DNA from: Aureisphaera galaxeae
GTDB lineage: Bacteria > Bacteroidota > Bacteroidia > Flavobacteriales > Flavobacteriaceae
DNA: 64,000 bases
Direction: 5' to 3'
Assembly: GCF_028561275.1 (NCBI RefSeq)
Contig: NZ_JAQQTF010000004.1
Location: forward strand, 744,001 to 808,000
The stretch's first letter is position 1; every line of letters begins with the position of its first letter. Made by a program: the position numbers and the translations under genes. The notes beneath the pieces are model-generated. The model searched no databases, was not told the origin of the DNA, and saw only the letters and a program-made list of their open reading frames with translations. Below are positions 1-64,000 of this stretch, in pieces.

Positions 1-918
1 TACTTTTCCTTGTCCGTCCACAATATCATACCCTTGTCTAGGGATTCCGCGATCGTTCAGTTCAAAGGCGATCAATCGTCTTTCGGGGCCGCGTTCTTTT
101 TCTTTTTGAAGGTTTTCTGAATTGACAAATTCCTTAGTGAATTTGGTAATCCATCCCAATCCAGCTTCAATTGGAGAAGTGGTGTCGTCTATGTCATTTC
201 CGTAGAGGCAGTACCCCATTTCCAATCGCAATGTGTCCCTCGCTGCCAATCCAATAGGCTTAATACCCCAATCGGCTCCTGCTTCCAACACTTTATTCCA
301 GATCTGCTCTACTTCACTGTTCTTACAGTAGATTTCGAAACCACCGCTTCCAGTATATCCCGTAGCACTGATGATAACATGTTCAATTCCAGCGAAATCG
401 GCTACCTTGAAAGTGTAAAACTTAATGGCGCTCAAATCCACACTGGTAAGGGATTGCATGGCTTCAGCTGCCTTCGGACCTTGGATGGCCAAAAGCGAAT
501 AATCTTCGGATAGGTTACGCATTTCTGCACCCATAGTGTTATGGGAACTAATCCAATTCCAATCTTTATCAATATTGGAAGCATTTACAACCAATAACCA
601 CTTTTCTTCCTCCAAACGATACACGATAAGATCGTCTACAATTCCGTTGTTTTCATTGGGAAGGCAACTGTACTGTGCTTGCCCGTCAACCAACTTCGAA
701 GCATCATTGCTAGTCACTTTCTGAATAAGAGCCAAGGCATTAGGTCCCGTAATTAGGAATTCACCCATATGGGATACATCGAAGACACCCACGCCTTTAC
801 GAACGGTTTCGTGTTCTACGTTTACCCCTTCATAAGAAACGGGCATGTTATAACCGGCAAAAGGGACCATCTTGGCACCCAAAGCCTCATGAACGGCAGA
901 TAAAGCAGTATTTTTCAT
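1..918 (-). CDS. gcvT: Glycine cleavage system T protein (aminomethyltransferase), 3' end beyond the window
   Basis: The minus strand is open from an ATG at 918 to the window edge (306 codons). The N-terminus [20 protein letters not shown], then [32 protein letters not shown] and [20 protein letters not shown] are hallmark segments of GcvT. The enzyme transfers the aminomethyl group carried by lipoyl-GcvH to tetrahydrofolate, giving 5,10-methylene-THF and ammonia. GcvT is usually about 360 residues, so roughly 55 residues lie outside the window. It is divergent from the NAD(P)H-hydrate repair gene. No other gcv gene is visible, which is normal where the gcv genes are dispersed. Confidence 0.97.
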
Positions 919-942
919 AGGTCTGTAGTTGTAATTGGATTG

Positions 943-950
943 CAAATTTA
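943..950 (-). promoter_or_regulatory. Candidate -7 element for gcvT
   Basis: Read on the minus strand this is TAAATTTG, an exact match to the Bacteroidota -7 consensus TAnnTTTG, ending 24 bases before the gcvT ATG. No clear TTTG lies 19-20 bases upstream. A second match, TAGCTTTG, lies at 961-968. Confidence 0.4.
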
Positions 951-980
951 GAGATTCTCACAAAGCTACCGTAGGATTTG

Positions 981-1011
981 TTTGATTGTTTTCAACAAGT
1001 TGGTAACTTGC
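981..1011 (+). promoter_or_regulatory. Weak candidate promoter for the NAD(P)H-hydrate repair gene
   Basis: TTTG at 981-984 is followed after 19 bases by TAACTTGC at 1004-1011. Spacing and -33 box fit the Bacteroidota consensus, but the last two bases of the -7 box do not. The leader before the ATG at 1027 would be very short. Confidence 0.3.
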
Positions 1012-1026
1012 GCAAAATCCTTTTTC

Positions 1027-2571
1027 ATGAACGTTTTTTCCGCAGAGCAATTGTACGAAGCCGATAAAGTCACTACCGAACGACAAGGTATTACTTCTAC
1101 CGACTTAATGGAACGTGCTGCTACACAGATTTTTAATTGGCTACACACCCGTATGCAAGGGGCTCAGGTACCCATTCATATATTTTGTGGAATTGGAAAC
1201 AATGGAGGGGATGGACTTGCCTTGGGACGATTGCTTATTCAAAGCGGATACAATGTCAACGTATACATCGCCAATTTTACCGATAAGCGATCCAAGTGCT
1301 TTTTAATCAACTACGGAAGGATTAAAGATGTAACTAAGAAATGGCCCATACTTATGAAAGGAGAAGAAGATTTCCCGGAAATACATCCCGATGATATCAT
1401 CGTAGATGCCCTTTTCGGAATCGGATTGAACCGTGCTCCCGAAGGTTGGGTGAAATCCCTCATACAATATCTAAATGCTGAAAAAGCGTTTAAACTGGCC
1501 ATAGATATCCCAAGCGGATTAAGTGCCAATGGACCTGTATTGGATCCTGATGCTGTCCTTAACGCCAATCATACCCTTACTTTTCAAACCCCTAAGTTGG
1601 CTTTCTTTTTACCGGATACCGGGAAGTATGTGCCTTATTTTGAAGCTTTGGATATTGGTTTGGATCAAGAATACCAGATGATGACCCGGCCATTGGCCCG
1701 TGTCGTGGTAAAACCCATAGCACAGACCTTTTACAAACAACGTCCTAAGTATGCCCATAAGGGTGACTTTGGACATTCTTTTTTGGTAGGAGGTTCACGT
1801 GGAAAAATAGGAGCAATGGCATTGGCGACAAAGGCTTCTTTGCGATCGGGGAGTGGTTTGGCCACGACTTTTGTGCCTGCCTGCGGACATGATATTTTAA
1901 TTGGCCTTGTTCCTGAAGCCATGGTTGTATGCGATGAGAATGAAACTACCATCACCCAAACCGAATGGGATACATCTAATTATACGATAGGAGTCGGACC
2001 TGGAATGGGCCAAGAAAAAGAGACACTCAAAGCTTTTGAGGCGTTACTTTCTAATGCAGAAACACCTATGGTGATCGATGCAGACGCCATTAACTTATTG
2101 GCCGCAAATCCCAAATTGATTGAGGAAGTGCCCAAGGGCTCCATTTTTACACCACATCCTGGAGAATTGAAGCGTCTTGTTGGTGAATGGGATCACGATA
2201 TCGGGAAGCTGGAAAAGGCCAAAGAGTTTTCAAAAGCCCACGAAGTTATCATTGTGGTAAAAGGAGCTAATACCGTAACGGTATTTGGAGATGACCTCTA
2301 CATAAATAGTACTGGAAACCCTGGAATGGCTACCGCAGGTAGTGGAGATGTATTAACAGGGATCATTACAGGGCTATTGGCCCAAGGATATGAGCCTTTG
2401 GTTGCCGCTATGTTTGGGGTGTATTTGCATGGTAGTGCTGGAAATTTGGCTACGCAAGAACTAGGTTTTGAAGCCCTTTTGGCAGGTGATATTGTTGACA
2501 CCATTGGAGCGGCTTTCCTAGAGTTGTTCCGTCAGGAACCAGCACCGGAAGCCCCACCCGAAGAGGCGTAA
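1027..2571 (+). CDS. nnr: Bifunctional NAD(P)H-hydrate epimerase / ADP-dependent NAD(P)H-hydrate dehydratase
   Basis: This metabolite-repair enzyme reconverts damaged NAD(P)H hydrates. The N-terminal YjeF_N half (about residues 1-215) has GIGNNGGDGLALGRLL and epimerises the S and R hydrates. The C-terminal ribokinase-like half (about 225-505) has VGPGMGQ, VIDADAINLL, TPHPGELKRL and the signature TAGSGDVLTGIITGLLAQG, and dehydrates the hydrate using ADP. At 514 residues it matches the usual fused enzyme. An in-frame ATG at 982 exists, but MNVFSAEQLYEADKVT is the typical family start, so 1027 was chosen. The C-terminal tail is rich in Pro, Glu and Ala and probably disordered. Confidence 0.95.
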   Translation: MNVFSAEQLYEADKVTTERQGITSTDLMERAATQIFNWLHTRMQGAQVPIHIFCGIGNNGGDGLALGRLLIQSGYNVNVYIANFTDKRSKCFLINYGRIKDVTKKWPILMKGEEDFPEIHPDDIIVDALFGIGLNRAPEGWVKSLIQYLNAEKAFKLAIDIPSGLSANGPVLDPDAVLNANHTLTFQTPKLAFFLPDTGKYVPYFEALDIGLDQEYQMMTRPLARVVVKPIAQTFYKQRPKYAHKGDFGHSFLVGGSRGKIGAMALATKASLRSGSGLATTFVPACGHDILIGLVPEAMVVCDENETTITQTEWDTSNYTIGVGPGMGQEKETLKAFEALLSNAETPMVIDADAINLLAANPKLIEEVPKGSIFTPHPGELKRLVGEWDHDIGKLEKAKEFSKAHEVIIVVKGANTVTVFGDDLYINSTGNPGMATAGSGDVLTGIITGLLAQGYEPLVAAMFGVYLHGSAGNLATQELGFEALLAGDIVDTIGAAFLELFRQEPAPEAPPEEA

Positions 2572-2581
2572 TAAAAAGCAT

Positions 2582-2632
2582 AAAAAAACCGCCATATTTC
2601 CTTCGACAAGTTCAGGATGACTGGCGGTTTTT
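2582..2632. terminator. Bidirectional intrinsic terminator with a repeat-like loop
   Basis: AAAAACCGCCA (2584-2594) pairs with TGGCGGTTTTT (2622-2632), giving T-runs on both strands. It serves the convergent nnr and TlpA-like genes. The 27-base loop contains TTCGACAAGTTCAGGATGAC, a phrase I associate with interspersed copies in many Bacteroidota genomes. Confidence 0.85.
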
Positions 2633-2651
2633 CTATGCTATATTGTTGCTT

Positions 2652-3656
2652 TTAGATCATCTCATCAAGCATTGTTCTAAGCTCTGGATTAGAAGGTCTA
2701 GGAGCATTAGGGCTAATGATATTTCCATCAGGATCGATAAGAATGAAACGTGGAATTCCCTTAATGTAGTAGTCCTTTACGAATTTAGACTCCCAGTTGT
2801 TATCCGCAAACAACTGAACACCGCCTAATTCTTTGTCGGTAACCATAGCTATCCATTTGTCGTGATCTTTGGGTCGGTCTATAGAAACACTAACAAACTC
2901 AATGTTCTTGTCATGGTAATCCGCCTCTACTTGCTTTAAGTGAGGGATTTCCGCCTTACAAGGCCCACACCAAGTAGCCCAAACATCTATGTATACATAT
3001 TTCCCCTTTAACTCTTCTAGGCTAGTAGTTCCCCCAGCGTGGTTCTCGTAGTTTGAGAAGGTTGGGGAAGGAGAACCTTTGGGTAAATTGGTTCTAAGTG
3101 CAATAAGGTCTCCTAAGTATCCTTTGTAGCTTTTAACGGTACCTTCTATTCCTTTCTTGGCATCGTTCACCACCATGGTATCCAAAGTAGTTTGCTTGTC
3201 CAAGTAAGCATTCAACTCATCAGCAACACTGGTCAGTTTTGCATCCAGTCCAGCAGCATCCATCTCATCAATGTCAAAATCCAATAATTTCTCTTTCATT
3301 CTGGCTTCTTCGGCCAAGTAGTTATTGTTGTCGGCACCTTCACCTGTGTAAGCAATGGTTTCATCAAATTGCTCGGTGTCTAAGGTCATGTGTAGATCGT
3401 ACCCATTTTTTAAATACAGTCCTGTATATTCACCACCATCGTAAAAGGTGTAAAAATCGGTATCCACCTTTAAGGTATCGCTAAATGTACCATCCTCGTT
3501 TACAGGAATAACTCTTTTAAATCCTTTTTTCGATAAAACAATAGAGTCACTGTTCTTGTTTGTTATCTTACCGGAAAAGGTTACATAGTCTTTTTTTACT
3601 TCCGTTTGGCAGCCTATAAGTAGGAGTCCAGCAAACAGAAAAAGCATTTTTTTCAT
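2652..3656 (-). CDS. TlpA-like thioredoxin-fold lipoprotein
   Basis: The start MKKMLFLFAGLLLIGCQTE is a lipoprotein signal with the lipobox cysteine at residue 16, so the protein is probably anchored in the periplasm. Residues about 25-190 form a DUF4369-like N-terminal region of the kind common before thioredoxin domains in Bacteroidota. The C-terminal part (about 195-334) is a TlpA/AhpC-TSA fold with the redox motif WCGPC (Cys230 and Cys233) and the cis-Pro segment GIPRFILID. It likely reduces or isomerises thiols of exported proteins, and the substrate is unknown. It converges on nnr through a shared terminator. Confidence 0.92.
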   Translation of the reverse strand: MKKMLFLFAGLLLIGCQTEVKKDYVTFSGKITNKNSDSIVLSKKGFKRVIPVNEDGTFSDTLKVDTDFYTFYDGGEYTGLYLKNGYDLHMTLDTEQFDETIAYTGEGADNNNYLAEEARMKEKLLDFDIDEMDAAGLDAKLTSVADELNAYLDKQTTLDTMVVNDAKKGIEGTVKSYKGYLGDLIALRTNLPKGSPSPTFSNYENHAGGTTSLEELKGKYVYIDVWATWCGPCKAEIPHLKQVEADYHDKNIEFVSVSIDRPKDHDKWIAMVTDKELGGVQLFADNNWESKFVKDYYIKGIPRFILIDPDGNIISPNAPRPSNPELRTMLDEMI

Positions 3657-3739
3657 ACTTACGGTATTTGGTTTTTGCTAAAATAAAATAATATTCGGTC
3701 GATTACTGAAAAATCGATAAAACCTTAACAAGAAATTGG

Positions 3740-3747
3740 TATTTTTG
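3740..3747 (+). promoter_or_regulatory. Candidate -7 element of hutH
   Basis: TATTTTTG matches TAnnTTTG and ends 13 bases before the hutH ATG. No TTTG box is evident at the right distance upstream, so the assignment is tentative. Confidence 0.35.
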
Positions 3748-3760
3748 TCGCAAACAACCT

Positions 3761-5278
3761 ATGCCCATGCGCCCAATTCATTATGTGAGCAGCGAGATAC
3801 TATCTTTAGGCTTAATCAAAGATATTATCGAAGAAAACAAGGCCATTGCCCTTTCCGATGAAGCTATTTTAAACATCAATAAATCACACGAATACCTTCA
3901 GGAAAAAATTAAGAATGACGATTCGCCCGTCTATGGTATCAATACTGGTTTCGGTTCTTTGTGTAATGTGAAGATTTCCTCCGAACACCTCTCTAAATTG
4001 CAGGAGAATTTGGTGATGTCGCACGCCTGTGGAACTGGAGATTTGGTTCCCAAGCCCATTGTAAAGTTGATGTTGCTTCTAAAAATTCAATCCCTGAGTT
4101 ATGGTTTTAGTGGCATCCAGTTGCAAACCGTAGAGCGGCTTATCGATTTCTACAACAACGACGTTCTTCCCGTGGTGTATACCCAAGGAAGTTTAGGAGC
4201 TTCTGGAGATCTAGCTCCTTTGGCTCATATGTCCTTGCCGTTGTTAGGCAAAGGGGAAGTGCATACGGAAGATGGTTTCATGCCAGCATCTGAAATACTC
4301 GAGGAGCACGGCTGGCAACCCTTAGCATTGCAGGCCAAAGAAGGCCTTGCCTTGCTAAACGGAACACAATTCATGAGTGCCTATGGGGTACATTGCTTGT
4401 TGAAAGCACACAAGCTATCTTATTTGGCGGATCTTATTGGAGCCGTTTCTGTAGACGCTTTCGATTGTAATATGAGCCCTTTCAATGAACTGGTGCATAT
4501 TGTGAGACCACACCGTGGGCAGATTAAAACAGCACAATTAATACTGGAGTTTTTGGAGGGAAGTGAAATTGGTGCTTCCGAAAACAAAAAGGTTCAGGAT
4601 CCGTATTCCTTCCGTTGTATTCCTCAAGTACATGGAGCCACCAAGGATACCCTAACTTTTGTAACAAAGACTTTTAAAACCGAAATAAATAGCGTTACCG
4701 ATAACCCAAACATCTTCCGAAATGAAGATCAGATCATTTCTGGAGGGAATTTCCATGGACAACCCTTAGCTTTAGGTTTGGACTATCTCGGAATCGCAAT
4801 GGCCGAATTAGGAAATATCTCCGAAAGAAGGACTTTTCAGTTGGTTTCCGGAGCAAGGGAATTGCCACAGTTTTTGGTGAATAATCCGGGACTGAACAGT
4901 GGTTTTATGATTCCGCAATACACGGCAGCCAGCATTGTAAGCGCGAACAAGCAATTGGCAACACCCGCTTCGGTAGACAGTATTGTTTCTTCCAATGGGC
5001 AAGAAGATCATGTGAGTATGGGGGCAAATTCGGCTACCCAATGTCTTCGCATTATCGACAATGTGGAAACCATCTTAGCCATTGAGCTAATGAATGCCTC
5101 CCAAGCCATTGCTTTCAGAAAGCCCAAGAAATCCTCGGAATTCGTAGAGTCCTTTTTAGGGCATTATAGGGACGGGGTTCCTTTTGTAGATGAAGATCGC
5201 CTGTTGGCGGATGACATGCATGCTTCTATAGGATTTCTACAGAGTTTTTCCATAGAAAATGATATTTTGTTCGATTAA
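3761..5278 (+). CDS. hutH: Histidine ammonia-lyase
   Basis: It deaminates L-histidine to trans-urocanate, the first step of histidine degradation. The self-cyclising Ala-Ser-Gly that forms the MIO electrophile is at residues 147-149 inside GSLGASGDLAPLAHMSLPLLG. Further family segments are PVYGINTGFGSL, YSFRCIPQVHGA and SVTDNPNIF. At 505 residues it has the normal length. A second ATG two codons in (3767) is an alternative start. No hutU, hutI or hutG is adjacent, so the rest of the pathway is elsewhere or the gene acts alone. Confidence 0.96.
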   Translation: MPMRPIHYVSSEILSLGLIKDIIEENKAIALSDEAILNINKSHEYLQEKIKNDDSPVYGINTGFGSLCNVKISSEHLSKLQENLVMSHACGTGDLVPKPIVKLMLLLKIQSLSYGFSGIQLQTVERLIDFYNNDVLPVVYTQGSLGASGDLAPLAHMSLPLLGKGEVHTEDGFMPASEILEEHGWQPLALQAKEGLALLNGTQFMSAYGVHCLLKAHKLSYLADLIGAVSVDAFDCNMSPFNELVHIVRPHRGQIKTAQLILEFLEGSEIGASENKKVQDPYSFRCIPQVHGATKDTLTFVTKTFKTEINSVTDNPNIFRNEDQIISGGNFHGQPLALGLDYLGIAMAELGNISERRTFQLVSGARELPQFLVNNPGLNSGFMIPQYTAASIVSANKQLATPASVDSIVSSNGQEDHVSMGANSATQCLRIIDNVETILAIELMNASQAIAFRKPKKSSEFVESFLGHYRDGVPFVDEDRLLADDMHASIGFLQSFSIENDILFD

Positions 5279-5318
5279 TCATTGATTTTTCTATTTTTAT
5301 AGAAACAACTCCAGTACA

Positions 5319-6185
5319 ATGAAAACCTCATTACCCCGTATCATGACCTATGGTCTCGTACTCATAGGCTTATTTTCCGCATGTAAAACCCTGAACAACG
5401 ACGTTACCCACGAACAGATGGTCGCCCAAAAGGCTTCGGCCGATGCCCGCAAACTGGTTACGGAATCCGATTTTAAAACCTGTAAAGAAGGACATCGGGA
5501 AAAGTTAGAAAATCAGGTGACCATGAAGAATAATCTGTGGGGTAAAACAAAGGTAAAACGGGGCAATGTAGAACTATGCATATTTAAAGAAGGTGAAAAC
5601 TGTGGATGGGAATGGAAAATCGACAACTCTGCAAGTGGTGTAATAGGATACCCCGCTCTTGAAATTGGAAGAACGCCTTGGGGAGGCAAGAAACGAAAGA
5701 ATAGTGGTGGATTCCCACTTTTGGTATCCGAAATTGATGCCTTAGATGTTTCCTATAATTTCGAAACCCATGTAAAGCACCGCAAATACAATCTTGCTTT
5801 CGATATTTGGTTAACGGATGTTTCCCAGGCCGATAATAAGAATATCACTACCGAAATCATGATTTGGGAAGATTATTTCGATTTCAGTTCCTATGGAAAA
5901 GTAATCGAAAGTATCCTTACTCCTTTTGGAAGGTATAAAGTATATAAAGGTTACTTAAAGAATGATAAATTCGCCCAGGATTGGGTATATATTGCCTTTG
6001 TTCGTGAAAGCCCACGCTCCGAAGGGAAGGTAGATGTAAAGCACTTCATGGATTATTTGTTAGAAAACGAACATGTTTCTCCTACCGATTATTTTGCCTC
6101 TTTAGAACTGGGTAATGAAATAGGCAATTCCAGCGGTATTACTTTGGTGAAAGAATTTGAATGGAAGCTTAAAAAGAAATCTTAG
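5319..6185 (+). CDS. Putative glycoside hydrolase family 12 (endo-beta-glucanase/xyloglucanase type) lipoprotein
   Basis: The N-terminus MKTSLPRIMTYGLVLIGLFSACK is a lipoprotein signal (lipobox FSAC). The mature part matches the GH12 jelly-roll pattern. NNLWG is near residue 70, YPALEIG follows, then AFDIWLTDV, TEIMIW with the likely nucleophile Glu179, DWVYIAFV, and LELGNEIG with the likely acid/base Glu267. I know these motifs from actinobacterial and fungal GH12 endoglucanases. The expected role is cleavage of beta-1,4-glucan or a related glycan at the cell surface, but substrate specificity cannot be read here. It lies directly before a hybrid two-component regulator of the kind that controls glycan use. 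A terminator separates them. Confidence 0.8.
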   Translation: MKTSLPRIMTYGLVLIGLFSACKTLNNDVTHEQMVAQKASADARKLVTESDFKTCKEGHREKLENQVTMKNNLWGKTKVKRGNVELCIFKEGENCGWEWKIDNSASGVIGYPALEIGRTPWGGKKRKNSGGFPLLVSEIDALDVSYNFETHVKHRKYNLAFDIWLTDVSQADNKNITTEIMIWEDYFDFSSYGKVIESILTPFGRYKVYKGYLKNDKFAQDWVYIAFVRESPRSEGKVDVKHFMDYLLENEHVSPTDYFASLELGNEIGNSSGITLVKEFEWKLKKKS

Positions 6186-6210
6186 CTTTTGCTACATATA
6201 CCTAAGAATT

Positions 6211-6254
6211 ATAGCCCTTTCGTTTTTGATAAAATGAAAGGGCTATTTCTTTTC
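6211..6254 (+). terminator. Intrinsic terminator after the GH12 gene
   Basis: ATAGCCCTTTC at 6211-6221 pairs with GAAAGGGCTAT at 6236-6246. The stem continues inward with T-A pairs, and TTCTTTT follows. Confidence 0.8.
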
Positions 6255-6403
6255 AATTGTATTTACTTAAGTTTAGATATTAGATAAATAAGACTGTGAA
6301 ACAATTTTTATACCCATTGGAACAATAGTTAAACCCTCGGAATGGATATTCATATAGCTTTGTTGAAGATTTAATCCTTATGTACCACTAAAGACTGAAA
6401 ATC

Positions 6404-6475
6404 ATGAAAAGAGAAATTCTACTATTAATGACTTTTTGTATGTTTTCGGCTCTGGGAAAGAGCTTTACTTTGTAA
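6404..6475 (+). other. 23-codon ORF resembling an isolated signal peptide (gene remnant or leader)
   Basis: An ATG at 6404 opens MKREILLLMTFCMFSALGK and stops at 6473-6475. The sequence has a Lys/Arg n-region and a hydrophobic core like a Sec signal peptide, but no mature protein follows. It sits in the 346-base gap between the GH12 terminator and the regulator, which otherwise holds no gene. It may be the decayed start of an exported protein, an earlier 5' end of the regulator gene shifted out of frame, or chance. Confidence 0.35.
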
Positions 6476-6531
6476 ATTTAATGGTTATACACATTTGCCG
6501 CAGTCGGCAATTTGTTATACTGAAGTCATAT

Positions 6532-9500
6532 ATGGGGCCCAAAATTTTTCCAAAGTTTGTTTTGTTTTTCTTAATGGTATGCCCTCTTCGTGGGTTGACC
6601 CAGACAGAACCCTTATTGCGTTTGGAAAAAGTAGAGGGCAATCTATCTAATGAAAATATTACCAGTATCGATCAAGACGATAAGGGCTTTATATGGTTAG
6701 GTACAGAAGATGGTCTTAACAGATACGATGGGCATCATTTCGATGCACTTAGGAGCGACCCGGAAAAGGAATCATGGTTGCCGGCCAACTATATATCTGA
6801 TATCGCCATTTCCCATGACGGGAATTACTGGTTAGCAACATGGGGAGGTGGAATGAGCCGTTTTCGCCCCGATAGCTTGTCATTCGATAATTTCTTTAAG
6901 AATAAAGGTTTTGGCCCAAGGTATATTTTATCCTTGCAAAAGATGGATAATGGGAATTTAGGGTTAACCACGGACGAAGGGGTTTTTGTGTACGTAAGAG
7001 ATAATGGAAATTTTATCAAAATTCCAGAAGGACAAAGAACCAGTAAAATTGCAGCTTTTGGTAACACCCTATGGTTGGCCAATAAAAATCGCCTTTTTAA
7101 GTACGATATGGAAAAAAGGCAGATTACGTTGCACTACGATGCAAAAGATAGAATTACGTTGTTGGTTCCACATGATAAAGGGGTCACCATTGGAATGGGG
7201 ACAAAACTTAGGCATTTAGTTCATGGTAAACTAATAAAGGAAGAGGATACCAAAGTTGAAATGGAAGGCTTTGTGAAAAGGAGTGATGCTATCTATTTGC
7301 ACTCCAGGAGCGAAATCTTTGAGCTCGAGCTTGATTATTTTGCTTTAAAGAAAGTGCCTCTAGATATAAAAGCTCCATTCAATAGCTTGAAGACCCTGTT
7401 TGTAGATCGTGATGGCTTATTGTGGGTAGGTACCTCGCATGGTGTTTTTAAAGAAAGACAACACACAGAGACATTTAATAAGGCTTTTCCACAGATACAC
7501 GCTCGTAGAACCCTGAGATGGGAAAATAGAATCTATGCTGGTGGATTAAATGGACTCTTTGTACTGGATAGTATAGGGGTAAGACATCAAATCCTTAATG
7601 AACCCATACTTTCTTTAAAACGGTTCGATTCTATTTTATGGGCAGGTACTGGTAAAGGCGAGATTTTTAGGATTTATAATGATAATGTCATAAGCAGGAC
7701 AAAATTGAACACCAACCTTAGGGTAATGGGGATTGAAAGGGACAAGAAGAACAGGATTTGGGTAGGCAGTTGGAACGGTGTGCATCTATTGGATGAAGAC
7801 GGTACAGAATTAAGGTTTTTCAACTTGGATGCTTCCGTGCCGTCCAATGAAGCCAAGATTATACAAATGCTAAGGGATACAAAAGATCGACTTTGGGTGA
7901 TTACAGCGGCATTTGGGGTGTATTGCATAAAGGACGTTTCCGAATTCCCTTTACAGTCATCACAGCTGCCGTCAATTAATTACAGGCATTTAAGGAAGGA
8001 TTTGAATAGCATCACCTCTAACGTAATTACCACACTAACTGAAGATAAAAAAGGAACTATTTGGTTTGGAATGGATACGGGTATTGTTTCCTTCAACGAA
8101 CAAGAAGAAAACTTTTCAAGGTTAAGAAATGGTGGCCATCTATTCGACAAAAAGATCATGGCACTGCGTTCGGATCTCGACAACCGGTTGTGGATTAGTA
8201 CTATAGGTGATGGACTGTATGTGTACGATCAGGAAAACGGACAATTTTTCAATTATACAGTAGAAGATGGGCTCATTTCCAACTCTTTCCTATATTCTTC
8301 TGGCTACTATTTTGATAATGATCATATCCTATATTTTGGAACGGACAAAGGTATTCAAGCTATAGACATTAATCGCTTAGAATCCCCGTCGTTGAAGAAA
8401 GAAGTAGGCATTTCCAATATTTCCATTCAGCATAAGCAAGGGGAAGCTGATGTTTTGCCTTTTAATGCCCCCTATGCAAAGGACATTAAACTGAATTATA
8501 CCGAGAACAATTTCTCCATTCGTTTTTCCAACTTGGATTACGAGCATAACAATAAGGTACGATATGCGTATGCCCTAGACAATGAGGATTGGGTAGTTGC
8601 AGATCACCAAACTGCTTATTTTACGCGTATTCCCTTTGGAAATCATGAGCTTAAAGTAAAGGATCTTTATCATTTAGGGGAAATTGGAGTGCCTGATAAC
8701 GTGTTTCGGTTTCAAATGTATATTGCGCCACCATGGTACCTATCCTGGTGGGCATACGCAGGTTACGGAATAATGTTATTGTTGGTACTATTTTCAATAT
8801 ATGCGTTATTGTTGAGGCAGCGATTGGCGAAATCTGAAACACAAAGGACCAAGGAATTTGATCTAGTAAAATCCAAAATGTACGCCAACATATCCCATGA
8901 GTTTAGGACGCCGTTAACTATTATTAACGGGTTGACCGATGCTCTTTTAAAAGATAAGTCCTCCAACACCAAAGAGCACAAAAGGGTTTCTGGTATAAAA
9001 AAGAATAGTGATCAGTTGCTGCATTTGGTTAATCAGATGCTAGATCTTGTGTCGTTGGATGTACAACAAATGCAGGTACATTACAAGCACGGGGATCTTA
9101 TAGGGTTTGTTGGCAAATGTATTTCGTTTTACAGGGCCTATACAGACTCCAAGCAGCAAGAACTGGTGTTCCTAACCCAGATGGAAAGCCTATTTATGGA
9201 TATTGATGATGATAAACTGCAAAAAGTGGTTAACAACCTTTTGTCCAATGCCATAAAATTTACCCCTGCAGGAGGTAAAATAACGGTACATATTGGGTGC
9301 GATGAAGAATTAAAGCAGGTGGTTCTTACCCTATCGGATACAGGGAAAGGGATTTCAGAAGAGGATCTTCCTTATATATTCGATAGGTATTACAAGACAT
9401 TCGACACGGAGAGTAACCTTGGCAACGGAATAGGTATGGCACTTACAAAAGAACTTGTTGAGCTCCTTGATGGAAGTATTTCGGTGGAAAGCAATATTCT

Positions 9501-10386
9501 TAAAGGAACAACTTTTAAGATTACACTTCCCATTCTTAAAAATGCTTCTTCGTCACATTCCTTAACGTTTAAATCACCTTATGTAGACGAGTTGGTTGCA
9601 TCTCCAAAAACTCCGTTAAACCCCTTCAATGAAAAAAAGCATACTGTTTTATTGGTAGAGGATAATGAAGAATTATTGCAATACATGAAGGGGCTATTAA
9701 TGCAAAAGTATAGGCTATATACTGCAAAAAATGGGAAAGAAGGACTTCGCATAGCTAAAAACAAAAAAGTAGACTTTATCATTAGTGATATCATGATGCC
9801 TGTGATGGATGGACATGAATTCTGCAAGCAGATTAAGAGCAAGGTAGAAACCTCCCACATTCCGTTTATTATGTTAACTGCGAAAACAGATACTCAAAGT
9901 AAGGTGGATGCCTATGAAATTGGTATTGATGCCTATTTGGAAAAACCGTTTAATAGTGATGAACTACTGGCTATAATTGACAGTATTTTTGTTAAGAATT
10001 CCCGCAGAATAAAACAATTCAGTTCTTTGCTCAATTTAAAAGGGGTAAATGATAATTATAAGGATATTAATCAGTTAGATATTGAATTCATTCAAAAAAT
10101 TCAAGAATTGGTAGTAAATAATAGGGTTAAAGTTTCCACGGAATCTCTGGTGAACTCCTTAGGTACGAGCCGTACGCAACTACATAGGAAGGTTAAAGCC
10201 CTTACGGGGATGTCTATTATGCGGTATGTTAATCGAATTAGATTGGAAAGGGCCAAAGAGCTTTTGGAAAAATCACAACTTTCGGTAAGCGAAATTGCTT
10301 ATGAGGTAGGATTTGAGGATACGTCTTATTTTTCCTCAAATTTCAAAAAGATGTATAAAGCAACCCCTTCGTCTTTTCGAAAATAA
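6532..10386 (+). CDS. Hybrid two-component system sensor kinase / AraC-type regulator (HTCS)
   Basis: One chain holds a whole two-component system. A signal sequence (MGPKIFPKFVLFFLMVCPL) is followed by about 14 periplasmic Reg_prop blades with repeats such as GFIWLGTEDGLNRYDG and NRIWVGSWNGVHLLD. A Y_Y_Y domain lies near residues 650-725 and a membrane segment near 740-765. The HisKA phospho-acceptor is His789 in NISHEFRTPL, the HATPase N-box NNLLSNAIKF is near 900, the receiver aspartate is Asp1086 in ISDIMMPVMDG, and an AraC helix-turn-helix occupies about 1190-1284. Such proteins sense glycan oligosaccharides and activate polysaccharide-utilisation genes. The ATG at 6532 was chosen because it begins the signal peptide; frame upstream is open to 6436. 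The GH12 gene upstream is the obvious candidate target. No SusC/SusD pair is nearby. Confidence 0.95.
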   Translation: MGPKIFPKFVLFFLMVCPLRGLTQTEPLLRLEKVEGNLSNENITSIDQDDKGFIWLGTEDGLNRYDGHHFDALRSDPEKESWLPANYISDIAISHDGNYWLATWGGGMSRFRPDSLSFDNFFKNKGFGPRYILSLQKMDNGNLGLTTDEGVFVYVRDNGNFIKIPEGQRTSKIAAFGNTLWLANKNRLFKYDMEKRQITLHYDAKDRITLLVPHDKGVTIGMGTKLRHLVHGKLIKEEDTKVEMEGFVKRSDAIYLHSRSEIFELELDYFALKKVPLDIKAPFNSLKTLFVDRDGLLWVGTSHGVFKERQHTETFNKAFPQIHARRTLRWENRIYAGGLNGLFVLDSIGVRHQILNEPILSLKRFDSILWAGTGKGEIFRIYNDNVISRTKLNTNLRVMGIERDKKNRIWVGSWNGVHLLDEDGTELRFFNLDASVPSNEAKIIQMLRDTKDRLWVITAAFGVYCIKDVSEFPLQSSQLPSINYRHLRKDLNSITSNVITTLTEDKKGTIWFGMDTGIVSFNEQEENFSRLRNGGHLFDKKIMALRSDLDNRLWISTIGDGLYVYDQENGQFFNYTVEDGLISNSFLYSSGYYFDNDHILYFGTDKGIQAIDINRLESPSLKKEVGISNISIQHKQGEADVLPFNAPYAKDIKLNYTENNFSIRFSNLDYEHNNKVRYAYALDNEDWVVADHQTAYFTRIPFGNHELKVKDLYHLGEIGVPDNVFRFQMYIAPPWYLSWWAYAGYGIMLLLVLFSIYALLLRQRLAKSETQRTKEFDLVKSKMYANISHEFRTPLTIINGLTDALLKDKSSNTKEHKRVSGIKKNSDQLLHLVNQMLDLVSLDVQQMQVHYKHGDLIGFVGKCISFYRAYTDSKQQELVFLTQMESLFMDIDDDKLQKVVNNLLSNAIKFTPAGGKITVHIGCDEELKQVVLTLSDTGKGISEEDLPYIFDRYYKTFDTESNLGNGIGMALTKELVELLDGSISVESNILKGTTFKITLPILKNASSSHSLTFKSPYVDELVASPKTPLNPFNEKKHTVLLVEDNEELLQYMKGLLMQKYRLYTAKNGKEGLRIAKNKKVDFIISDIMMPVMDGHEFCKQIKSKVETSHIPFIMLTAKTDTQSKVDAYEIGIDAYLEKPFNSDELLAIIDSIFVKNSRRIKQFSSLLNLKGVNDNYKDINQLDIEFIQKIQELVVNNRVKVSTESLVNSLGTSRTQLHRKVKALTGMSIMRYVNRIRLERAKELLEKSQLSVSEIAYEVGFEDTSYFSSNFKKMYKATPSSFRK

Positions 10387-10403
10387 GCTCGATCATTGTA
10401 AAA

Positions 10404-10730
10404 TTAACGCGCACAATTAACGCAGGTAATGGCTTGGGGCATTAATAGGATCCTGCCCAAAGGAATTTCATTCTTACAACGCACACAGATCCCGAAATCC
10501 GTATCATCTATCTTAGAAAGGGCTACCTGAAGGTTTTTCAACTTGAGCTCAGCCTTTTTCAGTGCAGCATCATTTACACTTTTATTGTTAATGGCGTCCA
10601 TTCGCGATACACGTCCTATGGCATTTTCCGGAGCAATGGGTTTTGTCAATTCCCTATACTTAGCAACCAGTCCTTGCGTGCTTTCAATTTCTTCAAGAAT
10701 TCGGGTTTTAATTTGTTCTTTTTCCGTCAT
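10404..10730 (-). CDS. TraR/DksA-family zinc-finger protein
   Basis: This 108-residue protein has an acidic and basic helical N-terminus (a probable coiled coil) and a C-terminal four-cysteine finger, CVRCKNEIPLGRILLMP then CVNCAR. That arrangement is typical of DksA/TraR proteins that insert into the RNA polymerase secondary channel. The family's acidic coiled-coil tip appears here as SKIDDTDFGIC. The ATG at 10730 gives MTEKEQ; a TTG two codons earlier would abut the preceding stop. The gene follows the STAS-like gene by six bases, so they are probably cotranscribed. It converges with the HTCS gene. Its targets are unknown. Confidence 0.85.
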   Translation of the reverse strand: MTEKEQIKTRILEEIESTQGLVAKYRELTKPIAPENAIGRVSRMDAINNKSVNDAALKKAELKLKNLQVALSKIDDTDFGICVRCKNEIPLGRILLMPQAITCVNCAR

Positions 10731-10736
10731 AGGCAA

Positions 10737-11120
10737 TTAGTCCATTTGTTCCTGAATGGTCTTGTGTACCCATTCTATGGCTTCGCTCAATGTTTCGAAG
10801 ATAGCAAAAGGTTTCTGATAGAACTTACTTTCGAAAGCAGCGCTTTCCCTAAAGGTAAGATTGTCGGATACCACAGCTATGGCTAATAAATTGCAAATCT
10901 TGGAAGTTTCAATATAGGTAAGGGGATCTACAGAGTAGGAGTGAATGCGGTTGGAAATATAGACAACGGGCTTGTCCTTGAAGTGGGTGTCTATGACCTC
11001 TTTCAATTTTACATTGTGCTCGGGGGTAATGGTAATGCCTTCCCGTATCTGATTGACTAAAAACTCATCGAAAATAAAGGCTTCACAATAGCCTAAATCG
11101 TAATAATGGAACATACTCAT
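10737..11120 (-). CDS. Small STAS/SpoIIAA-like protein of unknown function
   Basis: This 127-residue soluble protein has no signal peptide. The alternating pattern, with VVYISNRIHSYSVDPLTYIE in the centre and AIFETLSEAIEWV near the end, resembles the SpoIIAA/STAS-like fold of short flavobacterial proteins. I recognise no catalytic motif. It begins MSMFHYYDLG at 11120, after the clpC terminator, and is followed six bases later by the TraR/DksA gene, suggesting a two-gene operon with a regulatory role. Confidence 0.65.
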   Translation of the reverse strand: MSMFHYYDLGYCEAFIFDEFLVNQIREGITITPEHNVKLKEVIDTHFKDKPVVYISNRIHSYSVDPLTYIETSKICNLLAIAVVSDNLTFRESAAFESKFYQKPFAIFETLSEAIEWVHKTIQEQMD

Positions 11121-11142
11121 GACGTGGAGGAGGGTTGGTGGG

Positions 11143-11185
11143 TAATAAAAATAGCACCTATCCGAATAAAATCAAATAGGTGCTA
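11143..11185 (-). terminator. Intrinsic terminator of clpC
   Basis: On the minus strand TAGCACCTAT (11185-11176) pairs with ATAGGTGCTA (11161-11152), a perfect 10-bp stem followed by TTTTTATT. Confidence 0.85.
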
Positions 11186-11205
11186 CGTATTTTGATGAGT
11201 GCGAC

Positions 11206-13764
11206 TTACGATTCTGTCGCCTTCTTCTGTTTTTTTATCTGAATTTTCAGTTCTTCCGTTTTCTCATCCAAATCCATGGTGATGGTATCACCTTCTTTCA
11301 AATTTGAATTAATAATCTCTTCGGCCAACGCATCTTCAATGTATTTCTGAATGGCACGCTTTAAAGGTCGGGCACCATAATCCTTATCGAATCCTTTGTC
11401 GGCAATGTAGTCCTTGGCTTTTTCGGTAAGCTTTAAGTCATATCCAAGATCGGAAATACGCCCGAACAATTTGTTCAGTTCGATATCGATAATTTTGTGG
11501 ATGTGCTCTCTTTCCAATACGTTGAAAACCATTACATCGTCTACACGATTTAGGAATTCAGGAGCAAATGCCTTTTTCAATGCATTTTCAATAATGCTTT
11601 TAGCATGGGAATCTGCTTGACTTGTTTTGGCAGCCGTTCCAAAACCTACCCCTTGACCAAAGTCCTTCAGCTTACGCGCTCCAATATTGGAAGTCATGAT
11701 AATGATGGTGTTTCGGAAATCGATCTTTCTTCCCAAACTATCGGTAAGATATCCATCATCCAATACTTGCAATAACATGTTGAATACGTCGGGGTGCGCT
11801 TTTTCAATCTCATCCAGCAATACTACAGCGTATGGCTTGCGACGGATCTTTTCGGTAAGTTGTCCACCTTCTTCATACCCTACATAACCTGGAGGTGCAC
11901 CGATAAGTCGGGATACGGCAAATTTCTCCATGTATTCACTCATGTCGATACGAACCAAGGCATTATCACTATCGAATAGCTCACGTGCCAACACTTTGGC
12001 TAATTGGGTTTTTCCAACTCCGGTCTGTCCTAGGAAAATGAATGAACCAATTGGCTTGTTTGGATCCTTAAGTCCCGCACGGTTTCGCTGAATGGCCTTT
12101 ACCACTTTGGCAACGGCTTCATCTTGACCAATAACTTTACCTTTGATACGCTCTGGCAGTTCTGCCAATTTGTTGCTTTCCGTTTGGGCAATTCTATGAA
12201 CAGGAACTCCTGTCATCATAGATATTACCTCGGCTACCTGGGGCTCATCTACCATCTCTTTATGTAACTTGGATTCTTTTTCCCAAGCTTCTTGAGCTGT
12301 CGCCAATTCTTTTTCCAAGTTCTTTTCATCATCGCGAAGCTTAGCAGCTTCTTCGTATTTCTGCTTTTTGACTACAGAATTCTTCAACTCACGTACTTCT
12401 TCCAATTTGGATTCTATCGTCAATATCTTTTCGGGTACATTAATGTTGGTAATGTGAACACGGGATCCCGCTTCGTCCAAAGCATCGATAGCCTTGTCCG
12501 GCAAGAAACGATCGGTCATATATCTGTTGGTCAATTTCACACAGGCTTCGATCGCATCATCGGTATAGACCACATTGTGATGACTTTCATATTTTTCCTT
12601 GATGTTCTGAAGGATCTCAATGGTTTCCTCCACGCTCGTAGGTTCTACCAATACTTTCTGGAAACGTCTTTCTAAGGCGCCATCCTTTTCAATGTACTGT
12701 CGGTATTCGTCTAGGGTAGTGGCTCCAATGCATTGAATTTCTCCCCTTGCCAGGGCAGGTTTAAACATATTGGAAGCATCCAAGGAACCGGTAGCACCTC
12801 CCGCACCTACGATGGTATGGATTTCATCTATGAAAAGAATAATGTCGTCATTCTTTTCTAATTCATTCATCACCGCTTTCATTCGCTCTTCGAACTGTCC
12901 GCGGTACTTAGTACCCGCTACTAGACTAGCCAAGTCGAGCGTTACCACGCGCTTATCATATAAAATACGCGATACTTTTCGTTGTACAATACGCAAGGCC
13001 AATCCTTCGGCAATGGCACTCTTACCCACACCAGGTTCCCCTATAAGTAATGGGTTGTTCTTTTTCCTTCGGCTTAGGATTTGCGATACACGCTGAATTT
13101 CATGTTCCCTTCCTACTACAGGATCTAATTTTCCCTCTTCGGCTTGGGCAGTAAGGTCCCGGCCAAAATTATCGAGTACCGGTGTTTTCGATTTCTTGCT
13201 GCCTTTGGTAGAACTTGTTCCCGAGAACAAATTGTCTTTATCCCCATCTCCCGCTGTGGCTTCGTCATCATCATTGGGGAAGGAATCGGATGCTGTAGGT
13301 TCTATATATTCTTCGTCGTTGGTTATCATAAGTTTAAATTGATCTTTTACCCCATCGTAATCCACCTTCATTTTATGAAGCAGTTTGGTGGTGGGGTCAT
13401 TTTCATTTCGCAGTATGCACAAGAGTAAATGTGCGGTATTAATAGACGAGCTCTGGAAAAGTTTGGCTTCCAGGAAAGTAGTCTTCAATGCACGCTCCGC
13501 TTGTCTCGTAAGATGGAGGTTCTTTTTATCATTGGTGGTCGCACCAGCATTAGGGTTGGCGGGACTCAAAATTTCTACTTTTCTACGTAGGTGGTTTAAA
13601 TCAATATCCAGGGCATTCAGGATACTCACGGCCTTGCCATTACCGTCGCGCAATAGACCCAACATGAGGTGCTCTGTGCCAATAAAATCATGACCCAGGC
13701 GCAACGCCTCTTCCTTACTGTAGGCTATTACATCTTTTACTCTTGGTGAAAAATTATCGTCCAT
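11206..13764 (-). CDS. clpC: ATP-dependent Clp protease ATP-binding subunit ClpC
   Basis: This Hsp100 unfoldase feeds substrates to ClpP. Residues 1-150 hold the double Clp N-domain (FSPRVKDVIAYSKEEALRLG). The first AAA+ module has Walker A GEPGVGKS near residue 245 and Walker B LFIDEIHT. A UVR-like middle region with KYEEAAKLRDDEKNLEKEL follows, and the second AAA+ module has GQTGVGKT near 580. The VGFG loop, which in ClpC docks into ClpP, is present. The acidic linker (about 150-185, EEYIEPTASDSFPNDDDE) is longer than in Bacillus. Length 852 is usual. Divergent from gyrA across a 258-base gap in which I found no gene. Confidence 0.96.
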   Translation of the reverse strand: MDDNFSPRVKDVIAYSKEEALRLGHDFIGTEHLMLGLLRDGNGKAVSILNALDIDLNHLRRKVEILSPANPNAGATTNDKKNLHLTRQAERALKTTFLEAKLFQSSSINTAHLLLCILRNENDPTTKLLHKMKVDYDGVKDQFKLMITNDEEYIEPTASDSFPNDDDEATAGDGDKDNLFSGTSSTKGSKKSKTPVLDNFGRDLTAQAEEGKLDPVVGREHEIQRVSQILSRRKKNNPLLIGEPGVGKSAIAEGLALRIVQRKVSRILYDKRVVTLDLASLVAGTKYRGQFEERMKAVMNELEKNDDIILFIDEIHTIVGAGGATGSLDASNMFKPALARGEIQCIGATTLDEYRQYIEKDGALERRFQKVLVEPTSVEETIEILQNIKEKYESHHNVVYTDDAIEACVKLTNRYMTDRFLPDKAIDALDEAGSRVHITNINVPEKILTIESKLEEVRELKNSVVKKQKYEEAAKLRDDEKNLEKELATAQEAWEKESKLHKEMVDEPQVAEVISMMTGVPVHRIAQTESNKLAELPERIKGKVIGQDEAVAKVVKAIQRNRAGLKDPNKPIGSFIFLGQTGVGKTQLAKVLARELFDSDNALVRIDMSEYMEKFAVSRLIGAPPGYVGYEEGGQLTEKIRRKPYAVVLLDEIEKAHPDVFNMLLQVLDDGYLTDSLGRKIDFRNTIIIMTSNIGARKLKDFGQGVGFGTAAKTSQADSHAKSIIENALKKAFAPEFLNRVDDVMVFNVLEREHIHKIIDIELNKLFGRISDLGYDLKLTEKAKDYIADKGFDKDYGARPLKRAIQKYIEDALAEEIINSNLKEGDTITMDLDEKTEELKIQIKKQKKATES

Positions 13765-14022
13765 ATATCGTTCTCCTGTTTGTCTAAAATAAGTAAATAA
13801 AATTAGTTAAGGGCAAAAATTGTACCCAATATGTGAGGTAGTAGTAAAAGGAACAAATTTCTTACTAAAATGCAAATGCAAGCTACGATACTTATTAACG
13901 TTTTTGCATTAAATTTTTGTTAATAAAATCGTGAATATTACCCCTTAAAATCGCTGTGAATACCTGCAAAATAGTGTATCTTGCTTTCTTAGATTTTAAT
14001 AACCAAATAATAGTTTTTATAT

Positions 14023-16563
14023 ATGGCTGAAGGCGAAAAATTAATCCCAATTAATATTGAAGATGAGATGAAATCGGCATACATCGACTATTCGATGTCG
14101 GTCATTGTGTCACGTGCACTGCCAGATGTGCGTGATGGAATGAAGCCTGTTCATAGAAGGGTGCTGTACGGAATGTACGAATTGGGGGTAAGAGCAAATA
14201 GCGCACATAAAAAATCTGCAAGGATCGTTGGGGAAGTATTAGGTAAGTACCACCCGCACGGGGATACCTCCGTGTACGATGCTATGGTTCGTATGGCCCA
14301 GGAGTGGAGTTTGCGTTATATGCTGGTCGATGGACAAGGAAACTTCGGATCTATAGATGGAGATAGTCCAGCAGCAATGCGATATACAGAGGCGCGTATG
14401 CGGAAGATTTCCGAAGATATGTTGGCCGATATTGATAAAGAAACCGTGGATCATCAACTTAACTTCGATGATACACTTCAGGAACCCACCGTACTGCCAA
14501 CCAAAGTGCCAGGCCTTTTGGTGAATGGTGCTTCGGGGATTGCCGTAGGTATGGCCACTAATATGCCTCCGCACAACCTTTCAGAAGTAATTGACGGAAC
14601 AGTGGCCTATATAAATGATAACGACATTGACATAGACGGGTTGATGCAATATGTTAAGGCGCCCGACTTCCCAACAGGAGGTGTTATCTATGGATATGAA
14701 GGTGTGAAGGATGCTTTTCATACTGGAAGGGGTCGTGTTGTGATGCGTGGAAAGGCCCATTTCGAGGAAGTAGCGGGACGCGAATGTATTATCGTAACCG
14801 AAGTGCCTTATCAGGTAAATAAGGCCAATATGATTAAGAAAACTGCCGATCTTGTTAATGACAAAAAGATCGAGGGTATTTCCAATATCAGGGATGAGTC
14901 GGATCGTAAAGGAATGCGAATTGTTTACATTCTGAAAAGGGATGCCATTCCTAACATCGTTCTTAACATGCTATATAAGTACACCGAACTGCAATCCAGT
15001 TTCAGTGTCAACAATATTGCCTTGGTGAATGGACGTCCTAGGTTACTGAACCTAAAGGAGCTTATCCATTATTTTGTAGAACACCGTCATGAGGTAGTGA
15101 CACGTCGTACGGAGTTCTTATTGCGCAAAGCCGAAGAAAGAGCACATATTTTAGAAGGGCTCATCATTGCTTCCGATAATATTGACGAAGTGATCAAGCT
15201 TATTCGTGGTTCGGCCAATGCCGAAGAAGCGCGTGCCAAGCTGATTGAGACTTTCGAGTTGTCCGAAATCCAAGCGCGTGCCATCGTAGAAATGCGACTG
15301 CGACAGTTAACAGGTCTAGAGCAAGACAAGCTTCGTACCGAGTACGAAGAACTCATGAAAACCATCGAAGACTACAAGGATATCTTAGCCAAGAAGGAAC
15401 GTAGGATGGATATCATTAAAGAAGAGCTACTCGAAATTCAAGAGAAATACGGAGACGAAAGACGTTCTGTGATCGAGTATGCCGGTGGTGATGTAAGTAT
15501 TACCGACCTTATTCCAGATGAAAAAGTGGTGATTACCATTTCGCATGCAGGATACATTAAGCGTACATCACTTTCCGAATATAAGAAGCAGAATAGAGGA
15601 GGAGTTGGCCAGAAAGCTTCGGCCACAAGAAATGAGGATTTCTTGGAAGACCTGTTCGTGGGGACCAATCACCAGTACATGCTCTTCTTTACGCAAAAAG
15701 GAAAGTGTTTCTGGATGCGTGTATTCGAAATTCCAGAAGGTAGTCGTACTTCCAAAGGACGTGCCATTCAGAATTTGATCAACATAGAACAAGATGACAA
15801 AGTGAAAGCCTTTATCTGTACGCAAGATCTAAAGGATGAAGAGTACATTAACAACCACTATGTGATCATGGCAACCAAGAAAGGACAGGTGAAGAAAACT
15901 CCATTGGAGCAGTACTCACGTCCAAGATCCAATGGTATTAATGCCATTACCATCCGTGAAGGTGATGAGTTATTAGAAGCGAAGCTTACTACAGGGGATA
16001 GCCAAGTAATGTTGGCTGTAAAGTCTGGAAAGGCCATTCGTTTCGAAGAAGAGAAGACCCGTCCTATGGGTAGAAACGCTTCCGGGGTTCGGGGAATTAC
16101 CTTGGGAGGTCCTGAAGATGAGGTAGTAGGAATGGTAGCTGTGAACGATACCGAGTCCAACATCTTGGTGGTTTCCGAAAATGGATACGGAAAACGTTCC
16201 AGCATCGAAGACTACCGAATCACCAATCGTGGAGGAAAAGGGGTGAAAACCATTAATGTTACGGAAAAAACAGGTACTTTAGTAGCCATAAAAAATGTGA
16301 CCGATAGCGACGATCTTATGATCATCAACAAATCGGGAATTGCCATTAGAATGGCTGTGGCAGATCTAAGGGTGATGGGTAGAGCCACGCAAGGGGTTCG
16401 TCTAATCAAAGTACGCGATGATGATTCTATCGCTGCCGTAGCCAAAGTAATGCATGAAGAAGATGACATGGACTTAGAAGGGGAAGACCTAGAAAATGAG
16501 GGAACTCCAGAAAATGGCACAGCTATTGATAAAGACGAGACACAAACGGATAATAACGAATAA
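14023..16563 (+). CDS. gyrA: DNA gyrase subunit A
   Basis: The breakage-reunion subunit of gyrase, which introduces negative supercoils with GyrB. It has the quinolone-resistance-region segment [12 protein letters not shown] and the active-site tyrosine in MRYTEARM near residue 121. The C-terminal DNA-wrapping propeller carries a GyrA-box-like QNRGGVG and a further TNRGGKG. The tail after about residue 810 is strongly acidic. In the resistance region Ser and Asp occupy HGDTSVYD in the usual order; I infer no resistance. A TPR protein gene follows after 16 bases, so they may be cotranscribed. Confidence 0.98.
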
Positions 16564-16579
16564 ATTTAAATTCCCTACA

Positions 16580-17842
16580 ATGAAAAACAGAATACTTATT
16601 GCCGGAATGATGTTGGCTTCCTTGGCCGTGATGGCGCAGAAGAAGGAAATTAAAAAGGCCGACAAAGCACTTAAAAATGGCAATATCGTTGAGGCTAAGA
16701 ACTACATTAATCAAGCAGACGCTCTCTTAGCCAGTGCCGACGACAACCTCAAAACACAATTCTACCTTATTAAGGGGGAAATTTTTACCAAAGATGCCGG
16801 GGAAACTAATTTCGATAAGATGAAAGTAGCGGCCGATGCTTTGATGAAAGTTGAGCAGTTTAGTCCTAAAGGCGATGTTGTTACGCGATTAGACCAAGCG
16901 AAAAATGCACTCAGAATTAACTTGGTAAATAGTGCAATTAAAGACCAAGAGACGAAAACCTATGCCATGGCTGCCAATAAGCTATTGGAAGGGTACCGAG
17001 TGAGTCCAGTAGATACTTCTTATATGTATTATGCTGCGGGTAACTTGGTAAATGGTAAGGATTTCGATAATGCCCTGGCTCATTATAAAGAGTTATTGAA
17101 AATGGGATATACCGGTATCAAGACCGAATATCTCTCTAACAACCCGGAAGGGGTGCAAGTGACACACCCTAATAAGGAGGATATGGATCAAGCTGTATTG
17201 TTGTTGGGTCACACTGCTCCAGTAGAGCGAACCACAGAATCTGTAAGAGGGGATATTTTGCAAAAGGTAACTCTCATTTACATTAGCAAAGGAGAAACGG
17301 ACAAGGCTCAGGCTCTTATGAAAGAAGCAAGAGAAGCCAATCCGAACGATGTTGCTTTAATGCGTTCTGAAGCTGATTTGGCTTATAAAATGGGAGACAT
17401 GGAAAAGTACGATTCCATTATGAATGAAATCATTAAAACGGATCCTAACAACCACGAGTTGTATTACAACTTGGGAGTAGGAGCAGCTCAGAATGGACAG
17501 AAGGAAAAGGCACTTGGGTACTACAAGAAAGCGTTAGAGATTAAACCAGATTATGCCGTCGCTCAAATTAATATTGCTGCATTGATGCTTTCTGGAGAAG
17601 GTGCGATCGTTGAAGAAATGAATAATTTGGGAATGTCTGCTGCCGATGAAAGACGCTATGACGAGTTGAAGAATCAACGAACCAAGTTATACGAAGACGT
17701 ATTGCCTTATTTGGAGTCGGCTGTTAGAGCTAAAGATGACAATGTGGAATTGGTAAGAACCCTTATGAATATCTACAGTCAATTAGGAAAAGATAGCGAG
17801 TACAAAGCGATGAAAGCCAAACTAGAATCTATGGGCGGATAA
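16580..17842 (+). CDS. Exported tetratricopeptide-repeat protein
   Basis: MKNRILIAGMMLASLAVMAQ is a clear signal peptide, so the start at 16580 is preferred although the frame is open further upstream into gyrA. The 420-residue protein has TPR-like units, best seen at HELYYNLGVGAAQNGQKEKA and ALGYYKKALEIKPDYAVAQI. It should be a periplasmic or surface scaffold for protein contacts, partner unknown. It follows gyrA with a short gap and is ended by a strong terminator. This arrangement after gyrA is, as I recall, common in flavobacteria. Confidence 0.9.
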   Translation: MKNRILIAGMMLASLAVMAQKKEIKKADKALKNGNIVEAKNYINQADALLASADDNLKTQFYLIKGEIFTKDAGETNFDKMKVAADALMKVEQFSPKGDVVTRLDQAKNALRINLVNSAIKDQETKTYAMAANKLLEGYRVSPVDTSYMYYAAGNLVNGKDFDNALAHYKELLKMGYTGIKTEYLSNNPEGVQVTHPNKEDMDQAVLLLGHTAPVERTTESVRGDILQKVTLIYISKGETDKAQALMKEAREANPNDVALMRSEADLAYKMGDMEKYDSIMNEIIKTDPNNHELYYNLGVGAAQNGQKEKALGYYKKALEIKPDYAVAQINIAALMLSGEGAIVEEMNNLGMSAADERRYDELKNQRTKLYEDVLPYLESAVRAKDDNVELVRTLMNIYSQLGKDSEYKAMKAKLESMGG

Positions 17843-17865
17843 TATATCCGACGATCATAAGAATA

Positions 17866-17894
17866 TAAAACCGCTCCTTACGAGCGGTTTTTTT
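17866..17894. terminator. Bidirectional intrinsic terminator
   Basis: AAAACCGCTC and GAGCGGTTTT form a tight stem with a five-base loop and a T-run on each strand, serving the convergent TPR and T9SS-exported genes. Confidence 0.9.
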
Positions 17895-17910
17895 ATGGAT
17901 TAAATGATTA

Positions 17911-19155
17911 TTATTCCTTCGTAATAACAATGCCCTTTCTATGGTTGTTGGTATGTACATCCAAAAGATAGGTACCAGGGGAATAATTGAAATCGAAGGA
18001 GTATTGTTTTGTATTTGGATCCGTGATCTGTTCACGTATAAATTTTGTAATGAAGCGCCCTGTTAGATCATACAGCTCTATAACCAAATTATCGCTGTGC
18101 GTAAATCTAATTTCCACGTTGAGTTTATCTTTAATAGGGGTAGGAGCCACCTTTACGTCCAAATCGGGTACAGGAACGGATTCAAACTCTTCGGTGCTCA
18201 AGAACCCTGTGAATTTATAAATAGATTCGCCGGAAGCATATCCTAGGTTTGGATTTAGCCAAAATATTCTATTTAAGTTATCTCCCAATCCAAGGCTGGA
18301 CCAAGTTTCCCCACCATCATTGGTTTCATAGAATCCCGTGTTGTGTCCACCCATCCATCCGCGTTCTGGGGTTTGAAAACCTACGGCCTGCACAAAACCT
18401 TCGGGAGCACTAAATGTTTGCCAATTAAGTCCGGAATCCAAGGATTTCGCTAATCTACCTGATACGTTAGATTGTATGGAGCCAAACATCACTGTGTTGT
18501 TCTCGAGTAGTTGTAGCTTCCAAACATAGTCGCCTTCGTTTCCAGAATTGAAAATTGGCGTCCATGAATTACCCCCATCGGTAGTTTTCAATATCACACC
18601 GCCAGATGAAGCATTTCCCGAAACAAAGCCTGTTTGCTCGTCTATGAATAGTACTTCGACCAAGGCCTCTGCATAGGCAGACATGTCTATGAATTCCCAT
18701 GTCTCTCCGCTATCGGTAGATTTTATAACATAAGCAGGATCAAACCAAGCACCGCATCCGTAGACCGTACTTTCCCCAACCGTATCCAGTCCGCAAATGG
18801 CAGGTGGATTAGGGGTAATGCTCACTTCGGTCCAAGTATCGCCACCATCCGTAGTTTTATAAAAAGTGTTACTTAGTGTGCCTAAAAAGCCAATATTTTC
18901 ATTCAGGAATTCAATGTTTCTAAAGTAGCCTCCCGGATCGAACTGCAGCGTCCAAGTCTCGCCACCATCCGTTGTTTTGTACACTTGAGAAGAAGGGCCA
19001 TTGGCCGCCCATCCTAGATTTTCATTCAGAAAAAATACATCGTCAAATCTTCCCAGTCCGGAAGGGGCATTGGATAGTTGTAACCAAAATCCCTGTGCCA
19101 TGGAGCAGGTAATAGACAGCAACGTAGCCAGTAAAATGAGTAATGGTTTTTTCAT
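17911..19155 (-). CDS. Asp-box (YCF48/BNR-like) beta-propeller protein with type IX secretion sorting domain
   Basis: Signal peptide MKKPLLILLATLLSITCSMAQ starts at 19155; the longer open frame upstream lacks one. The mature protein has about six Asp-box motifs (KTTDGGETWT, KTTDGGDTWT, KSTDSGETWE, KTTDGGNSWT, KSLDSGLNWQ, ETNDGGETWS), implying a beta-propeller. The last ~80 residues (VAPTPIKDKLNVE to the end, with IELYDLTGRFI and GTYLLDV) are a type A T9SS C-terminal domain, so the protein should cross the outer membrane and be released or surface-attached. The function of the propeller is not evident. Confidence 0.9.
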   Translation of the reverse strand: MKKPLLILLATLLSITCSMAQGFWLQLSNAPSGLGRFDDVFFLNENLGWAANGPSSQVYKTTDGGETWTLQFDPGGYFRNIEFLNENIGFLGTLSNTFYKTTDGGDTWTEVSITPNPPAICGLDTVGESTVYGCGAWFDPAYVIKSTDSGETWEFIDMSAYAEALVEVLFIDEQTGFVSGNASSGGVILKTTDGGNSWTPIFNSGNEGDYVWKLQLLENNTVMFGSIQSNVSGRLAKSLDSGLNWQTFSAPEGFVQAVGFQTPERGWMGGHNTGFYETNDGGETWSSLGLGDNLNRIFWLNPNLGYASGESIYKFTGFLSTEEFESVPVPDLDVKVAPTPIKDKLNVEIRFTHSDNLVIELYDLTGRFITKFIREQITDPNTKQYSFDFNYSPGTYLLDVHTNNHRKGIVITKE

Positions 19156-19268
19156 AGTAGTTGTTTTTTTGAGTAATGCCAATCTCAATATAGGCAAAAG
19201 GAAATTGTCAGGAAGGCATTGCCTCTCTGCTTTCATGAAATACGATAAATGAGTAAGGAATAAAAGGA

Positions 19269-20018
19269 CTATAGAATCCTTTTAATCACCCGCAGTTTAT
19301 GGGTGTGACGGCGTTCTTCGTGATTGAAGATTCCCGTGTGGTCAATACGATCTATACGAACGCGACCATGTGCATGAATAATGTAGTTGTCTTCCATGAT
19401 AATGCCCACATGCACGATAGCACCTTCGGCATTATCGAAAAATACCAAATCCCCGGGTTCGCTTTCTTCAATAAAACTAAGGGCTTCCCCTTGAGTAGCT
19501 TGTTGGCTCGCATCTCGAAGGAGGGAATGTCCATTCAGTCGATATACCATTTGGGTAAATCCGCTACAGTCAATTCCGAAAGGAGTTCTTCCACCCCATA
19601 AATAAGGACTGTTCAAGTAGAGCAGGGCGGTATCGACTAGGTTTTCCTTCGCGGTCTTTCCGGAAAATGATTTGCCCTCGAAGGTATGCTTAAGTACTTC
19701 GATTCCATGCAAACTGCTTCCCATGGGAATGGAAAGCAGTTCTTTTTTTTCAGTGGTTACGAAATCCACCAAATCTGCCGAAAGGGTAGGGGTTTTCGTA
19801 TCTAGTGCTTTATATTCTTCTTCAGAAATGAACTGAAACTGTTTGTTGTCTATCCAACCTTCATACTTGTCATGCTGCAATCGGATACGGCTCCATTTTT
19901 TTCGGCTTTCCAAAACCTTGAGTACTTCCCCATACAGCACCTGATTGACCATTTCACTTCGGTCATTGGGTTCGTCGCGCAAGGGGACAATACTAATTGG
20001 ACAAATACCGTATTTCAT
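19269..20018 (-). CDS. SH3-domain NlpC/P60 cysteine peptidase
   Basis: Residues about 1-65 form a bacterial SH3-like domain (VLYGEVLKVLESRKKWSRIR). The C-terminal NlpC/P60 domain has the catalytic cysteine in GIDCSGFTQMVYRLNG, the histidine in HVGIIMED and a third polar residue in IIHAHGRVR. The family cleaves gamma-D-Glu-diaminopimelate bonds in peptidoglycan stem peptides. No signal peptide is visible, so it may act on recycled muropeptides in the cytoplasm. It lies 27 bases after the thiolase gene on the same strand. Confidence 0.9.
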   Translation of the reverse strand: MKYGICPISIVPLRDEPNDRSEMVNQVLYGEVLKVLESRKKWSRIRLQHDKYEGWIDNKQFQFISEEEYKALDTKTPTLSADLVDFVTTEKKELLSIPMGSSLHGIEVLKHTFEGKSFSGKTAKENLVDTALLYLNSPYLWGGRTPFGIDCSGFTQMVYRLNGHSLLRDASQQATQGEALSFIEESEPGDLVFFDNAEGAIVHVGIIMEDNYIIHAHGRVRIDRIDHTGIFNHEERRHTHKLRVIKRIL

Positions 20019-20045
20019 GCAGAAGAAACTAAGGGCGGAAAGAGA

Positions 20046-21224
20046 TTAGTTTCTTTCTATAACCATGGCAGAAGCTCCACCACCTCCATTACAGATAGCA
20101 GCGGCTCCAATCTTGGCATCGTTTTGTTGTAGAACACTAAGTAGAGTAATAAGGATACGAACGCCACTACATCCTAGAGGATGTCCTAGAGATACGGCTC
20201 CTCCGTTTACGTTTACATTGCTGTCGTTGAGTCCTAAGATTTTCATATTGGCCAAACCTACCACGGAGAAAGCTTCGTTGAATTCGAAAAAGTCAACATC
20301 ATCCATGGCAATTCCTGCTTTTGCAAGGGCTTTGGGCAATGCTTTGGCAGGAGCTGTGGTAAACCATTTTGGTTCGTGGGCGGCATCGGCATAGGAAGTG
20401 ATACTGGCCAATGGGGTTAATCCTAATTCGGTTGCTTTTTCTTCGCTCATAAGAATCATCGCACCAGCACCATCATTAATCGTGGAAGCATTGGCCGCAG
20501 TTACAGTACCTTCTTTGGTAAAGGCAGGACGCAACGCTGGAATTTTTTCCATCTTTACATTCTTGTATTCTTCATCTTCACTCACCACCACAGGTTCACC
20601 TCTTCTTTGGGGAACGCTTACTGGGACAACCTCATTTGCAAACTTTCCTTCGCTCCATGCTTTGGCCGATCTTTCGTAGGATTGAATCGCAAAGGCATCC
20701 TGATCTTCACGGGAGAATTCGTATTCAACAGCACAAGCATCGGCACATACTCCCATGGCATTTTTGTCATAGGCATCTACCAATCCATCCTTCTGCATTC
20801 CATCTTCTAGAGTGCCCGGACCAAATTTCTTGCCGTTACGCATGTGTACATAGTGAGGAATATTACTCATGCTTTCCATTCCACCGGCAACAATCACATC
20901 AGCATCACCTAAGGCGATGGTCTGTGCAGCATGCATTACCGCTTTCATTCCAGAGGCACATACTTTATTTACAGTGGTACAAGGAACGGTATCGGGGATT
21001 CCAGCACCCAATGCAGCTTGTCTTGCGGGCGCCTGTCCTACACCAGCCTGCACCACATTTCCCATAAATACCTCTTCTACAAGGTTGGGATCCAAATCGA
21101 TTTTATCTAAGGCGCCTTTAATTGCTGTGGTACCCAATTGGGCTGCAGTTAAGGAAGAAAGGCTTCCCATAAAACTACCGATTGGGGTTCTCGCAGCGGC
21201 TACAATTACAACTTTTTTGCTCAT
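20046..21224 (-). CDS. Acetyl-CoA C-acetyltransferase (thiolase)
   Basis: The protein is a 392-residue thiolase. The nucleophile is Cys89 in VNKVCASGMKAV. The C-terminal signatures NVNGGAVSLGHPLGCSG (catalytic His) and ICNGGGGASAMVIE (second Cys region) are intact. It condenses two acetyl-CoA to acetoacetyl-CoA or performs the reverse cleavage. Sequence alone does not separate biosynthetic (AtoB/PhaA) from degradative use, but length and motif style favour the acetoacetyl-CoA type. It is divergent from the PgpH-type gene. Confidence 0.95.
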   Translation of the reverse strand: MSKKVVIVAAARTPIGSFMGSLSSLTAAQLGTTAIKGALDKIDLDPNLVEEVFMGNVVQAGVGQAPARQAALGAGIPDTVPCTTVNKVCASGMKAVMHAAQTIALGDADVIVAGGMESMSNIPHYVHMRNGKKFGPGTLEDGMQKDGLVDAYDKNAMGVCADACAVEYEFSREDQDAFAIQSYERSAKAWSEGKFANEVVPVSVPQRRGEPVVVSEDEEYKNVKMEKIPALRPAFTKEGTVTAANASTINDGAGAMILMSEEKATELGLTPLASITSYADAAHEPKWFTTAPAKALPKALAKAGIAMDDVDFFEFNEAFSVVGLANMKILGLNDSNVNVNGGAVSLGHPLGCSGVRILITLLSVLQQNDAKIGAAAICNGGGGASAMVIERN

Positions 21225-21346
21225 GGAATTATCTGTTTTAAACGGTACGCGAAATTACGGATTTTAATTCAAATTATGCATCTTTGGTCGAAGGTACTTG
21301 GGATAAATGACGCGATATTTATACCTTTACTACAGCAAGAATTTTT

Positions 21347-23392
21347 ATGGCGACATTTTTCTCGTTTTTTACAAAAAACCAATCCCTTATCTATAAGGTC
21401 TTTTTGTACCTCATTTCCACGGTCTTGGTCATCTATTTGCTGCCCAAAGGAGGGAAGTTTAAATACGATTTTCAGAAAGGGAAACCTTGGCAGGACGAAA
21501 ACCTGTATGCGCCTTTCAATTTCACTATAAAGAAGGATAAGGCAACTCTTGAGCAACAAGAGGAGGATATCCGTGCCAGTGCCATTCCTTATTTCGATCA
21601 CAATAGTTCCATTTCTGATGAGGCCGCTCAGAATTTTGTGGCCTTATTCGAATCCAATTTTGTAGACAGCCTTTACAGAACCCCTAAGCGGGTTGCACAA
21701 AACCTCGGGGTGAGCATTCTCAATTCCTGCTATACCGTTGGGGTGATAGATGAAGTCAATGCTTTTAATTCGGATAAACTTATTTATTTGAAAAGTGGTA
21801 ATGAAGTAAGGGAGATTCTCTATTCTCAATTATTTCAGAAGGAGAAACTTTCGCAAACCATTAGCACCCGTGTTCAATTAATCAATGCCAAGGATATTGA
21901 AGGACTGTTGCAGCAGCTTCTAACCAGGAGTTTGGTACCCAATGTTTCCTACAATGCACGACTTACCAATACTTCTATAGAATCAGACATCAATAATATC
22001 AACCCTAATCGAGGTATTATTGAGAAAGGGGAACGGATTATTGCCAAGGGAGAAATGGTTGAAGGTGATAAGTTTCAGATCCTTAATTCCCTTCAGGCGC
22101 GCTACGAGAGCGATGTGTGGAGCCAAAAGAACTACTATTGGGTGGTATTGGGGTATTCTATATTGGTGTCCCTCGTATTTATCATGCTGTTCTTATTCCT
22201 GAATAAATACCGCAGGGCGATTTTTAGGGACAATACGAAGGTGAGCTTTATATTCTTCAATGTAATCTTTATGGTATTTGCGACCACTATGGTTGTGAAG
22301 TACGATGCTACCTATATCTATGTGATTCCGTTGTGTATTCTTCCTATTGTATTGAAAAGCTTTTTCGATGCTCGATTAGGGCTCTTTGTACACGTGCTTA
22401 CGCTGCTACTATTAGGGTTTATAGTTCCCCATAGTTTTGAGTTTTTGTTCCTTCAAATCATTGCCGGAATTGTAACCATTCTTACAGTGTCTGAACTTTC
22501 CAAACGAGCCAACCTATTTATTTCGGTAGGGCAGATCACACTTATTTATATCATTGGGTATTTTGCTTTTTTCATCATTCAAGAAGGAAATATTGAAACG
22601 ATTGAATGGAAGAACTTTGCCTATTTCATTCTCTGTGGACTCATTACTTTGTTTGCCTTCCCGTTGATCTATATCTATGAAAAGGTATTTGGCTTGGTTT
22701 CTGAAGTATCCTTGTTGGAATTGAGCAATACCAATTCAAAATTATTGAAAGAACTCTCTAACAAAGCTCCTGGAACTTTTCACCATTCCTTAAATGTTGC
22801 GAATCTATCTGAAGCTGCAGCAAATGAGATCGGTGCCGATGCCATGTTGGTTCGAGTAGGGGCCTTGTATCATGATGTGGGAAAATTGGTGAATGCTTCG
22901 CATTTTACGGAAAATCAATTGAATTCGGTCAACGTGTTGAATGAATTGGCACCACGAGAAAGTGCCAAGATCATTATAGATCATGTCATTCGAGGCATTG
23001 AGATTGCCCGGAAATACAAATTACCGGATCGAGTGATCGACTTTATTAGGACACACCACGGTACCAGTTTGGTATACTATTTCTATAAAAAAGAGGAGGA
23101 GTTGAATGGGGAAGCGATGGAGTCAGATTTTAGATATCCGGGACCCAAGCCTTTTTCGAAAGAAACCGCCATACTTATGATGGCAGATAGTGTAGAGGCC
23201 GCTAGTAAGAGTTTAAAAGAGCCTACCTCGACCAAGATTGATGCTTTTGTAGAGAACATCATTAACAAACAGATGGAGCAAGGGCAATTTATCAATGCAA
23301 ATATTACCTTTAAGGAAATAGAGACCATTAAAAAAGTACTCAAAAAGAAACTGTACAATATTTATCATCTAAGGGTAGAATACCCAGAATAA
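21347..23392 (+). CDS. PgpH-type 7TM-HD protein, probable cyclic-di-AMP phosphodiesterase
   Basis: A first membrane segment (about residues 17-36) precedes a large extracytoplasmic 7TMR-HDED-like domain (about 40-270), then seven hydrophobic segments (about 275-455). A cytoplasmic HD domain follows with HHSLNVANLSEAA (His479) and LYHDVGKL (His509-Asp510), then a distal HGTSLVYYFY. This order is that of PgpH, which hydrolyses c-di-AMP. The 681 residues fit. A CDGSH protein gene follows after nine bases, suggesting cotranscription. Actual c-di-AMP signalling in this organism is inferred only. Confidence 0.9.
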   Translation: MATFFSFFTKNQSLIYKVFLYLISTVLVIYLLPKGGKFKYDFQKGKPWQDENLYAPFNFTIKKDKATLEQQEEDIRASAIPYFDHNSSISDEAAQNFVALFESNFVDSLYRTPKRVAQNLGVSILNSCYTVGVIDEVNAFNSDKLIYLKSGNEVREILYSQLFQKEKLSQTISTRVQLINAKDIEGLLQQLLTRSLVPNVSYNARLTNTSIESDINNINPNRGIIEKGERIIAKGEMVEGDKFQILNSLQARYESDVWSQKNYYWVVLGYSILVSLVFIMLFLFLNKYRRAIFRDNTKVSFIFFNVIFMVFATTMVVKYDATYIYVIPLCILPIVLKSFFDARLGLFVHVLTLLLLGFIVPHSFEFLFLQIIAGIVTILTVSELSKRANLFISVGQITLIYIIGYFAFFIIQEGNIETIEWKNFAYFILCGLITLFAFPLIYIYEKVFGLVSEVSLLELSNTNSKLLKELSNKAPGTFHHSLNVANLSEAAANEIGADAMLVRVGALYHDVGKLVNASHFTENQLNSVNVLNELAPRESAKIIIDHVIRGIEIARKYKLPDRVIDFIRTHHGTSLVYYFYKKEEELNGEAMESDFRYPGPKPFSKETAILMMADSVEAASKSLKEPTSTKIDAFVENIINKQMEQGQFINANITFKEIETIKKVLKKKLYNIYHLRVEYPE

Positions 23393-23401
23393 AAAAAGAC
23401 T

Positions 23402-23644
23402 ATGGAATACAATAACAAAAGAGGAGGGGAAGAACCCATTCCTTGCGATCTAAAGGAAGGAAGAAAATATTCATGGTGCACCTGTGGGCATAGTGAGAAT
23501 CAGCCGTTTTGCGATGGAGGACACAATGACAACAATGGATCACCCAATTTGCGTTTTGAGGCAGCCGAAACGGGCACGGCCTATTTATGTACCTGTAAAG
23601 AGACCAAGAATCCTCCCTATTGCGATGGCTCGCATAACGCGTAA
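23402..23644 (+). CDS. Two-motif CDGSH iron-sulfur protein
   Basis: Eighty residues carry two complete C-x-C-...-P-x-CDG-x-H motifs: WCTCGHSENQPFCDGGH and LCTCKETKNPPYCDGSH. Each motif binds one [2Fe-2S] cluster through three Cys and one His, as in the MitoNEET family. It is small, soluble and without a signal, and probably serves electron or cluster transfer. It ends the transcription unit begun by the PgpH-type gene. Confidence 0.92.
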   Translation: MEYNNKRGGEEPIPCDLKEGRKYSWCTCGHSENQPFCDGGHNDNNGSPNLRFEAAETGTAYLCTCKETKNPPYCDGSHNA

Positions 23645-23662
23645 CTATTAAAAGATATACAG

Positions 23663-23697
23663 AAAAGTCCGGTCCTGATGTGATCGGACTTTTTTAT
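23663..23697 (+). terminator. Intrinsic terminator after the CDGSH gene
   Basis: AAAAGTCCGGTC pairs with GATCGGACTTTTTT (one G-T pair) around a seven-base loop; a T-run follows. Confidence 0.85.
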
Positions 23698-23743
23698 TTA
23701 GATAACTATTTCCATTAAGAGAAAACAGAACAATACAATGCTA

Positions 23744-24187
23744 TTAACTTTCTTGTTTTGGCCATTTCCAAGCCTGCCAGATGATGATGGCAAATACGAT
23801 GAGTTCGGCCACTTGATTTATCGCATAGAACGTATGCCACTTAGATCCTAGTGTGTCGATTAGCAAAAGAATAGAAATGACAGAGAGTAGGCCAGCTACA
23901 ACAATGTTGAGCCATTTGCAAATCCTTGGTTTTAATACTATGGGCAAGAAAATCATAAAAGAAGGGATCATAAGGGTCGTAGCGAAGACAACCAATAGAC
24001 CGGGAGTTATCGGACCTATAGGCGACTGTTGGTTTTTGAATGCTTCAATAGCGCCCGGTGTCATTAAATCGAAATAATCGGTGTAAATGTATAAAAACAT
24101 AAGTGTTGTCCAAAGCAGCGCTAGTTTAAGTTTAACGTTGATTTTATGATCAATAAGTGAGCTGGAATTCGATGCATTTTGTTTCAT
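23744..24187 (-). CDS. Four-helix membrane protein, DUF6326-like
   Basis: This 147-residue protein has four hydrophobic segments (about 21-40, 63-85, 92-112 and 122-142). The first contains LLWTTLMFLYIYTDYFDL, followed by the loop DLMTPGAIEAFKN, a pattern I associate with DUF6326. Function unknown. It stands alone on the minus strand and diverges from two other small membrane proteins. Confidence 0.7.
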   Translation of the reverse strand: MKQNASNSSSLIDHKINVKLKLALLWTTLMFLYIYTDYFDLMTPGAIEAFKNQQSPIGPITPGLLVVFATTLMIPSFMIFLPIVLKPRICKWLNIVVAGLLSVISILLLIDTLGSKWHTFYAINQVAELIVFAIIIWQAWKWPKQES

Positions 24188-24303
24188 GACAGGTTGTTAG
24201 AAGTGACTATACAATTAAATAGACGCTCTCTAAAAATAAATAGTTGCTTGAGGTAGCGTAGCATTTTACCAAGTCATTCGTCATCTACAAAAAGAGGCCA
24301 ATC

Positions 24304-24711
24304 ATGTCAGAAATATCGAAAGTTAGGATCTATCTTTTACGCGGAATGTATTTGCTTATATCGGCAGGTCTTCTCTTGACCATTTGGCCCGAAATCATTT
24401 TTCCTGACCAAAGAATAGCCAATGAAGATTCGGTGATTCAAGCACTACTTGGAGGACTAGCGCTATTAGCAGCCCTTGGGATCTGGTATCCCTTACAAAT
24501 GCTACCCGTTTTGCTCTTCGAACTTGTTTGGAAGTTGATTTGGGTACTTGGATTCGCATTGCCTGTTTTGTTGAATACAGGTTTGGATACCTACGCTATG
24601 GAAACACTTTTCGCTTGTGCCATAGGAATCATACTGGTTCCCGTGACAATTCCTTGGCGTTATCTTTATACAAGTTACTTTAAGACCCACACTATATCTG
24701 CTGGACGATGA
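24304..24711 (+). CDS. Small integral membrane protein of unknown function
   Basis: The 135 residues have four hydrophobic stretches (about 13-27, 45-63, 66-92 and 97-122) with WYPLQMLPVLLFELVWKLIWVL as the most characteristic part. I do not recognise a family. The stop codon overlaps the start of the DUF4386 gene by four bases (ATGA), so the two are translationally coupled and likely work together. Confidence 0.75.
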   Translation: MSEISKVRIYLLRGMYLLISAGLLLTIWPEIIFPDQRIANEDSVIQALLGGLALLAALGIWYPLQMLPVLLFELVWKLIWVLGFALPVLLNTGLDTYAMETLFACAIGIILVPVTIPWRYLYTSYFKTHTISAGR

Positions 24712-25394
24712 AAAAAGGAGTATCTCTTTCTCGATATGCCAGGATAGGAGGTTTTCTGTACCTCCTTATCATTGTTTTGGGTACCATTGGACAGATAGCT
24801 ATTAGAGGTTCAATAATTACAATGGATGCGGAGTCTACCTATCAGAATTTGATGACATCCGAAAGTCTTTGGCGATTAGGGATTATTGGGGACGTAATGA
24901 TGCATGCATTGGACATTCCATTGATGGTTATTTTGTTCATGCTATTTCGAATCGTGAATAAATACATCGCATTGTTGGGCATGTTGTTTAATGTGATACA
25001 AACAGCGGTATTGGTCGCCAACAAGATGTTGCTTATAATACCGACGATTTTAATCAATAACCCAGAGTATACGGAATCGTTCAGTGCTAGTCAGATACAA
25101 GCCTTAGTATATCTCTTAGTGGATATGCACGATTACGGTTTTGGCTTGGGGCTCATATTTTTTGGTTTTGCTTGTCTAACATATGGCTATTTGGTTTATA
25201 AATCGGACCACTTTCCACGTATTTTAGGAGTTTTGGTAGTCCTTGCGGGGCTATGTTACCTCATTAATAGCTTTGTGCTTATTCTTGCACCAGAATATTC
25301 GGGAGATGTGTTTTATGTGCTTTTGTTTTCCTTCATTGGAGAGCTGTCTTTTGCACTTTGGTTGCTCATTAAGGGCATAAGAATAGTGAAGTAG
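24708..25394 (+). CDS. DUF4386-family membrane protein
   Basis: This 228-residue protein has six hydrophobic segments. The N-terminal ARIGGFLYLLIIVLGTIGQ and the middle FRIVNKYIALLGMLFNVIQT match the DUF4386 family as I know it. Function is unknown, and the family is often near small transcription regulators. It overlaps the preceding membrane protein gene by four bases. A paralogue lies at 27836-28486 on the other strand. Confidence 0.85.
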   Translation: MKKGVSLSRYARIGGFLYLLIIVLGTIGQIAIRGSIITMDAESTYQNLMTSESLWRLGIIGDVMMHALDIPLMVILFMLFRIVNKYIALLGMLFNVIQTAVLVANKMLLIIPTILINNPEYTESFSASQIQALVYLLVDMHDYGFGLGLIFFGFACLTYGYLVYKSDHFPRILGVLVVLAGLCYLINSFVLILAPEYSGDVFYVLLFSFIGELSFALWLLIKGIRIVK

Positions 25395-25415
25395 GAGGTA
25401 GATATATGAAATTAA

Positions 25416-25456
25416 AAAAGCCCGATTACTTTAATGATCGGGCTTTTGTTTTTTTA
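25416..25456 (+). terminator. Intrinsic terminator after the DUF4386 gene
   Basis: AAAAGCCCGAT (25416-25426) pairs with ATCGGGCTTTT (25437-25447), followed by GTTTTTTT. The minus-strand SRPBCC gene ends just beyond and could use the same stem. Confidence 0.85.
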
Positions 25457-25468
25457 GATGGTTATGCT

Positions 25469-26071
25469 TTATTCTTCCGTTTCGCCTTCTTTTCCTTCGT
25501 TTTCGCCTTCTTCTGTTTCAATAGGCTCTTCCTCTATAGGAAAATAGTCTTTGGTATTCCCTTCAATGGTTTTCTTGAGATTCGCAAGATTGGTCTCTTC
25601 CTGTCCTTTTACGGAACCGGCCATCAACGCCATAAGCGATTTTGAAATGATTCCATTTCCTACGGCAGTGGTGGTGGAGCTGATTTTTGTTTTTCCGTCA
25701 TCCGTAGCCGACATAGACAATTTGTAGTCCATATCCATAAAGTCGGAGGTAAATTTCATAGCAACGGATTCGTCCGGTACAATTTCAGTGATGGTTTCCC
25801 GAATGACCATTTCCTCTCCGTTTTGAATAAAATGAATATCCGATACGGCACCTACAGTACCAGGAGTTCCGCTTACGGCTTCAGTCTTTTGGTATCCTTC
25901 CAACCAATCTGCCAACTTTTCCTCATCTTGGCTAACCGCCCAAGATTCGGCTAGAGGTTTTTCGACGGTAATTTCACAATCGTACGATACTTTGGGTTTG
26001 ATGATCCCAGCGAGGAAAAACCCAATAGCCAAGATGACTATAATTCCGAGGATGTACTTTAAAATTTTCAT
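25469..26071 (-). CDS. Membrane-anchored SRPBCC (START-like) protein with acidic tail
   Basis: A single N-terminal hydrophobic segment (ILKYILGIIVILAIGFFLAG) anchors a SRPBCC/polyketide-cyclase-like domain (about residues 30-165, with CEITVEKPLAESWAVSQDEEKLADWLEGYQ). The last 25 residues are almost all Glu, Gly and Thr and should be disordered and highly negative. The fold encloses a hydrophobic cavity; the ligand is unknown. It is on the same strand as the AHSA1/ArsR pair but 170 bases away. Confidence 0.8.
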   Translation of the reverse strand: MKILKYILGIIVILAIGFFLAGIIKPKVSYDCEITVEKPLAESWAVSQDEEKLADWLEGYQKTEAVSGTPGTVGAVSDIHFIQNGEEMVIRETITEIVPDESVAMKFTSDFMDMDYKLSMSATDDGKTKISSTTTAVGNGIISKSLMALMAGSVKGQEETNLANLKKTIEGNTKDYFPIEEEPIETEEGENEGKEGETEE

Positions 26072-26244
26072 AAGTTTGGTATTTGTGATTGTTAGTTTAC
26101 AACTGCAACAGAGTCCTATTCATCCATGACCTTTCCTAATGTGCTTTGCAACTCTTTTATATTGCAAATCAACTCTTTTGGGCCTTAATTTAAGATTTTA
26201 ATTTATAATCTCAGTATAAGGTAGGTGTGCCTTATGCTTTAGGA

Positions 26245-26685
26245 CTACCAATACCTAAGGGCTTTGCCGTTTTCTAAGTATTCCTTTAAGGATTCGTGAA
26301 GTAAGAATTTCCAACCACCAGTAAAGCTCTCTTTGCTGAAATCTGGGAGTACAAATGTTTCAAGTCCTTCATGGGTAAGTTTCAACTTGGTTTTTTCTCC
26401 AGAAGAGGACAATTCGAAAGTAACATAGGAAAGCCCTTCGTATCCCTCGTATTGCCAGGTGTACTTCAATTTTTCATGCGGAATCACCTCTACGACTTCA
26501 CATAGGTGCATATAGCGCTTGTCTTTCTCGCCACCTTCGAAATGAAACTTGAAACCGACTTCCGGCTTAAAATCAGATACATCGAAATACCATTTTGTCA
26601 TTAACTCTTTTTCGGTAAGAGCTCGCCAAACGAGTTCTAGAGGTGCATTGTATTCATGTTCAATAATCAGTAGTTTATCTTCCAT
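26245..26685 (-). CDS. AHSA1-type SRPBCC protein
   Basis: The 146-residue domain begins MEDKLLIIEHEYNAPLELVW and contains RALTEKELMTKWYF and FHFEGG, the usual start of the AHSA1 (activator of Hsp90 ATPase homologue 1-like) group. A GTG at 26715 would extend it by ten residues and overlap the arsR stop by four bases (GTGA), so translational coupling is possible whichever start is used. Such proteins sit beside ArsR regulators in many bacteria; their ligand is not known. Confidence 0.88.
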   Translation of the reverse strand: MEDKLLIIEHEYNAPLELVWRALTEKELMTKWYFDVSDFKPEVGFKFHFEGGEKDKRYMHLCEVVEVIPHEKLKYTWQYEGYEGLSYVTFELSSSGEKTKLKLTHEGLETFVLPDFSKESFTGGWKFLLHESLKEYLENGKALRYW

Positions 26686-26711
26686 TTTATCTTTGGTTTT
26701 ATGATTCTTTA

Positions 26712-27026
26712 TCACTTGGTTTTCAATTCATCTAACAAATCGCCTAGTTGATTAAGCTTCCCGGTCCACATTTTACGGAAAGGTTCTAACCAATCTGCTA
26801 CCTCCGCTAACTTTTTGGCTTCAAGATTGCAATAGCGTTCCCGGCCTTCCTTTTTTATGCTGATCACTCCACATTCCTGCAGGTATTTAATATGCAGGGA
26901 TACGGCTTGCCGGGACATATCGAACTTATCGGCCAGTGCGTTCACGTTTTGTGATTTTTGGGTAAGGGATAGTAGAATACTTCTCCTTGTAGGATCTGCT
27001 ATGGCATTGAAAACATCTCTTTTCAT
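26712..27026 (-). CDS. ArsR/SmtB-type transcription regulator
   Basis: The 104-residue winged helix has AIADPTRRSILLSL, the recognition segment MSRQAVSLHIKYLQECGVI and the wing KEGRERYCNLEAKKLAEV. It lacks the metal-binding CxC of ArsR proper, and its typical partner is the SRPBCC gene downstream, so it probably senses something other than metal. Two palindromes immediately upstream of the gene (27042-27084) are obvious autoregulatory operators. Confidence 0.93.
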   Translation of the reverse strand: MKRDVFNAIADPTRRSILLSLTQKSQNVNALADKFDMSRQAVSLHIKYLQECGVISIKKEGRERYCNLEAKKLAEVADWLEPFRKMWTGKLNQLGDLLDELKTK

Positions 27027-27041
27027 GGTCTAGTTTTGATA

Positions 27042-27084
27042 TGCAAGTATTTACTTGCAAATATATGTGCAAGTTTTTACTTGC
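27042..27084. promoter_or_regulatory. Double palindromic operator in front of the arsR-type gene
   Basis: TGCAAGTATTTACTTGCA (27042-27059) is a perfect 8-2-8 palindrome. GCAAGTTTTTACTTGC (27069-27084) is a 6-4-6 palindrome with the same arms. Their centres are 26 bases apart. The near-identical arms, and the position 16 bases before the start codon, indicate binding sites for the ArsR dimer. Confidence 0.8.
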
Positions 27085-27229
27085 GCAAATCATTGTCAGT
27101 TTTTATTTGTTTTGGAACTCAACCATGCTTTTGGATGCAGGGTAGTGGGCAAAGAATTTTGTTTGACAATGTGATTTCGAAAGAGTTAGATTTTTTTTAC
27201 TTTTTATCAATAAAAAACTCTAATAATAT

Positions 27230-27261
27230 TTTGTGTTATTTCTAATATAGACTTACATTTG
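27230..27261 (+). promoter_or_regulatory. Promoter of the tRNA-Ser/tRNA-Pro unit
   Basis: TTTG at 27230-27233 and TACATTTG at 27254-27261 are separated by 20 bases, an exact pair of Bacteroidota -33 and -7 boxes. tRNA-Ser begins 39 bases downstream. Confidence 0.8.
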
Positions 27262-27300
27262 CATCCGCATTAAAAAAGGATCGATCACATAGATTCTATC

Positions 27301-27384
27301 GGAGAGGTGGCAGAGTGGTAATGCAGCAGATTGCTAATCTGTGAACGCGCAAGTGTTCCCCGAGTTCGAGTCTCGGTCTCTCCG
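27301..27384 (+). tRNA. tRNA-Ser (anticodon GCT)
   Basis: The acceptor stem GGAGAGG/TCTCTCC closes an 84-base cloverleaf with discriminator G. The anticodon loop is TTGCTAA, the long variable arm GAACGCGCAAGTGTTC is typical of tRNA-Ser, and the T-arm contains GAGTTCGAGTCTC. It reads AGC/AGT codons. The CCA end is not encoded. Confidence 0.95.
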
Positions 27385-27393
27385 CAAAATGCA

Positions 27394-27471
27394 CGGGGTG
27401 TAGCGTAGCCCGGTTATCGCGCCTGCTTTGGGAGCAGGAGGTCGCAGGTTCGAATCCTGCCACCCCGACCA
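27394..27471 (+). tRNA. tRNA-Pro (anticodon TGG)
   Basis: CGGGGTG pairs with CACCCCG, the anticodon arm is CCTGC-TTTGGGA-GCAGG and the T-arm holds GGTTCGAATCC. Discriminator A is followed by an encoded CCA (27469-27471), unlike tRNA-Ser nine bases upstream. It is cotranscribed with tRNA-Ser. Confidence 0.95.
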
Positions 27472-27473
27472 AG

Positions 27474-27510
27474 AAAGTCCAATCACTAAAGTGGTTGGAC
27501 TTTTTCTTTT
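27474..27510 (+). terminator. Terminator of the tRNA unit
   Basis: AAAGTCCAATCAC pairs with GTGGTTGGACTTT (13 bp, one G-T) around a four-base loop, followed by TTCTTTT. Confidence 0.88.
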
Positions 27511-27514
27511 GCCG

Positions 27515-27832
27515 AAGCTTGAAGCGTAGCTTCAGAAGCGAAGGCAAAATGAAAAAGGACACACAGGGTACCTGTGTTGGACTTTCTTGAGCACCGTTCC
27601 CCTTTCAGGATCAACGCAGTTAATCCGATATTCCCAAAGCTTGAAGCGAAGGCAAAATGAAAAAGGACACACAGGGTACCTGTGTTGGACTTTCTTGAGC
27701 ACCGTTCCCCTTTCAGGATCAACGCAGTTAATCCGATATTCCCAAAGCTTGAAGCGAAGGCAAAATGAAAAAGGACACACAGGGTACCTGTGTTGGACTT
27801 TCTTGAGCACCGTTCCCTTTTCAGGATCAACG
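27515..27832. repeat. Tandem repeat, 108-bp unit, about 2.8 copies
   Basis: Copy 1 is 27515-27636 (108 bp plus a 14-base insertion TAGCTTCAGAAGCG), copy 2 is 27637-27744, and copy 3 is 27745-27832 (truncated, with one C-to-T change near 27818). Each unit starts AAGCTTGAAGCG and contains the stem ACACAGG-GTA-CCTGTGT followed by TTGGACTTTCTT on the plus strand and GTCCTTTTT on the minus strand, so each is a possible two-way terminator. The TTGGACTTT phrase is shared with the tRNA-Pro terminator just upstream. The array ends four bases before the stop codon of the DUF4386 paralogue. The unit is a multiple of three and is open in several frames, but those ORFs look like by-products. Confidence 0.9.
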
Positions 27833-27835
27833 GAT

Positions 27836-28486
27836 TTAGTTCTCTTTTTGCTTTATCCCAGCAAACAAAAACCAAATAATAAAAAGCAATTCCCCAAAGG
27901 TTAACAATTCAGAGTAGAAAAGAAAGTCACCTGTGCTAGCGAAAAGAAGATCTCCGAAAGAAGCCAACAAATAACCAAGCCCTCCAATATACAGGAAATA
28001 CATAACTACCTTGGGAAAAAGACCGGATGTATAAGCAAGCTTTCCTAGAGGGAATAACCATAACCCCCAGAAAATCATAGAGATGGACATTCCATTGTTA
28101 TAGGTGTTAAGGCTGTGCTTAATAAGGTGTTCTTGTCCCGACAGGGATAGGATTCCTATTTGGTTCACTTCGTTATACATGGAAATAGGAACACTCACCA
28201 GTGCAAAAACCACCATTAAGGTAGCTAGGCCTTTGTCGGTTTTATCGAACAACTTGTATAAAAGGAGAGGGATGACAATAAATAGAAGCTGTACAATTAA
28301 CCTACCCACAATGCCAATTCTAAAAAGCCATTCGTTGGAAAAAATGTTAGCAGCTGTTTTTTCAGTATTTCCACTTTCAATAATAACAGACGGGATATAC
28401 ATAATACTGAACATTCCAATAAGAACCCATAAAAGGTATAGTATTCGAAGTCTGTTGGCAATCTGGTTTTGGTTGTAGTCCTTCAT
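27836..28486 (-). CDS. DUF4386-family membrane protein (second paralogue)
   Basis: The 216-residue protein has six hydrophobic segments. ANRLRILYLLWVLIGMFSIMY, SNEWLFRIGIVGRLIVQLLF and VSVPISMYNEVNQIG follow the DUF4386 pattern, and it is clearly related to the gene at 24708-25394 though divergent. The tandem repeat abuts its stop codon and may supply its terminator. Function unknown. Confidence 0.82.
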   Translation of the reverse strand: MKDYNQNQIANRLRILYLLWVLIGMFSIMYIPSVIIESGNTEKTAANIFSNEWLFRIGIVGRLIVQLLFIVIPLLLYKLFDKTDKGLATLMVVFALVSVPISMYNEVNQIGILSLSGQEHLIKHSLNTYNNGMSISMIFWGLWLFPLGKLAYTSGLFPKVVMYFLYIGGLGYLLASFGDLLFASTGDFLFYSELLTFGELLFIIWFLFAGIKQKEN

Positions 28487-28589
28487 GGTTTAGAGTTTAC
28501 TTTAAGACTGAATTCGGCAAATTTTGTTACTTGAGCATTGACATTTGTAAAATGAATAGGATCTCCCTTTGTCAGTGGTCACGTTCAAC

Positions 28590-29900
28590 TCATACCTTAT
28601 TAACTCGTACTTTCCTAGCCAAGAACCATCCCACCAATGAGATAATTAACAGCAGGAATGCCGAAAGGAAGTAGATGTTCTTCGATAGCTTGGCCAATAG
28701 GAATCCTCCAAACACCAAACCGATAATACTGGCAAAACTTCCCACACTATTGGCTATACCCTGCAATGCCCCTTGATTGTTTGCAGAACCTACTTTCGAT
28801 AGAATGGATAGATAAGAAGGCCACATAATACCGTTACCCACTCCATATAAAACGGCCCCGGTATACAACCATAGGGAATGGGTACTTGTTAGGCATGAAA
28901 ATGAGAATACCATCACAAAAGCTCCAACGGTAAACAGTATTTCTTCCGAATACTTGTCCGAAAGCCACGAAAGGACAGGTCCTTGGAATAGAATCATGAC
29001 AGAACTCAAAATGGTAAAAAACAATCCTACTTTCTCGGCCGACCATGCTAGTGAAGTAGAAGAGTACATCGAAAAAGTGGCGTAGAAAAAGTTGAATGCC
29101 AAGAAAATAAGAAAGAAAAGGGTAATCATAATAGGAGCTTTTCCTTGGGTTATAATCGTTTTCCAATTGCTGCTTTCTTTTTCTTTCATCTTATGGCATT
29201 CCTTGTATTCTGCCCCAAATACCTTTTTTAGTTTGGCCTTAGGACAATGGTATACCGCTTCTTTCAGTTTTACCTCGGGAAGAAAGAAATAGATGGCCAA
29301 TAATCCCACCAATGAAATGAATGCGGCCACTATGATCGTTAAGAGATTGCTGTTTGGGAAGGCTGCCAGTAATCCTGCGATGGCAGGTCCAAGCATAAAC
29401 CCAAGACTCATGGAAGCAGACATTTTGCCAAAATTTTTCTTTCGGTCTTCTTCCGAAGAAACATCCGAGAGATACGCATTGGCAACAGATATATTTCCTC
29501 CTGTGAGCCCATCCAAGGATCTTGCCAATAGAATTACGATCAATGGGATGGTAAACCCTAAAACTCCAAAGCCTTCCATTTCTATTTTAAAAAGCTCGTC
29601 TAGTGGGACAAAAAAGGCGAGCAAAAAGATGAGCCAACTTAATAAGGTTCCTGCTTGGCTAATGAGCAGTACTCTTTTTCGTCCAATTTTGTCCGACCAT
29701 TTCCCCAGAACTGGGGCTCCAATCATCTGAAACATGGGATAGGTAGAGGCAATTATTCCATAGAATACAGCATTGCCACCAAAATCGATAATAAGAAAGG
29801 CTAAGAAAGGAAGAATAATACCATAACCCAGGGTACCAATAAAATTGACGAGTAGGATAGGGAAGATGTTACTTTTCAAAAAAGCGGATAGCTTCGCCAT
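28590..29900 (-). CDS. Major facilitator superfamily transporter (Tet/multidrug-type)
   Basis: The 436-residue protein has about twelve hydrophobic segments and a central cytoplasmic loop near residues 210-245. The motif GKWSDKIGRKRVLL between helices 2 and 3 is MFS motif A, and the helix 5 region SLGFMLGPAIAGLLA fits motif C of drug:proton antiporters. The substrate cannot be predicted; efflux of a small molecule is most likely. The loop is Cys/His-containing (YHCPKAK, YKECHKMK), which is slightly unusual. No regulator is directly attached. Confidence 0.9.
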   Translation of the reverse strand: MAKLSAFLKSNIFPILLVNFIGTLGYGIILPFLAFLIIDFGGNAVFYGIIASTYPMFQMIGAPVLGKWSDKIGRKRVLLISQAGTLLSWLIFLLAFFVPLDELFKIEMEGFGVLGFTIPLIVILLARSLDGLTGGNISVANAYLSDVSSEEDRKKNFGKMSASMSLGFMLGPAIAGLLAAFPNSNLLTIIVAAFISLVGLLAIYFFLPEVKLKEAVYHCPKAKLKKVFGAEYKECHKMKEKESSNWKTIITQGKAPIMITLFFLIFLAFNFFYATFSMYSSTSLAWSAEKVGLFFTILSSVMILFQGPVLSWLSDKYSEEILFTVGAFVMVFSFSCLTSTHSLWLYTGAVLYGVGNGIMWPSYLSILSKVGSANNQGALQGIANSVGSFASIIGLVFGGFLLAKLSKNIYFLSAFLLLIISLVGWFLARKVRVNKV

Positions 29901-30016
29901 TTTACAAGGATACTTTCATATTAGCTTCTATGAAGATATAACTAATTAATCTATTGTAAGTTAATTTATGACTTTCAGAACAAAGCGAAGGAATGATATT
30001 CTATAATTTAGTTTTT

Positions 30017-30062
30017 GTTTAACAAAATAAATTAATAGTTAAACAAAATAGTTTTAACTTTG
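30017..30062 (+). promoter_or_regulatory. Direct-repeat operator and promoter of folE
   Basis: GTTTAACAAAAT (30017-30028) and GTTAAACAAAAT (30038-30049) are direct repeats separated by nine bases, a 21-bp period (two helical turns). Five bases later TAACTTTG (30055-30062) matches the -7 consensus, so a bound protein would cover the -33 region. The same 12-9-12 element occurs at 32389-32421 in front of the Lacal_2735 unit. Confidence 0.8.
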
Positions 30063-30112
30063 TAAGGCTTCGTTATGTGTAGTTTATAATTGAAGTGCAA
30101 ATAAGACAATAC

Positions 30113-30814
30113 ATGAAACACTCAGAAACCTTATTGAATACTTTAATAAATGGTAACGGACTCAGTACCCTAACAGACGATGAAATAGGGGATGATCATA
30201 TTTCCACTGGTCTCGAGACACCCATGCGGGCCGATGCATTCGATATTTCAGATGTCGAAAAGAAAGAAAAGATTGCTCATTTGTTTTCTCAGATTATGAA
30301 TGTTATGGGATTGGACCTTACTGACGATTCCCTAAAAGGAACCCCCAATAGGGTGGCCAAGATGTATATAGACGAAATATTCTCTGGCCTTAATCCCGCC
30401 AATAAGCCAAAGATTGCCCTTTTTGATAATAAATACCAGTACAATCAAATGCTGGTGGAGAAGGATATTACCTTTTATTCTAACTGCGAGCATCATTTCG
30501 TTCCCATCATCGGAAAGGCACATGTAGCTTACATTTCTTCCGGAAAAGTAATTGGGCTTTCCAAACTCAATAGGATTGTTCAGTACTATGCCAAACGTCC
30601 GCAAGTGCAAGAGCGTTTAACCAATCAGATAGCCAAGGAGCTGCAAACCACCTTAGAAACGGATAATGTGGCGGTTATCATCGATGCTAAGCATTTATGC
30701 GTTTCGTCTAGAGGGGTTAAAGATGATACTTCGGCTACGGTAACATCCTTTTATGGAGGGGTGTTCAACAAACCACACAAGATTGCCGAACTTCAGAACT
30801 ATCTGAATTCCTAA
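30113..30814 (+). CDS. folE: GTP cyclohydrolase I
   Basis: It converts GTP to 7,8-dihydroneopterin triphosphate, the entry to folate and other pterins. Zinc ligands are visible in SNCEHHFVP and AKHLCVSSRG. Further signatures are GLSKLNRIVQYYAKRPQVQE and GVKDDTSATVTSFYGG. The 233-residue form begins at the ATG 30113; a GTG at 30095 is possible. The N-terminal ~55 residues are poorly conserved and acidic. Its stop codon abuts that of the CIA30 gene on the other strand. The operator shared with the opposing unit suggests that this copy is regulated rather than housekeeping, and a second folE may exist elsewhere. Confidence 0.96.
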   Translation: MKHSETLLNTLINGNGLSTLTDDEIGDDHISTGLETPMRADAFDISDVEKKEKIAHLFSQIMNVMGLDLTDDSLKGTPNRVAKMYIDEIFSGLNPANKPKIALFDNKYQYNQMLVEKDITFYSNCEHHFVPIIGKAHVAYISSGKVIGLSKLNRIVQYYAKRPQVQERLTNQIAKELQTTLETDNVAVIIDAKHLCVSSRGVKDDTSATVTSFYGGVFNKPHKIAELQNYLNS

Positions 30815-31348
30815 TTATTTTAGTGTAATACGGTCTATCTCCAATCGGAAATTTTCGTTTTTCTTATTGCCGATAAGAATCGCAATTTCCTCAATATAGT
30901 CCCCAGGGAAATTGGACATATTGAGTTTTCTGCCACGAAAGGCAGGATACAGGGTGGCCAATGGAATTTCGATGGTTTCCCAGCTACCCGAGGTTTTAAA
31001 ATAACCGATATAAGAGTAGTAATCAGATCTACTGCGCTTCACACGAAATTGATACGATTTACCATCGCCTTTCACCCTCAAGGCTACTTTCGATAACTCT
31101 TGGGTGTTGATGGTTTCGAAGCGATAACGTGCTGATGAGAATCCGCCATTGTTCTCTAAGGAAACTTCACCAGTGAAGATACCGTGGCCTTCCTTACTTA
31201 TATAGAGCTTCCCGTCCGATCTTCCACCCATGACCACATCGTCTACCACCCGCCAGTTGGTAAGTGCCTGGTCTTGCTTAAAATCGAATAGCATCATAGA
31301 GTTGGATTGTAGGTAGTTAAAAAGTAAAGTGAAAAGTAGGATAAGCAT
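30815..31348 (-). CDS. CIA30-family protein
   Basis: The 177-residue protein matches the CIA30 (complex I intermediate-associated protein 30) domain: NWRVVDDVVMGGRSDGK, NNGGFSSARYRFE, LRVKGDGKSYQFRV, SGSWETIEIPLATLYPAFRG. The first ~16 residues are hydrophobic and could be a weak signal, though a later start at MMLFDF is possible. In bacteria the domain is found in small proteins of unknown role and need not concern complex I. It follows the flavin reductase gene by 18 bases and is the last gene of that unit. Confidence 0.88.
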   Translation of the reverse strand: MLILLFTLLFNYLQSNSMMLFDFKQDQALTNWRVVDDVVMGGRSDGKLYISKEGHGIFTGEVSLENNGGFSSARYRFETINTQELSKVALRVKGDGKSYQFRVKRSRSDYYSYIGYFKTSGSWETIEIPLATLYPAFRGRKLNMSNFPGDYIEEIAILIGNKKNENFRLEIDRITLK

Positions 31349-31366
31349 AATTCAAAGGTTCAAGGG

Positions 31367-31996
31367 TTACGAGAAGCTCGGAACTTCGGGGACACGTGCA
31401 TAGGGGAATTTCGCAATTTTGGTCAGGGAGTAGTAACTATTAAGGCCAGAGATACCGATGCCACCGCTTTGTTCCAAATCAATTTCGTTTTCGGAATAAG
31501 CTTCATCGGGGATGACAAGGTGGACTATCTGCCCTACAACCATTAAGGTTCCATTCGATTTAATACTAATGAATTCCCGAAGGCTCAATCCCATTTTAAA
31601 GGGACTCTCCTTAACGAATGGAGCGTAAAACCCTTCCCGGAATTCTTCCGTGAGATTGCAACGCTCAAATTCTGAAATCCCAGCATCGAATTTCGCCGAG
31701 GTATAATGCGCGTTTTCAATAAAATCCGGGTGGATGTGATTGATGGTATAGAACCCGGTTTTCTGAATATTCTCAAAAGTATGCCTAGGTACTTCTCCCG
31801 TAGGCCGCAGAACGAACCCTAATAAAGCGGGATTGCTTCCCAAATGCACCACAGAGCTGAAAATGGCAAGATTGGTTTGCCCATTAGGAGCTATGGTGCC
31901 AATAAGATTGGCCGGTTTTATTCCCGTAACCGAATTGATCAACTTTAAACGGGTAACCCGATCCAGATTTTTAATGTCTTCGTGTGTATATTCCAT
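31367..31996 (-). CDS. Flavin reductase-like FMN-binding protein
   Basis: The 209 residues form a split-barrel flavin reductase domain: IGTIAPNGQTNLAIFSSVVHLGSNPALLGFV is the FMN-binding start, followed by HTFENIQKTGFYTINH and a C-terminal GLNSYYSL. It probably binds FMN and uses NAD(P)H to deliver reduced flavin to a partner, which is not evident. It lies 23 bases after the Lacal_2735-type gene and 18 bases before the CIA30 gene, so all three are likely one transcript. Confidence 0.92.
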   Translation of the reverse strand: MEYTHEDIKNLDRVTRLKLINSVTGIKPANLIGTIAPNGQTNLAIFSSVVHLGSNPALLGFVLRPTGEVPRHTFENIQKTGFYTINHIHPDFIENAHYTSAKFDAGISEFERCNLTEEFREGFYAPFVKESPFKMGLSLREFISIKSNGTLMVVGQIVHLVIPDEAYSENEIDLEQSGGIGISGLNSYYSLTKIAKFPYARVPEVPSFS

Positions 31997-32019
31997 GGTT
32001 TGTTGAATTCAACCGGAAA

Positions 32020-32184
32020 TCAATCCAGTTGATCAATTTGTTTTGCAATTTCTTCCGCTTCAAAAACCTTCTGATCGCTGAGTTTTCTGTTGGAAGTAGA
32101 AAGCTTATGGGCTTCCTTCAATAAACTCTCGTATTGAGCTTGTAGTTTTTCCTTTTCTGTTTTCTTTTTGAATATTCCGAACAT
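32020..32184 (-). CDS. Lacal_2735-type small protein
   Basis: A 54-residue ORF starts MFGIFKKKTEKEKLQAQYES and continues LLKEAHKLSTSNRKLSDQKV to a TGA at 32020. This highly charged helical protein matches the flavobacterial Lacal_2735 family as I recall it. It has no signal or membrane segment and is probably a single long helix or coiled coil. It is the first gene of the unit with flavin reductase and CIA30, downstream of the direct-repeat operator at 32389-32421. Function unknown. Confidence 0.88.
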   Translation of the reverse strand: MFGIFKKKTEKEKLQAQYESLLKEAHKLSTSNRKLSDQKVFEAEEIAKQIDQLD

Positions 32185-32242
32185 GGCTTTGGGTTTATAT
32201 GTTTTTTGTCGTTAAAGAATTTATTTTCAACCTTAGAAATAT

Positions 32243-32325
32243 CGAAACGCACTCCTAAGAATGCGTTTCGAACAAACCAACTATTCTAACGGATTAACAA
32301 AATAGACTGTTTGAATAGTTGTTCG
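32243..32325 (-). promoter_or_regulatory. Two adjacent inverted repeats in the leader of the Lacal_2735 unit
   Basis: CGAAACGCA (32243-32251) and TGCGTTTCG (32262-32270) form a perfect 9-bp stem. CAACTATTC (32278-32286) and GAATAGTTG (32313-32321) form another, and CGAAC/GTTCG (32269-32273, 32321-32325) can extend it while competing with the first stem. Neither is followed by a T-run on the coding strand, so these are not ordinary terminators. They lie between the operator and the first ATG and would be in the 5' leader. Confidence 0.6.
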
Positions 32326-32388
32326 TAGCGCAGTTGAAGGGTGAATAGCAGCTTCAATTACGCATACCGTAAAAATAAGCAAAAAAAC

Positions 32389-32421
32389 ATTTTGTTCAAC
32401 AATTTTGTGATTTTGTTAAAC
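32389..32421 (-). promoter_or_regulatory. Direct-repeat operator in front of the Lacal_2735 / flavin reductase / CIA30 unit
   Basis: On the minus strand GTTTAACAAAAT (32421-32410) and GTTGAACAAAAT (32400-32389) are direct repeats with a nine-base spacer, matching the element before folE in sequence, order and spacing. A -7 box is less clear; TATTTTTA lies about 12 bases further on. The rest of the 289-base gap to the aminotransferase-like gene holds the leader hairpins and no gene. Confidence 0.75.
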
Positions 32422-32473
32422 ATTATTATGATTGATTTTCAGCGAAATAGCAATTGTTTCCCGAAGATCGGCA

Positions 32474-33772
32474 TTATACACAATCCTGTATCGCTTGATC
32501 CAATATGCTGATACCTAGATCGATTTCGGCCTTAGTGATGGTAAGGGGAGGAGCGATTCTAAATACGCTTCCATAGCCTTTCATCCGAACAATGTTCATG
32601 TTCAATCCCAACACCAAGCATCGGTCGCAGATATTCATACCCAAATCATCATCGGGTATTTTGGTTTCACGATCCTTTACTATTTCAACCCCCAACAATA
32701 ATCCCATGCCGCGCACATCGCCTATGCACTCATGTTTTTCTTGTAGTTCCAACAATTGCTGTTTAAGATAAGCACCATTTTCTATGGCCTTTTCCGAAAG
32801 ATCTTCGCTATGCAATATGTCGAAAGCCACCAATCCCATGGACGCACAGAACGGATCCGAAACATGGGAAGTCATATACACAAAGCCCAATTCATGGCAC
32901 TTGGCCTCGATTTCTTCGGTCGTTACCGTGGCAGCCAAAGGTAATCCTCCTCCCAATGTTTTGGATAGAGTGATAAAGTCGGGGACGACATCATACCATT
33001 CGAAAGCAAAGGTTTTCCCCAAGCGACCCAAGGCCGTTTGCGCTTCATCGAATATGAGTAGCAACCCTCGCTCATCGCAAAGCTCTTTCAATCGCTTTAC
33101 ATAATCGGGTTTTAGTTCTATCATACCTGCGGCACTCAACAGAGGTTCAGCGATTAAAGCAGCATATCTCCCTACAGATTGTTGGTCTACCATACGCATG
33201 CCCACTTCCAAACAGGTATTGTCGCAGGTTCCCTTGCAATGTGCTATGGGACAGCGATATTCATAAGGAGCGGGGATCATAAGACTCCCGGGTATTGTGG
33301 GACCATATCCCTTTCGGGTTTTGGAATAGGTATAGGACTGGGCGCCGGCCGTCATTCCATGCCAAGAGCCAGAAAACCCAATGATTTCGAATCCACCTGT
33401 GACCAACTTCGCCATGCGTATGGCAACTTCATTGGATTCCGATCCTGTGTTCACAAAGATGCATTTGGACAAACTTTCCGGTAATTCGCTGGATAGTTTT
33501 TTGGCAAGATCTATTACAGGTGGTGATAGGATAGAACTCAACAAATGGATGGCCTTGCCTCCAGATGTTTCGAGCAATTCCACGATCTTCGGGTGATTGT
33601 GCCCAAAAACAGAGCACATTTGTCCCGAGGTAAAATCTAAAACGGCATTTCCCTTCTTATCGTAGATATAACTTCCCGAAGCTTTCTCGGCTACGAATTC
33701 GGTAAACTCACCGCAATAGCGTATTAGATACTTTGCGGCCTCTTTCACTTCTTCTGAATGTAATTCCTGCAT
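32474..33772 (-). CDS. Class III PLP enzyme, 2,2-dialkylglycine decarboxylase-like
   Basis: A fold-type I aminotransferase of 432 residues. The Schiff-base lysine is Lys271 in LSKTLGGGLPLAA. LIFDEAQTALGR gives the cofactor aspartate. Long stretches resemble Burkholderia dialkylglycine decarboxylase: AEPLLSAAGMIEL, MTSHVSDPFCASMGL, IGDVRGMGLLLGVEIVKDR and LGLNMNIV. The insert YRCPIAHCKGTCDNTC is cysteine-rich and unusual. Either decarboxylation-dependent or ordinary transamination is possible. An AraC-type regulator lies 58 bases upstream on the same strand. Confidence 0.85.
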   Translation of the reverse strand: MQELHSEEVKEAAKYLIRYCGEFTEFVAEKASGSYIYDKKGNAVLDFTSGQMCSVFGHNHPKIVELLETSGGKAIHLLSSILSPPVIDLAKKLSSELPESLSKCIFVNTGSESNEVAIRMAKLVTGGFEIIGFSGSWHGMTAGAQSYTYSKTRKGYGPTIPGSLMIPAPYEYRCPIAHCKGTCDNTCLEVGMRMVDQQSVGRYAALIAEPLLSAAGMIELKPDYVKRLKELCDERGLLLIFDEAQTALGRLGKTFAFEWYDVVPDFITLSKTLGGGLPLAATVTTEEIEAKCHELGFVYMTSHVSDPFCASMGLVAFDILHSEDLSEKAIENGAYLKQQLLELQEKHECIGDVRGMGLLLGVEIVKDRETKIPDDDLGMNICDRCLVLGLNMNIVRMKGYGSVFRIAPPLTITKAEIDLGISILDQAIQDCV

Positions 33773-33830
33773 GATCTTTTCTTTTCATGCAAGTTCTTTC
33801 ATTCCTTCTACAAAAAATTGTAAAATTCTA

Positions 33831-34580
33831 TCATTCTTTGATAAGATCGGCGTACCGTTTTGGGATCATTCCAACACTTGTTTTGAAGTATTTGTTGAAA
33901 TGACTCTGATCGTAAAAGCCAGTTTCATAGGCTACTTCAGAGAAACTGTCCTTGGTCTTTATGTATTCCTTGGCCTTTTCAATACGGAGATTGAGCAAAT
34001 AACGCATGGGAGCTATGCCTATATTCGACTTGAACAAGCGTTGAAAATGGCTTTCGCTCATGCACGTAAGATCCGATAGCTCTTCTACAAGTATAGGACG
34101 ATGGTAGTTTTCTTCAAAATGGGTCAACGCCTTCCGAAGTACCACGCCTGCATTGGTAGAGTAGGGCTTGTTGGGAGCCAAAAACCTTTTAAATACCTCT
34201 GGGATGTTTTCTAAGTCATTATTCTCTGTGCTAGGAACTAATATATTGGACCGTATGGAATCATACCATACATCGAAATGATCCTTATAGGAAAAGCAAT
34301 TGTGAACGATGGTGAGGCCCAGGCGACCGTTATACACATCGGTGAACGAATGGGACTTAGGTACCCGAATTACTTTATAATAGAAGAAATCATCTACCAA
34401 GGATTGATGCGCCATATAGGGCGGGATGATCACAAGATCGTTTTCCTTGAGCCGGAATGTCCCACCTTGACATATAAGGTTTGCACTTCCCCCTAAGATA
34501 TAGGAAAAGGTATACAGGTCCGGATGCAAATGCATCGGGAAGTAATGCTTTTTGTCATAATATAGGGTTGCACATTCCAT
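33831..34580 (-). CDS. AraC-type regulator with cupin N-domain
   Basis: This 249-residue protein has an N-terminal cupin-like effector domain (HYFPMHLHPDLYTFSYILGG, FRLKENDLVIIPPYMAHQSL) and a C-terminal AraC double helix-turn-helix (LVEELSDLTCMSESHFQRLF, SFSEVAYETGFYDQSHFNKY). It likely senses a small molecule and controls the PLP enzyme gene that follows on the same strand. Confidence 0.92.
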   Translation of the reverse strand: MECATLYYDKKHYFPMHLHPDLYTFSYILGGSANLICQGGTFRLKENDLVIIPPYMAHQSLVDDFFYYKVIRVPKSHSFTDVYNGRLGLTIVHNCFSYKDHFDVWYDSIRSNILVPSTENNDLENIPEVFKRFLAPNKPYSTNAGVVLRKALTHFEENYHRPILVEELSDLTCMSESHFQRLFKSNIGIAPMRYLLNLRIEKAKEYIKTKDSFSEVAYETGFYDQSHFNKYFKTSVGMIPKRYADLIKE

Positions 34581-34639
34581 GAGATGACGTGATTCTATTC
34601 AAAAGTAACTAAAAAACAGGGGAATGGACAGCACTGGGA

Positions 34640-35416
34640 TTATAAACTAGGGTGCCTTTTAATGAACTTTTCAATCAAGCCCCAAACTGCGGTTGGTTGG
34701 TGTAGCATCATAAAATGTGAAGTTTCGTCCATTACATGAAGCTCAAGATCCTGGGTATGCTCTTTTAAATAGACTTCATCACCTTCGGTCCAATCGCAAG
34801 TATTGTTTCTATAAACAGCCAAAACAGGGACTTCAATATGAATATCATAAAGATGATTTTTCAGCAGGGAGTGTAACTGTCCCTTCAAAACATAGCTAGG
34901 TGTAGTGACTGCGCCTTGTGCCACCAAGTCTTGAGCTGCTTCCGAAAGGAAAGGATCTTTATGAGATGCCTGTAGGTTTTTCATAAACTCTGTATAGTCA
35001 CTCCTTTGCAAGGTTTGGGTCATCCATTCATGTACACCCTTAGAAAGTGCCATATTCACTTTTCCATCTAATAGCACCCATGCGGAAACCCTTTCAGGAA
35101 AAAGGGAATAAAACCGTTTCATAATAACCACGCCGTAACTATGGGTCACGAATACTGCTTTTTCAATCCCTATTTTATCCAAGAGTGCTTCTGTGCTATT
35201 GGCCCAAAGGGTATCATCGTATTCAATTCCCTCGGGCTGGTCACTTTCTCCGTGCCCTAAAAGATCCAACGTGATGATTCGTTGATTTCCAGCAAGGTTC
35301 AGCATGGAATTCCAGATACGTCGATCTGAAGAAGCTCCATGTACACAAACCATTGGAGTCCCCAAGGATCCTTGCGATTGATATTTAATGGTATGCCCCT
35401 TATACTCGAATTCCAT
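34640..35416 (-). CDS. Alpha/beta hydrolase
   Basis: The 258-residue fold begins MEFEYKGHTIKYQSQG with the oxyanion strand VCVHGASSDRRIW. The nucleophile elbow is THSYG (Thr replaces the usual first Gly), with acid candidates near NNTCDW and the catalytic His in DETSHFMMLHQP. An open frame extends 26 residues upstream, but 35416 gives the normal family start. The substrate is unknown. Confidence 0.88.
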   Translation of the reverse strand: MEFEYKGHTIKYQSQGSLGTPMVCVHGASSDRRIWNSMLNLAGNQRIITLDLLGHGESDQPEGIEYDDTLWANSTEALLDKIGIEKAVFVTHSYGVVIMKRFYSLFPERVSAWVLLDGKVNMALSKGVHEWMTQTLQRSDYTEFMKNLQASHKDPFLSEAAQDLVAQGAVTTPSYVLKGQLHSLLKNHLYDIHIEVPVLAVYRNNTCDWTEGDEVYLKEHTQDLELHVMDETSHFMMLHQPTAVWGLIEKFIKRHPSL

Positions 35417-35543
35417 ATTGTCACAGTTTTTGGCAGGATAAAATTGACCGTTTTTGGAGTGGACAAATTGTACAAATGCGACATTTATAACCAAACGATG
35501 CCAAGAATCACTTGTATTTCTAACATCGATATGGAATAATAAT

Positions 35544-35551
35544 TACATTTG
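35544..35551 (+). promoter_or_regulatory. Candidate -7 element for the DUF6597-type regulator
   Basis: TACATTTG matches TAnnTTTG and ends 19 bases before the ATG. No good -33 box is visible. Confidence 0.45.
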
Positions 35552-35570
35552 ATTCTCAGCGCCATTCGCC

Positions 35571-36362
35571 ATGAAATTTACAAATCTCTCATTCGATCCT
35601 TCATTAAAAGACCATGTTCTAGCTGTATGGCAATTGGAGTATGCTGAAGGAGCGGATCAGGAATTGAATTTCATCGAATTTCTCACCTTTGCCTGTGCTT
35701 ATCCTACATTGGTGTTTCAGTACCAAGGAATCGGTTTTTTACGAACGTCCCTGCAACGGCCTGCGGCGGTTATTCCCAGAAACCATTTTACGGGGATCGT
35801 AACCCAGCCCATCGATATTTGTACTTCGGGCCCATTCGCCATGGTAGGAGTTACCCTGTTTCCGTATGCTACGGGAACACTTTTCGACTTCCCTGTGGAC
35901 AAAAGTATCAATGGTATCTTTGGCTTAAAGGGATTTGACAAAGTATATGATACGATAGAAGAGCTGACCCCAGCCATCACTGCTTATATAGAAGGATTGA
36001 TTCAGGAAAGTGATCCTGTAGATCCTATTATTCAGTCAGCTGTCCAATTTATTGCCGATAATAAGGGCGAGGGTTCCATTTCAGAACTATCCAAGTACTT
36101 GGGATATTCCGTGCGTCAAGTGGAGCGCAAGTTTCAACGTTATATCGGTGTTTCCCCTAAGGAATTTGCCAAGATCGTTCGCTTTCAGAACACATTAAAA
36201 GTAACCCCTCATGATATGGGACTGACCCAATTAGCATTGTTTAACGGATATTCGGATCAGTCCCATTTTATAAGGGATTTCAAAAAACTATCAGGCATAA
36301 AACCCAAAGACTACTTTTTTCAGGACCAGAGAATGGGTATTGGTTTTATTAAATACAGCTAA
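35571..36362 (+). CDS. AraC-type regulator with DUF6597-like N-domain
   Basis: The 263-residue protein has an N-terminal sensing domain (about 1-140, with AAVIPRNHFTGIVTQPI and VGVTLFPYATGTLF, typical of DUF6597-like regulators) and a C-terminal AraC helix-turn-helix (SISELSKYLGYSVRQVERKF, GLTQLALFNGYSDQSHFIRD). The 3' end overlaps the convergent exported hydrolase gene by four bases. Confidence 0.9.
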   Translation: MKFTNLSFDPSLKDHVLAVWQLEYAEGADQELNFIEFLTFACAYPTLVFQYQGIGFLRTSLQRPAAVIPRNHFTGIVTQPIDICTSGPFAMVGVTLFPYATGTLFDFPVDKSINGIFGLKGFDKVYDTIEELTPAITAYIEGLIQESDPVDPIIQSAVQFIADNKGEGSISELSKYLGYSVRQVERKFQRYIGVSPKEFAKIVRFQNTLKVTPHDMGLTQLALFNGYSDQSHFIRDFKKLSGIKPKDYFFQDQRMGIGFIKYS

Positions 36363-37306
36363 TTCAAGGTATTTACAAACGAAACTACGGCGTTCAATAA
36401 TTCCTTGGGCGTGCTCAAAACCATATCGTGGGTTGCTTCGGGGATGATTGTCTGTTCGCTTTTGGAAGACAGCTTTAGTTGTTCTTTTTGCAATCGCTCC
36501 CAAATCACATTACTTTCTTCCACGGGCATACCGGGAATGGAACGAAAGGCTTCAAAACTATTTCCTGCGGTAATGACCAATAAAGGAACATTCGTAGGGG
36601 ATTTTACTTTGCTCTGGGAATAGGAGAAATCCATCAGGGTCATCTCGTTCACCATAGCGTCATAAAAAGCAGGAGTGCTCGAAATTTTCTGATAGTCTTT
36701 CCAGTATTTGGCCGTCAATGTGGAATCGATAGGGATCATTTCGGGTTGTAGCATGCCCTTTCGTGCCATCGTGCCAGACTCTTTAAATCGATTGATTCCT
36801 GCCTCAACGATCATGGAAACCATGGGGGGTAATTTCTGGAATTGAAATTCAGTAGCTGCATCGGCTAGAATCAGGGCCTCCACATCTTTTGGGTAGTTGT
36901 TTAGAAAAGTTTTTATCACAAGGCCGCCATAGGAATGCCCCATGAGAATATAAGGGCCTTTTTTTTCCAACTTGGTTAGCGCCGTGTGCAATTCCTCGGC
37001 GATGACTTTTGCGGTTCTGGAGTAGGGCGAGGGGTCACTCCAACCATAACCCGCCCGATCGTACGTAATGACTGTAAAATGTTTGGAAAGCGTTTTCTGA
37101 AATTCTAACCATTGCAAGGAAAAGGCACCTGCACCAGCTTCGATAATGATTGTTTTGGATCCTGTACCCATAACATTTAAATGCAATGCATAGCCTCCAA
37201 TATCTACTTTTTGCCCAGGAGGAGGGGAAAGTTGTTGTGCCTGGACTTGTAGCGTTAGTAGGAATAGAGAAAAAAAGAGAATGGATAAGAGTCGTACTGA
37301 TTTCAT
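36359..37306 (-). CDS. Exported alpha/beta hydrolase
   Basis: MKSVRLLSILFFSLFLLTLQVQAQ is a signal peptide, so the 315-residue enzyme acts in the periplasm or outside. EAGAGAFSLQW holds the oxyanion region, GHSYGG the nucleophile serine, and ATHDMVLS the catalytic His. This resembles proline iminopeptidase-like and chloroperoxidase-like hydrolases; the substrate is unknown. Confidence 0.9.
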   Translation of the reverse strand: MKSVRLLSILFFSLFLLTLQVQAQQLSPPPGQKVDIGGYALHLNVMGTGSKTIIIEAGAGAFSLQWLEFQKTLSKHFTVITYDRAGYGWSDPSPYSRTAKVIAEELHTALTKLEKKGPYILMGHSYGGLVIKTFLNNYPKDVEALILADAATEFQFQKLPPMVSMIVEAGINRFKESGTMARKGMLQPEMIPIDSTLTAKYWKDYQKISSTPAFYDAMVNEMTLMDFSYSQSKVKSPTNVPLLVITAGNSFEAFRSIPGMPVEESNVIWERLQKEQLKLSSKSEQTIIPEATHDMVLSTPKELLNAVVSFVNTLN

Positions 37307-37406
37307 AGAATGTGCGTTTAGATAGATTCGATTTATAGCACCAAACTATCCAAACAAAACCGAGTCACGGTCATACTAAATTGAGCGTGACCTATTGGTT
37401 CATCTT

Positions 37407-38549
37407 TTAATTAGAATGTTGTTGAAGGTATTGAGAAGGAGTAACCCCAGCCATTTTCTTGAAGACCTTGTTGAAGGTGTTTTTATTCGAAAAACCTGAG
37501 TCGAAGGCAATGGCAATGATAGTAAGGTTTCTGTATTGAGGATCGGTAAGTCGTTCCTTTACCTCATTATAACGGTATTCGTTAATGAATTCGTAGAAAT
37601 TCTTACCCAGTTCTATGTTAAGGGCTTGAGAAATGATATGTTTAGGTTTTTGAATTTGATCGGAAAGGGTAAGCAAGGAGAATTCAGAATCCAAATAGGG
37701 TTTCTCACTATCCATATAATGTACGATTTCCGTTAAGTGCTTTTGGAGGTCTTTCTTTTCCATATTTGAGGTTCCGTACTTGTGGGCTGCATTTCCCAAA
37801 AATATTTGAGAAAAGGTTTTGTAGTTTTTGAAAGCAAAGACGACAAGGGCATTAATGGACGCAGCACAGAATAGCATAGTGAGGTAGTAAGCTTCCTGAT
37901 GAATGCTTTGTTGAAAGAAATACCATACCAACGCCAGGAAGTCTACCGCCCAAAACACCATAAAGAAATAGCCGAATTTAAGCAACCAACGATACTTTCG
38001 GGTAGCGGACTCAGTCCTCACAGTTTGTTTGGCGTTCCATAAGATCTTTAAAGCATAAAAGACATATCCAAAGCTGATGACTATTTGGAGACTAAGAAAT
38101 ACAAAGGTTCCAAGATCCAGAGGTTGTCTTACCGTTTCCAGTTGTGCTTGGACCAAGACAATTTTATCTTCAGCATTCAATAGATAGAAAGGTGTAAGGA
38201 AGACAATACCAACAAATAGCGGAATAAGATGAAGCAACAGTGAAGGCTTAATTGTGAAATTTTGAGACGCGATTGACTTTATATAGACGTAATAGCAAGG
38301 GCCAATGAGCATTGACAGGGGCGTGAATATATGTTGGAGATAGGGAGCTCTTACATAGCTTCCCGAATGGACCAAGAGATATTGAAAAAGGTTAAGGGCA
38401 ATGACTAAGACCAGGGTGGCCAAGAAATAATTCGCTTTGTTCCGCTGTCTTTGGGTCAACAAAATACCCACAAAAAGAAACCCCTGTAGCATTCCGAAGA
38501 AAAGAAGAACGGCCCAAAAATCGAAGGTTATGTCAAATGTGCTACCCAT
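37407..38549 (-). CDS. Membrane-bound AraC-type regulator
   Basis: About seven hydrophobic segments cover residues 8-240 (FWAVLLFFGMLQGFLFVGILL is the first), followed by a C-terminal AraC domain with LTLSDQIQKPKHIISQALN and IIAIAFDSGFSNKNTFNKVF. Such proteins are common in Bacteroidota and probably sense a membrane or extracellular cue. The ATG at 38549 gives the most typical N-terminus, but in-frame ATGs at 38597 and 38612 exist. Confidence 0.88.
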   Translation of the reverse strand: MGSTFDITFDFWAVLLFFGMLQGFLFVGILLTQRQRNKANYFLATLVLVIALNLFQYLLVHSGSYVRAPYLQHIFTPLSMLIGPCYYVYIKSIASQNFTIKPSLLLHLIPLFVGIVFLTPFYLLNAEDKIVLVQAQLETVRQPLDLGTFVFLSLQIVISFGYVFYALKILWNAKQTVRTESATRKYRWLLKFGYFFMVFWAVDFLALVWYFFQQSIHQEAYYLTMLFCAASINALVVFAFKNYKTFSQIFLGNAAHKYGTSNMEKKDLQKHLTEIVHYMDSEKPYLDSEFSLLTLSDQIQKPKHIISQALNIELGKNFYEFINEYRYNEVKERLTDPQYRNLTIIAIAFDSGFSNKNTFNKVFKKMAGVTPSQYLQQHSN

Positions 38550-38692
38550 ACGTACAAGGTCTTTGATAAAACTACAAATAAATAGAAAGGAAACCATGTA
38601 GCTCGATTCCATGGGGTGAAATAGGTCATTCTAAATTAAAAGGTACTCCCGGCGATACTTCCCTGGGTAATTTCGAATCCAAAATATCACAT

Positions 38693-39091
38693 ATGGAAAA
38701 CACTTCGCTATTACGAAAGGCCTTAAAGGCCAATGGATTTTTTTCGCTGCTTATGGGAATTATAACAATGACATTGGGTAATACGGTAACGGCTGTTTAT
38801 GAAATGGCTAATGGACAACCCTTGTTCTTTGGCATGCAATTGTGCATTTTTAGCCTGTTCGTGCTCTTCAATGCCTTTTATAAAAGGGTGTTCATGGGCT
38901 TGGTCTGGTTCATTATTGTACTGGATATATTGTATGTGCTACTAGGGTTTTATAGCTTGAGCTTGGTTGAAACCATAAGTCAAGGCGGCCTGTTTTTGAT
39001 TATCATCACCAATCTTATTGTATTGATGTTTGCCTTCTTTCAAACGAAAGGGGTCTTGACCTACAAAAAATCGAAACGGCAGGTGCTATAG
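38693..39091 (+). CDS. Four-helix membrane protein of unknown function
   Basis: The 132-residue protein has four hydrophobic segments (about 13-32, 44-60, 65-84 and 95-117) and a basic tail. I recognise no family. It is divergent from the membrane-bound AraC-type regulator and is a plausible target of it. Confidence 0.72.
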   Translation: MENTSLLRKALKANGFFSLLMGIITMTLGNTVTAVYEMANGQPLFFGMQLCIFSLFVLFNAFYKRVFMGLVWFIIVLDILYVLLGFYSLSLVETISQGGLFLIIITNLIVLMFAFFQTKGVLTYKKSKRQVL

Positions 39092-39147
39092 TCAAGAATA
39101 TGTATGAGGATGTCGTATTTATTCAATTAAGTAGAGAACCTTATTTC

Positions 39148-39155
39148 TACTTTTG
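39148..39155 (+). promoter_or_regulatory. Candidate -7 element
   Basis: TACTTTTG matches TAnnTTTG and lies 17 bases before the ATG of the putative zincin. No TTTG box at the expected spacing. Confidence 0.4.
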
Positions 39156-39172
39156 ATAAAAACATCCAAACC

Positions 39173-40039
39173 ATGAGATTTGTAGAAGCCTTTACCTTAA
39201 TCCTAACACTTGCTTTTGTTTCCCTTCATTTCGATGGGTTCGCCCAAAGCGAAACGCGAACAGCCAAAACCAAGCATTTCATCATTCAATGGGAAGAAGG
39301 GAATGTTACTGAAGCAGATGTTGCTGCCGCTAAGGAAAAATCGGAACAAATCTATAAAGTGTATGCCCAGTATTTGGGCTATGCAAAATTACCCAAGGAA
39401 CGCCTTACGATTATCATGGGTGGGCAGGGGATTGATATGGAAACGGGCAACGTCAATATTCCTTATGTAAATGGGCAAGGGACAATTCATATATACAATT
39501 TCCCGACCGGCTATTTTGGCGAATTGGCTCATGAAATGATGCACGCTTTTCGTGTATTTAATGGTGGAACCAACGATTGGTTCTTGGAAGAGGCTTTGGC
39601 GGAAGCATTGGCCGCCAAGCTTTTTCCCAAAACGGTTGGTTTTTGCAGGTATGGATATCCCATGACTGTGGCTGCGGGTGCCTGGATGGTAGATAAGGAT
39701 AGATACATTCCCCTTAGAAAGCTTAAAGACAACCACAATGCATTGAGTATGAAATGTTCGGCTCAGAGCTATGCCTTGCGAGGGGACTTCTATCAGTATT
39801 TGGAAGGAACCTTTGGAAAGCAGACCTTCCTGAAATTTGTCTATGATACTAGTTCTCCCAAATACGAAGCCTATGTAACCTTCTTTAGAAAGGATTTCGA
39901 TACCCTGGAAAAGGAATGGCTGTTGGACTTGCAGGATCGCATACGGAAAATGCCCGACTTTGAAACCCAAAAAAACAACTATCGGACAAAATCTGGGGTG
40001 CAGTACATCAACGTTTGTACCTCTGGTGTGGACTATTAA
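39173..40039 (+). CDS. Putative secreted zincin metallopeptidase
   Basis: The N-terminus MRFVEAFTLILTLAFVSLHFDGFAQS is a signal peptide. The mature protein contains GELAHEMMHAFRVF, whose HEMMH is an HExxH zinc motif. The downstream EEALAEALAAKLF supplies a possible third ligand Glu as in gluzincins (about 19 residues on). The remaining sequence is not a family I can name. It probably cleaves protein or peptide in the periplasm; a degenerate, non-catalytic protein is possible. Confidence 0.75.
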   Translation: MRFVEAFTLILTLAFVSLHFDGFAQSETRTAKTKHFIIQWEEGNVTEADVAAAKEKSEQIYKVYAQYLGYAKLPKERLTIIMGGQGIDMETGNVNIPYVNGQGTIHIYNFPTGYFGELAHEMMHAFRVFNGGTNDWFLEEALAEALAAKLFPKTVGFCRYGYPMTVAAGAWMVDKDRYIPLRKLKDNHNALSMKCSAQSYALRGDFYQYLEGTFGKQTFLKFVYDTSSPKYEAYVTFFRKDFDTLEKEWLLDLQDRIRKMPDFETQKNNYRTKSGVQYINVCTSGVDY

Positions 40040-40077
40040 ATCCAATTTCAAAAAAGAAGAATCCCTAAATTGCATTC

Positions 40078-40719
40078 ATGGATAAAGACACTGTACTCAA
40101 TAGCCTTTCTTCTAACATGAATAGGAGGGATGAGGTTCCCAATCAGGAGTTGGCCGAAAGAATAGCAAAAGCCAAAGATACTGAGGCTATTCCTATCCTA
40201 ATTGACTTGTTGAAGGCGAAAAAGGCCCTTCAGAACGATGCCATTAAGGTGTTGTATGAAATAGGGGAGCGCGAACCATCGCTGATTGCTCCCTATTTTG
40301 AGAACTTCATGGAGTTATTGGATCATAAAAACAACCGACTGCAGTGGGGTGGGATGACAGCCATCAATACTATTACCCTTTTGCGGAAAGAGGATGTTTA
40401 TAAGAATCTCTCGCTTCTTGTGGAGTTGGGAACCCTTGGCTCCGTAATTACGAGGGACCAATTAATGTATGTGCTTCAGAAAATGGCGAGCCAGCCACCA
40501 TTCAGAAAGGAAAGTATGGCCTATATCTTCGAGATACTTTCCCAAAGCCCACCCAATCAATTTCCCAAATATGCCGAGGAAACCCTAAAAGTAATTTCAA
40601 AAGAGGATGGTAAAGTTCTGTTGGAAATACTTACGAACAGAGTGTCCGATTTGGAGAAGGAAAGTAGCCGGAAAAGGGTACATAAGGTGATTAGGGCTTT
40701 AGCGAAAAAGATGGAATAA
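40078..40719 (+). CDS. HEAT-like helical-repeat protein of unknown function
   Basis: This 213-residue soluble protein has no signal. It is made of paired helices such as AIPILIDLLKAKKALQNDAIKVLYE and PYFENFMELLDHKNNRLQW, typical of HEAT/armadillo repeats. It is likely a binding scaffold. It follows the zincin gene by 38 bases on the same strand. Confidence 0.75.
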   Translation: MDKDTVLNSLSSNMNRRDEVPNQELAERIAKAKDTEAIPILIDLLKAKKALQNDAIKVLYEIGEREPSLIAPYFENFMELLDHKNNRLQWGGMTAINTITLLRKEDVYKNLSLLVELGTLGSVITRDQLMYVLQKMASQPPFRKESMAYIFEILSQSPPNQFPKYAEETLKVISKEDGKVLLEILTNRVSDLEKESSRKRVHKVIRALAKKME

Positions 40720-40808
40720 ACGTTTGATCGTAAGTGAAACAGTTTTTTCTTTATGATAGCTTCAAAAGTTGCTTCCATACAACAGGCAAAAAAATGTCAT
40801 GATTTATC

Positions 40809-40839
40809 TTTGTCGGGTATAGACTTAATTTTATATTTG
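40809..40839 (+). promoter_or_regulatory. Promoter of tRNA-Arg
   Basis: TTTG at 40809-40812 and TATATTTG at 40832-40839 are separated by 19 bases, an exact Bacteroidota promoter; the tRNA begins 18 bases further. Confidence 0.85.
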
Positions 40840-40857
40840 CACCACCAAAATTAAAAC

Positions 40858-40934
40858 GGTCGCGTAGCTCAGCTGGATAGAGCATCTGCCTTCTAAGCAG
40901 ACGGTCGCAGGTTCGAGTCCTGCCGCGATCACCA
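40858..40934 (+). tRNA. tRNA-Arg (anticodon TCT)
   Basis: GGTCGCG pairs with CGCGATC (one G-T), the anticodon arm is TCTGC-CTTCTAA-GCAGA and the T-arm contains GGTTCGAGTCC. Discriminator A and CCA are encoded. It reads AGA codons. Confidence 0.95.
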
Positions 40935-40942
40935 CAATAATT

Positions 40943-40974
40943 AAATCCTGCAACATTAGTTGTGGGATTTTTTG
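40943..40974 (+). terminator. Terminator of tRNA-Arg
   Basis: AAATCCTGCAAC pairs with GTTGTGGGATTT (12 bp with two G-T pairs) around a four-base loop; a T-run follows. Confidence 0.85.
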
Positions 40975-41085
40975 TTTCCGGCAATATTGAAGCTTTTCTA
41001 AAAACTTCCACGCCAAACAATCATATTATATTGTAACAATTCCGAACTCCACTTTACTTATAGATGGACTCCAAGTAAAACTATA

Positions 41086-41586
41086 TTGACAAACACTAGC
41101 CAAGAACTTCACTACGAATATGTTGCTGATGCTGGAGATATTACTGTAATAAAAGAAGGCAAACGCATTTACTTTTCCGAACAAGAATATAGATGGTTTC
41201 GACCCAATTATAGGCTTGTATATGATGAAAGCCTGAACTTATTGCTCACCTACAGGGAGAGTGGCTTTTTTACAACGAAAAGAACTGTAGAGTTTCTTGT
41301 TTCCGAACTGGTTGAAGATGGTTTCAGTATCACTTCGAAGAATACATGCGTCTTTTATAATGGCGATGAGGTAACCCTTAAGGAAAAATGGATTCCCTTT
41401 ATCAACCCATTTATGCATATTTATATGAATGGGGAAAGAATAGGCGAAGTACGTAGAAATTTTGGGTTGGTAAATCGATTTAGAATAAAAATCAAGGACT
41501 TTGGGGAATCCTTCGAACGGAATTTCCTGTTGTTTTTCATTTGTGTTCAAGCCAATCGCAATGATGGGGATGCAGGTGGAGATTAA
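41086..41586 (+). CDS. Hypothetical 166-residue protein (TTG start)
   Basis: The frame has no early ATG; a TTG at 41086 gives MTNTSQELHYEYVADAGDIT. The protein is beta-rich, with YRLVYDESLNLLLTYRESGF and MHIYMNGERIGEVRRNFG, and ends in a hydrophilic NRNDGDAGGD tail after a hydrophobic NFLLFFICVQA. I do not recognise it. The frame remains open upstream, so the true start could be a rarer codon. Confidence 0.65.
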   Translation: MTNTSQELHYEYVADAGDITVIKEGKRIYFSEQEYRWFRPNYRLVYDESLNLLLTYRESGFFTTKRTVEFLVSELVEDGFSITSKNTCVFYNGDEVTLKEKWIPFINPFMHIYMNGERIGEVRRNFGLVNRFRIKIKDFGESFERNFLLFFICVQANRNDGDAGGD

Positions 41587-41600
41587 AAATTGATGAGATT

Positions 41601-42023
41601 ATGAATATTATTGGAAAATGGAAAGGCTTTTATGAATACGGGGAAGGGTATGACCTTCCGTATTTTGCCAAGCGTGTAGGGCTAGAGATCACTTTTGAAG
41701 GCCATAACGATAGATTCATTGGATCTACCCGAGAAGAGCCTTCGGAATATTCCGTTCCCTTAAAAGGTACGGTAGAAGGGTTTGTAGAAGATGGATTGAT
41801 TTCATTCATTAAACGATACCCGAAAAAACCGGTGATTTTGGAAAGGCACAAAATAGGGATAGAATTTGAAGAGGGCCAGTCCGAAATAGAACATACAGGT
41901 GTGGTCGATGAAGAGCACCAAGCCATTCATGGCTCTTGGACTATTTATGATGTTGTAGAAGATGAACAAGGAACATATGAATATGCAGCTCATGGAATCT
42001 GGTTGCTGAAACGGGTAGATTAG
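41601..42023 (+). CDS. Hypothetical 140-residue cytoplasmic protein
   Basis: It starts MNIIGKWKGFYEYGEGYDLP and looks like a small lipocalin-style or beta-barrel protein (alternating strands, GTVEGFVEDGLISFIKRYP, HGSWTIYDVVEDEQGTYEY). No catalytic motif is seen. It follows the preceding gene by 14 bases. Confidence 0.7.
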   Translation: MNIIGKWKGFYEYGEGYDLPYFAKRVGLEITFEGHNDRFIGSTREEPSEYSVPLKGTVEGFVEDGLISFIKRYPKKPVILERHKIGIEFEEGQSEIEHTGVVDEEHQAIHGSWTIYDVVEDEQGTYEYAAHGIWLLKRVD

Positions 42024-42062
42024 GGTATTTGATTACCTTTATAATTCTAAAGAACCATCCTA

Positions 42063-42542
42063 ATGAGCATACAAGAACAACTGGCTAAACAAATACGGGA
42101 CATGCATTCCGGCCCAAATATGACAGGTGTGAACCTAACGGATGCCTTGGAAGGCGTAACTTGGCAAATGGCCAACCAAAAAGTAGGGGAGTTGAACACC
42201 ATAGGCGTTCTTGTTTTTCATATCAATTATTACATTCATGGGGTGATCCCTGTTTTCGGAGGGGGCACACTCGACATACACGATAAATACAGTTACGACG
42301 CTCCTGAAATTACCTCAGAAGCCGATTGGAATCGCCGGTTGGACCAATTTTGGGCCGATGGGGAGAAGCTAGCGGCACATGTTGAACAATTACCGGATGA
42401 AAAGTTATTTGCTCCTTTTGTCAAGGAGAAATACGGCAATTATTTCAAGAACATCATGGGTATTGTTGAACATACGCATTATCACTTAGGCCAAATCGTA
42501 ATTATTAAGAAACAAATACGTACAGCCACGTCCAATCCCTAA
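42063..42542 (+). CDS. DinB-like metal-binding protein
   Basis: The 159-residue four-helix protein has the DinB-type His pattern: VFHINYYIHG in the second helix and the pair in IVEHTHYHLGQIVIIKK near the end. The family binds Zn or Ni; some members are thiol-transferases and many have unknown roles. It lies in a run of small genes on the plus strand. Confidence 0.85.
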   Translation: MSIQEQLAKQIRDMHSGPNMTGVNLTDALEGVTWQMANQKVGELNTIGVLVFHINYYIHGVIPVFGGGTLDIHDKYSYDAPEITSEADWNRRLDQFWADGEKLAAHVEQLPDEKLFAPFVKEKYGNYFKNIMGIVEHTHYHLGQIVIIKKQIRTATSNP

Positions 42543-42554
42543 ACCGCCGTAGCC

Positions 42555-42911
42555 ATGCCCGCAAAAACAATATACTGGATCAGCACTTTATTGGTTTCTG
42601 CCATGTTATTGTGGAGTTCCTATTCCTATATATTCAGCGAAAGCACCATTCAAGGGATCCGAGACTTGGGATTTCCGGATTTCTTTAGAATTCAATTGGC
42701 TGTCCTGAAGTTACTCGCAGTACTCATTTTGGTAGTTCCCCAGATTCCTCTTACCGTTAAAGAATGGGCGTATGCCGGCGTCGGATTGTTTTTTATTACG
42801 GCTATTGTGGCTCACTTTGCGCATAAAGATCCTATTGCTATTAATCTGATCAATGTTGTGTTTATTGGATTGCTTATTGTTTCCCGTATATATCTGCACA
42901 AACTTTCTTAA
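42555..42911 (+). CDS. DoxX-like membrane protein
   Basis: The 118 residues form four hydrophobic segments. IYWISTLLVSAMLLWSSYSY, QLAVLKLLAVLILVVPQIP and KEWAYAGVGLFFITAIVAH follow the DoxX-like pattern (DoxX/DUF4405-style small membrane proteins). Function unknown. It begins 12 bases after the DinB gene stop. Confidence 0.82.
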   Translation: MPAKTIYWISTLLVSAMLLWSSYSYIFSESTIQGIRDLGFPDFFRIQLAVLKLLAVLILVVPQIPLTVKEWAYAGVGLFFITAIVAHFAHKDPIAINLINVVFIGLLIVSRIYLHKLS

Positions 42912-42929
42912 CCAAATTCTAAGTATCTA

Positions 42930-43508
42930 TTGAAAGCACGTAAGACATATTTAAGAGGGAAATCGGTTTTTATCGTTTCCTTAATTGTCGTTGGAGTCAC
43001 TATATTAACTGTTTACTTAACAGGAATCCATTATCATAGAAGCGTTACGACCAACTTTTATTGGTCATTGGGAATCATTGCATTCTCCTTGTTTTCTTTT
43101 TTAACCTATGGGTTGTTTAAGGGTGTGGGAATAAAGGATAATTTCCCTTCTTTACAGGAGGCCAAAGATAGCGTAGATTTCATTCCCTCAGTGGGCGATA
43201 ATTCCTGGGTTACCGAAATTCCTGTTCCAGAGGTGGAGAATCCCATCCTTTCGGTGTTGGTTTGGATCGGTATGACGATCCTCATCATTATACTGCTGGT
43301 GTTTATGGAATTCATCTTTTGGGTTTCCATTTTTCTCTTGCTAGCCATGTTGTATTGGCTTTATTTTAGGGCACTCAGACTTGTTTTTAGTATTTCTCGA
43401 AAAACGATAGGCGACTTTGGTAATTCGGTAATTTATGCCCTGGGGTATACACTTTTGTATACGGGATGGATTTTCGGAATTGTATATCTGGCCGAAGTCC
43501 TTCGGTAG
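42930..43508 (+). CDS. Membrane protein of unknown function (TTG start)
   Basis: The 192-residue protein has five likely membrane segments, with a Pro/Glu-rich extramembrane stretch (about 85-110). The first codon is TTG at 42930; no ATG is near. It follows the DoxX-like gene by 18 bases and converges with the THUMP-like methyltransferase. No family recognised. Confidence 0.7.
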   Translation: MKARKTYLRGKSVFIVSLIVVGVTILTVYLTGIHYHRSVTTNFYWSLGIIAFSLFSFLTYGLFKGVGIKDNFPSLQEAKDSVDFIPSVGDNSWVTEIPVPEVENPILSVLVWIGMTILIIILLVFMEFIFWVSIFLLLAMLYWLYFRALRLVFSISRKTIGDFGNSVIYALGYTLLYTGWIFGIVYLAEVLR

Positions 43509-43517
43509 ACTACGAAA

Positions 43518-44687
43518 TCATTTACCAACTTTTTTGCACTTGAGGACGACCCTTTCATTGTTCGCATTGGTAGTAAAGAACAGATACACATCACCACCAT
43601 CGGCTATACGCCACTTTTTGCGAAGTGACGCCACATTTTCTGAGAAGTTTCGGGTGGCAACATTGGCTTTTGTGTTTTTGAAAGGGGCCATGTTCTTTTT
43701 CTGATAGGGAATAACTTCCAAAATATCGAAAACACGCCCAGGAAAATCCTTTAGTGCTTCCGATGTATACAAATGGCTATGCGTATGAAGCTTGCCAAGA
43801 CCGTAGGTGCGGGCTACAGCGCCAAAGTTACCGGACTTCATAATCGCCGCGTTGGGCTCATATAAATACTTTCCGGGCATTTCGAATGAGAGGTCGTACT
43901 CACCGCCAACGGGACATTCAAAAAGTTGCGCCTTTTCCTTGGTGAAATTGCACGTAACCATATTAATAGTTCCTTCAACCCTCTTCTGAACGATCCATAG
44001 CAACTCTTTTACGTCATTCTCTACTGCTACAATATGAATCTCCTTCACATATTTCAAATCCGCAATTGCCGCTGTGATGTCAAGCATGGGAGAGGTTTTC
44101 AATAGGAGAGTATCACAACGTTCGAGCAGGAAATCCAGATGACTCACCACGTCCGGTTCACAATCTTTCAGAAAGAAGACCTTACCTTTGGAAGCATGCC
44201 TTCGAGCGGGATCTGTATAGATCACATCGAAGGTATGATCCTGTATGCCCTTCAGTCCATCCACGCATTCAGTTGCTACATTATGGATTCCCAAAGCATT
44301 AAAATTGTGCTTGGCTATGGCAGAAAGCCGTTCATCCTGTTCAAAGTGATATACCTTTTCGAAATGCGAAGCAAAATGGTATACATCCACCCCAAAACCC
44401 CCTGTGATGTCGACCAACGAATTTCCCTTCACCAAGGATGCTTTGTACTTGGCGGTGGTTTCGGAAGAACACTGTTCTAAATTCAACTTATGTGGATAGT
44501 AGATTCCTGGGCTGTGATGCCAATTGGGCAATTTCTTTTCAGCTTTACGATAGCCTACAATTTGTTCAATCAGTTCTGTGATAGGGACATTGGGAAAGGG
44601 ACTTCCCTTAAAGGCTAGGGCAGTAGTATCACCTCCAAAACTCTTTATGAAATCTTGAACATCTTCTTGTAGAATGGCTGGATTCAC
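43518..44687 (-). CDS. Class I SAM-dependent methyltransferase with THUMP-like domain
   Basis: Residues about 85-230 form a Rossmann methyltransferase: SLVDITGGFGVDVYHFA (SAM loop), FEQDERLSAIAKHN and DVIYTDPARRHASKGKV, whose DPAR replaces the usual DPPY. The C-terminal ~150 residues are a THUMP-like RNA-binding-type domain (KYLYEPNAAIMKSGNFGAVA). An RNA base is the likely substrate, not proven. The start is GTG at 44687. Confidence 0.88.
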   Translation of the reverse strand: MNPAILQEDVQDFIKSFGGDTTALAFKGSPFPNVPITELIEQIVGYRKAEKKLPNWHHSPGIYYPHKLNLEQCSSETTAKYKASLVKGNSLVDITGGFGVDVYHFASHFEKVYHFEQDERLSAIAKHNFNALGIHNVATECVDGLKGIQDHTFDVIYTDPARRHASKGKVFFLKDCEPDVVSHLDFLLERCDTLLLKTSPMLDITAAIADLKYVKEIHIVAVENDVKELLWIVQKRVEGTINMVTCNFTKEKAQLFECPVGGEYDLSFEMPGKYLYEPNAAIMKSGNFGAVARTYGLGKLHTHSHLYTSEALKDFPGRVFDILEVIPYQKKNMAPFKNTKANVATRNFSENVASLRKKWRIADGGDVYLFFTTNANNERVVLKCKKVGK

Positions 44688-44701
44688 TCAGCGAAAATAC
44701 G

Positions 44702-45202
44702 TTAAGTTTTGGTCAACTCAAACAAGGCAACGGCAGTGGCTTGAGTTACATTCATGCTGCTGTTGGCGCCGAACATTTCAATATGGGCACAGTCATCTAA
44801 GGCATTCAGGACACTTTCAGATATCCCCAATCGTTCGCCACCGATAACGAGAGTTATTTTTTCTCCCTTTTCGAATTCAAGGGATTGAATGGGACGACTT
44901 TCTGAAGTAATTTCCAATCCAATAGCGCGATACCCTTGTTCTTTTAGCGTAGCGATATAAGTTGGAAGGTCTTCTTCAACACTATGGTTTACTGTAGAAA
45001 ATGTATTCCGAGCGGTTTTTCGAAGTCGCGGAGAAGTGAGATCGATTTCATGGTCGAACACTAATCTCTCGATGCCAAATGCATCGCAAATGCGGAACAA
45101 ACCGCCAATATTTGCAGGTCCTGTTACCTGATTGCAGATAACCACAATAGGATGCTGGGTAGGGGAAAAGGGTGTGGTAGTATGCGTATGTTGGGTATTC
45201 AC
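44702..45202 (-). CDS. TrmH/SpoU-family RNA methyltransferase
   Basis: The SPOUT-fold motifs are NIGGLFRICDAFG, VIGGERLGIS and MNVTQATAVALFELT, where SAM binds in the trefoil knot. The protein transfers a methyl to a ribose 2'-OH of tRNA or rRNA. A GTG at 45202 lies five bases after the DUF4159 stop codon; an upstream frame overlapping that gene is less likely. At 166 residues it is a short, single-domain member. Confidence 0.88.
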   Translation of the reverse strand: MNTQHTHTTTPFSPTQHPIVVICNQVTGPANIGGLFRICDAFGIERLVFDHEIDLTSPRLRKTARNTFSTVNHSVEEDLPTYIATLKEQGYRAIGLEITSESRPIQSLEFEKGEKITLVIGGERLGISESVLNALDDCAHIEMFGANSSMNVTQATAVALFELTKT

Positions 45203-45206
45203 GTTT

Positions 45207-45848
45207 CTAATGTTCGAAAACGTAAGCGATAATATTGGCTCCCATTTGAAGGGCCTTTTGTCGGACTTCTTCAGGATCGTTGTGAATTTCAGGGTTTTCC
45301 CAACCATCTCCTAAGTCGCTTTCAAACGTATACAAAAGCACTAAGCGTCCCTCATACGTAATTCCGAAAGCCTGGGGCCGCTGATTGTCATGCTCGTGAA
45401 TCTTAGGGAGTCCTTGAGGAAATTTGAAATGACTACTAAAAATGGGATGGTCTGCAGGGAGTTCCTTCAATTCCTCATTGGGAAACAGCTTTACCAATTC
45501 CTTTCTTAGATAGGAATCCATTCCGTAGTTGTCGTCTATATGAATAAATCCGCCGCTTAAGAGGTAATTCCGTAGATTCTCTGCTTCTTCATTGGTAAAG
45601 AACACATTACCATGCCCTGTCATGTGAACAAAGGGATAGTTAAACAGCTCCACGCTGTCTGGAGACACTGTCTCCGGCTTTTCGTTCATGGAAGTGTTAA
45701 TCTGTTCGTTGCAAAAACGAATGAGATTGGGAAGTGCTGTGGGATTACTATACCAGTCACCACCGCCGCCATATTTTAAAACAGCCACTTGTTGCCCATA
45801 GGAGCATAGGGAGATAAATACGAGTATTAAAAAGAAGTAATTGCGCAT
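45207..45848 (-). CDS. DUF4159-family exported protein
   Basis: Signal peptide MRNYFFLILVFISLCSYGQQ is followed by the DUF4159 domain: LKYGGGGDWYSNPTALPNL, FVHMTGHGNVFFTNEEAENL and SGGFIHIDDNYGMD. The fold resembles a class I glutamine-amidotransferase-like domain, but no catalytic role is known. It is upstream of and nearly joined to the SpoU gene. Confidence 0.92.
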   Translation of the reverse strand: MRNYFFLILVFISLCSYGQQVAVLKYGGGGDWYSNPTALPNLIRFCNEQINTSMNEKPETVSPDSVELFNYPFVHMTGHGNVFFTNEEAENLRNYLLSGGFIHIDDNYGMDSYLRKELVKLFPNEELKELPADHPIFSSHFKFPQGLPKIHEHDNQRPQAFGITYEGRLVLLYTFESDLGDGWENPEIHNDPEEVRQKALQMGANIIAYVFEH

Positions 45849-45895
45849 AAGCGCATCAAAAATACAAACTTCGTGGAGTCGGGAAAATAGATTAA

Positions 45896-46069
45896 CTAGA
45901 TTTTATCAAACATTTCCGCATGCATCTCATGCGTAAAACGTTGCCAATCCTTGGTAATAACAGAAACCTGTTTCCTTTGAATTTTGGAAAGTACGCGCAG
46001 ATGGTTGGTAGGTTGTTCAGAAGAAAGATACCGTACGGCTCCCTTCTTACTTATTTGGTTGGCATTCAT
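45896..46069 (-). CDS. Putative 57-residue protein
   Basis: An ATG at 46069 opens MNANQISKKGAVRYLSSEQP and runs to a TAG at 45896, with a basic, polar composition (QRKQVSVITKDWQRFTHEMH). It fills the gap between DUF4159 and rsmE, and its codons look like those of the neighbours. I know no homologue. It could be a real small protein or a chance frame. Confidence 0.4.
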   Translation of the reverse strand: MNANQISKKGAVRYLSSEQPTNHLRVLSKIQRKQVSVITKDWQRFTHEMHAEMFDKI

Positions 46070-46170
46070 AGGCTCGTTATATAGGGGTCTATATTTTCTA
46101 GTGACTTGGGGACCCCAATATACAAATTATCGACTAAATACCAAATTTACCGTTAAATGAGCTGTTAAAG

Positions 46171-46884
46171 TTAATTTTGATGTAAAAAGGAAATTCCGTG
46201 ACAGGCAGCAATGGCGGCGGTTTCGGTTCGTAACCTACTGTTTCCCAGCGTAATTACTTCGAATCCATATTGCTTGGCTAATTCATATTCCTTGTAGGAA
46301 AAATCTCCTTCTGGCCCAATTAGGATGACAACACTTTCATTTTTAGCTACTTGTTGTTTTAAAGTGCTTTTTTCTACCGCTCCGCAAAAAGCCATAAGGT
46401 TCTTGCTTTGTGATCCCTTTTGGCTTTCGATAAATTCATTAAAGGCAACCGCATCCTCCAAGATGGGTTTGTGGGCCTTTAAAGATTGCTTCATGGCACT
46501 TTCTATGATGCGTTCAAAACGATCTTTTTTTATGACACGACGCTCGCTATGTTCACAAATAATTGGGGTAATACGATGTATTCCAATTTCTGTAGCCTTT
46601 TCCAAGAACCATTCGAAACGATCATTGTTCTTGGTGGGTGCTACTGCCATGTGCAATTGATAGGGAAGTGGTCCTATGGTACGAGAATCCTTAACGATGG
46701 CCAAACACTGTTTAGGCATTAGACTTACAATTTCCACAGAAAAGAAATTGCCTTTTCCATTGGTCACATCGAGTAAGTCTCCTTCCTTTTTGCGCAGGAC
46801 TTTTGCGATATGCCTACTTTCTTCCTTATCGAAGACAATTTCCGTCGTGCTGGTATCAATATTTGGATGGTAGAACAGGTTCAA
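46171..46884 (-). CDS. rsmE: 16S rRNA (uracil(1498)-N(3))-methyltransferase
   Basis: This SPOUT enzyme methylates U1498 of 16S rRNA. The N-terminal PUA-like part is followed by MAVAPTKNNDRFEWFLEKATEIG, the SAM-site VILIGPEGDFSYKEYELA and LGNSRLRTETAAI. The 237 residues are typical. It starts with TTG at 46884, five bases after the tsaD stop codon, so it is probably coupled to tsaD. Confidence 0.95.
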   Translation of the reverse strand: MNLFYHPNIDTSTTEIVFDKEESRHIAKVLRKKEGDLLDVTNGKGNFFSVEIVSLMPKQCLAIVKDSRTIGPLPYQLHMAVAPTKNNDRFEWFLEKATEIGIHRITPIICEHSERRVIKKDRFERIIESAMKQSLKAHKPILEDAVAFNEFIESQKGSQSKNLMAFCGAVEKSTLKQQVAKNESVVILIGPEGDFSYKEYELAKQYGFEVITLGNSRLRTETAAIAACHGISFLHQN

Positions 46885-46888
46885 GCTT

Positions 46889-47908
46889 CTATATTTTCAT
46901 GCGCGCAGTGGCAACGACGTTATTTTTAGCAAATAGTTGCTGTTTGTACTTCAGTTCACCCACCATTGCAATCATCGCGGCATTATCGGTACAATACTCG
47001 AATTTTGGAATATAAGTGGTCCAGCCTAGATCATTTTCAGCATCGCGAAGTGCCTTTCGTATACCGCTATTGGCCGAAACACCTCCTCCAATGGCAATTT
47101 CCTTAATACCTGTTTCGGCTACCGCATTCTTCAATTTATCCATAAGATAGTCCACAATGGTATATTGAATACTGGCACAAATATCTGCCATATTTTTTTT
47201 TACGAAATCTGGATCGTTTTGGGTTTCCCTTTCTACAAAATACAGTACAGCCGTTTTCAATCCACTAAAACTGAAATCCAAGGGGCTTACCTTAGGCTTG
47301 GTAAACGGATAGGCCTTCGGGTTTCCTTCTTGGGCATATTTATCGATAAGGGGGCCACCGGGATAGGGAAGTCCCAAAATCTTTGCCGATTTATCGAAGG
47401 CTTCTCCCACGGCATCATCCAGGGTTTCTCCAATAACTTCCATTTCAAAATAATCGGTCACCTTCACAATTTGCGTGTGCCCACCACTTATGGTCAAGGC
47501 CAAAAACGGAAAGCTAGGAGCGCGTTGTTCATCGGCTTTAATGAAGTGTGCCAATATATGCGCCTGCATATGGTTCACGTCGATTAGGGGAATATCCAAT
47601 CCCATCGCCAAGGACTTGGCAAAGGAGGTTCCTACTAGGAGTGATCCCATAAGTCCAGGACCTCTGGTAAAAGCGATGGCTTTTAAGTCTTTTTTGTCGA
47701 TATTTGCCTTGTGCAAAGCTTGATGCACCACTGGGACGATATTCTGTTGGTGCGCACGTGACGCAAGTTCTGGCACAACCCCACCATACTCCTTGTGTAT
47801 TTGCTGGGTCGCTACAACATTGGATACAACCTCACCGTTGTTAATAACAGCAGCAGCGGTATCGTCGCAGGAGGATTCAATACCCAATATATAGCAATCT
47901 TGCATCAT
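46889..47908 (-). CDS. tsaD: tRNA N6-threonylcarbamoyladenosine transferase
   Basis: It makes t6A37 in ANN-decoding tRNAs with TsaB, TsaC and TsaE. The Kae1/Gcp features are ILGIESSCDDTAAAV, the metal-binding His pair in DVNHMQAHIL, TISGGHTQIV, GGPLIDKYA and AIGGGVSANSG. The 339 residues are standard. Divergent from tamB, and upstream of rsmE on the same strand. Confidence 0.97.
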   Translation of the reverse strand: MMQDCYILGIESSCDDTAAAVINNGEVVSNVVATQQIHKEYGGVVPELASRAHQQNIVPVVHQALHKANIDKKDLKAIAFTRGPGLMGSLLVGTSFAKSLAMGLDIPLIDVNHMQAHILAHFIKADEQRAPSFPFLALTISGGHTQIVKVTDYFEMEVIGETLDDAVGEAFDKSAKILGLPYPGGPLIDKYAQEGNPKAYPFTKPKVSPLDFSFSGLKTAVLYFVERETQNDPDFVKKNMADICASIQYTIVDYLMDKLKNAVAETGIKEIAIGGGVSANSGIRKALRDAENDLGWTTYIPKFEYCTDNAAMIAMVGELKYKQQLFAKNNVVATARMKI

Positions 47909-47934
47909 GAAATTTTAGGCACGTTTATTGGTGA

Positions 47935-47963
47935 CAAAATTAAAACTTTAAAAGCGTATCAAA
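47935..47963 (-). promoter_or_regulatory. Candidate promoter of tsaD
   Basis: On the minus strand TTTG (47963-47960) and TAATTTTG (47942-47935) are 17 bases apart, slightly short of the usual 19, and end 26 bases before the start codon. Confidence 0.5.
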
Positions 47964-48005
47964 AAACTTCGAAAAATAATTGTCCGGACCATAGTAATAC
48001 TGCTA

Positions 48006-51000
48006 TTGCTTGTATTGGTTTTGGTTATATTTTTCTCGATTCCCGCCGTACAAACGGTAGTAGCCCGTAAGGTAACCGATCGGTTGAACGAAACCTACGG
48101 CACCGATATTCAAATTGAGCGTCTTGGACTCAATTGGAAGGGTGAGGTAGATTTACGGGGAGTTTTTATTCGCGATCACCATCAGGATACCTTAATTTAT
48201 TCCAAAGAAATACAGACTAGCATTCTAAGTGTAAAACGTTTAACGGAAGGTGACCTCGATTTTGGCTTTGTAGATCTTTCGGGAGCTAAATTGTACATTA
48301 CCACGTATGAAGGGGAAGAGGATGATAATCTATACATCTTTACCGAAAAGTTTGAAACCGGTGAGCCTCCTAGTGGAGAGCCCTTTTTGTTGAATTCGGA
48401 TGAAGTAAATCTTGAGGATACCGTAGTTCGTATTCGTGACGAGAACCTTCAAGCACCCGAAGCCATTAATTTCTCGAATATTTATTTGTCCGCCGATGAT
48501 TTTTCCATCGTAGGTCCGGACATCACGGCAAAAGTACATTCCTTGACCCTAGATGCGGCTCGTGGTTTTTCGGTTCAGAAATTGGAAGCAGACTTCGCCT
48601 ATACATTGTCTGCCATCACGTTCAAGGATTTACGGCTAGAAACCTATGATTCCTTCATAAATGGGGATTTGGTGTTGAATTACGATGAAGAGAAGGGCAT
48701 GGCAGATTTTAATAACTCTGTAGTAATCGATGCCGATTTTGTCGATTCCAATATTTCTACCAACGATCTCAATGCTTTCTACAATGAGTTTGGGCGCGAT
48801 ATCAACATTAGTTTAGAAGGCGCGATCGACGGAACACTCAACGACTTTTTGTTTTCCAACGGATCCTTAAGCTTTGGCAACACTCGATTGCTGGGAGATT
48901 ATTCCTTTAAACATCTTCTGGATGATGATGAGACTTATATTATTAGCGGAAAGGATCATGTCATTACCACCAATTATTTCGACCTAAGACGACTTATGCC
49001 TTCCGTACTTGGGGAACAGCTGCCTCAGGAATTGAAGTATTTTGGAAGTTTTTCGGTCATTGGAGATACTCAATTGGACGACGATTTCTTAATCACCAAC
49101 AGTAATATCCTGAGTGATTTAGGGGATGCCAAGTTGGATATGGAAATGGGGAATATCCATGATTTCTCCAACGCCTTTTATAATGGAGATGTCATTTTCA
49201 GTGATTTCAATTTAGGGAAACTTACCAATTCCATTTCCTTCGGAAAGGTGAACGCCAATGTGAATATCGATGGACGAGGATTTACTGCAAAGACAGTGAA
49301 TACAAAGATAACGGGGAATATAGCCAGTTTCGATTTCGAAAACTATGTATACAAGGACATTGCGGTCTCAGGAAACTTGAAAGATCCCATATTCAATGGA
49401 AAACTATCCATAGATGATCCCAATGTAAAATTGAACTTCAACGGTTTGGTAGACATTTCCAAAGAGTTCAATCAGTACGACTTTGAAGCAGATATTGAAT
49501 ATGCCGAGCTTAACAAGCTGAATTTGTTTAAAAGGGATAGTATTTCGGTTTTTGCTGGTCGTATTGTAATGGATATGCAAGGAACCACGGTGAATGACGC
49601 TGTGGGGAATATTGAATTCCTTCAAACCTTCTATCAAACGGAAAAGGATGATTTCTACTTCGACGATTTCTTAATTACTTCCTCTTTCGAAAAGGACATC
49701 CGAACCATAGAGATTCGATCTCCCGATATTGTAAATGGTAAGATTAGCGGTAAGTTCTTGGTTGAAGATATCCCCAACCTTTTCCATAATTCGGTAGGGA
49801 GTATTTATGCCAATTATATTCCCAATGAAGTGACTACGGGACAGTTTATCGATTATGAATTTAGGGTGTACAACAAGATCGTAGATGTGTTTGTTCCTCA
49901 ATTGCAATTGGGGGAGAACACCCGTGTGAAAGGTTCGGTATATTCGGACGAATCTAAGTTTAAATTAGATTTCCGATCCCCAGAAATGCTGGTGTACGAT
50001 AACTACCTAGGAAAGGTGAACGTTCAATTGGACAACGATAATCCGCTGTATAACGCATTCATTTCGGTAGATTCGCTCTACACCGGTGCCTACAATCTAA
50101 CGGATATTAATCTCATTAATAAGACCCTAAACGATACACTGTACATTCAATCGAATTTTAAAGGAGGAAAGCGGAAAGCGGATCTCTTCGATCTGGCCTT
50201 GTATCATACCATTAATCCAAACGGGAAGTCGGTTGTTGGAATTAAGAAGTCGAAAATCACTTACAAGGATAATGATTGGTATCTAAATAGGAATAATGAC
50301 TCCAGGAACAAGATCACTTTCGATAATAACTTTAAGGACATCAATCTAGATTCCCTTACGCTGAGACATAAGAATGAGCTCATTCAAATGGCTGGTTTTG
50401 TGCAGGATACCAGTCTTATCGATATGAAGCTTCAGTTTAGGGATGTAGATATAGGCAAGTTACTGCCCGAAATAGACAGTTTGGATCTCGCAGGGAACAT
50501 TAACGGTAAGATGAATTTTCTGAAACGCGGCAAGGCCTTTTATCCCAATTCGGAAGTTGTGGTAGACAATGTGACGGTAAATGAGGTAAACTACGGTGAT
50601 TTGTACGTTGATATTAAAGGAAACTCAGATCTTACCAAATATACCTTTGCTTCCAATCTTCAAAATGACAATGTAGATTCCTTCAAGGCCCATGGTCTCT
50701 TAAGTGTTGAGGGTAAAGATCCCACAGTAGATCTGAACGTGGACTTTACCAATTTTAATTTGGCTGCTTTCAGTCCTTTCGGAGGCGATGTAATTAGCAA
50801 TATACGGGGTAATGTAACTGGGAAGGCCCAGGTAACAGGACTTGCTAGAGAACCAGAGATTAATGGAAACTTAGCATTGAATAATGCTGGGCTTACCATT
50901 CCGTATTTGAATGTAGATGTGGATTTGGACGACAATACCTTGGTGCAGGTAGAAAAAGAACTTTTCCTTTTGCCGAAAACAGGAATTACAGATACCAAGT

Positions 51001-52397
51001 ACAATACCTATGCCACCTTGGAAGGATTCTTCGCCCATAACAATTTTGACAATTGGGGAATGAGTTTGGAAATGGATACGGGACGTTTTCTAGTATTAGA
51101 TACGCCTCCAGACGACGAAGCCCTGTATTATGGTACGGCATTTATTAGTGGAGAATCCAAGATACAGGGCCCTATGGACGAGTTGGTCATCGATGTGGTA
51201 GCGACCACCGAAGAGGGAACTAAATTTAAAATCCCGATTAGTGATGCAGCCAGTATAAGTGATGATTCCTTCATTCGTTTTATTTCTCCTGAAGAGAAAC
51301 AAGCCCTTATTAGCGGAGAGGTAATCATTCCAGAGGAAGTAAAAGGACTTTCCCTCAACTTTGAATTGGATATCAATGAAAATGCGGAGATCGAAGTACT
51401 GGTAGATCAGCAGAACAATTCCAATTTAAATGGAAAAGGATTTGGAAATATGCTGCTGGAAATCAATACCAATGGTAAATTCAATATGTGGGGTGACTTC
51501 CTTGTGACCCAAGGAACCTACGATTTTAGGTATGGTGGCATTGTAGATAAAACAATCGATCTAGTACCTGGGGGAAGCATTACCTGGGATGGGAACCCAA
51601 CCAGAGCGCGATTGGATCTTACCGCACGATATGAAACTGAGGCCAATCCTGCGGTACTGTTAGATAACCCTTCTTTCAATAGAAAAATACCGGTTGAAGT
51701 ATTGGTAAGCCTTTCTGATGAAATCTTGCAACCTGAATTGGATTTCCAGATCAATTTCCCTCGAGTGAGTTCTACGGTAAAAAGTGAGTTGGAGTATAAG
51801 TTGCAGGATAAGGAGCAACGACAAACACAGGCCTTGTTTTTAGTGTCTACAGGAGCGTTCCAAGGAGATTTGAACATTGGAGGGCAAAATGCCTTTAGTA
51901 GCACCCTAACGGAACGTGTAAATAAATTGGTGAAGGATATTTTTGCCGATAGTGATAAGAAATTCATTGTCTTACCTTCTATTAGTACCAATCCCAATAG
52001 TGTGAGTCAGCAAACTGAATATCAGGTAGGGGTGGACTTCTCTACCAATATTTCGGAGCGCATCCTAATCAATGGTAAGGTAGGGGTTCCTGTAGGTGGA
52101 GCCAATGAATCTACCGTTGCCGGAGATATCGAGGTGCAATGGCTGGTAAATGATGACGGAAGCCTACGTATTAATTTCTTCAACAGACAGGCGGATCTTC
52201 AATTTATTGGGGAAGACCAAATCTTTGAACAAGGAGCTGGAGTGTCCTATTCGGTAGACTTCGATACCTTTAAAGAGTTGATGCAAAAACTCTTCAATAA
52301 AGAAATGACCAAGGAGAAGAAGGAGGAATTGGAAGTTGAATCCGATGATAATTATCCAGTGAACTTCATCGCTCCCGATTCCAAAGAAGAAAACTAG
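48006..52397 (+). CDS. TamB-like translocation and assembly module protein
   Basis: The large protein has a single N-terminal membrane segment, a long beta-helical body of AsmA/TamB type and a C-terminal DUF490 domain (about 1080-1440, with GFGNMLLEINTNGKFNMWGD). It is expected to span the periplasm and help insert outer-membrane proteins or move lipids. The TTG at 48006 lies inside the hydrophobic segment, while upstream in-frame codons encode the basic KRIKKLRKIIVR expected before it. The true start is probably a rare codon (ATC 47958, ATA 47976, ATT 47979 or CTG 48000), but I cannot decide. Divergent from tsaD. Confidence 0.92.
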   Translation: MLVLVLVIFFSIPAVQTVVARKVTDRLNETYGTDIQIERLGLNWKGEVDLRGVFIRDHHQDTLIYSKEIQTSILSVKRLTEGDLDFGFVDLSGAKLYITTYEGEEDDNLYIFTEKFETGEPPSGEPFLLNSDEVNLEDTVVRIRDENLQAPEAINFSNIYLSADDFSIVGPDITAKVHSLTLDAARGFSVQKLEADFAYTLSAITFKDLRLETYDSFINGDLVLNYDEEKGMADFNNSVVIDADFVDSNISTNDLNAFYNEFGRDINISLEGAIDGTLNDFLFSNGSLSFGNTRLLGDYSFKHLLDDDETYIISGKDHVITTNYFDLRRLMPSVLGEQLPQELKYFGSFSVIGDTQLDDDFLITNSNILSDLGDAKLDMEMGNIHDFSNAFYNGDVIFSDFNLGKLTNSISFGKVNANVNIDGRGFTAKTVNTKITGNIASFDFENYVYKDIAVSGNLKDPIFNGKLSIDDPNVKLNFNGLVDISKEFNQYDFEADIEYAELNKLNLFKRDSISVFAGRIVMDMQGTTVNDAVGNIEFLQTFYQTEKDDFYFDDFLITSSFEKDIRTIEIRSPDIVNGKISGKFLVEDIPNLFHNSVGSIYANYIPNEVTTGQFIDYEFRVYNKIVDVFVPQLQLGENTRVKGSVYSDESKFKLDFRSPEMLVYDNYLGKVNVQLDNDNPLYNAFISVDSLYTGAYNLTDINLINKTLNDTLYIQSNFKGGKRKADLFDLALYHTINPNGKSVVGIKKSKITYKDNDWYLNRNNDSRNKITFDNNFKDINLDSLTLRHKNELIQMAGFVQDTSLIDMKLQFRDVDIGKLLPEIDSLDLAGNINGKMNFLKRGKAFYPNSEVVVDNVTVNEVNYGDLYVDIKGNSDLTKYTFASNLQNDNVDSFKAHGLLSVEGKDPTVDLNVDFTNFNLAAFSPFGGDVISNIRGNVTGKAQVTGLAREPEINGNLALNNAGLTIPYLNVDVDLDDNTLVQVEKELFLLPKTGITDTKYNTYATLEGFFAHNNFDNWGMSLEMDTGRFLVLDTPPDDEALYYGTAFISGESKIQGPMDELVIDVVATTEEGTKFKIPISDAASISDDSFIRFISPEEKQALISGEVIIPEEVKGLSLNFELDINENAEIEVLVDQQNNSNLNGKGFGNMLLEINTNGKFNMWGDFLVTQGTYDFRYGGIVDKTIDLVPGGSITWDGNPTRARLDLTARYETEANPAVLLDNPSFNRKIPVEVLVSLSDEILQPELDFQINFPRVSSTVKSELEYKLQDKEQRQTQALFLVSTGAFQGDLNIGGQNAFSSTLTERVNKLVKDIFADSDKKFIVLPSISTNPNSVSQQTEYQVGVDFSTNISERILINGKVGVPVGGANESTVAGDIEVQWLVNDDGSLRINFFNRQADLQFIGEDQIFEQGAGVSYSVDFDTFKELMQKLFNKEMTKEKKEELEVESDDNYPVNFIAPDSKEEN

Positions 52398-52403
52398 TCG
52401 TTT

Positions 52404-52784
52404 TTACAGGGAAGCGATCATGGATATTTCCACATTCACGTATTTGGGCAAATTAGCCACTTCAACGGTTTCCCTTGCTGGTGCGGTTGCCTCGTCAAAA
52501 TAAGTAGCGTAGACCTCATTTATTTGAGCAAAATTCCCCATATCACTAATAAAGATGGACGTTTTAATCACATTGCTGAAATCCATTCCAGCAGCAGTTA
52601 ATACCGCTTTCATGTTTTCCATGACCTGCTTGGTTTCGGTTTTTATATCGTCCATAACCAATTCGCCTGTGGCAGGATCTATGGCTACCTGTCCCGAAGT
52701 ATAAAGCATGTTACCCAATTGTACAGCTTGGCTGTAGGGGCCAATAGGAGCAGGGGCGTTAGGAGTGTTGATTATTTTTTTCAT
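52404..52784 (-). CDS. ridA: RidA-family 2-iminobutanoate/imine deaminase
   Basis: It hydrolyses reactive enamine/imine intermediates released by PLP enzymes. The 126-residue fold shows APIGPYSQAVQLGNMLYTSGQ, the substrate-binding Arg in TAPARETVEV, and the end NVEISMIASL. It lies 16 bases after the LptD-like gene on the same strand and is likely cotranscribed, a pairing I recall from other flavobacteria. Confidence 0.95.
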   Translation of the reverse strand: MKKIINTPNAPAPIGPYSQAVQLGNMLYTSGQVAIDPATGELVMDDIKTETKQVMENMKAVLTAAGMDFSNVIKTSIFISDMGNFAQINEVYATYFDEATAPARETVEVANLPKYVNVEISMIASL

Positions 52785-52800
52785 CTGGTGTTTTTTTGAA

Positions 52801-55518
52801 TTATAGCCTTCTGTCGGCCTCTCGACGTTTGTCGTATTTAATGTCTTTAAGGATACCTCTAATGCCTATAAAGAAGTTCCACGAAGTATTTCTTGCACCA
52901 ATGGGCGTCCAACTAAACCAACTGTACCAACTCTCCAAATCCCTTTCAAATCGGAGTTGGGTTAAGGTAACCCCTTTGTTTTTAAAATCATATCCCGAAG
53001 AAACCCGTACGCTCCATCGTGGCGAGAGCTCTACACTGGAACTGAGCATGATAGATTGAGACGAAATCTCGTTCTGTCGGACCGAATTGCTATAGGTCAT
53101 CGTGTAAGCCATTCGCAGGTTCCAAGGGATTTCATAATTATACCAAGATTGTCCCTTGTCTTTCGTTTTCTTTCGTTGCTGCGATGCCCTATTGTCTATG
53201 GGTGAATCCACACCAAACAAGTCGTCTGGTCGACCTCCATTTCTAAAGGTATCATTCTCGAAATTTCCATCATCTTCAGGCTCATCATCATCTTTGCCTT
53301 GAAAGTCTTTGCTTGAGAAGGAATAATTAAAGCTCACATTTGCTGCCGTTAGCCTAAACAGACTTCCCCCATTATCAATATTGAAACGGTCGATGCGCTG
53401 GTTGTTGTTGTCCAGTGCATAAGGATCTAATGACCCATTTAAGTTCAATTCCAGTTTTTCTATAATAGGAATTCCTGCAGAAAAACGAATCGGACTAAAG
53501 TTTAGGGAATCTGCAGAGAAGCTGTAGTTTCCAGCGAAATTCAAATTGTTGATCAATGATATTTTCTTAGGTTCGGTCGCTGTTGTGTCCCGATCCCGTA
53601 CTTTGGCTTCTATCGTATTGTTCAAGGAGTAGGAGAGCCCACTGGAATAGTTGTTGCTCGGTGCGCCATAGAGCGTTCCTTCGAAACGGGAATACTGCAC
53701 AATTTCATCCTGTACCAAGGGATCTGCCGATTGTGTTGGGATTACGTATTCATCATAAAACTGATCGAATGCTGGACTTACACTGTAACTTATGGAAGGG
53801 CGCATGGTATGGCGAATGGCCTGTATTTTACCACCTTCTTTTTTTGGTGTGTAATCCCCGTAAAGCGTGGTTCCCAAACTCGTTGAAAAACTATACGTTC
53901 TATAACTGTCGAAACCTGAAACCGTATCGCGAACCACACTACTCGTTTCTGTATCGTACGATTGATCGAACGTTCTTCCTACCCAAACTTCTTCATAATT
54001 GGCTCCCATGGACATACTTAAGTAGTCGAAGAGCTTAAAGTTGGTACTTAGTGGAATGGTATGACGCGCACCGATGCGGGCATCATCGAACATTTCTTTT
54101 TTGAAGAAAAGTGAATCTGTGGTTTGTATCCTGTTTTCGGAAACCACATTGTATTGTAGGTTGATATTTTGTAAAGCCCCTTTCTTTACACCGCTTTTCG
54201 GTGCGAAAGGGAAAACCCGTGAAACGCTTCCATTAAAGTTGGGCAAAGACATATTTATGACTTCGGTCTGCGTATTCTGACTGTGTGTTGCAGCAATAGT
54301 AAAGCTTACCTCCGGTTGGGTGGGGATGGTTTTTGAATAGGAAACCGACGAGCTCAAGGTATTTACTAGCTGACTGGCATTGTTCGTCTGATTGATACTT
54401 TGCTGAAGGAATCGACTACTTCCCAAATTAACCGAAGCACTGAATCGCGAATTCGGGCTCGATTTAGGGTCTTGGGTGTGGCTCCAACGGATATTATACA
54501 ACGTACTCTGACTGAAATCCGGGAATCCCCGTTCGCTTTCAATGAGGCTTTCATATCGAAAACTAAGGTTCCCCCGAAATTTATAGCGAAGTGCGTAATC
54601 ACTATCACCCCGCAATCCATAACTTCCATTGGTATAGTAGTCCCCCGTTAGGGTTAGATCTACATAATCATTCAATGCGAAATAATATCCACCGTTTTGA
54701 AAAAAGAATCCCCGCCTATTTTGCTCACCAATATTAGGAAATATGAACCCTGAAGTACGATCTTGGGTAATAGGGAAAAACGCAAAAGGCAATCCAATGG
54801 GGGTAGGGACATCGGCGATGTACATATTTACCAGACCGGTCACCACCTTTTTCTTGGGAACGAATTTCGCTTTACGCGCCAGAAAGTAATACTCGGGATC
54901 TTCGGTTCTTTCGGAGGTGGTAAACTTTACATTCTTAAAGTAGTATACCGAGTCGTTTTCCCGTTTGGTAATGGCTGGGATAAATTTTACCCCATCCTGT
55001 TCTGTGGCCGAGTTGTATGAAATGGCCTTTTTGGTATCCATATTAAACCGAATGGAATCTGGCTCTACCTTATTTGGTCCCTGAACGAAAATAGGCGCTT
55101 GACTGTACACTCCCGCACTGTCTATTCCTTTGGCGTAAACTTCGTTTTTGTTGTAATCTAAGATAATAAGTCCTGCATCTATGCGAAGATCTTCGTAAAC
55201 GATATAGGCTTCATTATACATATACACCTTTCCTTCCTTTCGATCCACATAGACATAATCCTCTCCATAGTATTCTACCACATCGGTGAGCAATTCGTTT
55301 TTTGGCTTTATGGTGTCAGTCTTTACAGTATCGACGGGTACTTGGGAAAGTGTAATTTCCTGCGTGAGCAGCGTATCCCTTTTTTCCTGGATTAAAGTAT
55401 CTTCTTTAGCTCGAATGATTACACCACCGCGTGCAGGAGGGTCCTGAGCAAATAAAGCAGTGCTGCAGCAGAGCAGAAAGATATAGATTGGAAGTAAAAG
55501 GTGCCTCTTTATATGCAA
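52801..55518 (-). CDS. LptD/OstA-like outer-membrane protein
   Basis: A TTG at 55518 gives a basic stretch and signal peptide (LHIKRHLLLPIYIFLLCCSTALFAQ). The N-terminal part (about 70-260) resembles the OstA/LptD periplasmic domain (VVEYYGEDYVYVDRKEGKVY, YAKGIDSAGVY). The remaining ~600 residues have the alternating strands of an outer-membrane barrel. It probably inserts lipopolysaccharide or a related glycolipid into the outer leaflet, as putative LptD proteins of Bacteroidota do. It is divergent from the amidase gene. Confidence 0.88.
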   Translation of the reverse strand: MHIKRHLLLPIYIFLLCCSTALFAQDPPARGGVIIRAKEDTLIQEKRDTLLTQEITLSQVPVDTVKTDTIKPKNELLTDVVEYYGEDYVYVDRKEGKVYMYNEAYIVYEDLRIDAGLIILDYNKNEVYAKGIDSAGVYSQAPIFVQGPNKVEPDSIRFNMDTKKAISYNSATEQDGVKFIPAITKRENDSVYYFKNVKFTTSERTEDPEYYFLARKAKFVPKKKVVTGLVNMYIADVPTPIGLPFAFFPITQDRTSGFIFPNIGEQNRRGFFFQNGGYYFALNDYVDLTLTGDYYTNGSYGLRGDSDYALRYKFRGNLSFRYESLIESERGFPDFSQSTLYNIRWSHTQDPKSSPNSRFSASVNLGSSRFLQQSINQTNNASQLVNTLSSSVSYSKTIPTQPEVSFTIAATHSQNTQTEVINMSLPNFNGSVSRVFPFAPKSGVKKGALQNINLQYNVVSENRIQTTDSLFFKKEMFDDARIGARHTIPLSTNFKLFDYLSMSMGANYEEVWVGRTFDQSYDTETSSVVRDTVSGFDSYRTYSFSTSLGTTLYGDYTPKKEGGKIQAIRHTMRPSISYSVSPAFDQFYDEYVIPTQSADPLVQDEIVQYSRFEGTLYGAPSNNYSSGLSYSLNNTIEAKVRDRDTTATEPKKISLINNLNFAGNYSFSADSLNFSPIRFSAGIPIIEKLELNLNGSLDPYALDNNNQRIDRFNIDNGGSLFRLTAANVSFNYSFSSKDFQGKDDDEPEDDGNFENDTFRNGGRPDDLFGVDSPIDNRASQQRKKTKDKGQSWYNYEIPWNLRMAYTMTYSNSVRQNEISSQSIMLSSSVELSPRWSVRVSSGYDFKNKGVTLTQLRFERDLESWYSWFSWTPIGARNTSWNFFIGIRGILKDIKYDKRREADRRL

Positions 55519-55701
55519 TGTTAAAAGTCTATGTATTGTAGATATCTTTTGTGATAAATAAATTTTGATTTCCCCAAACCTACCATCGCAATTAATAAAT
55601 TGGCTTAGTTTTTGAATGCCCAAAATTAAGCATATTTTTTGGGCTTAGATTTCGAATAACAAAATTTTAAAATATCAGTATCAATACTGCGTTTCATCTA
55701 T

Positions 55702-56823
55702 ATGAGAACTAAACCGCTACTCATTTTCGTGCTATTTATAGGAATTTTAACTTCCTACGCTTTTATTAGCCACAATAACGATACCACAAACCCCTTTGTC
55801 GTCGTATTGGATGCGGGTCATGGAGGTAAAGACGGAGGTAAGTACCATAAAGGGTTGAAGGAGAGTGATATTGCACTAAGTATTACTTTAAAAGTGGGGG
55901 CTATTTTGGAAAAAGATCCCAACTTCAAGGTAATCTATACCCGTAAGACAGACGTGTTCGTTAACTTGTTTGAAAGGGGAGCAATAGCCAATAGAGCAGA
56001 CGCCGATCTTTTTGTTTCCATCCATTGCAATGCACACAATTCGCAGGCCCATGGGGCGGAAACCTTTGTATTGGGACTACATGCCAACGAACGGAATATG
56101 GAAGTGGCCAAAAAGGAGAACGAAGTAATTTTCTTGGAGGATAATTATGAAGAAAACTATGCCGGCTATGATCCAGACTCTCCTGAATCATTTATCGGCC
56201 TAAGTATTTTACAGGCAGAATATCTGGATCAGAGCATTATGTTGGCGGGTCTGATACAAAACAACTTTGTAAATAAACTGAAACGTAAGGACAGAAGTGT
56301 TAAGCAGGCAGGTTTCATCGTATTGCACCAAAGTTATATGCCTAGTGTGTTGATAGAAACGGGCTTCCTTACCAATAAGAAAGAAGGCGCTTATCTCAAT
56401 TCTAAGAAAGGGCAGAACGATATGGCAAGCTCTATTGCAGATGCCGTTAAAAGCTATAGAAAGAACCTGGCTCTGGCGACCAGCGATGCCCAAAACCCAG
56501 TCATTACCCAAGACGAAATCGAAGAAGCCATAGAAAGTACGGAGGAGAAAATCTACGAAGGCGTTATTTTCAAAGTGCAATTGGCGGCCAGTAGCAGAAA
56601 ACTGGAGCCAAAGCCATACAATTTCAAGGGATTGGAAGAAATAACCTGGAATAAGGAAGATACCCTCTACAAATATTACTATGGCGAAACGAGCGATTAC
56701 AATAAAATCCAGCTCATGAAAACCTATGCTAGGGAAAAAGGATATCCTTCCAGTTATGTGGTTGCTTTTCGAAATGGTGAAAAGGTGAAATTGGCCGATG
56801 TCCTTTCGGATGAACCTCAATAA
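55702..56823 (+). CDS. N-acetylmuramoyl-L-alanine amidase (Amidase_3)
   Basis: The N-terminal membrane/signal segment (PLLIFVLFIGILTSYAFIS) precedes an Amidase_3 domain: VVVLDAGHGGKDGG (zinc His), KESDIALSI (zinc Glu), SIHCNAHN (zinc His) and the catalytic Glu in SVLIETGFLTN. A C-terminal extension of about 100 residues (KVQLAASSRKLEPKP) looks like a SPOR-type domain. It cuts the amide between MurNAc and the stem peptide during division or envelope remodelling. It lies upstream of the unit described next. Confidence 0.94.
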   Translation: MRTKPLLIFVLFIGILTSYAFISHNNDTTNPFVVVLDAGHGGKDGGKYHKGLKESDIALSITLKVGAILEKDPNFKVIYTRKTDVFVNLFERGAIANRADADLFVSIHCNAHNSQAHGAETFVLGLHANERNMEVAKKENEVIFLEDNYEENYAGYDPDSPESFIGLSILQAEYLDQSIMLAGLIQNNFVNKLKRKDRSVKQAGFIVLHQSYMPSVLIETGFLTNKKEGAYLNSKKGQNDMASSIADAVKSYRKNLALATSDAQNPVITQDEIEEAIESTEEKIYEGVIFKVQLAASSRKLEPKPYNFKGLEEITWNKEDTLYKYYYGETSDYNKIQLMKTYAREKGYPSSYVVAFRNGEKVKLADVLSDEPQ

Positions 56824-56871
56824 ACCCTTGCAAACATTGATTTTTTAGTAATTCTTCTTTAGGAAAAGGGC

Positions 56872-56946
56872 ACTACGTAGTTTTACGTATTTTTCTAAAA
56901 ATGATCCATTTTGCCTGTGATTTTTGCCCAGAACTGAGTAAGTTTG
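56872..56946 (+). promoter_or_regulatory. Palindrome and candidate -7 element ahead of the membrane protein/GH19 pair
   Basis: ACTACGTAGT (56872-56881) is a perfect palindrome and TAAGTTTG (56939-56946) matches the -7 consensus, 16 bases before the ATG. No TTTG at the right spacing was found. These suggest that the pair is transcribed on its own. Confidence 0.5.
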
Positions 56947-56962
56947 AGGTAAAAACTACCCA

Positions 56963-57721
56963 ATGGCAACTGAACCCACTACCCCAAAAAAAGCAGATAC
57001 AAGTCCTCCTAAAAACAATGGGACAATCATTTCGGATGCAGTAAAGGCAGAACTGCGTGAAGAAATCAACAGTATGATTTCCTTTGCCGTTTTCAACGGT
57101 ACTATCATCAATACCGAAATACTGAATGGCATAAACAATGATGATGTTGAAAGCTTGGTGAATACACATAACCTACTTTGTAAAAACATTGCACCCGCTA
57201 CGCCCAAATCCATTAAATACATTCGTACCTGTAAACAAGATGTTACCAATAATATGAAACTAAGCAAGATTCCTTTGGTAAGGAATTTAATCATCTTGTC
57301 CATCCTGTTTTTAGCGATTTTTATTCTCACAGGGATGTCCGCCGATGTCAATGACGATTCCCTCGATAAGGGAATTATGGAAAATGAAGGATGGTCTTTA
57401 TTGCTTAACCTGGCGTTTTTATCGTCCATTGCCGGTCTTGGCGTATTATTCTATCTTCTAAAGAACGTTACGGTAGCCGTAAAGAATAGCACTTTGGTCC
57501 CTGAAGACAATATCTACTATTTTGCGCTTATTGTTTTGGGGGTGATTTCGGGTTTAATTCTTTCAGAAATCATATCCTTTTATGACAAAGACCCAAACAG
57601 TATTAATCTTTTTAGTAAAAGTGTACTCGCGCTTATAGGCGGTTTCTCTTCCGATGCCATCTTTAGTGTGCTTCAAGGTATCATTGATCGAATTAAAGCC
57701 ATATTCATTACATCCAGTTAG
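56963..57721 (+). CDS. Three- to four-helix membrane protein, possible holin-like partner of GH19
   Basis: The 252-residue protein has a long cytoplasmic N-terminus (about 1-110, polar, Thr/Lys-rich at first), then membrane segments near 112-132, 150-172 and 185-207, and a last amphipathic stretch LALIGGFSSDAIFSVLQG. I recognise no family. It ends three bases before the ATG of the GH19 gene, so they are tightly coupled. Holin function is an inference from the neighbour; a plain anchor or sensor is equally possible. Confidence 0.72.
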   Translation: MATEPTTPKKADTSPPKNNGTIISDAVKAELREEINSMISFAVFNGTIINTEILNGINNDDVESLVNTHNLLCKNIAPATPKSIKYIRTCKQDVTNNMKLSKIPLVRNLIILSILFLAIFILTGMSADVNDDSLDKGIMENEGWSLLLNLAFLSSIAGLGVLFYLLKNVTVAVKNSTLVPEDNIYYFALIVLGVISGLILSEIISFYDKDPNSINLFSKSVLALIGGFSSDAIFSVLQGIIDRIKAIFITSS

Positions 57722-57723
57722 TT

Positions 57724-58341
57724 ATGATTACCGAGGAAAACTTTAAAAAGATCATTCCAGATGTTAGCTGGGACCGCGCTTCAAAATTTGTGAACTTGTT
57801 CGATACAACCTTGCCTGCTTACGGTATCGATACCCCATTACGAAAGGCCCATTTTTTGGCTCAGGTGGCCCATGAAAGTGGAGGCTTTAAGTATGTGGTG
57901 GAAAATTTGAATTATTCCGCCAAAGCCTTGTACGGAGTGTTTCGCAAATACTTTCCCAATATGAACTTGGCCAACCAATATGCCCGCCAACCCGAAAAGA
58001 TTGCCAATCGTGTATATGCAAATAGAATGGAGAACGGGGATGAAGCCAGTGGTGATGGATGGAACTACAGGGGTAGGGGACTTATACAGCTTACGGGTAA
58101 GGCGAACTATAGAATGTTTTCCGAGTACACCCAACAGGATTTTCTGGGGCAACCCGATCTGGTAGCGACTCCCCAATGGGCATTGGCTTCTGCCTGCTGG
58201 TTTTGGAAAAAGAACAATATTAACCGATATGCCGATGCCGACGATATCCATATGGTCACTAAACGGATCAATGGTGGGTACAACGGTCTTCAAAGCAGAC
58301 AACACTTTTTGGACGAGTTCAAAAAGCTATACGGTATTTAA
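57724..58341 (+). CDS. Glycoside hydrolase family 19 lysozyme/chitinase-like enzyme
   Basis: The 205 residues match GH19: AHFLAQVAHESGGFKYVVEN with the catalytic Glu in HESGG, YANRMENGDEASGDGWNYRG and GRGLIQLTGKANY. No signal peptide is present (MITEENFKKIIPDVSW), so the enzyme needs a partner or cell lysis to reach its substrate, as phage endolysins do. Substrate may be peptidoglycan or chitin. It follows the membrane protein gene directly. Confidence 0.9.
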   Translation: MITEENFKKIIPDVSWDRASKFVNLFDTTLPAYGIDTPLRKAHFLAQVAHESGGFKYVVENLNYSAKALYGVFRKYFPNMNLANQYARQPEKIANRVYANRMENGDEASGDGWNYRGRGLIQLTGKANYRMFSEYTQQDFLGQPDLVATPQWALASACWFWKKNNINRYADADDIHMVTKRINGGYNGLQSRQHFLDEFKKLYGI

Positions 58342-58458
58342 ACGCAGCAACCTACTTTGCTGATATGCTGACTTTGGAAGCGTTTTTATTTCTGAAAACG
58401 TCGTTCTTCTTCTGTACATAATCTTTTTTCAAAAGCATGCTATAATCATATTTATTCC

Positions 58459-58466
58459 TACATTTG
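58459..58466 (+). promoter_or_regulatory. Candidate -7 element for the MlaD operon
   Basis: TACATTTG matches TAnnTTTG, 23 bases before the TTG start. No -33 TTTG is clear. Confidence 0.45.
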
Positions 58467-58489
58467 TTTGGTAATAAAAAAGCAAACAT

Positions 58490-59440
58490 TTGAAACTCTC
58501 TAGAGAAGTAAAAACAGCGATTTTAGTTCTTTCCGGAATTCTCCTGTTCATTTTTGGGTATAGCTTTTTGAAGAATTCAGATCTTCTGAATACTTCAAAA
58601 GTGTTCTACGTAAAATATGACAATGTAGCTGGCTTGGCCACTTCAGCCCCAGTAACCATTAATGGACTGGCTGTAGGAAAGGTAATGGAGATTGATTTTG
58701 CCGATAGGAGCGGGAAATTGGTAGTGAAGTTTTCGGTAGAAAAGGATTTTCAGTTCTCCAAGAAGAGCATGGTGCAGATTTACAGTAGTGGATTCATTGG
58801 CGGGAATAACTTAGGAATCATTCCGGATATGAGCACTAATGTGATGGCCGTTTCTGGAGACACCTTAAAAGGGGAGATCCAATCAGGAATGATCGATGGA
58901 ATCATTGAGAAATTCGACCCATTAGAGAAAAGCCTGATGCAGACCCTTGGACGTTTGGATACGGTGTTGAATGGAGTGAACGAAGTTTTGGATGAAGATA
59001 CCAAAGCCAATTTGCGTTCGAGTATTGCCAATCTAAATCAGACGATGGCAAGCTTCAAGGGAGCTTCCCAGAACTTCAATAGCCTATTGAATACCAACAA
59101 GGAGAAAATGACCAACACCTTGTCCAATCTAGATACCACGGCAGCCAACTTCGCTAAGCTTTCAGATTCCTTAGCGCAAATCAATGTGAGCAGTCTGGCT
59201 TCTAATTTAGAGAACACCATTGGTCAATTAAACGAGCTTTCAGAAGGCATTAAGAATGGAGAAGGAAGTCTGGGCAAGCTGTTGAAAGACGAAGAACTAT
59301 ATAACAATCTAACAGGCGCCTCCCTTCAGCTAGAGCAGCTATTGGAGGATATGAAGCTCAACCCCAAACGATACGTTCATTTCTCTTTGTTCGGGAAACG
59401 ACCCAAAGCCTACGAAACACCCAAAGATTCGGTTAACTAA
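58490..59440 (+). CDS. MlaD-type (MCE) lipid-transport protein
   Basis: The 316-residue protein has an N-terminal membrane segment (AILVLSGILLFIFGYSFL) and an MCE domain (about residues 35-115: FYVKYDNVAGLATSAPVTINGLAVGKV, GSSGFIGG-like SSGFIGGNNLGI). A helical tail contains many Asn/Leu repeats. It is expected to bind phospholipid and work with Mla-type ATPase/permease parts, none of which is here. The start codon is TTG. The stop overlaps the next ATG by one base. Confidence 0.93.
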   Translation: MKLSREVKTAILVLSGILLFIFGYSFLKNSDLLNTSKVFYVKYDNVAGLATSAPVTINGLAVGKVMEIDFADRSGKLVVKFSVEKDFQFSKKSMVQIYSSGFIGGNNLGIIPDMSTNVMAVSGDTLKGEIQSGMIDGIIEKFDPLEKSLMQTLGRLDTVLNGVNEVLDEDTKANLRSSIANLNQTMASFKGASQNFNSLLNTNKEKMTNTLSNLDTTAANFAKLSDSLAQINVSSLASNLENTIGQLNELSEGIKNGEGSLGKLLKDEELYNNLTGASLQLEQLLEDMKLNPKRYVHFSLFGKRPKAYETPKDSVN

Positions 59441-60741
59441 TGCAATACATTCCTAACATACTCTTTTTATTGGCCCTGATTCTAGGGATTGGCTATTTTA
59501 CACGAAACATTCGTAAAGTCATCCGTAACATTAAGTTGGGGCAGGAAGTAGATTCTTCTGACAATAAAGGACAGCGTTGGAACAATGTTATTCGAATTGC
59601 ATTGGGGCAATCGAAAATGGTGGTACGTCCTATTGCAGGGCTGCTTCACATTGTGGTATACCTTGGGTTCATTATCATTAACATAGAAGTGCTTGAGATC
59701 ATCATAGATGGCCTATTTGGTACCCATCGTGCTTTTGCCTTCATGGGCGGGTTCTATGGTTTCCTAATAGCATCTTTTGAGATTCTGGCCGTTTTGGTGT
59801 TCGTATCGGTGATTGTCTTCTGGATTCGCCGAAACATTCAGCGTTTAAAGCGTTTTCTTAGTCCAGAGATGAAAGGCTGGCCTAAGAATGATGGAAATAT
59901 CATTCTTTACTTCGAAATGGTGTTGATGACATTGTTCTTGGTTATGAATGCCACAGACATTTCTTTTCAGGAAATGAATTCTGGTAATATTGTATCTAAG
60001 CACATCGCAGGATGGTTTGGTGGTACTTCGGTAGAGACACTGCATATCATTGAGCGCACTGCTTGGTGGCTTCATATATTGGGAATCTTGGTATTCCTTA
60101 ACTATTTGTATTTCAGTAAGCACTTGCATATTATTTTGGCATTTCCCAATGTGTATCACGGAAGGCTCGCTCCCAAGGGGCAGTTTAAGAATTTAGAATC
60201 GGTTACCAATGAGGTGAAGTTAATGATGGATCCCAATGCAGATCCATTTGCCGCGCCAGCGGAAGGAGCCGAAGCCCCTGCCAAGTTTGGAGCCAGTGAC
60301 GTAATGGATTTATCGAGGATTCAATTACTGAATGCCTATACCTGTACTGAATGTGGTCGATGTACCAGTGAGTGCCCAGCCAACCAAACAGGAAAGAAAC
60401 TATCGCCTCGAAAGATCATGATGGATACCCGGGATCGTTTGGAAGAAGTAAGTAAGAACATTGATAAGAACGGAACTTTCGAACCCGATGGGAAACAGTT
60501 GTTGGATGATTATATTACAAGGGAAGAACTATGGGCCTGTACCACTTGCAATGCCTGTGTACAAGCCTGTCCAGTAAGTATAGATCCACTGTCAATTATT
60601 ATGGACATGCGCCAGTATTTGGTGATGGAACAATCGGCAGCTCCTTCAGAGCTTAACGTGACCATGACCAATATAGAGAACAATGCGGCACCATGGCCAT
60701 TCAATCAGATGGATCGTGCCAATTGGATAAATGAGTCATAA
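59440..60741 (+). CDS. Membrane 4Fe-4S protein (HdrC/NarI-like)
   Basis: The 433 residues begin with about five membrane segments, with His residues (GLLHIVVYLGF, AWWLHILGILVFLNYLYFSKHLH) that could bind haem as in NarI. A C-terminal domain has two 4Fe-4S motifs, CTECGRCTSECP and CTTCNACVQACP. Together they suggest quinone-linked electron transfer. The partner is probably the CCG protein at 61922-62713. Donor and acceptor are unknown. Confidence 0.92.
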   Translation: MQYIPNILFLLALILGIGYFTRNIRKVIRNIKLGQEVDSSDNKGQRWNNVIRIALGQSKMVVRPIAGLLHIVVYLGFIIINIEVLEIIIDGLFGTHRAFAFMGGFYGFLIASFEILAVLVFVSVIVFWIRRNIQRLKRFLSPEMKGWPKNDGNIILYFEMVLMTLFLVMNATDISFQEMNSGNIVSKHIAGWFGGTSVETLHIIERTAWWLHILGILVFLNYLYFSKHLHIILAFPNVYHGRLAPKGQFKNLESVTNEVKLMMDPNADPFAAPAEGAEAPAKFGASDVMDLSRIQLLNAYTCTECGRCTSECPANQTGKKLSPRKIMMDTRDRLEEVSKNIDKNGTFEPDGKQLLDDYITREELWACTTCNACVQACPVSIDPLSIIMDMRQYLVMEQSAAPSELNVTMTNIENNAAPWPFNQMDRANWINES

Positions 60742-61078
60742 GAAAAGAATCGTTCTTTTAGGTATTTTAGTTTTTGCTGGGATGTCCAGCCTATTGGCGC
60801 AACAGCGGGATTACAGGAAGGATTCCCTTCAGTTTAAAATGTATACCCGTATTTATGTGAACAAGTCCATAGAACTGGATTCCGTAGTAGTAAAAAAGAT
60901 TTTCTGCGACTATTGTTCCGAGAAACAATTGGAGGTTTTACGCGAAGAAGCGTTCCGCAGAAGTGTCTACGAAAGTAGAAACCCAAAATATAGAAAACCG
61001 GGTGAGCACAGGCTGGCCCTTTATATACGACTGAGTAAAGTAGATTTTAAAGCGTTAAACGACGAAGAAGATGAATAA
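60731..61078 (+). CDS. Exported 115-residue protein of unknown function
   Basis: MSHKKRIVLLGILVFAGMSSLLAQQ is a signal peptide. The mature part (about 90 residues) contains VVKKIFCDYCSEKQLEVLREEA, a CxxC pair, and an acidic end. It overlaps the preceding Fe-S gene by 11 bases and the next gene by eight, a strongly coupled arrangement. No family recognised. Confidence 0.78.
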   Translation: MSHKKRIVLLGILVFAGMSSLLAQQRDYRKDSLQFKMYTRIYVNKSIELDSVVVKKIFCDYCSEKQLEVLREEAFRRSVYESRNPKYRKPGEHRLALYIRLSKVDFKALNDEEDE

Positions 61079-61505
61079 AGACGAAGTAGAGAAGTTATTA
61101 CACGAAAAGGTAGAAAGCGGTGAAACAGTAAGTCCTGTATTGCCCGAGGGAGTAAAGAATTACCTCATCGATATAGATGGCACCATTTGTGATGATATTC
61201 CGAATGAAGAACCAGAACGGATGGCAACGGCAAAGCTATATCCAGATGCCTTGCACACCCTAAACAAATGGTATGATGAAGGCCATATTATTTGCTTTTT
61301 TACCTCGCGTACCGAGGAACATAGGGAAGTGACGGAAGAATGGTTGAATAAACACGGATTTAAGTATCATTCCATGCTTATGGGAAAACCCCGTGGAGGA
61401 AATTATCACTGGATCGATAATCACTTGGTAAAAGCCACAAGGTATAAAGGCAAGTTCACCGATTTGGTCGAAAAAGAAGTAACTATTGAAGTTTTTAAAG
61501 ATTAA
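61071..61505 (+). CDS. HAD-superfamily phosphatase-like protein
   Basis: The 144-residue protein has the HAD nucleophile motif NYLIDIDGTICDD, motif II in CFFTSRT and a late WIDNHLVKA. A cap domain is absent. It resembles proteins often labelled phosphoheptose isomerase, but the DxDGT motif indicates a HAD hydrolase. It probably dephosphorylates a small metabolite. It overlaps its neighbour by eight bases. Confidence 0.85.
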   Translation: MNKDEVEKLLHEKVESGETVSPVLPEGVKNYLIDIDGTICDDIPNEEPERMATAKLYPDALHTLNKWYDEGHIICFFTSRTEEHREVTEEWLNKHGFKYHSMLMGKPRGGNYHWIDNHLVKATRYKGKFTDLVEKEVTIEVFKD

Positions 61506-61506
61506 T

Positions 61507-61914
61507 ATGAGATACATTTTTATACTATTCCTTTTTGCTACCGCTTTAAGTTGGGGGCAAGGAGTGACGCAATCTGAAGAAGAAGTGCGAAAATTGATAA
61601 GTAAATCATGGCTTATGGATGCAGCACGCCAAAATGGGAAGGCCATGATGCAAATGGAGGGACAGAAGAAGAACATGATGTTTGTCTTCCGGGAAGACAA
61701 TACCTTCGATTTCATCGAGAATGGGAAACAATCGGCCGTAGGGGAGTGGCGACTTAACCCAGAACGTAAATGCATTGCACTTGCCATACAACAGAAAATT
61801 AGTTTATTGATTACTTCCCTTAACGAGCAAGAGTTCGTAGCGATTACGCCTGCTCAGTATACTGCTCCAGAAGGAAGTCAGAAAATGGAAGTTGTATTTA
61901 AAGTAGTAAATTAA
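61507..61914 (+). CDS. Exported lipocalin-like protein of unknown function
   Basis: The ATG at 61507 gives MRYIFILFLFATALSWGQG, a signal peptide; the frame is open upstream but without one. The 135 residues have the pattern of the small flavobacterial lipocalin-like domain (RKLISKSWLMDAAR, FVFREDNTFDFIENGKQ, VGEWRLNPERKC). Function unknown. It starts one base after the HAD gene stop. Confidence 0.75.
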   Translation: MRYIFILFLFATALSWGQGVTQSEEEVRKLISKSWLMDAARQNGKAMMQMEGQKKNMMFVFREDNTFDFIENGKQSAVGEWRLNPERKCIALAIQQKISLLITSLNEQEFVAITPAQYTAPEGSQKMEVVFKVVN

Positions 61915-61921
61915 GAAGTAC

Positions 61922-62713
61922 ATGTCAGCACCTATTAAAGTTCCAACAATGGCCGAATACATGGCACAAGGGAAAAACCCGGAAGTTCTTTTTTGGGTTG
62001 GATGTGCAGGTAGTTTCGACGATAGGGCCAAGAAAATAACCAAAGCTTTCGCCCGATTGTTGAATGAAGCTGGAGTGGAGTTTGCTGTGTTGGGAACGGA
62101 AGAAGGTTGTACGGGAGATCCTGCCAAACGTGCGGGGAACGAGTTTCTTTTTCAAATGCAAGCCATGATGAACATTCAAGTGCTCAATGGTTATGAAATA
62201 AAGAAGATCGTTACCACCTGTCCCCATTGTTTCAATACCATAAAAAATGAATACCCAGAATTGGGAGGCACTTACGAAGTGATGCACCATACCCAATTTT
62301 TGAAATCCCTATTGAACGAGGGTAGGCTTAAGGTAGAAGGAGGCAAGTTTAAAGGAAAACGCATTACTTTCCACGACCCTTGTTATTTGGGCCGAGCCAA
62401 CAATGAATATGAAGCTCCAAGGGAGTTATTGCAAAAGCTGGAGGTAGAGCTTATAGAAATGAAGCGTTGTAAAACACGTGGATTATGTTGTGGAGCAGGA
62501 GGCGCACAGATGTTTAAAGAACCTGAAAAAGGGAATAAAGACATCAATGTTGAGCGTACTGAGGAAGCCCTGGAAACCCAACCAGAAATTATAGCTGCGG
62601 GATGCCCGTTCTGCAATACTATGATGACCGACGGCGTTAAGAGTAAAGAGAAGGAAGATAGCATTGAGGTGATGGACGTAGCCGAAATGATCGCCAATGC
62701 AAAGGATTTATAG
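61922..62713 (+). CDS. CCG-domain Fe-S protein (HdrB-like)
   Basis: The 263-residue protein has two cysteine-rich CCG regions: CPHCFNTIKNEYP with HDPCYLGR, and LCCGAGGAQMF with GCPFCNTMM. These resemble heterodisulfide reductase subunit B and related (glycolate/lactate oxidase) subunits. Together with the membrane Fe-S protein at 59440 it could form a quinone-linked oxidoreductase. No dehydrogenase catalytic subunit is in view. Confidence 0.92.
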   Translation: MSAPIKVPTMAEYMAQGKNPEVLFWVGCAGSFDDRAKKITKAFARLLNEAGVEFAVLGTEEGCTGDPAKRAGNEFLFQMQAMMNIQVLNGYEIKKIVTTCPHCFNTIKNEYPELGGTYEVMHHTQFLKSLLNEGRLKVEGGKFKGKRITFHDPCYLGRANNEYEAPRELLQKLEVELIEMKRCKTRGLCCGAGGAQMFKEPEKGNKDINVERTEEALETQPEIIAAGCPFCNTMMTDGVKSKEKEDSIEVMDVAEMIANAKDL

Positions 62714-62716
62714 AGC

Positions 62717-63202
62717 ATGTTAGCAGATTTTAACGATTTACCAGATAATTCGAGGATTTGGATATACCAATCCAATAGAAAACTTTCCGAAGAGGAAGTT
62801 TCGCATATAAATGAAAAAACCGCCCATTTCCTGCAACAATGGACCGCTCATGGTTCCGATTTGGAAGCAGGTTTTGAGGTGAAATACAACCGATTTATCA
62901 TCATTGGCCTTAACCAAACCAATGCCTCCGCTTCCGGCTGTAGTATCGACGCATCGGTACATTTTATTCAGTCGTTAGAAAATGAATTCGGAGTAGACTT
63001 ATTGGATAAAATGAACGTTACTTTCTATAATGGAGACTTCATTGCCCATAAGTCCTTGGCCGATTTCAAACAAATGGCAAAGAACAGATCGGTATCCCCA
63101 AATACGGTTGTTTTCAATAACCTCGTGAATACCAAGGCCGAATACCTTGAGTATTGGGAAGTTCCCGCAAAAGATAGCTGGCATAGCCGTTTTTTAGCAT
63201 AA
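62717..63202 (+). CDS. Hypothetical protein of a family often labelled ABC transporter ATPase
   Basis: The 161-residue protein (MLADFNDLPDNSRIWIYQSN) belongs, as I recall, to a flavobacterial family carried in databases as ABC transporter ATPase. It has no Walker A, Walker B or signature motif. Conserved-looking parts are TNASASGCSIDASVHFIQSL and KMNVTFYNGD. True function unknown. It starts three bases after the CCG protein stop, and belongs to that operon. Confidence 0.85.
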   Translation: MLADFNDLPDNSRIWIYQSNRKLSEEEVSHINEKTAHFLQQWTAHGSDLEAGFEVKYNRFIIIGLNQTNASASGCSIDASVHFIQSLENEFGVDLLDKMNVTFYNGDFIAHKSLADFKQMAKNRSVSPNTVVFNNLVNTKAEYLEYWEVPAKDSWHSRFLA

Positions 63203-63233
63203 TTTTAGTATAGTTTTTGTTACCTTAGATTCT

Positions 63234-64000
63234 ATGAAGCATTTCATAGCAACCTCACTTTTCCTAGCCTTTTCTTTATTGGGGTATGCCCAACAGATTA
63301 ACCCGCTTTTGGTGGTAGAGACCGAACAACCTTACCAGCAACAATGGGTAGACAGTGTGTATGGGGCTATGAGCTTGCAGGAAAAAATTGGACAGTTGTT
63401 CATGGTCGATGTTTTTTCGAGCGACCCCAAGTCCAAAACCGATCAAATAAAGGACCTTATTACCGACTATTATATAGGAGGTATTATCTTTTCAAAAGGA
63501 GGTCCTGTTAGACAAGCACATCTCAATAATGAGTTTCAGGAGCTTTCTAAAACCAAATTGCTTATTGGTATGGATGCCGAATGGGGACTGGCCATGCGCT
63601 TGGATTCGACCTTTGCATATCCATGGAACATGACCTTGGGAGCCATTAAGGACGATCGTATTGTCGAGCAGGTAGGAAAGCGCATTGGAGAGCACTCCAA
63701 GCGTATGGGGGTTCATTTCAACTTTGCCCCGGTTGTAGATATTAATACAAACCCTAAGAATCCTATCATTGGGAATCGTTCTTTTGGGGAAGACCGTGAG
63801 AACGTTTCCAAAAAGGCGATTGCCTTCATGAAAGGAATGCAAAGCGCCGGTGTTTTGGCCAATGCCAAGCATTTCCCGGGCCATGGTGATACGGATGCCG
63901 ATTCGCACAAAACATTGCCTACCCTTTTATTCGATAAGGAACGGATAGACTCGTTGGAGCTATATCCCTACAAACAAATTATTAGTGAAGGATTGAGCAG
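63234..64000 (+). CDS. GH3 beta-N-acetylglucosaminidase-type protein (NagZ-like), cut by the right edge
   Basis: MKHFIATSLFLAFSLLGYAQQ is a signal peptide. The first ~235 residues show the GH3 barrel: EKIGQLFMVDVF, GMDAEWGLAMRL, FAPVVDINTNPKNP and KHFPGHGDTDADSHKTLP, whose D-x-H dyad identifies the NagZ-type group. In flavobacteria these proteins are often fused to a C-terminal serine hydrolase; the part beyond the window would show whether this is so here. The likely substrate is a muropeptide or chitin fragment. Confidence 0.93.
   Translation, partial: MKHFIATSLFLAFSLLGYAQQINPLLVVETEQPYQQQWVDSVYGAMSLQEKIGQLFMVDVFSSDPKSKTDQIKDLITDYYIGGIIFSKGGPVRQAHLNNEFQELSKTKLLIGMDAEWGLAMRLDSTFAYPWNMTLGAIKDDRIVEQVGKRIGEHSKRMGVHFNFAPVVDINTNPKNPIIGNRSFGEDRENVSKKAIAFMKGMQSAGVLANAKHFPGHGDTDADSHKTLPTLLFDKERIDSLELYPYKQIISEGLS

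Follow-up and report, generated by a model that had tools for sequence, protein, structure and literature searches.

The window analysed here is a stretch of 64,000 nt from Aureisphaera galaxeae (GCF_028561275.1, NZ_JAQQTF010000004.1, positions 744,001 to 808,000, forward strand), and element coordinates are given as window positions. The section of interest, 30,017 to 32,421, contains two facing units, each preceded by an operator-like element (Table 1). One carries folE; the other carries the genes of a Lacal_2735 family protein, a flavin reductase-like protein, and a CIA30 family protein. The units end in abutting stop codons (folE at 30814, the CIA30 gene at 30815), as described in an earlier note on this DNA.

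Table 1. Genes, operators, and predicted promoter boxes in the section of interest.
Feature	Position	Strand	Sequence or evidence
Operator before folE	30016..30049	+	TGTTTAAC (30016-30023)-N14-GTTAAACA (30038-30045), then AAAT; exact pattern
Probable -7 box of folE promoter	30055..30062	+	TAACTTTG; 24.5 bp from dyad centre; sequence
folE, GTP cyclohydrolase I	30113..30814	+	PF01227 1.9e-61
CIA30-family protein, last gene of facing unit	30815..31348	-	PF08547 1.4e-40
Flavin reductase-like protein, second gene of facing unit	31367..31996	-	PF01613 1e-14
Lacal_2735 family protein (DUF6435, 54 aa), first gene of facing unit	32020..32184	-	PF20027 6.8e-10; NF033487 6e-25
Possible -7 box of Lacal_2735 unit	32370..32377	-	TATTTTTA; one mismatch to TAnnTTTG; 30.5 bp from dyad centre; sequence, inference
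Operator before Lacal_2735-flavin reductase-CIA30 unit	32389..32422	-	TGTTTAAC-N14-GTTGAACA; exact pattern

Pattern matching in the window revealed exact copies of GTTTAACAAAAT-N9-GTTAAACAAAAT at 30017 to 30049 (+) before folE and of GTTTAACAAAAT-N9-GTTGAACAAAAT at 32421 to 32389 (-) before the Lacal_2735 unit. At up to 3 mismatches, the window contained the pattern at only these two places, and 100 dinucleotide shuffles contained none. In the 4.59-Mb genome, the two window elements were the sole exact matches, three places carried 3 mismatches, and a reversed control pattern gave 0 matches. The two identical-pattern elements were thereby confirmed and are not due to chance. On a position weight matrix (PWM) built without the folE site, the folE operator scored 40.7 bits (maximum, 48) and the Lacal_2735-unit operator 34.8 bits.

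The earlier note had read the element as a 12-9-12 direct repeat. Its sequence and 21-bp period were borne out; the direct orientation is only one reading, and an inverted one fits better. The GTTNAAC core is a palindrome by itself. Columns left free by the pattern were counted in 112 loci, eight having been left out beforehand (L013, L048, L074, L076, L077, L102, L103, and L116, comprising a duplicate, the site in the window, and six loci at which no plausible gene faced the element). T preceded the left core in 108 loci and occupied the N position of that core in 98; the N position of the right core was A in 105. No conserved TnnACA was found in the spacer of the 112-locus alignment. At loci picked independently of the motif, the inverted model beat both direct models in fit. 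As judged from the sequences, the better description of the element is an inverted repeat (dyad), TGTTTAAC-N14-GTTAAACA, whose near-palindromic cores are spaced by 21 bp. With the spacing left free, 98 of the 113 exact matches (among the matches listed, counted by eye) had the 21-bp period, 9 had a 22-bp period, and 6 had another, compared to 7 matches in the control. The relaxed core GTTNAAC-N14-GTTNAAC at 1 mismatch demonstrated no excess in the own genome (17 places versus 26 in the reversed control), and further own-genome targets were therefore not predicted from it. The signal is carried by the exactness and position of the element, not by the relaxed core.

Among related genomes, nine proved to have folE orthologs (identity, at least 76%), and the neighbourhoods were read in six. 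The folE of the window is the paralog found in photolyase clusters of several relatives, and flavin reductase homologs also occur within such clusters. In four of the six neighbourhoods, folE was clustered with flavin reductase and photolyase genes, in three of these together with a Lacal_2735 gene, which supports the regulon of pterin and flavin chemistry proposed earlier.

The genes behind the sites were then compared across genomes. At least 120 distinct sites were fetched (110 loci from the genome-scan listing and 9 from another search, the window's folE site being one of the 120); they are part of the listed places, and the duplicate L013 was dropped. The scan of relatives suggested by the earlier note gave carotenoid, photolyase, rhodopsin, folE, Lacal_2735, CIA30, or carH genes at 55 of the 120 sites and families of photolyase clusters at 31 more. 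The remaining sites faced only fasciclin genes (16) or others (18), so that 34 of the 120 were without a gene of the light set, which was defined only after the matches were seen. The L019 site was labelled crtI by hand; the "crtI" of L130 is a distant oxidoreductase (26% identity), and this site also faces a glutathione peroxidase gene. Flavin reductase homologs (40 and 42% identity) lay directly behind the site in loci L146 and L209, and a CIA30 gene did so in one relative (L018).

The PWM scan of the own genome covered about 164 kb of distinct DNA (183 kb if locus L369, a part of the window, is included a second time), including loci L008 to L011, chosen for motif or regulator. Besides the sites of folE and the Lacal_2735 unit, weaker copies of at least 8 bits stood upstream of crtI, of a TetR-ABC1-photolyase cluster, and of an SRPBCC-photolyase pair; the reversed sequence gave 0 matches at this threshold. 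The own photolyase-cluster sites were weak (17.1 and 20.4 bits), and the first looks like a 22-bp rather than a 21-bp site. Two further own sites had no obvious light gene: one of 34.0 bits in the htpG/fabH gap (L011, 3932) and one of 25.6 bits where an arsC-like gene ends, upstream of a TonB receptor gene (L010, 5797).

No MerR gene was seen in the window, in line with the earlier statement that it holds no regulator gene, and a profile search gave two MerR_1 matches in the genome, both on other contigs. The regulator candidate is a CarH/LitR-like MerR protein of 303 aa encoded on contig C11. It contains a MerR helix-turn-helix domain (PF13411, 2.2e-13) and a B12-binding domain (PF02607, 1.7e-9), its best PDB sequence matches are 3whp and 5c8d, and it scored 64.1 bits on the NCBIfam CarH model NF052513, below the cut-off of 400. 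A plasmid search with this protein gave 15 records, all below 60% identity, the best 10 of the 15 being distant. Its gene is positioned directly before crtI (named by eye; Amino_oxidase, PF01593), crtB (PF00494), a crtZ-like gene (named by eye; no Pfam match), and a lycopene cyclase gene (PF18916).

The 30 best CarH-protein loci (the own genome and 29 others) were fetched via the protein, not the motif, and crtI followed carH in all of them. The carH-crtI gap contained TGTTTAA-N16-TTAAACA at up to 1 mismatch in 29 of the 30 loci, and 5 of 600 shuffles reached up to 2 mismatches. Upstream of carH, the motif was found at up to 2 mismatches in 22 of the 30 loci and in 2 of 600 shuffles. Of 20 spacings compared, N16 gave these 29 and 22 loci, and the others gave 0 to 6. 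The 11-mer pair at up to 1 mismatch was counted by eye, among the matches listed, in 164 of 396 genomes, compared to 20 of 396 for the reversed control. Genomes with carH had it in 162 of 365 cases, those lacking carH in 2 of 31 (11 of the 31 inferred from absence in the carH table; Fisher P = 8.5e-6, a value that ignores kinship). No match at 1 mismatch was found in 203 of the 365 carH genomes, nor at up to 1 mismatch in the three same-genus genomes of the 396-genome scan. Some exact matches among those listed from the genome collection lie in unrelated phyla or tandem arrays.

Twelve fetched sites precede TetR_C_23 genes, and the own genome has such a gene with a weak site before it. An alternative reader of the element is the TetR_C_23 protein encoded at the head of the photolyase cluster, which would regulate its own gene and the other light genes. 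We regard this as improbable: six genomes with TetR_C_23 but without carH (G059, G174, G212, G264, G329, and G412) had no motif, motif and carH occurred together in 5 of 20 genomes listed without TetR_C_23 (G019, G028, G043, G150, and G072), and the 29 gap elements above belong to loci not chosen by motif. The probable reader of both window elements is the CarH/LitR-like MerR protein, whose binding is likely. The shared regulator and the MerR-type CarH/LitR link to a light-induced set, both suggested in the earlier note, gained support, because the same element lies at the crtI promoter beside the CarH-like gene, in the own genome and in relatives, and before photolyase-cluster genes; the regulator gene is on another contig. 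Both facing gene groups very likely belong to one light-protection gene set, because in many relatives the same element precedes pigment and DNA-repair genes and adjoins the gene of a probable light-sensing repressor.

Promoters were predicted with TAnnTTTG, which we take to be the Bacteroidota-type -7 box. In 42 of 44 crtI promoters, the predicted box begins at a distance of 0.5 bp from the dyad centre; in 10 of 15 SRPBCC promoters of relatives, the distance is 24.5 to 25.5 bp. The folE site probably covers the -33 region, as noted before, given the 24.5 bp between the predicted folE -7 box and the dyad centre. In the Lacal_2735 unit, the box is imperfect and farther from the centre than in relatives. 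The genes mnmA and DUF2911, often across from a site, were rejected as targets because a -7 box was at no fixed place (TAnnTTTG in 0 of 12 and 0 of 9 tested stretches, respectively). The element appears to cover or abut predicted core promoter boxes, which fits a repressor. The element is AT-rich, has TTTG in its arm as do Bacteroidota promoter boxes, and at crtI overlaps the -7 box; these features and the matches in unrelated phyla or tandem arrays would also agree with a promoter part or a chance sequence without a regulator. This explanation is extremely improbable given two exact matches in 4.59 Mb, the recurrence of the same gene families behind the sites, and the 21-bp spacing, which stays constant while the distance between box and centre varies (0.5 bp, or 20.5 to 25.5 bp).

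Comparison of the conserved residues of the CarH-like protein with respect to the Wx9EH motif revealed that Trp131 and Glu141 are kept and His142 is replaced by Arg. All four genomes of the genus that were read, this one included, have the Arg. Of 95 homologs, 7 were set aside, and His142 is present in 64 of the 88 whose motif could be read. The lower axial His is present in the D/ExHxxG motif (EIHEIG). Of the light signature GxxW, EH, GxxH, GxxxP, given in the available part of PMC11796333, GLLW and GTNIP are present, with ER for EH and EEIH for GxxH. Another alternative is a CarH-like protein that reads the element but takes its signal from singlet oxygen, the redox state, or a photoreceptor partner (the case of class II LitR with LOV), not from light via adenosylcobalamin (AdoCbl). 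This would agree with the Arg at position 142, with the missing Gly at the GxxH position, and with the B12-independent CarA and LOV-coupled class II LitR known from partly available sources. We consider this unlikely, though less so than a TetR_C_23 reader, as Trp131, Glu141, and the axial His are kept, His142 persists in most homologs, and the own genome contains a cob(I)alamin adenosyltransferase gene.

Taken together, the two elements are probably operators of one CarH/LitR-like regulator, with repression in the dark, release in the light, and a joint rise of the targets. This reading builds on the site, its fixed geometry, its place at the crtI and carH promoters, its gene company, and its co-occurrence with the regulator. 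The CarH-like protein would bind TGTTTAAC-N14-GTTAAACA as a dimer or higher oligomer, with the core centres two helical turns apart over the -7 or -33 region, and would keep transcription off in the dark. Light would release it through breakage of adenosylcobalamin in the B12 domain, or through a related signal. folE and the Lacal_2735-flavin reductase-CIA30 unit would then rise alongside carotenoid genes and photolyases; a plausible gain is the supply of reduced flavin and pterin cofactors for photolyases and cryptochromes.

In sunlit waters, flavobacteria belong to the principal heterotrophs, and their light sensing beyond rhodopsins is poorly known. A recognisable operator outlines a regulon, makes one regulator testable, and ties little-known families (Lacal_2735, TIGR03643, a 142-aa family, and SRPBCC) to photoprotection. 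A wider reading, which we hold to be evenly balanced, is that a CarH-like light regulon spans the phylum Bacteroidota, with a dedicated inverted-repeat operator of fixed 21-bp period and two wirings. In Flavobacteriaceae, every target would carry the operator at its own promoter (crt genes, photolyase cluster, folE, Lacal_2735-flavin reductase, even rhodopsin); in other Bacteroidota, the operator would stand before the gene of an ECF sigma factor, the first of the crt operon, and this factor may pass the signal on. Because of the Arg for His142, the sensor of the window's genus may work without classical AdoCbl chemistry. The operator described here would also show that CarH-type repressors can use a different DNA arrangement.

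No account of this operator was found in the literature searched, with most subscription journals outside its scope. MliR of Bizionia was dropped as a counterpart; the available part of its text is without CarH, cobalamin, or photolyase (PMC9478572). In the flavobacterium Chryseobacterium lacus, light induces the crt genes (crtI, crtB, crtZ, and that of lycopene cyclase); in the accessible text, its authors found no car/lit genes there and assigned no regulator (PMC7064467). In the marine flavobacterium Nonlabens spongiae, a MerR-family gene similarly precedes the crt genes at the head of the myxol cluster, and the available part of that account covers the enzymes, not the regulator or operator (PMC11855829).

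CarH of Thermus thermophilus, Bacillus megaterium, and Myxococcales resembles the present system in domain order, gene position beside crt genes, an operator over promoter boxes, and TnnACA inside the cores. Known CarH operators are tandem 11-bp direct repeats nnnnTnnACAn, as stated in the accessible part of PMC9304148, whereas here two inverted arms lie 21 bp apart with no conserved middle repeat; the tandem TnnACA arrangement was not found, and the inverted model was best. The protein differs in His142 to Arg and His132 to Gln. Since it lacks the Wx9EH His and its operator is unlike the 11-bp tandem repeat, it is probably a CarH-like variant. Class II LitR (PplR/PmlR2) of Pseudomonas, as far as the available text of PMC9758184 describes it, has a regulon of phrB, cryB, folE, and SDR and palindromic hexamers TGTACA-N12-TGTACA, one pair over -35. 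It thus resembles the present system in regulon content and palindromic paired sites and differs in its sequence, its 18-bp period, and its work with a LOV protein.

Analysis of the window confirmed the two elements described in the earlier note, and the coordinates bear out its convergent folE and Lacal_2735 units with adjoining stops. Nowhere else in the 4.59-Mb genome does the pattern of the elements match exactly; three further places match with 3 mismatches, and the reversed control pattern has 0 matches. A strong site of 34.0 bits (maximum 48) is located between htpG- and fabH-like genes (C18, 3932-3964 of L011), which have no known link to light. A 25.6-bit site (C14, 5797-5829 of L010), about 60 bp upstream of a TonB-receptor-like gene, overlaps an arsC-like gene at its end. 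An additional half-site-like stretch, GATTAACAAAATA, is found at 32293-32305 (+) in the leader before Lacal_2735. At 27486-27875, behind two tRNA genes, translated reading frames revealed a unit of about 100 bp that seems to occur in about three head-to-tail copies.

Two MerR_1 matches were found in the genome, one of them in a protein of 303 aa that combines MerR and B12-binding domains and is encoded upstream of carotenoid genes; its closest solved structures by sequence are those of CarH (3whp and 5c8d). The gap between its gene and crtI carries a variant of the element with one core mismatch, and a weaker variant lies upstream of the regulator gene. The protein scores under the cut-off of the NCBIfam CarH model. 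Because it departs from the strict CarH signatures (Arg for His142, EEIH for GxxH) and the element from the 11-bp tandem rule of CarH operators, the protein is classed as a CarH-like variant rather than as CarH itself.

The 30 best-scoring CarH-like loci (L250-L279, the own genome and 29 others) were chosen by protein and not by motif. In all 30, crtI starts at most 400 bp behind carH. The sequence TGTTTAA-N16-TTAAACA occurs with 0 or 1 mismatch in the carH-crtI gap of 29 loci and with at most 2 mismatches upstream of carH in 22; at most 2 mismatches were reached by 5 of 600 shuffled gaps and 2 of 600 shuffled upstream stretches. Among 20 spacings compared, N16 gave 29/30 behind and 22/30 before carH, and the others gave 0 to 6. 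The repeat proposed as direct is better read as inverted: at these 30 loci the inverted model had fewer mean mismatches both behind carH (0.47 versus 0.63 and 1.53 for direct models), where the margin is small because the cores are nearly palindromic, and before it (2.07 versus 2.63 and 3.23). The free columns of 112 sites likewise favor an inverted repeat.

The 11-mer pair with at most one mismatch was found in 164 of 396 family genomes, including the own genome, and the reversed control in 20 (table counted by eye). With exact cores and 15 spacings allowed, 98 of the 113 matches listed had the 21-bp period, 9 a 22-bp period and 6 others (counted by eye); the control gave 7 matches. From the places listed, a partial set of 120 distinct sites was fetched, and genes within 300 bp were assigned by homology as facing genes. 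The earlier note had proposed scanning relatives for light genes behind the motif, and such genes were found: 55 of the 120 sites face a narrow light set (crt, carH, folE, Lacal_2735, CIA30, photolyase, rhodopsin), 31 only photolyase-cluster families (SRPBCC, TetR, 142-aa, SDR, GPx), 16 fasciclin alone and 18 other genes, both gene sets having been drawn up after the hits were known. The position of the site in L078, one of the relatives, suggests that this control may extend to rhodopsin phototrophy.

Genes at the elements and behind the regulator gene
Feature	Position	Remark
Element	30016-30049 (+)	before folE
Element	32389-32422 (-)	before Lacal_2735 unit
folE	30113-30814	facing Lacal_2735 unit
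Lacal_2735 / flavin reductase / CIA30 unit	32184-30815	facing folE
crtI	downstream of 303-aa MerR gene	named by eye
crtB	downstream of 303-aa MerR gene	PF00494
crtZ-like gene	downstream of 303-aa MerR gene	named by eye
Lycopene cyclase gene	downstream of 303-aa MerR gene	PF18916
crtI	facing 44 of 120 sites	one of 44 distant
Fasciclin	facing 16 of 120 sites	representatives by Pfam
SRPBCC	facing 15 of 120 sites	named by eye
TetR_C_23	facing 12 of 120 sites	representatives by Pfam
mnmA	facing 12 of 120 sites	named by eye
DUF2911	facing 9 of 120 sites	named by eye
142-aa family	facing 4 of 120 sites	
carH	facing 2 of 120 sites	
Lacal_2735	facing 2 of 120 sites	
folE	facing 2 of 120 sites	one is the window's own
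CIA30	facing 1 of 120 sites	
Photolyase	facing site in L049	single case
Rhodopsin and beta-carotene 15,15'-dioxygenase	site L078 2143-2174, between both genes	single case
Fatty-acid-desaturase-type protein, read as CrtW	facing site in L056	single case
Glutathione peroxidase	facing site in L130	single case

In the named collection, L146 and L209 have flavin reductase directly behind the site, and L211, a Taibaiella MAG, has folE there. A record titled Candidatus Kuenenia (L141) carries, near a site, a folE that shares 78% identity with the flavobacterial gene; this contig is probably misbinned Bacteroidota. In L175, L182 and G276:C225, the motif forms tandem repeats with a unit length of 21 bp, which, as far as seen, have no relation to promoters.

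The gene carH is present in 365 of the 396 family genomes. The motif was found in 162 of these versus 2 of the 31 carH-less genomes, a rate near that of the control; a tandem repeat accounts for one of these two. At the stringency applied, 203 carH genomes, over half, lack a site; weaker sites at crtI were common among the 30 loci read. The main rival as reader of the element is TetR_C_23, present in 302 of the 396 genomes. However, six genomes have TetR_C_23 and no carH, and none of them has the motif, whereas 5 of 20 genomes listed without TetR_C_23 have both motif and carH, which speaks against TetR_C_23.

Nine relatives carry a folE with 76% identity or more to that of the window, and six were read. 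In L334, L335, L337 and L341, folE is clustered with genes for TetR, ABC1 kinase, flavin reductase, photolyase, a TIGR03643-like protein and SDR, and, except in L337, with Lacal_2735 (photolyase in L335, L337 and L341 and ABC1 and TspO in L334 named by Pfam, others by eye). L336 combines TetR, an ABC1-like gene, flavin reductase, folE and SDR, with no photolyase gene within the stretch read. With up to 3 mismatches allowed, sites occur upstream of TetR (L334, L336, L341) and of the 142-aa gene heading the folE half (L334, L335, L341); the L337 cluster has none at this threshold. In a genome of the same genus (G155), a 3-mismatch site lies upstream of a PTPS gene and folE (locus L339), while Lacal_2735 and flavin reductase are elsewhere, beside photolyase-like genes (locus L338). 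The own photolyase cluster (TetR, ABC1, DUF2867, photolyase, DPRP, photolyase, a 142-aa-like gene, TIGR03643, SDR) stands apart, with a 17.1-bit match about 30 bp upstream of TetR. A 20.4-bit match lies about 22 bp upstream of an SRPBCC-photolyase pair.

Among 118 exact-match loci listed from the genome collection, 20 have the site directly upstream of an ECF sigma factor gene (L139, L150, L165, L173, L180 and L188 among them), often at the head of crt operons. The same stretch (at most 8 kb) contains carH in 6 and crtI or crtB in 10 of these 20; Pfam confirmed sigma domains for L343 and for four of the 20. None of the 13 with titles listed is called Flavobacteriaceae; the titles include Chitinophagia, Saprospiraceae, Cytophagaceae, Cyclobacteriaceae, Crocinitomicaceae and unclassified Flavobacteriales. 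This suggests that in those Bacteroidota a sigma factor may relay the signal, and that Flavobacteriaceae are wired directly.

The distance of the predicted -7 box (TAnnTTTG) from the dyad centre was determined on the coding strand. The box starts at 0.5 bp, within the site, in 42 of 44 crtI and 8 of 16 fasciclin promoters, and at 20.5 to 25.5 bp, directly past the site, in 10 of 15 SRPBCC, 4 of 4 142-aa and 4 of 12 TetR promoters and both Lacal_2735 promoters of relatives. The own folE promoter has TAACTTTG at 24.5 bp, and at the own Lacal_2735 unit an imperfect box starts at 30.5 bp. Since either placement would hinder RNA polymerase, the reader of the element would be a repressor. Judging from the gene set, CarH biology and the light-induced crt genes reported for Chryseobacterium, light would relieve this repression.
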